Shown here: piece after piece, positions 1 through 35,465 of the stretch
Layout: every line of letters starts with the position of its first letter
Position numbering within the stretch: position 1 is the first letter of the stretch
DNA from: Methanothrix sp.
GTDB lineage: Archaea; Halobacteriota; Methanosarcinia; Methanotrichales; Methanotrichaceae
Direction of reading: 5' to 3'
Assembly: GCA_026394505.1 (NCBI GenBank)
Contig: JAPKYC010000183.1
Coordinates: forward strand, 1-35,465
Length of the DNA stretch: 35,465 bases
Program-made: the position numbers and the translations under genes
Notes under the pieces: generated by a model
What the model was told of the DNA's origin: nothing
The model's input: only the letters and a program-made list of their open reading frames with translations
Databases searched by the model: none

Positions 1-960
1 ACCAACATGGAGGCTGGGATAGAGGAAGGCACAGCGCTCTTCGATCGATTCCAGCAAGCCGACAAATCGGAGTATGAAAACAGGATAATCTTCCTGACTG
101 ATGCCATGCCCAATATCGGCGAGACTGGAGAAATTGGCCTGTTCCGAATGCTGGAGGACAATGCCGATCGAGGAATTTTCACATCATTCATTGGAATTGG
201 CAGTGACTTCAATACCGAGCTTATGGAAGCAGGGATAGCAAAAATCAAGGGTGCCAATTACTACTCTGTAAATTCCGCTCTTGAGTTCAAGAAGCGCATG
301 GACAATGAGTTCGACTTCATGGTCACGCCGCTGGTCTTTGATCTGCGCCTCAAGCTGGATGCTCCGGGCTACGAGATTGAGAAGGTCTACGGCTCTCCTG
401 AGGCGGACCAGGCCACGGGCGAGCTGATGAAGGTCAATACCCTCTTCCCCTCTCAGGCAGAGGACGACCAGGTTAAGGGCGGAGTGATCCTGGTCAAGCT
501 CAAGAGGCTCTCCAATCAGGGGAACATGCGACTTAAAGTAGGCTACGAGGACAGAAATGGAGTGCAGGATAGCGATGAAGCCGAAGTGGATATGGCTGAG
601 GCAAGTGCCGATTTCTACCAGAACAGCGGCATAAGAAAAGCCGTGCTTCTCTCTCGCTATGCAGATCTGCTCAAGAACTGGATGATAGACGAGAGAAAGG
701 CGGCAGATAAGGGCTGGAAGATTGTGCCGTCCGTGACATTGGCTAATGGAATTGTGATTCCAGTGGAGCTGGGCGAATGGGAGCGGCAGTCTTTGCCCCT
801 GGCCGTCTCCGAGCCCTATCCAGAGTTGTTTGGCAGGTTCCGGGATTACTTCCAGATAGAGGCGCAGGCCATCGGCGACAGCACACTGGAGCAGGAAGAG
901 ACGATACTGAAGAAGCTGGAAGGCTTTGCTGGACCGATTATGGAAGGAGAGCGAAAGTGA
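1..960 (+). CDS. VWA-domain protein (Ca-activated chloride channel/YfbK-like), 5' truncated by the window edge
   Basis: Frame is open from base 1 (TNMEAGIEEG...); VWA-like core 'IIFLTDAMPN..TSFIGIGSDFNTELM..I'; long ORF ending in TGA at 958-960. Confidence 0.8.
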   Translation, partial: TNMEAGIEEGTALFDRFQQADKSEYENRIIFLTDAMPNIGETGEIGLFRMLEDNADRGIFTSFIGIGSDFNTELMEAGIAKIKGANYYSVNSALEFKKRMDNEFDFMVTPLVFDLRLKLDAPGYEIEKVYGSPEADQATGELMKVNTLFPSQAEDDQVKGGVILVKLKRLSNQGNMRLKVGYEDRNGVQDSDEAEVDMAEASADFYQNSGIRKAVLLSRYADLLKNWMIDERKAADKGWKIVPSVTLANGIVIPVELGEWERQSLPLAVSEPYPELFGRFRDYFQIEAQAIGDSTLEQEETILKKLEGFAGPIMEGERK

Positions 961-1011
961 AAAAAAGATGAAAACGGCCCCAGGATGATGCAGAGCCATT
1001 TTTTTTGGCTC

Positions 1012-1054
1012 TTCGCCATTTTCCAGTGGCTAACTTCAGGTTATTATGGTCTTC
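1012..1054. repeat. Intergenic repeat copy 1
   Basis: TTCGCCATTTTCCAGTGGCTAACTTCAGGTTATTATGGTCTTC, matches 32298-32341. Confidence 0.75.
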
Positions 1055-1060
1055 CAGTTG

Positions 1061-2149
1061 TTAGTTAGTCTCTGTGCGTACTCTCACTTCTTGCAGCGGC
1101 CTTCTGGTCGAATGCTCCGTGGCAGGGTTGGCATACCCCAGCCGGAAGGCCTGCTGCACCTGCATCATCCCTGATTGGGCAGGCAAGAGCCCTGCCAGCG
1201 CGGCCTTTGTCTGCTGCACCTCCAGTGCCTGGCTCATGGGATGCAGACTTATGCCCAGAGCCGTAGCAGCAAGCCAGAAACGCTCCAGGACCCTTCCCGC
1301 CTTGAGGGATGAGATGCTATCGTTTTTTGTTGTGCTGATGAAGCCTAGATAGGGCGTGCTGTTGATCAGCTCGGCGTCCTTTTTGGTTTGTTCCGGTCCC
1401 ATATCCAAAAAGACAACTGCCAACTGAGCCATCTTGGCCTGCATGCCTGTCGGCCCCATGACTCCCTGGCCCAGCCAGTGACCCAGCTCGCTCTTAAAGT
1501 CGGCATCGGAATACTGGATGTCATTTGCCTGCACCACCTGATCCAAGAAGCTTTTCTTTACAGCAGAATCTGAGGTTATGAAGATACTGACATTCGCATC
1601 AGAACTGAGGCTTTTTATCGTCTCCAGATCGGCTCCGGATATAGCCCGCAACTCGTAAGGGTTGCGGTTGGTCTGGCGGGAAAGGATGGCCGAGAAGAGC
1701 CGGGGATCGCCAGAGGAATTGGCAGCAGGCTGCAATACTACTTCAGCAACAAGATCCATTTCTCCCGGGAAGTAGGCAACGCTAGAGTTGTAACCGAAGT
1801 GGTCCGCCGCAATAATCAGATTTTCCAGGGCACAGCCCAAACTTATGTACAGCTCTCTCTGATCTGCGTCCGCAACCTGCAGCCGTCTTGATCTATCGGC
1901 AAAGACCAGGATACTGTCATTGGTGACGTTAAACCTCCAGGGCTGGCTGTTGTGGCTGGAGGGGGCGAGGATGGCATAATTGAGAAGGAAGGCAAGCTTC
2001 TCCTCTCTGCTAGCATTGGTGGGAAAGTCGCTCTCTTTCACATCCCAGGCTTGAAGCGAAGCCTCGGGCTGCATTAAAACCCCGGCCAGCACCATTCCTA
2101 TAATCAAGAATATGCTTATCACTACAACTTTAGTCGTCGATACTGCCAT
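1061..2149 (-). CDS. Membrane-anchored nitroreductase-family (Acg-like) protein
   Basis: N-terminal hydrophobic segment; motif 'LLNYAILAPSSHNSQPWRF' and a C-terminal nitroreductase-like region 'ERFWLAATALGISLHPMSQALE'. Confidence 0.75.
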   Translation of the reverse strand: MAVSTTKVVVISIFLIIGMVLAGVLMQPEASLQAWDVKESDFPTNASREEKLAFLLNYAILAPSSHNSQPWRFNVTNDSILVFADRSRRLQVADADQRELYISLGCALENLIIAADHFGYNSSVAYFPGEMDLVAEVVLQPAANSSGDPRLFSAILSRQTNRNPYELRAISGADLETIKSLSSDANVSIFITSDSAVKKSFLDQVVQANDIQYSDADFKSELGHWLGQGVMGPTGMQAKMAQLAVVFLDMGPEQTKKDAELINSTPYLGFISTTKNDSISSLKAGRVLERFWLAATALGISLHPMSQALEVQQTKAALAGLLPAQSGMMQVQQAFRLGYANPATEHSTRRPLQEVRVRTETN

Positions 2150-2713
2150 GATCTGCCGCCTCGTGTCTGCTTTTGATACTGATGAAGTCCTATTTAAAGC
2201 CGGAGTGGATCGGGTCTGCGGGATTGGCGATCTGGATGCCTTTCTGGAATACTTCCAGGCTTTCTCGCCAGTCTCGCCCGGGCAGACGGACCGGATTGTG
2301 GTTACCGGATAGCCTGTAAGTTAGCAAATGTTGCTCAAGATCCCGGGCAGGTGCAATTCTCAGCATGCCTGCATCCTGCGCCAGCGCGGCTGGACCTGGG
2401 ATCTCTCAAGTACGTTCGCGAAATCCGCCCAGGCCTGGTGGCTGGTGATGGGCCTTCGGGAAGCTTGGCTTGGGATTAGCTGTCTGCAAGGGCCGGCGGA
2501 GGGAATGCACGTAATAGAGATACTAAATGCGGTTAGAATGATCAGACCGGCCCATATTCTCAAATCCGTTCTAACCAGAGCTAAAAAACGATCGGATCGA
2601 CTTTATTTTTACAATATCACTCTTTGAGCAATTTTGCCCGATGAAGGCAAACTACCGAAAGCTTCTTCGTTAAGTTCTTCTATCTCGAATGATAGGGAGG
2701 GACTAAGATCAAG

Positions 2714-5662
2714 ATGTTAGATTCGGCAGAAAGTGACAAGTTTTTATCTTTTCGCAACGCCGTTATTCTGGCCGTCACAATCATGCTGCTTCACTTGACA
2801 CTGGTGATTCTCAGCAAGATAAATGAGAGCCTCCTTCCCATTGAGGATGTATTTGTAACCATAACCAGCGGGCTGGCAGCCGCCGTCTTGTTTTACACAG
2901 CGCATCGATTGGTGGGCAGGGCCAGAAAAGCCTGGATAATGATTGCTGCCGCCATGTTGTTCAATACCCTTGGGGATTTATCCTGGTCGGTGATCGAGGT
3001 CGTCCTCCATCAGAATCCGTTTCCTTCGGTTGCGGACATCGGCTACCTCATGTTCTATCCTCTCTTCGCTTTGGGCATATTTCTTCTGCCGGAGGTACCG
3101 TTCTCTCCTCGGGAGAAGATCAAGATCCTGCTGGATGCTGGAATCGTTATTGTATCTATCACTTTGGTATTTTGGGTCTTGCTGATTGCCCCAATTGTTA
3201 TTTCTATAGAAGTATTTGATCTGGAATCGGCGGTTTCGCTGGCTTACCCCGTCATGGATTTGCTCCTTTTCATTGCTCTCATAGAGCTGCTCTTCAGAAA
3301 GCTCGACTCTCGTGGACAGGGTCCTATCATCATTCTGGCTCTCAGCAGTGCGATATTAATATTAACGGATGTGATCTTCAGCATTCAGATACAGCAGGGA
3401 ACATTCGTCTCCGGCAGCCTCCTCGATAGCGGCTGGGTGTTGAGCTACCTCTTTTTTGGGCTGGCAGGAATTCTGCAGATAAACATTCCACCATTGGAGA
3501 GATCTAGAGCTTCGGACTTCGTTCAAAACAGGAGGGCGGATTGGACTCACAACTTGCCCTTCCTTGGGATCAGTTCCGTCTTTTTGCTCTTCGTCTGGGG
3601 CCAGGAATTCTTGCGTCCCATCAACTATTCTATGGTAACCGCCACTCTCGGACTCCTCATTGGTCTGATGTTCATCCGTCATAAGGTGGTTTTTGATGAA
3701 AGCAATCAATCGGAAAAGGAAAAAGCCGCAATTCTTAGCGGCCTGAGAAAAGTGGCAGTAGAATACCTCGATCCTCAGATGCGCATCATCTGGGTTAATT
3801 CTTCAGTGAAAGAGCATCTCGGCATCCCCGTAGATGAAATCAAGGAAAAACACTGCTTTAAGATCATCCAGGGCATCGATACACCTTGTGAAGGCTGCAC
3901 AGCCATCAAAGCCCTGCAGACTGGCCAATCCCAAGAAGGAGAATTGATCACCCCTGACGGCAAGACCTGGCTATCTCGGAGCAGTCCTATCAAGGATGCC
4001 AGGGGGATGGTCACGGGAGTAGTCCACGTAGCTCTAAACATCAGCGATCGCAAGAAAGCAGAGAGCGCTCTGAAAGAGTCCGAACGTCTTCTTGCGAGCA
4101 TAATAAACTTCCTTCCTGATGCTACCCTCGTCATCGACAAAGAAGGTAGAGTCATATCCTGGAACCAATCGATGGAAAAGATGACCGGCGTCAAGGCCGA
4201 GCAGATCCTGGGAAAAGGAGATTACGAATACGCTCTGCCCTTCTATGGTGAGCGCAGACCGATACTCATTGATGCAGTTCGTGGATCAGATCCGGATTTT
4301 GAAAAAAAGTATGATTCTATAAAAAGGCAAGAAGACGGCACTCTAGATGCCGAAGCCTACATCCCCAATCTGAACGGAAATGAGATCTATCTCCTGGGAA
4401 GCGCATCGGCTCTCTATGACTCTGACGAAAATTACTGGGGGGCGATCGAATCCATCCGCGACATCACAAAGCGAAAACGTGCTGAGGAGGATCTGCAGAG
4501 GGCCAAGGAGAAAGCTGAATTTGCCACGCGAGCCAAATCCGAATTCCTGGCCAATATGAGTCACGAGATCCGCACGCCCATGAATGCCGTAATAGGCATA
4601 ACCGGCTTTCTGCTAGATGAGAACCTCACGAAGAGTCAGAGGGAGTATGTTGAAATCATCCGCCGCAGTGGAGATACGCTCCTCACCATCATCAACAACA
4701 TCCTCGATCTCACTAAGATCGAAACGGAGATGATTGAACTGGAGCGCCAGCCCTTTGACCTGCATGACTGCCTTGATGTGTCTCTGGATATGGTGGCCGC
4801 GGATGCCAAGAGGAAGGATCTGGACACAGAGTACACCTTCGTAGACTATGTTCCAACGGTGATCCTGGGAGATCCCACCAGGATCAATCAGATCTTGATT
4901 AATTTGCTCAATAACGCGGTGAAGTTTACAGAAAAAGGCAAAATCACCATCTCTGTTTCAAGCAGAGCGGTAGAAGACGGCAACTATGAAATCCATTTTG
5001 CAGTAAAAGATACGGGAATCGGCATTCCAGAAGATAAGATGGGACGCCTATTCCAGTCGTTTTGTCAGGTCGATGCATCGACAGCACGCCGGTATGGGGG
5101 CACCGGTCTCGGACTGGCCATAAGCAAGAGGTTAGCGGAGCTAATGGGAGGAAAGATGTGGGCTCTGAGTGAGGTTGGCAAGGGGTCTACTTTTCACTTC
5201 ACAATCATGGTGGAACCGACCTTCTGCGGGCCTATTGAAATAGGCAGGCATGAATCGAGGGTCGATGTCCAGGGAGATCTCAATAAAGGTTTGAGCATAC
5301 TGTTGGCAGAAGATAACTTGGTTAACCAGATGGTGACTCAGAAAATGCTCAATAAGCTGGGATATAGAGCGGATGTGGCAGCCAACGGCATCGAGGTTTT
5401 GCAGGCCCTAGAGCGTCGGCATTACGATGTGGTGTTAATGGACGTGCAGATGCCGGAAATGGATGGCCTGGAAGCTACCCAGGCGATACGTCAAAGATGG
5501 CCGGATGGGGAGCGCCCATCGATCATCGCTATGACCGCTTCGGCCCTCAAGGGCGATCGTGATATGTGTTTGGCTGCCGGCATGGATGACTACGTAAGCA
5601 AGCCGGTCAAGATAGAGATGCTGAGGGCCGCTCTGGTGGCTTGCGACAAGGGCTGCCAATGA
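2714..5662 (+). CDS. Hybrid sensor histidine kinase: N-terminal multi-TM region, two PAS domains, HisKA, HATPase_c, C-terminal REC
   Basis: H-box 'FLANMSHEIRTPMNAVIG', N-box 'QILINLLNNAVKFT', G-boxes 'DTGIGIPEDKMGRLF', 'GGTGLGLAISKRL'; REC 'LLAEDNLVNQ...VVLMDVQMPEMDG...KPV'. Confidence 0.93.
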   Translation: MLDSAESDKFLSFRNAVILAVTIMLLHLTLVILSKINESLLPIEDVFVTITSGLAAAVLFYTAHRLVGRARKAWIMIAAAMLFNTLGDLSWSVIEVVLHQNPFPSVADIGYLMFYPLFALGIFLLPEVPFSPREKIKILLDAGIVIVSITLVFWVLLIAPIVISIEVFDLESAVSLAYPVMDLLLFIALIELLFRKLDSRGQGPIIILALSSAILILTDVIFSIQIQQGTFVSGSLLDSGWVLSYLFFGLAGILQINIPPLERSRASDFVQNRRADWTHNLPFLGISSVFLLFVWGQEFLRPINYSMVTATLGLLIGLMFIRHKVVFDESNQSEKEKAAILSGLRKVAVEYLDPQMRIIWVNSSVKEHLGIPVDEIKEKHCFKIIQGIDTPCEGCTAIKALQTGQSQEGELITPDGKTWLSRSSPIKDARGMVTGVVHVALNISDRKKAESALKESERLLASIINFLPDATLVIDKEGRVISWNQSMEKMTGVKAEQILGKGDYEYALPFYGERRPILIDAVRGSDPDFEKKYDSIKRQEDGTLDAEAYIPNLNGNEIYLLGSASALYDSDENYWGAIESIRDITKRKRAEEDLQRAKEKAEFATRAKSEFLANMSHEIRTPMNAVIGITGFLLDENLTKSQREYVEIIRRSGDTLLTIINNILDLTKIETEMIELERQPFDLHDCLDVSLDMVAADAKRKDLDTEYTFVDYVPTVILGDPTRINQILINLLNNAVKFTEKGKITISVSSRAVEDGNYEIHFAVKDTGIGIPEDKMGRLFQSFCQVDASTARRYGGTGLGLAISKRLAELMGGKMWALSEVGKGSTFHFTIMVEPTFCGPIEIGRHESRVDVQGDLNKGLSILLAEDNLVNQMVTQKMLNKLGYRADVAANGIEVLQALERRHYDVVLMDVQMPEMDGLEATQAIRQRWPDGERPSIIAMTASALKGDRDMCLAAGMDDYVSKPVKIEMLRAALVACDKGCQ

Positions 5663-5676
5663 TATCCGTTCTTTCC

Positions 5677-6345
5677 TCAAACCGGGGTTGTTGAGTAGCA
5701 GGAGACAGGTCGATTAAATACCGTATTGATGATAATCTTGCGCTTGGGCATTTTAGCAAAGTTGTTTGTCAGTATTTTATATTGATTGGTCGCGCCAACC
5801 TCGACGGCTTTAGGCCGCAGCGGAGCATAAACTGCAGTGCCGTTTATATTGCCCCGCGGGCTGTAGTCGCAGACCAAAATTTCGTATCCGCTGGAATTGG
5901 CCTTTGCGCATCCCACCTCTGCCGTTTCCTGCCAGATTATTTGCGTGTAATGGCTGACGGCACCGGGCGATCCTGTGGCGCTGACGGAAGGATACTCTCC
6001 ATTAATGAAACTCTTTTTTTCTTCACCCCATTGATCGACCATTTGGGTGAGATTCCTATGCAGGCTCGTTGTCGCAAGAGCAATATTTTGCCCGAAACCG
6101 GACTTGGGACAGTGTTTTTGCCTTCCTTGGGGCAGAAAGTTTGCGGCATTATAATCGGCGCACTCCTGGGCCTGATGGGAGAGGTTCTCAGACCAGTTTA
6201 GGGCAGTGACATTTACCTCGGCGCGATATCGATTTTGCGCGGCGAGAATCTCCTGCTTTTCATTGGATTTCAACTGCGCTTCAGTCGTGGCAAGCAGCAG
6301 AGCCGACAGTATGAATAGAAGAATGAGCATCTTTTTCTTATGCAT
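5677..6345 (-). CDS. Secreted CAP/SCP-domain (PR-1-like) protein
   Basis: Signal peptide; 'NRYRAEVNVTALNWSENLSHQAQECADY', 'GQNIA', 'SHYTQIIWQETAEVGCAKA', 'ILVCDYSPRGNING' CAP motifs. Confidence 0.88.
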   Translation of the reverse strand: MHKKKMLILLFILSALLLATTEAQLKSNEKQEILAAQNRYRAEVNVTALNWSENLSHQAQECADYNAANFLPQGRQKHCPKSGFGQNIALATTSLHRNLTQMVDQWGEEKKSFINGEYPSVSATGSPGAVSHYTQIIWQETAEVGCAKANSSGYEILVCDYSPRGNINGTAVYAPLRPKAVEVGATNQYKILTNNFAKMPKRKIIINTVFNRPVSCYSTTPV

Positions 6346-6414
6346 CTCATCACCTTATTCGGATTGTTCCAGGGACAGGACTATTTTGGTGGGGGGATAT
6401 GTAAGCATCGGTTA

Positions 6415-7752
6415 CTATGATGATAATAAAGTGCTCTTGATGCTCCCGGCAGCCAGCATTCCCGTAGAAAATGCCGCTTGCAGGTTATAGCCTCCTGTAT
6501 CCCCGTCCACATCCAGAACTTCGCCCACCAGATACAGTCCTTTAACCAGCCGAGACTGCATGGTTTTGGGATTGACCTCCATCGTTTCCACTCCCCCTCT
6601 GGTAACCATGGCCTGGTTATAGCCGCAAAGATCGGACACGACCAAAGAGAGCGCTGTCAGATTATCAATCAAGCGATTTCGCATCTCTCTGGTCAATTGA
6701 GCCATTTGCAGATCGGAGGCCATCCCCGAGATCTCCAGAATTCTCTTTATCAACCGGGATGGGAGAGGCAGAGAAGAAGGCACAAAGCGAGGCAGATCCG
6801 ACAGCACAGACAATAAGCTCCTTCCTCCATCCTGTCGGGCCATGTCTACGAGCCATTTTTCCAGTGCATCTCGTTTGTCGGCGGGCGCAAAAGAGAGCTT
6901 CAAAACGTCTTCTGCTCTAATATATCTGGATAGGTCTAAAATTCCTGGGCCGGAGAGCCCCTCATGGGTAAACAGAATATCGCCCTGATGCTCTCTGATC
7001 TTTGCATGACGGTAGAGCGAGATCTTCATATCCGGGAATGAGAGCCCGGCCAGATCGGAAAAGGGATAATCCTTGATGAGAAGAGGGGTTAGAGCCGGCC
7101 CAATCTCAACTATGCGGTGGCCGAGAATGCCGGCAAACCTGTAGCCGTCTCCGCTCGAGCCGGTGGCAGGATAGGTGCACCCTCCCGTGGCTATTACCAG
7201 CAGCCTGCTGCCATAGCTGCCATTTTCGCAGTCCACTAAAAATCCATCCTCTTTCCTGGTTATGGACTTGACAGCCTGGTTGCACTTGATGACTACCCCC
7301 AATGCCCGGCATTGCTCTATCAAGATATTCAGCACGTCCCTGGCCTGTAAAGTCTCTGGGAACATCTTACCACCCTTTTCCCGTATCATGCCCAGTCCAT
7401 TTTCTTTAAAGAAGGAGATGAGATCGCTATTTGTGAAGCCGAGAAGAGCCGGGCGCAGGAATCTGCCATGATCTCCAAAATGATCAAGAAAGTTCCGAAT
7501 ATTTCCATCGTGAGTTATATTGCAGTGGCCGGAGCCCGAGATGAGGAGCTTATGCCCAGGGGAGTTCTTTTTTTCCAGAATCAGGATCCTTTTGCCCTTC
7601 TGCATGGAGTTTATGGCGCAAAAAAGCCCGGAGGGCCCGGCTCCGACGATAATCAGATCGTAATCTTCGGGTCCAGGCAAGAGCTCATCCATCTCGCCTG
7701 CTTCAGGTACATCGCCCAGATTGCTGCAGGTTTTTTTATGTAGCTTTGCCAA
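6415..7752 (-). CDS. NAD(P)/FAD-dependent oxidoreductase, HI0933/YhiN/BaiN family
   Basis: 'DLIIVGAGPSGLFCAINSMQKGKRILILEK', 'KLLISGSGHCNITH', 'VIATGGCTYPATGSSGDGY', C-terminal 'GLYLVGEVLDVDGDTGGYNLQAAFSTG'. Confidence 0.92.
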   Translation of the reverse strand: MAKLHKKTCSNLGDVPEAGEMDELLPGPEDYDLIIVGAGPSGLFCAINSMQKGKRILILEKKNSPGHKLLISGSGHCNITHDGNIRNFLDHFGDHGRFLRPALLGFTNSDLISFFKENGLGMIREKGGKMFPETLQARDVLNILIEQCRALGVVIKCNQAVKSITRKEDGFLVDCENGSYGSRLLVIATGGCTYPATGSSGDGYRFAGILGHRIVEIGPALTPLLIKDYPFSDLAGLSFPDMKISLYRHAKIREHQGDILFTHEGLSGPGILDLSRYIRAEDVLKLSFAPADKRDALEKWLVDMARQDGGRSLLSVLSDLPRFVPSSLPLPSRLIKRILEISGMASDLQMAQLTREMRNRLIDNLTALSLVVSDLCGYNQAMVTRGGVETMEVNPKTMQSRLVKGLYLVGEVLDVDGDTGGYNLQAAFSTGMLAAGSIKSTLLSS

Positions 7753-7908
7753 AGGAACCTCGCTACTCTCTATCAGACAGAATCAGTTGGACCCTGATTG
7801 GTAAAAAAGCTTTAGGAATCGCTTAAATAGCTTTGCGTGCTCTATGCAAATTGGAAATATGACAAGAGACCTGAGATGAATGCATTGGAGATCTGAGGTG
7901 CTAGTAGT

Positions 7909-8517
7909 ATGCTAAAGATTACCCCTTATCTGGGAATCATTGTGCTGATAGTATCCATAGGCGGCATATTTTACCCCAAGCTTGGCTACTTCCTCTTGCT
8001 GGTCTTTGCCGGCCTGATGATAATTGCTCCCTTTCGAGGACGCTGGTTTTGCGGAAATCTCTGCCCGCGGGGAAGCTTTGTTGATTTTTGGCTGGCCCCC
8101 CTGAGCCGAAAGTTGAAGATCCCGCCACTATTTCGGAGCATGTGGCTGCGAGTCCCCATCTTCGTCGCTCTCATGGGATTCATGATCTTTCGCATTATAC
8201 AGACGGAGGGCATAGTGGACAGAATAGGAATGGTTTTTGTAACGCTTTGCATTCTTACCACATCAATTGCCATTCTCTTTGGCGTGATCATAGCCCCGCG
8301 GGCCTGGTGCTCCTTTTGCCCCATGGGAACGCTGCAAAGAGCAATGGGAGGCAAGAAGAACCAGCTCAAAGTGGACGCTGAAAAATGCATCGACTGCGGC
8401 AAGTGCCAGAAGGTCTGTCCTATGCAGCTTCCTGTAAACGAGATACTGGACAAGCCGGACTGCATCAAATGCGCCAGATGCGTGGAGGCTTGCCCGAGGC
8501 ATGCATTGAGTTTCTGA
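7909..8517 (+). CDS. Membrane-associated 4Fe-4S protein (NapH/polyferredoxin-like)
   Basis: TM segments plus CxxxCP motifs (WFCGNLCPRG, WCSFCPMG) and two ferredoxin clusters (CIDCGKCQKVCP, CIKCARCVEACP). Confidence 0.85.
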   Translation: MLKITPYLGIIVLIVSIGGIFYPKLGYFLLLVFAGLMIIAPFRGRWFCGNLCPRGSFVDFWLAPLSRKLKIPPLFRSMWLRVPIFVALMGFMIFRIIQTEGIVDRIGMVFVTLCILTTSIAILFGVIIAPRAWCSFCPMGTLQRAMGGKKNQLKVDAEKCIDCGKCQKVCPMQLPVNEILDKPDCIKCARCVEACPRHALSF

Positions 8518-8519
8518 TT

Positions 8520-9077
8520 ATGAGAATTTTAATGCCCCTGGCAGAGGGCTTTGAGGAGATCGAGGCGGTAAACGTCATCGATATTTTGCGACGGGCCGAT
8601 GTGGATGTTGTTGTGGCGGGATTAAAGGAGGGCCCAGTGGTTGGCTCTCATAAAATTAAAGTGCTGCCTGACACCACCCTGGAAAAAATCGACTATCGGG
8701 ACTTTGACGGGCTGGTCCTGCCCGGCGGAGCACCGGGCTTTGTCAACCTGGGAAATGATGAGCGCATCTTGAAAATGGCTCGGGAGATGGACCGGGCGGG
8801 AAAGGTCGTGGCAGCGATATGCGCGGCGCCCTCTGTGCTCATCAAGGCCGGCGTCCTGCAGGGCCGACGGGCCACGGTCAGCCCATCCGGAAAGGCCCAG
8901 GTGCAATCCTGCGCGAACTTCAGCGAGGATCGAGTGGTGGTTGACGGCAACCTCATCACCAGCCGCGCTCCGGGGACGGCTCTGGAGTTCGCCTTGAAGC
9001 TGGTGGAGGTTCTGGCGGGAACAGAGAAGATGAGAGAGGTCAAGGCGCAGACGATGGCCATATGCCAGGGAGACTAA
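8520..9077 (+). CDS. DJ-1/PfpI family protein
   Basis: 'MRILMPLAEGFEEIEAVNVIDILRRADVDVVVAGL', 'VLPGGAPGFVNL', 'AICAAPSVL' nucleophile elbow; start chosen at 8520, 2 nt after the upstream stop. Confidence 0.9.
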   Translation: MRILMPLAEGFEEIEAVNVIDILRRADVDVVVAGLKEGPVVGSHKIKVLPDTTLEKIDYRDFDGLVLPGGAPGFVNLGNDERILKMAREMDRAGKVVAAICAAPSVLIKAGVLQGRRATVSPSGKAQVQSCANFSEDRVVVDGNLITSRAPGTALEFALKLVEVLAGTEKMREVKAQTMAICQGD

Positions 9078-9327
9078 GGGAATCCTAAGACTGGTTCATC
9101 GCCTGGCAATGATTCTGTGGTTGGATTTTGGGGACGGCAGAGAATAAGCACAAAGCTTGGCAGGAAATGCCACAGGCGAAGTTCAGAGCCAATCAGGCGC
9201 CACCAGGTGGATACCCGTCGACGAGCTGGCTGCGCTCCCGCTAGCGTTGCTGGAGCGTGGGTTGCAGGGCGAGCTTTGAGGAAAAAGCTTACATCGGTGT
9301 GGTTGATGATAGATCCATGAGGATCTC

Positions 9328-10659
9328 ATGGCAAAAGGAATAACACGCATCTCTGTAAAGGGCTTCAAGTCTCTGGCTGAAGAGTGCTCAATTGAAATTC
9401 GCCCCCTGACAATATTGGCTGGAGCCAATAGCTCAGGCAAGTCTAGCATAATGCAGCCATTGCTTATGATGAAACAAACATTAGAAGCCAGTTACGATCC
9501 CGGAGCCCTCTTGATCTCCGGTCCAAATGTCCTTTTCACCTCGACGGAACAATTTCTCTCTAAATCAAATGGCAAATCCTCTGATAGTTTTAAAATTGAG
9601 TTTGATCTAACTAGCTCGTTCTATCTCATGGAAACATTTAAAAAAGAGCCAAAAAAAGGCCTTGAGATCACTGAGATGACTTACCTTGCAGGAGAAAAGA
9701 TTGTAACAACTTTGCGCCCTGGACAGGGATATAAAGCCCTCCTTTTAACAGTTCCTTGGCTCGTGGATGTATGGAATAACTTCATAAAAACTCAAGGCAA
9801 GAAAATTGAAGATGAGCTTGAATTAAGGACATACCGCATTCGGTGTTTTTTGGATATCGGATATTTTCCAATTAAGAAAGCAGATGATGAAACCTATGCA
9901 TCACCTCTCCTAGTGCAATACATGTCCGACACCTTCGGGACGCCTCTGCGTGGAATACTCCACATATCAGCTCTGCGCGGGAATCCTCAGCGCACTTACA
10001 AAATCGCAGCCATAACATCACAATTTCCAGGCAAATTTGAGGATTATGTTGCCAGCATCGTATATCACTGGCAGGTTTCAAAAGATGTACGTCTTAAGGT
10101 GCTTGGAAAAAATCTTGAACTTCTGGGACTAACTCGCAAGATAGGAGCCAAAGCTATTGATGATACTCAGGTTGAGCTTCTTGTCGGGCGTCTCCCCGCG
10201 AGGTCCATCAATGGCTCAAAGGATATGGTGAGCATCGCAGATGTTGGATTCGGCGTATCCCAGACCTTGCCGATTCTTGTTGCACTTCTTACGGCAGAGC
10301 CAGGCCAGCTAGTTTACATCGAGCAGCCAGAGATCCACCTACATCCGAAGGCTCAGATGGCAATGGCACAAATTCTAGCGGACGCAGCTAACCGGGGCGT
10401 TCGAGTAGTGGCGGAGACCCACAGCTCCCTATTGCTCTTAGGCGTCCAGTCTCTTGTTGCAGAAGGCAAGCTCTCTTCTGATAACGTTAAACTTCATTGG
10501 TTCAAGAGGAGGCCGGTTGACGGCGTTACCGAAGTATCCAGCGCTGATTTGGACAAAGCCGGAGCTTTCGGCGATTGGCCCGAGGATTTCTCTTCTGCCG
10601 AAATGGACGCCGATACCCGTTACATACATGCAGCCGAGGCCAGCCTGGAGTCGAACTGA
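9328..10659 (+). CDS. AAA/ABC-type ATPase (AAA_21/DUF3696-like, OLD-like)
   Basis: Walker A 'GANSSGKSS', signature-like 'DVGFGVSQTLPILVAL', Walker B 'LVYIEQPEIHLHP', H-loop 'VVAETHSS'. Confidence 0.88.
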   Translation: MAKGITRISVKGFKSLAEECSIEIRPLTILAGANSSGKSSIMQPLLMMKQTLEASYDPGALLISGPNVLFTSTEQFLSKSNGKSSDSFKIEFDLTSSFYLMETFKKEPKKGLEITEMTYLAGEKIVTTLRPGQGYKALLLTVPWLVDVWNNFIKTQGKKIEDELELRTYRIRCFLDIGYFPIKKADDETYASPLLVQYMSDTFGTPLRGILHISALRGNPQRTYKIAAITSQFPGKFEDYVASIVYHWQVSKDVRLKVLGKNLELLGLTRKIGAKAIDDTQVELLVGRLPARSINGSKDMVSIADVGFGVSQTLPILVALLTAEPGQLVYIEQPEIHLHPKAQMAMAQILADAANRGVRVVAETHSSLLLLGVQSLVAEGKLSSDNVKLHWFKRRPVDGVTEVSSADLDKAGAFGDWPEDFSSAEMDADTRYIHAAEASLESN

Positions 10660-11189
10660 TGCGTTCTGCGGAGTCTAAAAGCCTGGTTATTGATGCATCT
10701 GTTGCCACGTCTACCGGTGAGCGGGGCCGGAGGGGCGAACTCTGTCAGACCTTTTTGAGAATAATGATAGACAAGACCGTCCATCGCTTGGTAATGACGA
10801 AAGAGATAGGTGCTGAATGGGATATACACTCTCATCCTTTTGCTCGCCGCTGGCGAAGGAGCATGAATGCCAAGAGAAGAGTTGACCGGCCTGCAGTTGA
10901 TCATGATCTCATATTGGCTCAAAAGATTGAACGGGCAAATCCACCGGAAAAGGCTCTTGTTGCCATGGAAAAAGATCTGCGTCTCATCGAAGCGGCAAGA
11001 GCAACTGATGACCGTATCGTCTCTCTCGATGACACTGCCAGGAGATTTTTTTGTGCGGCTTCAAGTAGCGTTGGCGATCTCAGGGGGATTATGTGGGTAA
11101 ATCCAGTTAATGAGAACGAGACACCAATCCAATGGTTAAAAGAGGGCGCTCCGAGCGATGAGCAGCGGCTGATATGCCCATCCACATGA
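10659..11189 (+). CDS. PIN-like domain protein, translationally coupled to the upstream ATPase
   Basis: TGATG overlap with the upstream stop (10657-10661); PIN-type acidic residues: 'LVIDASVA', 'VMTKEIGAEW', 'ARATDDRIVSLDD'. Confidence 0.75.
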   Translation: MRSAESKSLVIDASVATSTGERGRRGELCQTFLRIMIDKTVHRLVMTKEIGAEWDIHSHPFARRWRRSMNAKRRVDRPAVDHDLILAQKIERANPPEKALVAMEKDLRLIEAARATDDRIVSLDDTARRFFCAASSSVGDLRGIMWVNPVNENETPIQWLKEGAPSDEQRLICPST

Positions 11190-11214
11190 TTTACGCCCTT
11201 CTGCCAGCCGAAAG

Positions 11215-12075
11215 CTAAACCAGAGGCTCCGGCTGCTTGCCCTCCGGCGCCAGCGGCAGGCCCGCCCGGTGCATGGCCAGGGGCCCGGAGAAGTGCAGCG
11301 CCCGGTTCAAAAGCAGGCGCTTGCCCTCATCAGTCAGGGCGAAGACGGGAATGGAGATGCCCATCTGCAGGCGGGCAATCTTTCCCACAACCTCCCGCAC
11401 CGCCTTTGAGGCGCAGGACCAGACCAGATCACAGCTCTGTGACAAGGCGGTGGCCTGCGCCTCGCTGATACCTGTGGTGTGGACTGCCAGCAAAAAAGGC
11501 CTTGTCCTTAGCTTTGCCCCCACCTCCCTGAGCGCAGCGGCATCGTGGGCATTGGTTCCTGCAACGGTTACGGCGATCTTCTGAAATCCCGCTGCCACTG
11601 CCCTTTCGTAGCCACGCATCTGATCGACTGTCGCCTGCCGGTCGAGCAGAAGGCAGCCCCTTTTCGCCAACCCCTCCTGGATCTCGGCAATGGGCTCGGT
11701 CTGGATCAGCCCGGTCATGTGCGCCCCCACTGCCTGCAGCACATCCGGCCTTGCCGCCACCACCGTGCCCGCGCCCTCGCATACGACCACGGCAGCGTCC
11801 ACCAGGCCTTCGCCCATGGCATCCATCAGGATCTCGGAGGCACCAAAACTTACGGGCTTTTCCTGAAGCTCTAAAACCCGCTGCGGGCCATACATGCCCG
11901 GCTCCTGCATGTGGCCTTGCAATACGCGCTCTACGCTCTCCCGGCTCTCCTTCTCGATGCTGTACAGATCCCGGCGCAGAGGGCAGCAGCTAATGAGAGG
12001 ATCGGTCAGCACCTCGATCTTGCCGTCTTTTACCCTGACCCTTGCTTTGGCCATCTCCAGCAGATGCTCGGACAT
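11215..12075 (-). CDS. Methanogenesis marker protein 8 (DUF2099)
   Basis: Full-length match to remembered family pattern ('CCPLRRDLY..', 'VVVCEGAGTVVA..PDVLQAVGAHMTGLI', 'VTVAGTNAHDA', 'AVHTTGI'); internal ATG start preferred over the longer ORF. Confidence 0.85.
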   Translation of the reverse strand: MSEHLLEMAKARVRVKDGKIEVLTDPLISCCPLRRDLYSIEKESRESVERVLQGHMQEPGMYGPQRVLELQEKPVSFGASEILMDAMGEGLVDAAVVVCEGAGTVVAARPDVLQAVGAHMTGLIQTEPIAEIQEGLAKRGCLLLDRQATVDQMRGYERAVAAGFQKIAVTVAGTNAHDAAALREVGAKLRTRPFLLAVHTTGISEAQATALSQSCDLVWSCASKAVREVVGKIARLQMGISIPVFALTDEGKRLLLNRALHFSGPLAMHRAGLPLAPEGKQPEPLV

Positions 12076-12079
12076 TTTA

Positions 12080-12238
12080 TTACCTGGCAATTTTGGTATT
12101 CGTCGATTTGCAGCGCGGGCAGGGCAGCTTGTAGCCAAAGCCCTTGAAGAGCAGACTGCAGTCCTGGCACCTGTAATTCTTGGCAAAGACATCTTCCGTG
12201 CTGCCCAGATCCACTCCACAGCCGCAGGTGGCACACAT
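12080..12238 (-). CDS. Small double zinc-ribbon protein, immediately upstream of marker protein 8
   Basis: MCATCGCGVDLGSTEDVFAKNYRCQDCSLLFKGFGYKLPCPRCKSTNTKIAR; several CxxC pairs; 4-nt gap to the next gene. Confidence 0.65.
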   Translation of the reverse strand: MCATCGCGVDLGSTEDVFAKNYRCQDCSLLFKGFGYKLPCPRCKSTNTKIAR

Positions 12239-12276
12239 AAAAAGGAAATGGCCTTTTGATCGTAAATATGTTATCC

Positions 12277-12365
12277 CGATGACGCCTGTACCGGCCAAGT
12301 ATGGCCTTGAGGCGAGTATCCTGGCTTTCTAATGTGCTCAGGGCGAGGGGGGAGATGAGAGCGCC
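12277..12365. repeat. Copy A of a diverged direct repeat
   Basis: 'CCGGCCAAGTAT......GAGGCGAGTATCC.TGGCTTTCTA.TGTGC.C.GGG' shared with 13415-13500. Confidence 0.75.
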
Positions 12366-12425
12366 TTCTTACGGGGACACGTCATGGCAAAAACATTTTA
12401 GTCAATAACTCCAATTACTGAATCC

Positions 12426-12761
12426 ATGCCACTACCCCGCGGCGCCAGGCCAAGGCTCGATCCTCCTGATCCACACCTTGCTGGTGCGGCATTCCTAGCG
12501 TGGCTTGCAAAGCAAGGCGGGGATGAAGAAATATCTGTATGCGAATATCAATGGGAATTGAGCAAGAAAAACCACCCAACACCAGAATTGGAAGGCATCA
12601 ATCTGTATGAATATGTGAATTCTCTTGGGCCTGAACTCATAGTTAGGAGACAAAGAATTATTGAATTGACGCCAAGAGGATCTAAATGGGCAACGAATTG
12701 GGCAATAGCATATAATGTTGTTCGAGGACACCATGGGGCAGATAATCCTCGGAGATATTGA
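12426..12761 (+). CDS. Hypothetical protein, possibly winged-helix-like
   Basis: 111-aa ORF; C-terminal 'LGPELIVRRQRIIELTPRG' resembles a wing; weak evidence. Confidence 0.45.
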   Translation: MPLPRGARPRLDPPDPHLAGAAFLAWLAKQGGDEEISVCEYQWELSKKNHPTPELEGINLYEYVNSLGPELIVRRQRIIELTPRGSKWATNWAIAYNVVRGHHGADNPRRY

Positions 12762-12768
12762 ACCAAAA

Positions 12769-12799
12769 TAATAATTTCGATTATTAATAAGGTTTATAT
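12769..12799 (+). promoter_or_regulatory. Palindrome TAATAAT-TTCG-ATTATTA followed by TATA-like TTTATAT upstream of the wHTH gene
   Basis: Perfect 7-bp arms at 12769-12775/12780-12786; TATA-like 12793-12799; ATG at 12852; RBS-like AAAGGGAGAT. Confidence 0.45.
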
Positions 12800-12851
12800 C
12801 TTACCTGCATCAAGAGCGTCTATAACAAACATAAAGGGAGATCGCTAAGAA

Positions 12852-13331
12852 ATGGCTGCCAGTGAAATATCTAAAGAAACAAGGCCACCCTATGATGGTT
12901 TGTTTGGGGATTCTAATCATATCCGAGTAATACGGCAAGTTATTGCAGATCCCTTCACTAAATATCGGCCCATCGATTTGGAAATGCTAACCAAAAACTG
13001 CGCGCCTACGGTTAGAGAATCTCTAAGAATTCTGTCTTCGCTTGGTTTATTGATAAAAGATGAAAGCGATCACCAGCATCCGGTATACAGGGTCAATACA
13101 GAATCAAAAAGGTATCTTGCATTAACTTTCCTAGCTTATGCGGTCCTCGATGATAGAAACGGTACGGATTGCATGGACGATGTCGTTGCAGACTACTACG
13201 ATTCCGAATTAAGGGAAAGATATGAGCCCTGCGAAGTTGGTGAGACGTATGAACATAACCAACCCGTTACGGGGGCTGAGATGACATATCAAAGTGTTAT
13301 CCGAAACGAGCATCTGGAAGAATCATATTGA
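12852..13331 (+). CDS. Winged-helix transcriptional regulator-like protein
   Basis: 'HIRVIRQVIADPFTKYRPIDLEMLTKNCAPTVRESLRILSSLGLLIKDESDHQHPVYRVN' looks like helix-turn-helix plus wing. Confidence 0.6.
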   Translation: MAASEISKETRPPYDGLFGDSNHIRVIRQVIADPFTKYRPIDLEMLTKNCAPTVRESLRILSSLGLLIKDESDHQHPVYRVNTESKRYLALTFLAYAVLDDRNGTDCMDDVVADYYDSELRERYEPCEVGETYEHNQPVTGAEMTYQSVIRNEHLEESY

Positions 13332-13414
13332 AGCCTGGGTTTGCCCATAAAGTATGGTTTCGAAAGTGGGACCCTTTCCTTCTCTCTTCTTCCACTCTCG
13401 CAGCCGCAGTGGTG

Positions 13415-13500
13415 GGATGCCTGTGCCGGCCAAGTATTCCCAGGAGGCGAGTATCCTTGGCTTTCTACTGTGCCCTGGGTAGGGGGCGAAGATGAGGCCG
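13415..13500. repeat. Copy B of the diverged direct repeat
   Basis: See 12277-12365. Confidence 0.75.
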
Positions 13501-13897
13501 CCCTGGGGCTTTGGAGAGAGAGGCCCTTTCTGGTTGCTCATCTGTGTTAGGGAGTATTTCGCCGCGCTATTTTAGAGTTTTCTGGAGATGGATGCTAACT
13601 TAAAGTTATCCATGCTGCCTTATACAAACTTCTCAAATCGGCCTAAATCCTACTCGGCCTAACTATCCGTTCACATAGTCTTGGTAAATTCAGGTTTACA
13701 ATCAGCCGATTGCGGTTTTTCGCTATCAGCGGAAGTAAAAAGATAATACACAATCCGCCGCGCGCCATCTGTATTTGCAGTATCGAAAGTATATTTATAA
13801 TATTCTGAATAGCGGTCGTGGTGGTCGAAAAAGGGGAGAATGGTTTGCGGGTTGTACATATTTCTGAGAGAATCGACTGATGATAAAATCTGAACAG

Positions 13898-14599
13898 CTA
13901 GGTGATTGTGTGGTCTCTTATCTCTAGCTCATCGAGGCTGAATGTTCCATTTAATGCCTTTGCAGTTATTGAATAGCTACCTGAAGGAAAGCCCGTAGTA
14001 TTGATGCTAAGGTTAAACCTGCCGTTCACGATTAACTTCTTAACTAGGGTCATTTTCAGATCAACCTTGGTAATGTTATTGGCCGCGTCACCGAAGATCT
14101 TGGCTTGGTAGATGCCAGGAGAAATAAGGTACGACTCTATCGTTGCTAAATCGTGATTGTTAGCCTCTGCTCTGGAACTGATCCATATCCTGGTATACTT
14201 ATTTTTCCATATGTTGCTTGTGTTTTCATAACTGCCTTGTTGCTTTTTCAAGCCTATATTTAGGTTCTTGACCCCCGCTACAGAAACCGTGAAATTGTTA
14301 GGCATGTTAGGTATGTAGATGCCTTCTGTATCATAAGCGTATCCAGAGAGTGTCCTTGTGATCGGTGGGAAAGATACATTAAGCGTAGATGAGATGGGCG
14401 GGATGTGGATATCAATGAGGTCATAGCTGTACCGGCCAGATATGACAGGTGCCGTAGAATGGATGGAGAAATTCAGGAGAAGTTCGCCTGACCCAGATCC
14501 TGAAATCTGCATCCTGTCATATGATGCAACTCCGATTCCTATGGATATGCAGAGTGAGAAAAGTAATATCAAAGTTGTTGAGTTTCGTCCTATCGTCAA
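13898..14599 (-). CDS. Secreted/surface hypothetical protein
   Basis: N-terminal signal sequence 'TLILLFSLCISIGIGVASY'; beta-rich, N-glycosylation-like NxS/T sites. Confidence 0.65.
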   Translation of the reverse strand: MTIGRNSTTLILLFSLCISIGIGVASYDRMQISGSGSGELLLNFSIHSTAPVISGRYSYDLIDIHIPPISSTLNVSFPPITRTLSGYAYDTEGIYIPNMPNNFTVSVAGVKNLNIGLKKQQGSYENTSNIWKNKYTRIWISSRAEANNHDLATIESYLISPGIYQAKIFGDAANNITKVDLKMTLVKKLIVNGRFNLSINTTGFPSGSYSITAKALNGTFSLDELEIRDHTIT

Positions 14600-14668
14600 G
14601 TCATCCTTCCATCCGCCATAGTATTGCCCTTTAGTATTGTGCTTGTTATTCGATTATTCTAACATAGT

Positions 14669-16192
14669 TTAGTCACCAAAATCTGTGTAATTGTAATGTG
14701 GTGTCGTATATGCATTTTTAATTGCATCTGCAAATTTCATTCCTTCCGTGCGGGAGCCCATATATAGAATAAGGTTTGTAAGATGATATGGTCCATTCGC
14801 TTTCTGTTCTACTATCTTTTTATCATTAAAGTCCAGGTGCATAGTATGATATCCACAATCGAAGGTTCTATAATCAACCGACCACGCAACGTTAGTATCA
14901 TTAGTATCATCTAAATCGCCCATTAGGCTATAATTTCCCGGAATTGATACATTAAGGCCTACATCAATCCTCAGAGATTCAAATAATCCGTCGCCGTTGG
15001 CATCAATTTTGTAGTCCTTGTACTGATTTGTGAGTGTGGCCAAAGGAGTGCGAATGTTCATGTTTTTATATTTTTTAAGTTTATATACATCTTCTGACAA
15101 GTCTAGCAGATTGCCAGCTTTATCATATAGCTCTAGATTTTTAATGTAATATGGTCCAGATGTATTCAAATCGAAAATATTGAGCAAAATCTTTTTCGAA
15201 CCTATATTCAAGTACGTTCCATTGCCGATAACTTTAGAGCTATTGTTGGCATCGTGGAGCAATCCTTTTACGTAGTAAATTCCTGGGACCTGTACATTGA
15301 TACCGATAACTGCTGTCACATAATCAACTAATCCATCTTTTTCAAGATCGTTTCCATAACTGGAAACGATTCCATTGAGTTTTGCCTTGCTTCGGTCTAT
15401 TTCATCAAGGGGATTTCTAAAACCAGTTGAATTGAAGAATACGCTGTAATTCTCCCCAACACCACTCAAATTTTTAGCAATAACTCGTGTACTCCAGTTA
15501 CCTTGGTCTGGGGTTTTTACGATATATAATTCAAAGGACTTGTTTTTATTATAATATACGGATAACGTTGATCGTGGTTCGATCTTCTTGCCGCTCGGCG
15601 AATAGACTTCTAATGTCAAAATATTTTCCGCCTTTTCCCAGGCCAGCAAAAATAAGGCAGCAGATATATTCTTTTCAATAGTTGTATTAAATATTAATAT
15701 AGAGGAACTATTTATATGGCCGTATGCATTCGGATACAATGGCGTTTTATTTGGAACTTTTTGTGATGAACTTTGAATTTTTAAAACGTCGTTTGTACTT
15801 TCATTCGGACAGAACGGGGCCCCATCAACCGTATAAACGTTGTTCTCTTGGGAGATATAAAACGAGTTAATAGTATCTTCGCTAAACGTGCATGAGCAAC
15901 CACCAGTAGCACCACACCAAACGCATGATGTGCAGACCACAACAGTTGTCTCCCATACTCCCCAGATTTCGCCCGTTTCATAAGCTGTTCGGAAAAAACC
16001 ACAAACTCCTGGAAGGATGGGGACAAATGTATCAAATAGCCAGCGGTTCCATTTATCAATCGTCTCATACCACTTAGTCGAAGTGGATTTACATCCTGAA
16101 CTACATTGTGCACACGAATTCGACATGCATAATGTGGTCAATAATGCTAATATTAAAAGAATGAATATACATTTTTTAGTATTCATTATCAT
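14669..16192 (-). CDS. Secreted Cys-rich protein with two related C-terminal repeat units
   Basis: Signal peptide; Cys-rich N-terminus; repeated 'D..KDGLVDYVTAVIGINVQVPGIYYVKGLLHD' / 'DANGDGLFESLRIDVGLNVSIPGNYSLMGDLDD'. Confidence 0.7.
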   Translation of the reverse strand: MIMNTKKCIFILLILALLTTLCMSNSCAQCSSGCKSTSTKWYETIDKWNRWLFDTFVPILPGVCGFFRTAYETGEIWGVWETTVVVCTSCVWCGATGGCSCTFSEDTINSFYISQENNVYTVDGAPFCPNESTNDVLKIQSSSQKVPNKTPLYPNAYGHINSSSILIFNTTIEKNISAALFLLAWEKAENILTLEVYSPSGKKIEPRSTLSVYYNKNKSFELYIVKTPDQGNWSTRVIAKNLSGVGENYSVFFNSTGFRNPLDEIDRSKAKLNGIVSSYGNDLEKDGLVDYVTAVIGINVQVPGIYYVKGLLHDANNSSKVIGNGTYLNIGSKKILLNIFDLNTSGPYYIKNLELYDKAGNLLDLSEDVYKLKKYKNMNIRTPLATLTNQYKDYKIDANGDGLFESLRIDVGLNVSIPGNYSLMGDLDDTNDTNVAWSVDYRTFDCGYHTMHLDFNDKKIVEQKANGPYHLTNLILYMGSRTEGMKFADAIKNAYTTPHYNYTDFGD

Positions 16193-17040
16193 CTCACGAA
16201 ATTATTTATAATAGATCTATGATTTATCACATGATTGTTAACATATACAGAACTAAAAAGAGTACATATGAAAATTATTAAGCATAATGTCGAGGGCTGC
16301 ATTTTACGAAAGCTCCTGAATATCATAACCTAGTCAGATTTGTTTGTGGATGTACATCTATTAATACCTATGGGTTACGCACACGAACATAGTCTGAGAT
16401 CGATATACATTGACGATAGCTAGATGGAATCTTCCAAAGATTACTGGTAAAGCTCGGCCAGGCTCACAATCCCACTGGTATGAATACCACTGGGTGGACA
16501 ATGGGTTGATCAATAACAACACATAGGATAAAGCAACCATCATCAACTAGCAAGTTACATGCACTTGAATATACTGCTAATTCAGGCCAGAATCGCAGCC
16601 CATGATAATTTTATAAATATGCTTTCGCCCTCGTAAATCCTAATGTTGGGCAATGGATTATAAGAGGGTTTTCTAAAATCACTGATAGCGAAAAACCGGC
16701 ATTGTGCAATTGTTGATAAATCGTTCCATAGTATGTCAGAATGGGTAGTTCGCCAGAAACAATTTAGGACTTGTTAAGTAGAGGTAAATAAGGAGGATGT
16801 ATCCTGCAAGTTACACGCACTAACGGATATAAGATCCGCCTCCTCAGGCTTCTCCCAGAAAGCGGCTTGCGGCAGCATTTTCGGGATAGATCCTGAGCCC
16901 CCGTCGGCCCATCATTGGCCGCCGCAGGAAATACCGGGGCGAGAAGAGCGAGGCAGCGACACACCCCCGGCCCGCAGGGCTGCAGCCTTGATCGGCCCAT
17001 ACGGCGGTGCATTGATCATCGGTTAAGGATGATGCAATTG

Positions 17041-17163
17041 CAGCAGAACAATCATCACAGGATAGTGCTTGAGGTCGGCGATCATGGCTTCGCGTCCTTT
17101 GCAGCTTCGCGCGAGATCCAGGGTATCACGCGAAGGCGCGAAATCCCGATGAGAGTAGGACAA
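17041..17163. repeat. GC-rich intergenic repeat of the 'SHAKTQRRKG/SRKGAKSR' phantom-ORF type
   Basis: Contains CTTCGCG...CGCGAAGGCGCGAAATC; + frame translation 'MASRPLQLRARSRVSREGAKSR'. Confidence 0.5.
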
Positions 17164-17307
17164 TTCTTGCCACATGTTTATTGATTTCCGTCTTAACCGA
17201 TGACGCATGGACGGCAGCAACTAGCGGGCGCTCTGGCCTCGCGGGGCAGAGAAACAGCAAAAATGACTAATGCATGATGGCAGATCCGTGCTAAAAGTAA
17301 TGGATTT

Positions 17308-18594
17308 TTAAACCTTCGGCTCCAGCCTTCTTCTCACCGATTCCGCATGCGCCAACAAGCCTTCCGCCTCGGCCAGAGCAGTAATAGTATCCTCCAAGCC
17401 CAGGAGCCCGTCATCGGTGATCATCTGCACACTGATCTTCTTGGTGAAGTGGTCCACATTCAATCCCGAAAAGACCCGGGCGTAGCCGGATGTGGGAAGC
17501 ACGTGATTGGTGCCGCTGGCATAGTCGCCTGCCGCTACCGGCGTGAACTTCCCCAAAAACACGCTGCCCGCATTGCGTACTGACCTCAGGACGTTCATGG
17601 GGTCATGGGTGATGATCTCCAAATGCTCAGGCGCAAAGGCATTGCAAAAGTCCAGAGCCTCGTCCATGTCGCCGGCCACGAGAACGGCGCTGTGCTCCAG
17701 GCTCTGCTCTACAATCTCGCTTCGCGCCGCGCCAGCGGCCTGAATCCTCAACTCCTCTGCAACGGCGCCTGCCAAAAGATCATCCAGAGCAACCAAGACG
17801 GAGATGGACTTGGGATCATGCTCCCCCTGGGCGATCATGTCTGCGGCGATCACTCCCGGATCGGCGGTCCGATCGGCCAGGATGAGAACCTCGCTCGGGC
17901 CCGCCGGAAAGTCGATCTCCACGCTGCCCCGCAGAAGCATCTTGGCCGCGGTGACGTAAACATTGCCCGGCCCCACGATCTTTTGCACCCGCTCTATGCT
18001 CTCCGTGCCTAGGCCCATAGCCGCGATGGCCTGGGCTCCGCCCAGCTTGTAAATCTCATCGGCTCCGGCCATATCGGCAGCCACAAGGGTGAGTGGAGTT
18101 ATGGAGCCGTCCAATTTAGGGGGAGTGCATACCGCTATCCTGGAAACACCGGCCACTTTGGCGGGAATAATATTCATCAAAGCCGAGCTGGGATAAGAGG
18201 CTCTCCCGCCCGGCACATAGGCGCCCACCGAGTCCAGGGGCACGACCTTCTGGCCCACAGAGACGCCAGGAGCAATCTCGGTCATCCACAATTCGCGCTC
18301 TTTTTGCAGGTTATGGAATTGGATGATGTTATCTGCCGCATCGGATAAGGCCTCCATGAGCCTCTCCTCCACCAGATCGTAAGCGGCATCGATCTCTTCT
18401 TCGCTAACCTGAAGGTCGTCGAGGCGTGCTCCTTCAAACTTCTCCGTGTACTTGAAGAGCGCCTCATCCCCCTAGCTTCCCACCTCCATGACAATCTCAT
18501 TAACCACGGAAAGCACGTCGGTTATGCCCACATCTCGGGAGAGAAGGATTTCCAGATCCTCATCATTCAACTGACTTAGCATCTTTGTAATCAT
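17308..18594 (-). CDS. hisD: Histidinol dehydrogenase, coding frame interrupted by an in-frame TAG at 18472-18474
   Basis: 'PGGRASYPSSALMNIIPAKVAGV', 'AGPSEVLILAD', 'GTNHVLPTSGYARVFSGL'; upstream part reads MITKMLSQLNDEDLEILLSRDVGITDVLSVVNEIVMEVGS*GDEALFKYTEKFEG with GGAGG RBS before ATG at 18594. Confidence 0.9.
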
Positions 18595-18618
18595 CGTAGT
18601 AGCCTCCAATATTCATAT

Positions 18619-20298
18619 TCAAGCGGAATCGCCTCTGCCCCTCTGTCCTTTGTAGAGGGAGACGACGCGCTCCAGGCTGTCCGCCTCCTCCAGAGATTTG
18701 TCGTCCCTTACGGCGACCATCCTGGGAAAACGCAGCGCATACCCTGAGGAGTAGTTGGGACTCCTTTGTATCTCCTCGTAGGCCACCTCGAAGATCACCG
18801 CCGGCTTGATCTCCACCTCCATGCCCTTCTCCAGCAAAATCAGTTCCCGGAACATCTCAGTAAGCTCTGCTAGCGCCTCATCCGTGAGTCCTGTGGCCAC
18901 AAAGCCCATATCTAATAGATTGCCGGTGGCAGTGTCCCGGCATCCCAGCCGGTAGGAGCCTAAAAAGCTCGCTCTGCGCCCCTCGCCCCATTTTGCGCCT
19001 ATTACTACCAGGTCCAAAGTCTCCATAACCGGCTTGATCTTCAGCCAGTTCTTGCCCCTCTTTCCCGGAGCGTAGACTGAGGTGGGATTCTTTAAAATAA
19101 GCCCTTCATGGCCTGCATTCAGAGCCTGACGGTAGATCTCCTCGGCTGCCTTTGCGCTGTCGGACAGGACCTGATCGGCGAGAAGAGCGGGATATGCAAT
19201 CTTCTCCAGGAGTGCTCTTCTTTCGTTTAGGGACAGGTGAGTCACGCTTTTGCCATCCAGATATATCAAATCGAAGAGGAAAAGGCGCAGGGGAATCTGG
19301 GCGGCAAGCTTTTCTACATTGTATTTCCTGCGAAACCGTTTCAAGATTTCCTGGAAGGCCATGGGCCGGCCGTCTTTGCCGATTGCTACCGCTTCTCCAT
19401 CCAGTATGGCGCTCTGGGCAGTTATCTGCCTGGCGGCCAGGACGATCTCCGGCAAGGATGCCGTCACATTCTCCAGGCGGCGGGAGAATATGCGTATGCT
19501 GTCCCCTTCTTTATGGATCTGCACACGAGCCCCGTCATACTTCCATTCAATGGCGGCGGTGCCGATATCAGCCAGCGCGGCTGGAATGCTCTCGCCCAAC
19601 TGGGCCAGCATCATCTTGATGGGGTGATTGATCATGACCGATAGCTCCGCCAGAGTGCCGCGCCTGGCGGCAACTGCTACCAGGCCCATATCGTTGGTGA
19701 GGTTATAGGCCCGCTCCACGTTCTCTACATCTGCCCCACTTTTGGAAAAGGCCCGGGCAACGGCATCCCGCACGCCCCCTTCACCTATGCCGATCCTCAT
19801 GTCCTCTATGGCCAGGCGGGCGATATACCTGGCCTCTAAAGAGCCGGCCTGGCTGAATAAAAATTGCAGGTTTTTGACTTTGGCATCCTGACTTCTCTTG
19901 CCGGAAGCGCGAGCTATTGCCACAAACCTTTCATAAACGTCTGCGATGGAGAGCGGCTCTGCTTTTAGGAAGGCGGCAAAGCCAAGAGGCCTTCTCTTCT
20001 CCACAATGCCGGCGGCAACCAGGCCCGGATCACCGGTGACGCGAAGCATTTCCGAGATCTGTTCGGCCGGGCAGCCGCAGGCTTTGGCCAGGGCCTCGTA
20101 GAGGATGCTGGGCCCCACGCCGATAACCAGATCGAGGCTGGGCGGGAAGAGCGTGCCCATGACAAAGCTGCTGGCTACGGGAAGCTCTGCCTCGTCCAGT
20201 CCCGCCAGGAATGCTGCTACCAGGTCTATCTTCTCCAGGGAGCCGGATATTGCCTCTACCTTCTGGCAGAGCTTTGCGAAGGCAAGAAAGCTGGTCAT
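18619..20298 (-). CDS. lig: ATP-dependent DNA ligase
   Basis: Motif I 'EWKYDGARVQIHKEG', 'LDGEAVAI', 'EGLILKNPTSVYAPGKRGKNWLKIKP'. Confidence 0.95.
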   Translation of the reverse strand: MTSFLAFAKLCQKVEAISGSLEKIDLVAAFLAGLDEAELPVASSFVMGTLFPPSLDLVIGVGPSILYEALAKACGCPAEQISEMLRVTGDPGLVAAGIVEKRRPLGFAAFLKAEPLSIADVYERFVAIARASGKRSQDAKVKNLQFLFSQAGSLEARYIARLAIEDMRIGIGEGGVRDAVARAFSKSGADVENVERAYNLTNDMGLVAVAARRGTLAELSVMINHPIKMMLAQLGESIPAALADIGTAAIEWKYDGARVQIHKEGDSIRIFSRRLENVTASLPEIVLAARQITAQSAILDGEAVAIGKDGRPMAFQEILKRFRRKYNVEKLAAQIPLRLFLFDLIYLDGKSVTHLSLNERRALLEKIAYPALLADQVLSDSAKAAEEIYRQALNAGHEGLILKNPTSVYAPGKRGKNWLKIKPVMETLDLVVIGAKWGEGRRASFLGSYRLGCRDTATGNLLDMGFVATGLTDEALAELTEMFRELILLEKGMEVEIKPAVIFEVAYEEIQRSPNYSSGYALRFPRMVAVRDDKSLEEADSLERVVSLYKGQRGRGDSA

Positions 20299-21312
20299 TT
20301 AGAATATGGCATCGATGCGTTTTGTCCTGTAGATGCTGACGATGTCTGTCAGAATGGCGGAAGCGGTCTCGATGGATCCGGCACCAAGGCCGGTTACGGT
20401 TATGGTTCCCGATAGATCGGTGTAGATAGCCGCTGAGTTCAGGGTTCCCGACACCGCTATGGGGCTACCCAGCGGCACCAGAGTGGGCCGCACAGTGAGT
20501 GCAGGCACATTACCGATGAGCTTGATGGCATAGCCCCGCTTCTTGGCCAGGGCCAGGGCCTCAGGAGTGACGCCGGTGATGCCGGTCACATCCACATCGC
20601 TGTACTTGGTGTTCATGTTGAAGAGCGAATTGGCCAGGATGACCACCTTTCCCGCAGTGTCCACGCCTTCCACATCGTAGCTGGGATCAGCCTCGGCGAT
20701 CCCCAGATCCTGGGCCTCGCTCAGAGCATGAGTGTAGGGTATGCCCTCCTCGGTCATGCGGGTGAGGATGTAGTTGCAGGTGCCGTTGAATATGCCGCGG
20801 ATCCCCAGAATGGTATTGCCCACCAGCGTGCGCTCCACCAGGCTGATGAGGGGCATGGTGCCGCCCACAGTGGCCTCGAACTTCATCATCACGCCGTTGT
20901 CCTCCGCCAGCTTTTTCAGGCGGCTGTAGGAGACCACCAGCGGCCCTTTGTTGGAGGTCACGACATGCTTGCCGCTGGAGAGGGCTGCCTCCATGTGCCC
21001 CAGTCCGGGTTGACCGTGCACGATGTTGGTGGGAGTGACCTCGACCACCAGGTCGGAGTCGATGGCGGATATGGCCTCCTTGCCCTTCATGCTGGAGGTG
21101 GCCACGTTGGCAAGGGTCCTCTCACCCAAAATCTTCTCCGCGTCCACGCCGTTCTCCGAGACCACGGTGCCGGTGTGATCGGTGACGCTGACCAGCTTAA
21201 GGTTCAATCCCATATCCCGGAGCATCTTTTTCTTGCGATTGAAGACATCGACCACGCCGTGGCCGACAATGCCGTAGCCCACCAGGGAAACCTTGATGTC
21301 TCTCATACTCAT
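20299..21312 (-). CDS. hom: Homoserine dehydrogenase
   Basis: 'VSLVGYGIVGHGVVDVF', 'VVTSNKGPLVVSY', 'FEATVGGTMPLI', 'GIFNGTCNYILTRM', 'EADPSYDVEGVDTAGKVVILAN'. Confidence 0.95.
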   Translation of the reverse strand: MSMRDIKVSLVGYGIVGHGVVDVFNRKKKMLRDMGLNLKLVSVTDHTGTVVSENGVDAEKILGERTLANVATSSMKGKEAISAIDSDLVVEVTPTNIVHGQPGLGHMEAALSSGKHVVTSNKGPLVVSYSRLKKLAEDNGVMMKFEATVGGTMPLISLVERTLVGNTILGIRGIFNGTCNYILTRMTEEGIPYTHALSEAQDLGIAEADPSYDVEGVDTAGKVVILANSLFNMNTKYSDVDVTGITGVTPEALALAKKRGYAIKLIGNVPALTVRPTLVPLGSPIAVSGTLNSAAIYTDLSGTITVTGLGAGSIETASAILTDIVSIYRTKRIDAIF

Positions 21313-21827
21313 ACCGCCTCCGCTTCTATCGGCTCAATCACTAGCAGCTTCTTCTCGGCGCCCACTTCGCGCAAGATGGCCAATGCCTTCTGGATCTCGG
21401 CCTTGCCGGTGGCGCGGATCTTGAGATAGGCGGAAGACGGCTCGTCCACACCGGTCATGGTCAGAGAAACGTCCATGACCTCGGCAAAGCCGGTGGAGTC
21501 GATGCGGTTTACGGTATCTCCCAGATCGCTGTGCAGCACATGGCCTACCAGCACCACGGAGACTGCTTCGAGGAGCCGGTCCTCGCCCGCTCGCACCACT
21601 GAGATGCCGCTCTCCTTGAGCTTGGCGTTGACGGTCTCGATCTTGGACCGGTCCATCTCCACTACGAAGCGAACCGGGATCATGCCGCGGGGTGTCTTTC
21701 TATCCCTGTGATGAACCACGCTGATGATGTTGGCCTTATTATCCCGAAAGGGCTGCAGTGCCAGGAGCAGCTGGCCTGGTACGTCCTGCAGCTCTAAATC
21801 CATGGAAAGTCGCATAGCATTCCTCAT
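21309..21827 (-). CDS. ACT-domain protein upstream of and overlapping hom
   Basis: 'MDLELQDVPGQLLLALQPFRDNKANIISVVHHRD'; overlap with hom start; internal ATG start preferred. Confidence 0.8.
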   Translation of the reverse strand: MRNAMRLSMDLELQDVPGQLLLALQPFRDNKANIISVVHHRDRKTPRGMIPVRFVVEMDRSKIETVNAKLKESGISVVRAGEDRLLEAVSVVLVGHVLHSDLGDTVNRIDSTGFAEVMDVSLTMTGVDEPSSAYLKIRATGKAEIQKALAILREVGAEKKLLVIEPIEAEAV

Positions 21828-21841
21828 AATATGATGGACGT

Positions 21842-22390
21842 GTGGTTTATGTGATGGGAAATAAAGCTTGTGTAGAGACGATGCATACTTTCGCTCTGCA
21901 TGGATTAAGGCCATATATGAGTAAAGATGAAAATGCATTTAATGAAAAGGCTAATTGCATAGTCGTAACCAAAGAGGGTGTAGATGTAAGCCGGGAGATT
22001 CTTGCAGTAACACTGGAGAACCTGGCTGTCGGCAAAGAGACACTTGCGGTCAGCAAATCCGGTTTTCATGAGGTCAATAGCAAACTCAATCACATGCTTT
22101 CAAAGCAAGAATTGATGATAAGCAAGCAAGATTTGCAGCTCGACAAAACCGATCTGACCCATGACAAGCAGGATGAAACAATGGATATGTTGGGCCAGGT
22201 GATAGAAAGACAGGACATTATGATTGAAAAGCAAAGCGAGCTGGTGGAGAAAATGGATGAGTCCAAAAAAGAGATGGTTAAGGAGACCAGGGATTTGCGC
22301 AAAGATCTGAAACCGAGCTTGGAGGATAGACTATCTCGAATCGAGAATGATGTGGCTCAAATCAAGGCCAAGATAGGTCTTGAGAAATAG
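21842..22390 (+). CDS. Coiled-coil protein of unknown function
   Basis: Heptad-like 'MLSKQELMISKQDLQLDKTDLTHDKQDETMDMLGQVIERQDIMIEKQSELVEKMDE'. Confidence 0.55.
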   Translation: MVYVMGNKACVETMHTFALHGLRPYMSKDENAFNEKANCIVVTKEGVDVSREILAVTLENLAVGKETLAVSKSGFHEVNSKLNHMLSKQELMISKQDLQLDKTDLTHDKQDETMDMLGQVIERQDIMIEKQSELVEKMDESKKEMVKETRDLRKDLKPSLEDRLSRIENDVAQIKAKIGLEK

Positions 22391-23181
22391 TCTATTTTCC
22401 ATGAATATATTGTAGCAGCATACAGAAACGCCGCCCCCCTCATCTCCCCGTCCTCCGGCATTCTCTTAAGCCCCAACCGTCGCGCCAGCAGTGCCGCCCT
22501 CTCCCGCCCGAAGTAGATCTCCATGCCCTTCAGGCGCAGCAGAAGGCGGAATAGCTCCACCTCGGGCCTATTGGACGCAAAGAGCCTCACAAGCTCGCCC
22601 TTGGCCCCAGGATCTTCATCGAGCCGCAAGGCATAATCCGCTATCCTGGCCCTCAGCTTTTCATCGGCTGAGCATATGGGAAAGCTGCCGACCTTTTGCT
22701 GCTCTTCACACGTGAGCAGATTCATTTTGGAGAGGTAAAGGGCGGCAGTGCACACCTGCGGCTTGACGGAATAGATGCGGCAGCCGGGCAGGCTGGAATC
22801 GAAGAATGGACAGGGATCGCCCTCTTTCTTGCCGAGCATCCTGGCCGATCCCACCAGATCGCCCTTCAGCTCATGAGGCCTTGTGTAGTTCATCATAAAC
22901 CTCTTCAGGGAGAGGCCCTGGTGCCGGGCGATCCTGCGGCAGTCATCTATGGATACGGCAATGCTCTTCTCCTCCAGGCAGCATCGCCCGCATCTCTCGC
23001 AAACGACTAGCAGGTGCAGCGCAGCATTTGCAGAGAAATAGGGCTCGAATTCCGGGGAGATCAGCTCATCCATCTCTTCCCTGACCAAATCCCGGTTTTT
23101 CAGCCCGCCCTCCGGGACGAGCCTTTGCAGGGCCTGCATGGCATTTATCCCGCGATCGATTTCTTCCATTCTTAGATCCAA
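22357..23181 (-). CDS. YkgJ-family cysteine-cluster protein
   Basis: 'CERCGRCCLEEKSIAVS', 'PCPFFDSSLPGCRIYSVKPQVCTAAL'. Confidence 0.85.
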   Translation of the reverse strand: MDLRMEEIDRGINAMQALQRLVPEGGLKNRDLVREEMDELISPEFEPYFSANAALHLLVVCERCGRCCLEEKSIAVSIDDCRRIARHQGLSLKRFMMNYTRPHELKGDLVGSARMLGKKEGDPCPFFDSSLPGCRIYSVKPQVCTAALYLSKMNLLTCEEQQKVGSFPICSADEKLRARIADYALRLDEDPGAKGELVRLFASNRPEVELFRLLLRLKGMEIYFGRERAALLARRLGLKRMPEDGEMRGAAFLYAATIYSWKIDYFSRPILALI

Positions 23182-23867
23182 TTTACGGTTATCTCCTCAC
23201 CTATTTCGATGAGCGCTGCAAATCCCTGCCGCAGCTCTCCCACATTGACGATCCTTGTGGAGCCGATGAAACACTCTCCCCGCGCCTCGTGGATATGACC
23301 GCAGAGCAGTAGGTCGGGCTGGTACTCTTCCACAAAGCGGCGCAGGCTGACCGATCCCGAGCTTTCCCCATTGTAAAGAGTATCCTGCGCCCCCCAAGGC
23401 GGCTGATGCACAACTACTATCTTGATTCTTGCGTCTGTTATATCCTGATAGGCCGCGGTCAGAGTCTCATAAACTTCATCATCTCGATGATAGTAGCGAG
23501 CAGGATCTCCCAGACGCCTGGAATTTTTGGCAGTCATTCCGCCCATGCCCAGAAAGCCGACGTCTTCAAAGCAAACGGAGGAGCGATGAAGCATTAGCAA
23601 ACCTGCTGCTTCCCATAGATCGGGCACAAAATCTCTGTGGTCCATGTTTCCGGGAACGATGAGCACCAACGGCCCCAGACAGGCCAGGGCATAAGCAGTA
23701 TGTCGGGCCGTCTCCCTGTTGCCGGCATTGTGCAGGTCGCCGCAAAAGGCAATGAAATCGGCGTCAATTTCCCTCACCCGGTCCAGCATCTCGATGCGGT
23801 TATGCAGATCCGCCATCCCTAAAATCCGCAGCGGTTTCTTTGCTCCTGCCATATTCTTTCCAGACAT
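23172..23867 (-). CDS. Calcineurin-like metallophosphoesterase
   Basis: 'GMADLHNR', 'FCGDLHNAGN', 'VPGNMDH', 'VVHQPPWG', 'LLCGHIHEARG'. Confidence 0.9.
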   Translation of the reverse strand: MSGKNMAGAKKPLRILGMADLHNRIEMLDRVREIDADFIAFCGDLHNAGNRETARHTAYALACLGPLVLIVPGNMDHRDFVPDLWEAAGLLMLHRSSVCFEDVGFLGMGGMTAKNSRRLGDPARYYHRDDEVYETLTAAYQDITDARIKIVVVHQPPWGAQDTLYNGESSGSVSLRRFVEEYQPDLLLCGHIHEARGECFIGSTRIVNVGELRQGFAALIEIGEEITVNWI

Positions 23868-24012
23868 TTCTAAGCGTCAGGATGATATAAATAGAATACG
23901 AACGGGGCCAAGGAAAACAGGCTAATTCGCGTTCTTTAGTAGTATCAAAATGGAAAAAAGAGGACAGGACAGGGAAAACATTATGGCATGCAATTGTACG
24001 TGGTGATTTGAT

Positions 24013-24546
24013 ATGATATATAATAATTGCCAAAAACAAAAAAGCAAAATCAAAATTTTTCTTTTTATGAGTTTATTATTTTTTTCCTCGTGCAATTACG
24101 TTTCCGCCTGGGCATCAGCATCCAGTTTTGATTACACTCCATTAACATGGCCATCCAATTTCGAAAATACGCATGAATATATTATAGAGGAAGCATATAA
24201 TTTGCTGAGGGAAGACTCGGCCTATTCAACCGAGAATTTCCCTTCTCTTGAGGAGTTAAAGAATTGGGAAGGCTTTAATTTTGAAGGACAAGGTGGGCCA
24301 GGCCAGAGTCCTGATGGAACAGGCAACTCCAATTTTTCAGAGCATTATTATAATCCAATAACCCAGCAAGGAGATTTGCCTCAAGCAGCAGCGCAGCATT
24401 ACGAGGAGAAAAAGTATTGCGGAGAGCCTTCTAGAGATCCATGTGGTTGTGATGGAAATGAGAGTAAATTCTGCTTCTCGCCAGGCTGCCCTACTTGTGC
24501 CGCCGAATCCGATTGGGCAAACGCAGCAGAGGCTTTCATTAAGTGA
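24013..24546 (+). CDS. Secreted hypothetical protein, possibly the 5' part of a zinc-dependent phospholipase-like gene
   Basis: Signal peptide; 'THEYIIEEAYNLL' and 'FSEHYYNPITQQG' resemble phospholipase C/S1-P1 type His motifs; ends soon after the expected second His region. Confidence 0.45.
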   Translation: MIYNNCQKQKSKIKIFLFMSLLFFSSCNYVSAWASASSFDYTPLTWPSNFENTHEYIIEEAYNLLREDSAYSTENFPSLEELKNWEGFNFEGQGGPGQSPDGTGNSNFSEHYYNPITQQGDLPQAAAQHYEEKKYCGEPSRDPCGCDGNESKFCFSPGCPTCAAESDWANAAEAFIK

Positions 24547-24610
24547 TCCTCCCACAGGGCCAAGATGTCCATGCGGACCTGCGTGATTACTAGGACAATA
24601 GAACTTAAAT

Positions 24611-24733
24611 TCAATTTATCCACATGAAACCGCGAAGAGCCAAATAATGCTCTTCTCCATGATCCTGATCTTCCTCCTCCGTCAGAGCGTACTGCTCGTA
24701 GACCAGAGGATCTATCTGCCGATCTGGTTGCAT
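24611..24733 (-). pseudogene. Short ORF resembling the C-terminal tail of Eco57I/PglX-type N6-methylases
   Basis: MQPDRQIDPLVYEQYALTEEEDQDHGEEHYLALRGFMWIN, resembling remembered 'TDRQIDRLVYELYGLTEEEIxIVE' tails. Confidence 0.45.
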
Positions 24734-24743
24734 CGTTCTCTTA

Positions 24744-25010
24744 TCATACCTCCTTCTCATCTTCCGCCGGATGCGCGTTAGGCAAGAAATCTTGCTCTTT
24801 GTCATTTCCTCGAATATTCTCCACGTCGTATCCGGTTTCTTTCGAAACCTTTGATTCCAGAACCCACGTAATTTGCTCTGGCTCATACGTTTCTCCCGTG
24901 GAATAACACCTTATCATTGGAGCGCCTATAAATTCTACCCGTAATTTGCACAGCGGGCAAATCGCTACTTCAACTTCCCCTTTTTCATTCTTCCTTTTGG
25001 TATTAAACAA
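24744..25010 (-). CDS. Small CxxC hypothetical protein
   Basis: 88 aa, 'ICPLCKLRVEFIGAPMIRCYSTGETYEPEQITW'. Confidence 0.55.
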   Translation of the reverse strand: MFNTKRKNEKGEVEVAICPLCKLRVEFIGAPMIRCYSTGETYEPEQITWVLESKVSKETGYDVENIRGNDKEQDFLPNAHPAEDEKEV

Positions 25011-25063
25011 GGGTTTTCATCTCCTCAAAGCATTGTTAATACTGCGTTTGCTGTAATTTCAAC

Positions 25064-25314
25064 TCACTCCTCCAAGGATAAATACCTTTTACCAGTTATC
25101 CAATCCTCATTGATATCCCAGTACCGACCCAAGGGCTCTTTCATCTCTTGCTTGATATCGTCGGAAGTACCTTTTAATTTTTCATAAAGATGCTGCCCAA
25201 TATAGAAACCGTGGATATTTTCTTGAGAACATTAGACGCGCCTTTTCCAGCGAGCATGATAACCCCGGGAATGGCGTTCCTTCTCAGGAAAAAAGATGAT
25301 GTTTGATTTGGCAT
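25064..25314 (-). pseudogene. Frameshifted small hypothetical gene
   Basis: MPNQTSSFFLRRNAIPGVIMLAGKGASNVLKK (frame 1) continues in another frame as ENIHGFYIGQHLYEKLKGTSDDIKQEMKEPLGRYWDINEDWITGKRYLSLEE*; 251-nt span is not a multiple of 3. Confidence 0.45.
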
Positions 25315-25361
25315 CGCAATGGCGCGAGAAGCCATTCCGATGCTTCCCGCACCGCTACGAC

Positions 25362-26735
25362 TTAGTAACCCCTCTCCGTCCTGGTCATGTTATTGTAGAA
25401 CTTGAACCTGTCTTTGTCCTTGTCCTGCATCAAGACATAACCTATCCTTTTGTCGTCCACATGCTCTGCATACTCCTCTTTGGCGTCATCCCGGCAGGAG
25501 GAGCATGCTTTGCGTGGAATGGAAACGCAAAAGGCGCTGTTCAAAATGCCGTAGCCGCGCTGGGCGGAGGTGGACATGGTCATGTATCCGGCGCAGTCCG
25601 GGCAGAGGCGAACTACCTCTTCCTGGTTCTCGTTGATCATGTCCGTGTCGTAGAAGACGCGCCTCTTGCGGCGGTAGAAGTCGCCCGCGCCTTCCAGCGC
25701 CTCTCCTACCAGTTCGTCCCTCTGCTCCCAGATCTTCTGCACCTGGGCTACCGTGTGCTCGATCTCCCGCTTCATCTCCGCCGTCTGCACGAAGCGACCG
25801 GGCACATAGTCCGGCTCTTTGACATGCGAGTAATCCAGCCCGGCCATAGCCTGGATGATGCCCGTGTTCACGTAAGGCAAGGCCGTCTCCACGGCGTAGC
25901 CTCCCTCCAGGACGCACAGATCGGGAGCCAGCTTTTCATTGAGCCGGGCGTAGCCGTTGGCCGAGAAGCGCATGTTGGCGAGCGGATCGGTGTAGTGGTT
26001 GTCCTGGCCGGCCGAGTTCAGGATCAGATCGGGCTTGAAATCATCGAGGACGGGCAATATGAGGTTGTCCAGAACATAGTGAATGCCCTCGTCCGTGGTG
26101 CCGGGCGGCAGGGGGACGTTCAGGGTTCGGGCCAGCGCCTGCGGTCCGCCCATCTCGTTCACGAAGCCGGAGCCGGGGTAGAGGGTGTGGCCGTCCTGGT
26201 GGAAGGATAGGCAGAGCACATCCGGATCGTGCCAGAATATATCCTGGGTTCCGTCGCCATGATGTACATCGGTATCGATGACGGCGATCCTCTTGTGGCC
26301 ATACTTGGTCCTCAGGTACTCGACCATGATGGCCATGTTGTTTATATTGCAAAAGCCGCGGTTGCCGTGCACCACACGCATGCTGTGATGGCCCGGCGGC
26401 CTGACTAGCGCAAAGCCGTTTCGAATCTCGCCCTTCTCCAGGGCGTCAGCCAGGGTCAGGGTGCTGCCGGCGGCGATGAGGTGCGCCTCTGTAACCTGGC
26501 TCTCCACATCGGGAACGCAGAAATGGGCGCGAGCGACGTCCTTTTTCTCGGCCAGACGGGGCTTGTATTCCTCGATGGCAGGAAGGTCCATCAGCCCCTC
26601 CTCGAAGATCTGGTCGCGGGTATAGAGCAGCCGCTCCTCTCGCTCCGGGTGAGTGGGCGAGATGGCCCAGTCGAAGGCGGGGAAGAATATGAGGCCCGTC
26701 TTGCCGGCCTTGCCTTGGGAGGACATTTTCAGCAC
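25362..26735 (-). CDS. Histone deacetylase/acetylpolyamine amidohydrolase family protein with C-terminal Cys-containing extension
   Basis: 'ALVRPPGHHSMRVVHGNRGFCNINNMAI', 'IDTDVHHGDGTQDIFW', 'LVLEGGY'-like 'CVLEGGYAVE'; tail with CPDC and CSSC. Confidence 0.9.
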   Translation of the reverse strand: MLKMSSQGKAGKTGLIFFPAFDWAISPTHPEREERLLYTRDQIFEEGLMDLPAIEEYKPRLAEKKDVARAHFCVPDVESQVTEAHLIAAGSTLTLADALEKGEIRNGFALVRPPGHHSMRVVHGNRGFCNINNMAIMVEYLRTKYGHKRIAVIDTDVHHGDGTQDIFWHDPDVLCLSFHQDGHTLYPGSGFVNEMGGPQALARTLNVPLPPGTTDEGIHYVLDNLILPVLDDFKPDLILNSAGQDNHYTDPLANMRFSANGYARLNEKLAPDLCVLEGGYAVETALPYVNTGIIQAMAGLDYSHVKEPDYVPGRFVQTAEMKREIEHTVAQVQKIWEQRDELVGEALEGAGDFYRRKRRVFYDTDMINENQEEVVRLCPDCAGYMTMSTSAQRGYGILNSAFCVSIPRKACSSCRDDAKEEYAEHVDDKRIGYVLMQDKDKDRFKFYNNMTRTERGY

Positions 26736-28417
26736 CGCCCCCAGGAAGGCAGAAGGCCTGCTAAAATCTCCATTCGCACATCCAGCAGCCTTCCCACGGT
26801 TGACCAGCCTCGAATCATATTGAAAACCTCGCTGTAAGTAACCTCGGCTTCGCCTGCATACTCGCCGATGCCCAGGCGGACAGCCCGCTCCGCTAAAAGC
26901 CGCCTGGCCAGCCGCTCTGCCTCCTCCGGAGTCATCTTTCTGTCCGATACCTTGCCTGTGATGCCCTCTTCAGCCACGCTAAACTCACCTTTCTCCGTGT
27001 CGATGTGCAGGTTCAGGGTTAAGGTGGGCCGGGCCACGGCGGCGCCGATGGCATTGGCAACGGGCGCATACTCGGGCACCATGGCGGCTATGCCCAGGCG
27101 AGCGGCCACCAGCGGCACGAGGAGGGGAGCGCCTCCGCCTACTCCCACAACGCTTCTGGCGGAAAGCAACTCTTTTTTCATGATCTCCCAGATGCGATAA
27201 GCAGGCTCCTGCTCCCATTCCCGGAACATCTCATTGACCTCAAAGACTATCTTGTCCACCACGGCATCGACGACCTTCTGGGCGGCCTCCTTTGCAGAGC
27301 AGCCCAGGCCCTCGGCCACGATCTGCATGGCCTTCTCCCCCTTGGCGGCGTCCCCGATCTGAGAGAGCCCCAAAACTCGCAGGGCATCGGTGGGCGTAGG
27401 CCCCTTTCCGCCCAGGCAGAGCGGAGGTCCGTCCCGATGCGGTCCGACGGCCAGGCAGCCGCAGCAGCCCTGGCTGGAAACGGCAACGGCACTGTCGCCG
27501 CCGATGGGTACCGACTTGACGGCAAAGGCCCGCACGTGGGTGAGAAGAGAGCCAACCCGGGCCCCTTTGGCGGAGAGCAGGGGCTTTCCGGAGAGGATGA
27601 GCGCCAGATCGGTGGTGGTTCCGCCGATATCCACGACCACACAGCTCTGGCCCGGCTCTGTGAGCGCCAGTACCCCCATGATGCTGGCGGCGGGCCCGGA
27701 GAAGATGGTCTCTACAGGCATCTGCACCGATTTGTCCAGGGGAAGGGTGCCGCCGTCCGCTTTGAGGATATAGACGGGAGCCGAGATCTTGCGCTCCTTC
27801 AGAGCTCTTGCCACGTCTTTGGCAAAATGCTCATAGCGGTCTTTGGTGGCGGCCGTGAGCATGGTTGTCGCTGCCCGGCGGGGGAAGTTTAGCTGGCCGG
27901 AAACTTTGTGCCCCAGCTCGATCTTGCTGCCTGGCAGAGCTGCGGCCAATATCTCGCCTACCAACAGTTCGTGAGCATGATTTCTCTGGCAGAATTTTCC
28001 TACCACGGCCACGCGGGAGAGGCCCTGTGCCCTGATCTGGGAAGCGGCCTCTTTGATCTGGGACTCTTTGAGCCGATCGATCTCTTTGCCCCGGAAATCG
28101 ATGGCACCATCCAAGATGATGCTCTCGCCCAGCGAGTAGTCCTTGGGATTGGTTCCTGGTCCCGGTATGAGCACCAAAGCCACGGGATCGGTCTTGCCCT
28201 CAGCGATCATATTAGTAATCAGTGTAGTGCTCAGGACCACTCGCTCGATCTTGCCGGTATCGATGCCTTGCACCAGCTCGTCTATTGCCATAAGCATGCA
28301 CTTCAACAGGTTATCGTGATCTGTCGGCACATATGCGGTCTTGACCACCTTATTGCCATCCACGACAACGGCATCGGTGGTGGTGCCGCCCACATCAATT
28401 CCTATAAGCATTTTCAT
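26729..28417 (-). CDS. Hydantoinase/oxoprolinase family protein
   Basis: 'MLIGIDVGGTTTDAVVVDG', 'VVLSTTLITNMIAEGK', 'ETIFSGPAASIMG', 'VVVDIGGTTTDLALI', 'GVGGGAPLLVP'. Confidence 0.9.
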   Translation of the reverse strand: MKMLIGIDVGGTTTDAVVVDGNKVVKTAYVPTDHDNLLKCMLMAIDELVQGIDTGKIERVVLSTTLITNMIAEGKTDPVALVLIPGPGTNPKDYSLGESIILDGAIDFRGKEIDRLKESQIKEAASQIRAQGLSRVAVVGKFCQRNHAHELLVGEILAAALPGSKIELGHKVSGQLNFPRRAATTMLTAATKDRYEHFAKDVARALKERKISAPVYILKADGGTLPLDKSVQMPVETIFSGPAASIMGVLALTEPGQSCVVVDIGGTTTDLALILSGKPLLSAKGARVGSLLTHVRAFAVKSVPIGGDSAVAVSSQGCCGCLAVGPHRDGPPLCLGGKGPTPTDALRVLGLSQIGDAAKGEKAMQIVAEGLGCSAKEAAQKVVDAVVDKIVFEVNEMFREWEQEPAYRIWEIMKKELLSARSVVGVGGGAPLLVPLVAARLGIAAMVPEYAPVANAIGAAVARPTLTLNLHIDTEKGEFSVAEEGITGKVSDRKMTPEEAERLARRLLAERAVRLGIGEYAGEAEVTYSEVFNMIRGWSTVGRLLDVRMEILAGLLPSWGRC

Positions 28418-28502
28418 TCGCCTTTCGATATGCGCTAACGATAAGGAGGTATATCGGCTTTGTGGTCTTTAGAGAGATTTTCTAGAGAAAGGACGAGGAA
28501 AT

Positions 28503-28736
28503 ATGAGTAAATACGCCCAAGTAGTCCCTGGCTATCGATATCCTCAAAACAGATCTTCTGAGTTGTGGTACTCCAATCGCCCCACACAAGATGATTTTGT
28601 TTGTCGTAGTTGTGGACTCTCTCTCCCGAATGACTACAATGCTGCTCTAAATATCAGAGCAAGGGTAGCCGTCAACATGCCCATCGCAGCCCGACTTTTT
28701 GCGGAGCCGCAAGCCCACGAATTTATTCATGGGTAG
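28503..28736 (+). pseudogene. Relic of an IS200/IS605 (IS1341-type) TnpB C-terminus
   Basis: 'RPTQDDFVCRSCGLSLPNDYNAALNIRARVAVNMP' resembles the TnpB zinc finger/RuvC-III end; no full transposase. Confidence 0.75.
28714..28733. repeat. Imperfect hairpin CCCACGAA-TTTA-TTCATGGG at the end of the TnpB relic (candidate IS right-end hairpin)
   Basis: 7 of 8 stem pairs, positioned over the relic ORF stop. Confidence 0.6.
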
Positions 28737-29704
28737 TTGACTCCAGTAGCTGACTTTACCAGTCCGTATAATGCCTCGTTTACGGGAACCTCTATATTAT
28801 GCTTTTTTGCCAGGCGAATGATGTGGCCGTTTATGGAATCAATCTCCGTCATCCTCCCCTTTGAAACATCCTGGAGCATGCTGGAAGTATTGCTAAATGT
28901 CTTCTCGGCTACGGAATAAACCACTTCAATAACCTCCTTTTCATCCCTAATTATGCCTTCCTTTGCTGCAACGTTCACCGTTTCTCTGATCGCGCCCTCC
29001 ACAGTGTTTTTGAGTACAGATGATAAAACAATCCCGTTCTCCCGGCGGGTCAAGGCAGTTATGGGATTTATCACGGAGTTGACAAAGAGCTTGTTGTATT
29101 GATGCTCCCTGAAATCCGGGGCAAATTCCATCTCAAAGCCCTTTTCAAAAAACCTATCCCTCATAAATTTTTTCTTATCCACGCCGATTTTGTCCTCCAA
29201 AATGGTCTTTCCCTTTCCCTTCAGCTGAGCCAAGTCGTCTTCTGAGAGCTTGACTCCCAGGGAGGTGATGCCTTCTAATACTTGAGAATCGGGCAGATCA
29301 AGCTCATCAAAGACTTCTCTATTTCCCATGCCGTTCATTAGCAGTATGAAGAGGGCGTTCTTCATTCTCCCTTGCAGCAGGCCCGACTTTCTTAATTCAT
29401 CGCAGACTGCGGGCAGCGAATACGTCTTAACGCATACTATTACGATCTCCGGACAAAAATCAGATGCTTTGAGATCTTCAAGGCCTGTAAAGTAGTGTTT
29501 GAACTGCACAATCTCTCTGCCTTCAGGTAAATCTATCCGCAGCCCGAGATCTTTTATTCTATTTATATGGCGGTTTCTTCCCAGGAGAGCCACGTTTTCG
29601 ATTTTCCTTCCATCTAAATCAAGAGCATCTGAGAGAAGATATCCCATGAAAGAGCCAATAGCTCCCGCTCCATAAATCAAGATATCTGCCATTTCATTCA
29701 TCAA
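28727..29704 (-). CDS. Ketopantoate reductase PanE/ApbA family protein
   Basis: 'DILIYGAGAIGSFMGYLLSDA', 'VVCVKTYSLPAVCDEL', 'LFVNSVINPITALTRRENG'. Confidence 0.85.
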   Translation of the reverse strand: MMNEMADILIYGAGAIGSFMGYLLSDALDLDGRKIENVALLGRNRHINRIKDLGLRIDLPEGREIVQFKHYFTGLEDLKASDFCPEIVIVCVKTYSLPAVCDELRKSGLLQGRMKNALFILLMNGMGNREVFDELDLPDSQVLEGITSLGVKLSEDDLAQLKGKGKTILEDKIGVDKKKFMRDRFFEKGFEMEFAPDFREHQYNKLFVNSVINPITALTRRENGIVLSSVLKNTVEGAIRETVNVAAKEGIIRDEKEVIEVVYSVAEKTFSNTSSMLQDVSKGRMTEIDSINGHIIRLAKKHNIEVPVNEALYGLVKSATGVNYP

Positions 29705-29783
29705 TCACTTGCCCCTATAAAAAATCTCTTCAGAGCGTCAAGCTGATATCTTAAAGGATTTTCTGTGGAGAGGGAAAAATGAG

Positions 29784-31691
29784 ATGAAAGACAAAAGGCT
29801 CCTGGAAGAGTTTAGGAAGATTTATCCTGAGAAGTTCGCATCAGAAGATGAGATCTTCTCTCATATCCATGCTGGCGACCGCATCTTCATCGGCACGGGC
29901 TGCGGCGAGCCCCAGTATCTGATTTTTGCCCTGGTCAACTACGTAAAAAATCACCCCAAGGCGTTCTTCGATGCCGAGCTGATCCACGTCTGGACGCTGG
30001 GAGTGGCGCCTTACAACGATGAGAAGCTGCAGGAGAACTTCCGGCTTGACTCCTTCTTTGTGGGCGACAGCACTAGAAATTCCGTCAATCGCGGCGCGGC
30101 GGACTACACGCCCGTCTTCCTCTCTGCTGTTCCCGATCTCTTCCGCTCAGAGCTGATACCCGTGGATGTGGCTCTGATCCAGACCTCTCTTCCTGATAAA
30201 CACGGCTATTTGAGCCTGGGAATAAGCGTGGATGTGGTCGAATCAGCAGTAGAAATGGCTGAGCTGGTCGTGGCCCAGGTCAATATGAACATGCCCCGCA
30301 CCCATGGTGATGGATTTATAAATATAAAAGACATGGATTTTCTTCTGCCCTATGATGAGCCTCTGCTGGAGTATTCCGTCAAAGCGCCTAACGATATTGT
30401 GCAGAGTATTGGAAGATATGTGGCACGCATCATCGAAGACGGCTCGACCATTCAGGTGGGCTACGGCCTGATCCCGGATGCCGTGCTGCCCAATTTAGTG
30501 GATAAAAAGGATCTGGGAGTTCACACTGAATTGCTCAGCGACGGCATCGTCAATCTCATGAAAAAAGGGGTGGTCACCAATAAGAAGAAGACCCACAATC
30601 CCGGCAAGACCATCACCTCCTTTTGCATGGGTAGCCGGGAGACCTACGATTTCCTGGACGAGAACCCTGCCGTGGAATTCAAAAGGATCGATTACACCAA
30701 CCATCCCCTCATAATCGCCAGAAATCGGCTCATGACCGCTATCAACAGCGCCATGGAATTGGATCTGACCGGCCAGGCCACGGCAGAGTCGCTGGGCGGC
30801 ACCTTTTACAGCGGCATCGGCGGACAGGCGGATTTCATGCGCGGGGCAGTGCTGGCGCCGGGGGGAAAGACCATATTAGCCCTGCCCTCCACGGCCCTAA
30901 ATGAGAGCGTCTCCCGAATTGTTCCCGTACTGCAGGAGGGTGCAGGAGTCACTCTGAACCGGGGCGATGTTCGCTATGTGGTAACTGAGTACGGAATTGC
31001 CTATCTGCACGGCAAGAACATTCGGGAGAGGGCTATGGATCTCATCGCAGTCGCCCATCCCAAATTCCGGCCCTGGCTGATGGAAACGGCCCGGAAGAGG
31101 ACTCTCATCTACAAAGATCAGGTCTTCATTCCGGGAGAGAAGGGCATGTATCCCGAGGAGCTGGAGATTTACAGGACAACTGCAAAAGGGCTCAATCTGT
31201 TCCTGCGGCCTGCCAAGATCACTGACGAGTCGCTGCTTAAGGACTTCTTTTACGATCTAACCGAGGAGAGCCTGTACAAGCGCTTCTTCTCCGCCCGAAA
31301 AGACATGCCGCATAGGAGGCTGCAGGATTTCGTGGCCGTGGACTACAGCAAGAAGATGGAGATCCTGGCCACGATTAGGGAAAACGAAAAGGAGATCATA
31401 ATTGGCCTCGGTCAGTATGAGCTCAACTCAGACATGCACACGGCAGAGGTCGCCCTGGTGGTGAGGGATAAATTCCAGGCACAGGGCGTGGGCAGAGAGC
31501 TTCTCTCTTATTTGATTTACCTGGCGAAAAGGCAGGGCCTGCTCGGATTTTCGGGAGATGTACTGGTGGAGAATAAATCCATGGTGCGGCTCTTTGAGAA
31601 GATGGGATTTGATACCGAGAAGAGAAGCGAAGAGGGGGTTTACGAGATGCGCATGTGGTTTCGGGATGTTGGGAGCGGGGATAGGATATGA
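29784..31691 (+). CDS. Acetyl-CoA hydrolase/CoA-transferase family protein with C-terminal GNAT domain
   Basis: 'GDRIFIGTGCGEPQYLI', 'GIGGQADFMRGAVLAPGGKTILALPST', 'VRYVVTEYGIAYLHGKNIRERA'; C-terminal GNAT 'VALVVRDKFQAQGVGRELLSYLI'. Confidence 0.9.
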   Translation: MKDKRLLEEFRKIYPEKFASEDEIFSHIHAGDRIFIGTGCGEPQYLIFALVNYVKNHPKAFFDAELIHVWTLGVAPYNDEKLQENFRLDSFFVGDSTRNSVNRGAADYTPVFLSAVPDLFRSELIPVDVALIQTSLPDKHGYLSLGISVDVVESAVEMAELVVAQVNMNMPRTHGDGFINIKDMDFLLPYDEPLLEYSVKAPNDIVQSIGRYVARIIEDGSTIQVGYGLIPDAVLPNLVDKKDLGVHTELLSDGIVNLMKKGVVTNKKKTHNPGKTITSFCMGSRETYDFLDENPAVEFKRIDYTNHPLIIARNRLMTAINSAMELDLTGQATAESLGGTFYSGIGGQADFMRGAVLAPGGKTILALPSTALNESVSRIVPVLQEGAGVTLNRGDVRYVVTEYGIAYLHGKNIRERAMDLIAVAHPKFRPWLMETARKRTLIYKDQVFIPGEKGMYPEELEIYRTTAKGLNLFLRPAKITDESLLKDFFYDLTEESLYKRFFSARKDMPHRRLQDFVAVDYSKKMEILATIRENEKEIIIGLGQYELNSDMHTAEVALVVRDKFQAQGVGRELLSYLIYLAKRQGLLGFSGDVLVENKSMVRLFEKMGFDTEKRSEEGVYEMRMWFRDVGSGDRI

Positions 31692-32272
31692 GGAAGCTCA
31701 TAGTAATCAGAATTGTGCATTCGCCCACAGATATGGGCTCGGCTGGCGGGGCCCTGGAAAAAGCCGGCATATCAACCCTGGGAAGGATGCGCTGGCAGGA
31801 AAACCAGAAGAAGATTGAGAGCTTCTGGCTGGAGCTGGAAGCCGAGGTGGACGAACTGGGCCTGGACGTGGAGAAGCTTGTCATCTACCAGGACGGCCTG
31901 CCCTGCGCTGGAGCTATTGGTGAGCGAATTGTGCGCGAGACGGCAGCCAAAGGCAGCAAGAACTACCAGATTGTGCAAAAGCTCATGGACAGGGGCGCCA
32001 AGATTGAGGCGACGGAAAGCGCAGATCTGCTCCGCCAGGAGTACGGCTATATCAAAGCCCTTCTGGAGGCAAAAACGGATGAGGAGAGGCGGACGGCGGA
32101 AGAAAGATACAACCAGGTCAAAGATCAGTTGCTGGAGGAGCGGGATCTATTCATTGCCAGGGCCATTGATGCCACTTTAGCGGAGGGCGAGACGGGCCTG
32201 CTCTTCATTGGAGCCTCGCACAATGTGCTCCCCAAAATTGCCGGGGATATTGAGGTGAAGTGCCTGGACTGA
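31688..32272 (+). CDS. Conserved-looking hypothetical protein translationally coupled to the CoA-transferase gene
   Basis: ATGA overlap with the upstream stop; 194-aa well-formed ORF with charged helical middle. Confidence 0.7.
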   Translation: MRKLIVIRIVHSPTDMGSAGGALEKAGISTLGRMRWQENQKKIESFWLELEAEVDELGLDVEKLVIYQDGLPCAGAIGERIVRETAAKGSKNYQIVQKLMDRGAKIEATESADLLRQEYGYIKALLEAKTDEERRTAEERYNQVKDQLLEERDLFIARAIDATLAEGETGLLFIGASHNVLPKIAGDIEVKCLD

Positions 32273-32297
32273 AGGGATTGAAGAAAAAAAATGGATG

Positions 32298-32341
32298 TTC
32301 GCGATTTCCAGTGGCAAAACTTGGGTTACTATGGGCTCTCC
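32298..32341. repeat. Intergenic repeat copy 2
   Basis: TTCGCGATTTCCAGTGGCAAAACTTGGGTTACTATGGGCTCTCC. Confidence 0.75.
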
Positions 32342-32346
32342 GAAAT

Positions 32347-32388
32347 CATAGCGTCCTCTGTGAACTCTGTGTCTCTGTGATTGAAACG
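32347..32388. repeat. 'TEGTE/HRDTE' phantom-ORF type intergenic repeat
   Basis: CATAGCGTCCTCTGTGAACTCTGTGTCTCTGTGATTGAAACG; minus strand reads ...HRDTEFTEDAM... Confidence 0.55.
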
Positions 32389-32391
32389 TCG

Positions 32392-32961
32392 TTAGCCACT
32401 GGTAATAACTAAATGGTTACGAACTACCACCATCGCTTCCGCTGCCCCGGCCAGGGCCTCCTCGAACTCATTCCTGTCCGAAAGGGATATGCGCGCACTG
32501 CCATGTGGATAAATCAGTTCCAGCTCCTTTCTTACCTCATGAGATGCCGGCACTCTCAATACGCGCAAGTTCTCCAGCGGCGTTTCAAAGAGGACCTTGC
32601 CTGGAGTTTTAATCCATAAAATAACTCTATGGCTGGTGATATTCCAGATGCCGGGCACCCAGCATTTGATCAGGCCCTCCTCCTCTCGCAGATATCCGAA
32701 GGCCTTGTAGAGGATCTGCTCGCCCGGAAAAAGAGGAAGATGCGTCTCCGCTCTCGCGTACAATTCCCGGCTGCTCTTATCCCAATCTTCCATTATGCCG
32801 TACTCCAGCATGGTCTCCATGCCGGCAATCATGGCCTTCAGGGTCACGCCTATCAGTGGAATGCCGGCCACAGAGATGATCAGATCGGCATTAAGAACCG
32901 CTCCTTTGTTGAGGAGCCGATCCAAAACCTCGACCAGACAACTCTCCTTTTCCGGATTCAT
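32392..32961 (-). CDS. Gas vesicle GvpA/GvpJ-family domain fused to a PH/GRAM-like C-terminal domain
   Basis: 'LVEVLDRLLNKGAVLNADLIISVAGIPLIGVTLKAMIAGMETMLEYG' (Gas_vesicle) followed by 'LFPGEQILYKAFGYLREEEGLIKCWVPGIWNITSHRVILWIKTPGKVLFETPLENLRVLRV'. Confidence 0.8.
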   Translation of the reverse strand: MNPEKESCLVEVLDRLLNKGAVLNADLIISVAGIPLIGVTLKAMIAGMETMLEYGIMEDWDKSSRELYARAETHLPLFPGEQILYKAFGYLREEEGLIKCWVPGIWNITSHRVILWIKTPGKVLFETPLENLRVLRVPASHEVRKELELIYPHGSARISLSDRNEFEEALAGAAEAMVVVRNHLVITSG

Positions 32962-33758
32962 CCCGCCCCCGAGAGACACACAAAGCTGAAGGGAGCCCAG
33001 GGGCCGGTGAACCTTACAAAGAACCCCTCCTTGCAGTTGATCTCCTCAAGGACCTCGCCCAGCTTTTTCACAGCCTCTTTTGAAACCCTGCAGGTGTAGG
33101 AGGCGAGAAGCTTCTTGCCCCTATATTTCTCGGGGGTCCAGGACGTTCTGCCGGCGGTCTTCAGCTCTTTCACCAGAGGCTTGATTTCTGAGCAAAACTG
33201 ATCTGCCAGCCAGCCCGCCTCAGAGCGGGTCAGGCTCTTCAGCTTCAGGTCCAGATTGCGCCTCTGCAAGTAGGCCTTCCCTTTGGGCTCCTTTTCGATG
33301 CTGTTCTTGAGATCCCCCAGCTCCTGATTCTTGGCCAAAACCATTTTTTCCAGATAATCATAATCGCAGTAGACCTGGATTGAATACTCCGCCGATCCTT
33401 GCATGCGCAGCAGCTCGCCGGCGAGATGTTCGTAGTCCCGGCAAAGCCAGTCTTTGACCACATCATCATCTCCCTTGATGATAACATCGAAAGAGAAGGG
33501 AAGCACGGTTCCGAACATCTTCGTGGCCTGGTCTATCACATAGCTATGCTCCAGGACCCACTCCTCAGCCAGTTTTTTGTCCTCCGTCTGGTAGGGCTTT
33601 GCCTCGCAGGCATGAACTATCGCAGCGATATCTTTGTAGGGTACTGTGTAGACGTTATTCTCCTGGATGCCGATGCTGCCCAACCGGGCCATGTGTCCGG
33701 TCCTGGCGACCGAGTAAAGGTACCTGGCCTCTTTGACCATATTTTGGGACTCCACCAT
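32958..33758 (-). CDS. Gas vesicle protein GvpL/GvpF
   Basis: 'YLYSVART', 'NNVYTVPYKDIAAIVHACEA', 'HSYVIDQATKMFGTVLPFSFDVII'; ends at the start of the GvpJ-PH gene. Confidence 0.88.
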   Translation of the reverse strand: MVESQNMVKEARYLYSVARTGHMARLGSIGIQENNVYTVPYKDIAAIVHACEAKPYQTEDKKLAEEWVLEHSYVIDQATKMFGTVLPFSFDVIIKGDDDVVKDWLCRDYEHLAGELLRMQGSAEYSIQVYCDYDYLEKMVLAKNQELGDLKNSIEKEPKGKAYLQRRNLDLKLKSLTRSEAGWLADQFCSEIKPLVKELKTAGRTSWTPEKYRGKKLLASYTCRVSKEAVKKLGEVLEEINCKEGFFVRFTGPWAPFSFVCLSGAG

Positions 33759-33786
33759 TCAGATCTCCTTGATCGCCATCCTGATC

Positions 33787-34143
33787 CTAGTCTAACTTGA
33801 GCTCCAGTATGCCGTTCTTGAAGCTTTTCATGATGATGGATTTTGCCGGCCGCGGTAGAGCTACATTTTTGCTGAACTGGCCGGCAGTTATCTTTAGAGA
33901 ATCTCCCTCCAGATCCATCTTCAAATCCTCCACGTAGACTCCGAAAAGCTCGGCAATGATCGTGATGCCGTCCTTTCCTTCCATCACGTCCACCATTCGT
34001 GGCCCATGTAGCTCAGACTCGGCCATCCCCATATCCTTCGCTCTTCTGGCAGCTCGCAAAAGCCCTTGCCGCAGAAGCCTGGTATAAACGTGCTGGGTAT
34101 GCCGCCCATTTCCCGCGTAATGGTATTTGTCTCTGCCGACCAT
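33787..34143 (-). CDS. GvpH-like/Hsp20-fold gas vesicle protein, paralogue 2
   Basis: 'VDVMEGKDGITIIAELFGVYVEDLKMDLEGDSLKITAGQFSKNVALPRPAKSIIMKSFKNGILELKLD'. Confidence 0.8.
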   Translation of the reverse strand: MVGRDKYHYAGNGRHTQHVYTRLLRQGLLRAARRAKDMGMAESELHGPRMVDVMEGKDGITIIAELFGVYVEDLKMDLEGDSLKITAGQFSKNVALPRPAKSIIMKSFKNGILELKLD

Positions 34144-34146
34144 ATC

Positions 34147-34470
34147 TCAGGACTCCTCTTTTTGGCTTTCTGCTCTCCAGCTCGCTGGGTTCAGGAACTT
34201 GTCTATCAGGTCTTCCGCGGCTAGATCCAGATCACTGCGAACCGATTGCACGGCATCTATGATGTTGTTATCGGACTTTATCTTATCAAGGGCCTCGGTT
34301 AATTCTGAGAGAGCCTGGCCCAGCCGCTCTATCTCGCAGTCGCTCAGACTTCCGCTCTCCATTCTCCTCAAAGCCTGTCGTTCCAAAAGCTCCTGGATGA
34401 TCTCCACCAATGCCACCACCAGGCCCAAAAGGCCCTCTTTCAGGTTTCCTTCATCCAGGTTGATCGCCAT
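34147..34470 (-). CDS. gvpK: Gas vesicle protein GvpK
   Basis: 'GLLGLVVALVEIIQELLERQALRRMESGSLSDCEIERLGQALSEL'. Confidence 0.92.
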   Translation of the reverse strand: MAINLDEGNLKEGLLGLVVALVEIIQELLERQALRRMESGSLSDCEIERLGQALSELTEALDKIKSDNNIIDAVQSVRSDLDLAAEDLIDKFLNPASWRAESQKEES

Positions 34471-34478
34471 TTCGGACC

Positions 34479-35060
34479 CTAGTCTAGCTTGAGATGAAGT
34501 ATGCCGTTCTTGAAGCTCTTCTCAATGATGGATTTTGCCGGCCGCGGCATTGCTATTTTCTTGCTGAACTGGCCGGCAGTTATCTCAAGAGTTTCTCCCT
34601 CCAGATTCATCAACAAGTCCTCCTCGGAGACACCGGGCAGTTCGGCAATGATGGTGATTCCGTCCTTTCCTTCCATGACATCCACTATCGGCTGCCTGTG
34701 AGGTGCGGACTTCGGCATCTCAACGCTTTCCGTTCGGGGGGCCGCCCTTCTCGCTCCATGGCCTAGCGGCCTGGTAGAAACATGATAATCGACGACAGGT
34801 TTGCTGGACCAGCCTACATCGATCCTGTGTTTTATCTCCGCGTCCGTGTCGGCAATCCTTTGCCTGAATTCGGGTGAGGACTCTTCCAGGGACTTGATTA
34901 TGCCCCCCAGACCGGGGATGAACTGGCTCACCACGTTTTGCACTATGCCCCCCACCTGAATATCCTCACTTTGCTTATGGGACCCCTTTTCCAGTTCTTC
35001 GATCCTCTTTTCCAGGCGCGCTATCTTCTCTACATCCTTATCTTTTGAGTCCTCAACCAT
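34479..35060 (-). CDS. gvpH: GvpH (Hsp20-like) gas vesicle protein
   Basis: N-terminal coiled coil, 'VQNVVSQFIPGLGGIIKSLEE', Hsp20-like C-terminus; start at MVEDSKD with GGAGAG upstream. Confidence 0.85.
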   Translation of the reverse strand: MVEDSKDKDVEKIARLEKRIEELEKGSHKQSEDIQVGGIVQNVVSQFIPGLGGIIKSLEESSPEFRQRIADTDAEIKHRIDVGWSSKPVVDYHVSTRPLGHGARRAAPRTESVEMPKSAPHRQPIVDVMEGKDGITIIAELPGVSEEDLLMNLEGETLEITAGQFSKKIAMPRPAKSIIEKSFKNGILHLKLD

Positions 35061-35077
35061 TGATATCTCTCCCAAGA

Positions 35078-35443
35078 TCAATCGTATTTTCCGAGGCTCC
35101 CCCGGATGATGGGCAGGGGTGCTGGGCTGGACCAACCGCAGATGTGACAGCCCTCTCGAATCAGCTGATCTTCATCTCTTCTGTTTCCGCATTCCGGGCA
35201 GCAGGCCTTGGGTTTGAGAGCATCTTTCCACACTGGTGCATTCAGATTGGTGCCCGCGGGCATCTCCAGGCCGTACTTGGCCGCGGTCTCAAAAGAGGCC
35301 AAAACTGCCCGAATCTTGATGCCTAAAAGCTCCGTGCCTGCCAAAGATACGGCTATATCCGCATTGATCACCAGGCCCTTGTCAAGGATTCTTTCTACAA
35401 TATCGGCAAGATTCTGGCTTCTTGTCGGCGCCAATGAATTCAT
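35078..35443 (-). CDS. Gas vesicle GvpA/GvpJ-family domain fused to a C-terminal zinc ribbon
   Basis: 'LADIVERILDKGLVINADIAVSLAGTELLGIKIRAVLASFETAAKYGLE' followed by 'CCPECGNRRDEDQLIREGCHICGWSS'. Confidence 0.85.
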   Translation of the reverse strand: MNSLAPTRSQNLADIVERILDKGLVINADIAVSLAGTELLGIKIRAVLASFETAAKYGLEMPAGTNLNAPVWKDALKPKACCPECGNRRDEDQLIREGCHICGWSSPAPLPIIRGSLGKYD

Positions 35444-35465
35444 CTATACCCCCACCTACCTTCGG

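Follow-up and report, generated by a model that had tools for sequence, protein, structure and literature searches.

An archaeal ATPase–PIN gene pair in Methanothrix, most likely a mobile defence cassette behind type I restriction genes

Introduction

PARIS (AriA/AriB) and Septu (PtuA/PtuB) each combine an SMC-like ATPase with a nuclease encoded by a separate gene, the effector being a TOPRIM protein (AriB) in the former and an HNH protein (PtuB) in the latter. A PADLOC candidate system, HEC-03, comprises a PIN-like protein (HEC-03A) and a DUF3696 ATPase (HEC-03B); HEC denotes an Hma-embedded candidate, and Hma stands for helicase-methylase-ATPase (PMC12988326). In EcoprrI, the anticodon nuclease PrrC is embedded in a type I restriction-modification (R-M) operon (PMC3874165). 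PIN proteins have been reported as necessary for defence against phages in systems unrelated to this one (PMC13092281), and PIN effectors in defence are thus not new in themselves.

Here, we analyse a window of 35,465 nucleotides from Methanothrix sp. (assembly GCA_026394505.1, contig JAPKYC010000183.1), in which an initial annotation had singled out an ATPase gene and a following gene for a PIN-like nuclease as a candidate defence or toxin system. Comparison with relatives indicates that the pair is most likely a mobile defence cassette carried behind type I restriction genes, whose sensor and nuclease parts are swapped independently. As predicted from sequence and structure models, its function would add an archaeal ATPase–PIN pair to the class of sensor-ATPase/nuclease defence systems.

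The gene pair and its products

The two open reading frames, their lengths (443 and 176 aa) and the TGATG in which the ATPase stop codon overlaps the start of the second gene are exactly as initially annotated (Table 1). The motifs reported for the ATPase are likewise intact, namely Walker A (GANSSGKSS), a signature-like motif (DVGFGVSQ), Walker B (LVYIEQPE) and the H-loop (ETHS). Across 11 archaeal sequences, none of these motifs varies in its core residues. The protein matches Pfam AAA_15 (E=1e-26) and AAA_21 (E=1.5e-24), and its structure model resembles the heads of SMC, Rad50 and PtuA (Foldseek, E down to 2e-12), with residues 421–441 forming an unplaced, low-confidence helix.

Table 1. 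Features of the ATPase–PIN locus and its borders (window coordinates).
Feature	Position	Strand	Evidence
DJ-1/PfpI family gene, left border of insertion site	8520..9077	+	Pfam DJ-1_PfpI E=7e-50; NCBIfam TIGR01383 above cut-off
Frame-disrupted hsdS 3' end relic (type I R-M specificity subunit), ends at hsdS stop codon	9193..9279	+	blastn, nhmmer, genus-wide DNA search
Cassette leader: conserved GAAAAAGCTTACATC and GAGGAT ribosome-binding site before ATPase start	9280..9327	+	most aligned ATPase–PIN loci, directly 3' of hsdS stop
Predicted sensor ATPase, SMC/PtuA-like ABC ATPase near DUF3696 (443 aa)	9328..10659	+	Pfam, PADLOC, alignment, model
ATPase codons 422–443, C-terminal helix switching with PIN type	10593..10659	+	identity comparison, model
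PIN-fold protein, putative RNase effector (176 aa; D12, E53, D106, D124)	10659..11189	+	AlphaFold, Foldseek, alignment, dN/dS
DUF2099, methanogenesis marker 8, right border of insertion site	11215..12234	-	Pfam DUF2099 E=8.5e-93; NCBIfam TIGR03275 above cut-off

The second protein, initially noted for its PIN-type acidic residues, is indeed predicted to adopt a PIN fold. Its AlphaFold model (12 relatives as input; pLDDT 84, pTM 0.82) has PIN proteins as top Foldseek matches: the RNase P proteins PRORP/HARP, VapC and Nob1, with probabilities mostly of 0.94–1.00 and moderate TM-scores. Because the best E-value is 1.3e-3 and none reaches 1e-3, support for this modelled fold is strong but not overwhelming. 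No aligned PIN sequence departs from D12, E53 or D106, and D124 is changed only in the most distant relative, to Glu; two hallmarks of the PIN domain superfamily, the predicted fold and the conserved catalytic acids, are present. Searches of the protein against Pfam, PADLOC, NCBIfam and PDB sequences gave nothing meaningful (PADLOC none at E<=1), and no relatives were found in viral contigs or, by tblastn, in phages and plasmids.

The ATPase is patchily distributed, occurring in 9 of 26 Methanothrix genomes, the MAGs used being incomplete and mixed; beyond the genus, the pair was found in two further genera of the same family and in two distant genomes of the phylum. Adjacency of the two genes, proposed earlier as a check, is thus conserved across genera: in all archaeal loci with both genes present they adjoin, ATPase first, although these locus counts come from related genomes and are non-independent, and two loci (G007 and G021) are interrupted by contig ends. 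Values of dN/dS (0.06–0.13 for PIN and 0.15–0.23 for the ATPase) indicate purifying selection on both genes, and together with the adjacency they place the pairing above chance.

Relation to known systems

The best PADLOC match of the ATPase is NsnB (198 bits, 7.5e-59) of Menshen (NsnA/NsnB/NsnC), and the second is HEC-03B (134 bits, 1.4e-39, partial length). The NsnB match is one at superfamily level, since NsnB gives 315 bits with a Gluconobacter Menshen ATPase, and 199 bits with HEC-03 ATPases as well; moreover, the window pair differs from Menshen in having neither NsnA nor NsnC, its neighbours being DJ-1, PIN-like and DUF2099 genes. For the tie to PARIS and Septu suggested at the outset, we found no support beyond that for other SMC-like ATPases. 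The layout of an SMC-like ATPase with a separate nuclease gene is shared and the ATPase fold is PtuA-like, but the partner is a predicted PIN protein; the window pair has no AriB match in PADLOC and no HNH match in Pfam or PADLOC. As in EcoprrI, an ABC ATPase and a putative RNase are found in a type I R-M operon in two relatives (G012 and G007), the window having only an hsdS tail. In PrrC and RloC, however, the ATPase and nuclease are parts of one chain, whereas the archaeal pair consists of two genes that also occur without R-M genes. The nuclease domain of the single-chain PrrC is HEPN, not PIN.

The nearest described architecture, not named at the outset, is that of HEC-03, in which an ATPase gene is likewise directly followed by one for a short protein that opens with a PIN-like IDxxV motif. 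The 134 bits of the archaeal ATPase on HEC-03B, which is not its best family, nevertheless compare with 367–445 for the bacterial HEC-03 ATPases tested. The archaeal PIN protein has no HEC-03A match, and its profile comparison with two HEC-03A proteins gave a probability of about 1% or less. Furthermore, the window pair has no RNA ligase gene, and in Methanothrix the archaeal pair is linked to type I R-M. Because its PIN protein is not significantly similar to HEC-03A, the pair is HEC-03-like in architecture and not a member by the models. As to whether it is already a named system, HEC-03 covers the pair in part, in its architecture, but the HEC-03A model does not match the PIN protein.

Our bacterial survey covered plasmids and phages. 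Here, plasmid ATPases with 24–28% identity to the window ATPase match HEC-03B best, and short PIN-like proteins matching HEC-03A come next; these are followed by an RNA ligase gene in Rhodococcus, Aeromonas, Azotobacter and Tistrella, and by an HNH gene in Acinetobacter. By analogy, the ligase gene would fit RNA as the target, an argument that is one of architecture only, as the bacterial PIN-like proteins and the archaeal PIN protein share no significant profile similarity.

A DUF3696 ATPase, a PIN-like protein (HEC-03A) and an RNA ligase lie in a row at plasmid loci L021 (2998–5560), L023 (2974–5602), L131 (2477–5095) and L136 (1233–3693), where the ligase matches no PADLOC model. On a Planktothrix plasmid (L022, 348–7332), a methylase, a DUF3696 ATPase, a PIN-like protein and a ResIII helicase form one run in an R-M-like setting.

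Insertion site and hsdS relic

In five relatives, the DJ-1 and DUF2099 genes are 32–220 bp apart with nothing between them, and thus represent the empty site. The window pair is flanked by metabolic genes with no dense defence island around it, and no convincing terminal or target-site repeats were found at its insertion borders. The degraded region noted upstream of the pair is real and was identified as an hsdS 3' end: window positions 9193–9295 share 78% identity with the hsdS 3' end of G012 (blastn, E=8e-17), and the relic was also recovered with an nhmmer hsdS-tail profile (E=6.5e-16) and a genus-wide DNA search (E=3e-16). Whole HsdR, HsdM and HsdS proteins gave no tblastn match in the window, and owing to the frame disruption the relic is detectable only at the DNA level.

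In G012, DJ-1 is followed by intact hsdR, hsdM, hsdS, ATPase and PIN genes, with a gap of 47 bp between hsdS and the ATPase; the same gap is seen in G007, where hsdM, hsdS and the ATPase extend up to the contig end. Given the hsdS-tail match and this intact layout, the degraded region is what remains of a type I R-M system formerly located upstream of the pair. Most likely, the window pair came to its site together with a type I R-M island, or through recombination from one; the hsdS tail is all that is left of this island, and the context of the pair is accordingly explained as a piece of such an island surviving alone. The GAAAAAGCTTACATC of the leader may be an archaeal promoter element. 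Two short upstream ORFs (67 and 88 aa; 9117–9449) were considered as an antitoxin and rejected because they lie across the hsdS relic or the ATPase gene and neither is conserved as a protein.

The position of the pair directly 3' of hsdS in G012 and G007, together with the EcoprrI precedent of PrrC within a type I operon (PMC3874165), might suggest that the pair guards the R-M system, with the type I enzyme keeping it silent and a virus that blocks restriction setting it off. We regard such a role as unlikely. The pair is intact without adjacent hsdRMS in the window, G004, G016, G024 and G008. It is also kept in the window's genome (78% complete), where no HsdR N-terminal domain was found, and in G021 (97% complete), where neither HsdS nor HsdR was found, which makes the guard role less likely. 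Moreover, Gabija genes in G019 occupy the same place after hsdS; this position therefore reflects cassette location more than function.

Mosaic structure of the ATPase

The favoured reading of the pair as a mobile defence cassette with exchangeable parts draws on two natural mosaics. The pair of G024 occupies the same DJ-1/DUF2099 site as that of the window, and the two ATPases share 80–97% identity up to residue 421, but 32% over residues 422–443, with 36% between the PIN proteins. Conversely, G012, G004 and G008 share 86–91% identity with the window in the ATPase tail and 71–76% in PIN, whereas ATPase residues 73–205 show 17–28% in these three and 17–33% across the loci sharing this PIN type. 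The ATPase tail thus follows the PIN protein, while the middle of the ATPase varies independently. By these comparisons, the tail (422–443) probably docks the PIN protein and the variable region (about 73–205) probably senses the trigger. The two mosaics, the same sensor with another nuclease and the same nuclease with another sensor region, therefore mark the likely sensing and docking parts of the ATPase.

hsdS tails beside other defence genes

The genus-wide DNA search located the hsdS tail in 38 places in 17 of the 26 genomes. The shared stretch is about 90 bp long and has an abrupt start at about CTCGACGCC; its end coincides with the hsdS stop codon, and the flanks on either side differ. 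In G016, G008 and G012, directly repeated tails enclose the ATPase–PIN pair, the second mostly beginning 1–2 bases past the stop codon of PIN. Similar tails border GajA (E=6e-168) and GajB (4e-71) in G019, with hsdR-hsdM-hsdS upstream exactly as in G012, as well as a GajB-like gene in G009, TumE (8e-23), VapC-like PIN_2 genes and, in several genomes, HD + DarG-like pairs. The defence context supposed for the pair is hence borne out by the type I R-M run and by the occurrence of such tails next to Gabija and toxin-antitoxin genes as well.

Tentatively, we propose that the terminal ~90 bp of a single hsdS lineage serve in Methanothrix as repeated borders of exchangeable defence cassettes (ATPase–PIN, Gabija, HD + DarG-like, TumE and VapC-like), which would be moved by recombination between direct-repeat tails in an integron-like array behind a restriction system; the ATPase–PIN pair, in turn a mosaic whose sensor and nuclease parts can be exchanged, would be one such cassette. 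That this is so seems to us about as possible as not, with some leaning to caution. The tails may be active recombination borders; repeated pseudogenisation of hsdS copies could also have produced them, though on several contigs the tail arrays come without specificity domains. No description of hsdS 3' ends as cassette borders was found in the literature searched, the coverage of which was limited, so that an earlier description may exist. Their presence next to several defence genes of unrelated kinds points to a simple way in which archaea may collect and exchange defence cassettes, a question usually posed only for integrases and transposons.

In many Methanothrix genomes, tails without the rest of hsdS, often several in succession, adjoin Gabija, TumE, VapC-like and HD + DarG-like genes, as at L123 (1278–6266; contig C51 of G019), L118, L119, L120, L121, L122, L125 and L130. 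A recurrent two-gene unit beside such tails encodes an HD-domain protein and a 184-aa protein weakly similar to DarG, the latter having no match in Pfam (L026, 5628–7491; L118, 46–1913; L120, 3909–5782).

Proposed function

We consider it probable that the pair is a sensor-ATPase/PIN-RNase defence pair, acting by abortive infection or by restricting the virus; its trigger, complex formation, RNA substrate and defence outcome are inferred along the following lines. The ATPase would dimerise as an SMC/PtuA-like head and hold the PIN protein via its C-terminal helix, while its variable middle (about 73–205) would probably detect a sign of virus or foreign-DNA infection. An ATP-driven rearrangement might then activate or release the PIN nuclease, which would cut host or viral RNA, most likely tRNA or another structured RNA, and so stop the infection. 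In support of this proposal are the conserved pairing, the intact ATPase motifs, the PIN fold and its acids, and purifying selection, as well as the way in which the ATPase tail covaries with PIN and the association with type I R-M and further defence cassettes. Counting against it are the Foldseek E-values above 1e-3 with moderate TM-scores, the failure of family libraries to recognise the PIN protein, the change of D124 in the most distant relative, and the placement of the window pair among metabolic genes.

Somewhat less likely even than the guard role is that the pair is a toxin-antitoxin system, with PIN as a VapC-like toxin and the ATPase as its antitoxin, serving mainly to stabilise mobile DNA. 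The modelled PIN fold is closest to VapC and RNase P proteins, and the pair forms a small, overlapping and mobile operon whose hsdS-tail flanks are the same as those of TumE and VapC-like genes; VapB-type antitoxins, however, do not resemble an ATPase of 443 aa in which every motif is conserved, and the variable middle of this ATPase suggests sensing. The pair could serve in defence and as a toxin-antitoxin system at once. Lastly, SMC/Rad50-like ATPases commonly act on DNA, and FEN nucleases are PIN-like and cut DNA, yet a DNA target, onto which the ATPase would load the PIN-fold protein to act as a flap- or end-nuclease for defence or repair, is improbable, given that the best structural matches of PIN are RNases, that bacterial relatives have an RNA ligase gene, and that the patchy presence argues against housekeeping repair.

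Other copies of the pair

The window's genome (G000) holds a second ATPase–PIN copy on contig C184 (L033), near a kdpA-like gene, and a second DJ-1 region with an hsdS tail scar on contig C151 (L068, 5006–5775). As the two DJ-1 regions are about 91% alike, the second pair may derive from another strain; strain mixture or duplication may account for these copies. Across 248 kb of loci around DJ-1 genes or distant pairs, there was one hsdS-tail remnant, adjoining this second DJ-1 copy. Elsewhere in the family, in two further genera, the pair lies within a few kb of an SMC-ScpA region (L028, 1516–9567; L029, 571–10951), in arrangements that differ from each other and are without hsdS tails.

Follow-up and report, generated by a model that had tools for sequence, protein, structure and literature searches.

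A GvpM-type gas-vesicle protein with a very likely C-terminal PH-superfamily domain in Methanothrix and related archaea

The window analysed here is a stretch of 35,465 nucleotides from Methanothrix sp. that ends in a run of gas-vesicle genes on the reverse strand (Table 1). The gene of interest, gvpM, is the last gene of an operon comprising gvpJ, a gvpH-like gene, gvpK, a second Hsp20-like ORF, gvpL and gvpM. Its ATG overlaps the stop codon of the upstream gvpL by 4 bp (ATGA), and the same overlap occurs in two further loci (L049 and L056), which suggests translational coupling of the two genes; a longer reading frame starting from a GTG at position 32979 is also possible. The neighbours gvpJ, gvpH, gvpK and gvpL stand in the same order in L049, L050 and L056, and the gvp cluster of Methanosarcina barkeri has the order JHKLM (PMC9501494). 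Since the window equals one contig (C71) of an incomplete genome, the remainder of the gvp cluster lies beyond the contig end. The named relatives of the encoded protein, 74–92% identical to it, all come from Methanothrix MAGs. In Methanothrix thermoacetophila, Mthe_0071, which adjoins Mthe_0070, has already been annotated as gvpM, and the gvp genes of that organism show lower expression in growth by direct electron transfer (PMC10470525).

Two further features of the neighbourhood deserve mention. The TraB/PrgY/GumN-like gene that adjoins gvpM recurs beside the gvp clusters of L056, L158 and L049, and a partial copy lies near the gvp region of L055. The two Hsp20/GvpH-like ORFs on either side of gvpK have very similar C-terminal domains, apparently reflecting a partial duplication, and both score better with the ArsA_HSP20 profile than with that of GvpH.

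Table 1. Positions of the features discussed, in the window unless another locus is named
Feature	Position	Strand	Assignment
gvpM with C-terminal PH-like domain	32392–32961	−	189 aa + stop
GvpM shell-type domain, residues 1–67	32761–32961	−	PF00741, NF046091 and tree placement
Very likely PH-superfamily (bPH_3/GRAM/GLUE-like) domain, residues ~74–175	32437–32742	−	Profiles, relatives and model
gvpL	32958–33758	−	PF06386, E 8e-55; NCBIfam GvpL equivalog, 201.3 bits (cut-off 200)
Short Hsp20/GvpH-like ORF	33787–34143	−	PF17886 ArsA_HSP20, E 2e-4, below its cut-off
gvpK	34147–34470	−	PF05121, E 3e-20
gvpH-like, coiled N-terminus and Hsp20 domain	34479–35135	−	PF17886, E 9e-6, above cut-off; weak GvpH PF05455
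gvpJ with C-terminal four-cysteine (zinc-ribbon-like) motif CPECGN..GCHICGW	35078–35443	−	PF00741, E 3e-16; NF046090 GvpJ, E 2.5e-29
TraB/PrgY/GumN-like protein, 194 aa	31688–32272	+	PF01963, E 2e-4, below its cut-off
gvpM shortened to 80 aa	L158 7502–7744		
Putative tandem-PH GvpM, 303 aa, Streptomyces sp. SGAir0924 plasmid	L182 8467–9378		Annotated as GvpJ
ArsA/Get3-type ATPase	L153 4581–5899		
ArsA/Get3-type ATPase	L155 3935–5280		PF02374, E 1e-82
ArsA/Get3-type ATPase	L156 1472–2787		
ArsA/Get3-type ATPase	L157 7935–9797		

The N-terminal part of the protein matches the Pfam family Gas_vesicle (PF00741) at residues 9–46 (E 7e-16). Among the NCBIfam models the best is that of haloarchaeal GvpM (NF046091; residues 1–65, E 1.4e-27), and the rival models for GvpJ (7e-12) and GvpA (1e-8) are weaker. 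The protein scores 95.2 bits with NF046091 and so misses its cut-off of 109 bits, which no match among the 201 genomes of the class reaches; as the model is specific to haloarchaea, the shortfall excludes the label 'haloarchaeal GvpM' but not GvpM as such. In a small tree built from 68 columns the protein groups with GvpM, and the GvpJ outgroup is split off with full support (100/100). Judged by profiles and tree placement, residues 1–67 are a GvpM paralogue, neither GvpA nor GvpJ.

The C-terminal part was more difficult to assign. The window protein alone matches no PH family in Pfam, a direct sequence search of the PDB with it gave no PH match, and a PDB search with an HMM of 26 sequences returned nothing relevant. 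The evidence comes from the relatives, in the form of an alignment (A3) of 26 copies of the domain. Most of its members are only 25–50% identical, yet W and T are invariant in it, and E, three G, R and F nearly so. Twelve of the 26 match bPH_3 (PF14470; best E 0.0027), and one to three members match Vps36-PH, PH and GRAM. Among full-length relatives two matches exceed the curated family cut-offs, that of the L043 protein to bPH_3 (23.2 vs 23 bits) and that of the second PH repeat of L046 to Vps36-PH (PF11605; 26.8 vs 24.1). The cut-off of GRAM proper (PF02893) was reached by no relative, the best score being 21.8 vs 23.6 bits (E 1.7e-4). When the family profile was compared by hhalign with an archaeal bPH_3 profile of 17 domains, the whole domain aligned collinearly (4–102 vs 1–90) with a probability of 94.8%, while ten column-permuted profiles and a reversed one gave at most 1.3%; because the hhalign figures stem from a single pair, these controls weigh more than the E-value. 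By this comparison the PH-like match exceeds chance. The membrane-linked bacterial family bPH_2 was considered as the parent family and rejected (1.0%).

An AlphaFold2 model of the domain, built from seven sequences, has a low mean pLDDT of 57 and shows seven strands followed by a C-terminal helix, which is the order of elements in the PH topology. A Foldseek search with this low-confidence model gave PH-superfold structures for almost every one of the 50 best PDB neighbours (E from 0.03, TM about 0.3), the leading ones having PH, PTB and GLUE folds and including talin F3, Vps36 (2cay, rank 2), TAPP1, ASAP1 and Akt1. The full-length model (pLDDT 54) was too weak and was left out of the fold search. 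The assignment thus rests on profile–profile comparison, relatives and fold topology, each modest when taken singly, and residues ~74–175 very likely form a PH-superfamily domain. We regard the identity of the two domains together, GvpM plus PH type, as close to certain. The initial annotation had read the first ~65 residues as a Gas_vesicle domain and the rest as a GRAM or bacterial-PH-like fold: the former holds and can be narrowed to GvpM, and the latter stands as to the fold, in the profile match and in the order of elements of the model, but the nearest Pfam families are bPH_3 and Vps36 GLUE-PH, not GRAM proper.

Twenty-one of the 50 genomes of the order contain gvpM, in 23 copies, and the PH-like domain is present on 22 of these; the remaining copy is truncated (G001:C189 in L158), and another contig of that genome bears a tandem-PH gvpM. 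Sharing of the domain with further proteins in these genomes was rejected, as all 22 first-domain profile matches in the 50 genomes are gvpM genes and the search found nothing outside gvpM, one gvpM adding a second repeat. Class-wide, 38 of 39 GvpM matches lie in open frames of 183–362 codons, and the copies examined carry the PH-like domain, including those from loci with the M. barkeri-type JHKLM order. A sample of 100 genomes of the phylum yielded canonical GRAM in only one. A MAG chimera or a frameshift was likewise rejected as the origin of the fusion, which recurs in many genomes, among them the single- or two-contig assemblies G046, G351, G422 and G438. The PH-tailed GvpM is the standard form in gas-vesicle-bearing Methanothrix relatives and Methanosarcinia. 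The architecture had been described in the initial annotation as lying outside the standard Gvp forms; this is correct for published systems, but across methanogens the fusion is widespread and represents the normal GvpM of gas-vesicle-bearing Methanosarcinia.

Elsewhere the arrangement varies. GvpM reaches 342–377 aa, with two PH-like repeats (A3 vs the second repeat: 97.9%), in other families of the phylum, and most of these tandem-PH GvpMs of about 360 aa end in a zinc-ribbon-like motif. The four-cysteine ribbon is found both on GvpJ (as in the window) and, in similar form, on long GvpMs (L025, L044, L045 and L046), and separate two-ribbon ORFs occur in L053 and L054, a pattern of module shuffling between Gvp proteins. 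The GvpM of a Streptomyces sp. SGAir0924 plasmid, where the gvp cluster has the order J-M-K-L, aligns with the archaeal forms in two pieces that together cover 87% of the query at 35.5% identity; Pfam detects no PH domain in it, and the alignment to the archaeal forms points to two PH-like repeats. The haloarchaeal copies examined have short tails with no PH domain and score above the NF046091 cut-off.

How this distribution arose can be reconstructed only in part. On the tree the haloarchaeal forms are nested inside the PH-bearing GvpMs, and a single clade of PH-bearing GvpMs is rejected only at a borderline p-AU of 0.044 from 68 columns, so that a loss of the PH domain in haloarchaea is only suggested. 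The short GvpMs of one archaeal family carry at their ends an apparent vestige of the second repeat (EGEEVVQKEKM in L155 vs EDEEVVQKEKMW in L046), which points to PH loss in that family. With low confidence, the PH domain may be ancestral in GvpM and may have been lost at least twice. As a separate observation, an ArsA/Get3-type ATPase gene directly follows gvpM in clusters whose GvpM appears to have lost the PH repeats, and in L157 it coexists with a PH-bearing GvpM. The ATPase could act as a hydrophobic-protein chaperone for shell subunits.

The two parts of gvpM differ in the strength of selection. Among seven Methanothrix copies dN/dS is 0.08–0.33, mostly 0.08–0.2, for the PH part and 0.00–0.10 for the GvpM part, which indicates that both are under purifying selection, the PH part less tightly; these values also mark the C-terminal half as a conserved domain and not random coding sequence.

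Our preferred, still tentative reading, which falls just short of probable, is that this GvpM acts in nucleation or at the tip as a minor subunit, the methanogen form of the GvpA paralogue needed to start a gas vesicle, and that its PH-like tail serves as a protein-docking module for accessory Gvp proteins. The shell-type part would insert into the hydrophobic nucleus, or the tip, of a vesicle in formation. The tail would stay in the cytosol and bind an accessory protein, GvpL or GvpH being the likeliest; such docking would help to assemble the nucleation complex or hold GvpM in solution before it inserts. Haloarchaeal GvpM is essential in the first steps of vesicle formation (PMC8716928, PMC9501494); its residues 60–84 contact GvpF, GvpH and GvpL, and residues 1–25 contact GvpL (PMC8716928). 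The PH-like tail may then be an enlarged docking site that does the job of the short haloarchaeal C-terminal tail. In Bacillus the GvpM homologue GvpS is essential and interacts early with GvpL (PMC11445434). The near-restriction of the PH-like domain to gvpM and the overlap of the gvpM start with the gvpL stop also favour this reading. On the other side, haloarchaeal GvpM can be shortened by its last 25 aa and vesicle formation suffers hardly or not at all (PMC8716928, PMC9501494), haloarchaea and some truncated archaeal GvpM copies manage without the PH domain, and the PH part shows weaker conservation than the GvpM part, with no partner-specific surface identified on it.

The initial annotation had named the membrane as well as partner proteins as possible targets of the domain. 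PH and GRAM domains are indeed best known for lipid binding (PMC2817789), and three positions of A3 are mostly basic (the end of strand 1, 81%; R39 of the TxxR motif, 96%; the turn between strands 3 and 4, 92%), as expected if the tail bound an anionic archaeal lipid head group and held the nascent nucleus at the cell membrane. We consider this unlikely: the domain as a whole is near neutral or acidic (net charge −9 to +4, and −2 in the window protein), inspection of the window protein revealed no transmembrane segment, the gas-vesicle wall contains no lipid (PMC8716928), and the solved prokaryotic PHb domains lack a lipid-binding surface, protein binding being predicted by their authors (PMC2817789). 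By analogy, binding of a partner by the tail appears better supported than binding of the membrane. The same PHb domains assemble as C5 and C12 rings (PMC2817789), which would fit a rather unlikely scheme in which several GvpM molecules join their PH-like domains into a ring and so provide a template for the first rib or the cone tip. Tandem-PH versions exist, and GvpJ and GvpS stay on purified bicone vesicles through washing with 6 M urea (PMC11445434). Against this scheme, the solved rings are from another Pfam family, PF08000.

The tail might, finally, have no specific partner and only prevent the aggregation of a hydrophobic protein. GvpM-type proteins made alone do aggregate (PMC9501494, PMC8716928), the haloarchaeal copies examined lack the domain, and GvpS tolerates all fusions tested, including those at its ends (PMC11445434). 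Such a solubility tag seems improbable in view of the purifying selection noted above and of the conservation of W, T, R, F and G, signs of a specific fold and site, although many of these residues could be structural. A broader view, in which vesicle nucleation in methanogens is spatially organised, a single or tandem PH tail anchoring or ringing the nucleus at the membrane or a protein scaffold as an ancestral archaeal layer lost in haloarchaea, is speculative and has a low likelihood in our estimate.

As a conserved, soluble-looking and separable putative binding domain, the tail offers a bait for the partner of GvpM and a handle on the start of the vesicle, in organisms such as Methanosarcina that can be cultured and genetically modified. 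Bench work on archaeal GvpM has been confined to haloarchaeal proteins, which lack the PH domain in the copies examined. Most genetic work on archaeal gas vesicles likewise comes from haloarchaea, and the haloarchaeal gas-vesicle model may describe a reduced version. The tail also suggests a natural cargo attachment site for engineered vesicles. Full-text searches of open papers returned no account of a gas-vesicle protein with a PH or GRAM domain, though InterPro may already list the bPH_3 match automatically.

Several known systems come close. GvpM of Halobacterium salinarum (84 aa) shares the N-terminal 65 residues with their P-L-x-G and E-Y-G motifs and, as a GvpA paralogue, likewise closes a J-(H)-K-L-M gene set; unlike the methanogen protein it has only a short, apparently disordered tail. 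Bacillus megaterium GvpS, described as a GvpM homologue, is similar as an essential GvpA paralogue that interacts with GvpL, and the accessible part of its report describes no PH domain on it (PMC11445434). The neighbouring GvpJ likewise joins a shell-type domain to a C-terminal binding module, but it is a different paralogue and its tail is zinc-ribbon-like, not PH. Of the domain families, bPH_3 (PF14470) gives a full-length, collinear profile match to the methanogen GvpM domain, which differs in its longer strand 1–2 segment with the conserved W and in its place on a shell protein. The second repeat of the L046 relative exceeds the cut-off of Vps36 GLUE-PH (PF11605) and falls just short of that of GRAM (PF02893), families best known from eukaryotes.
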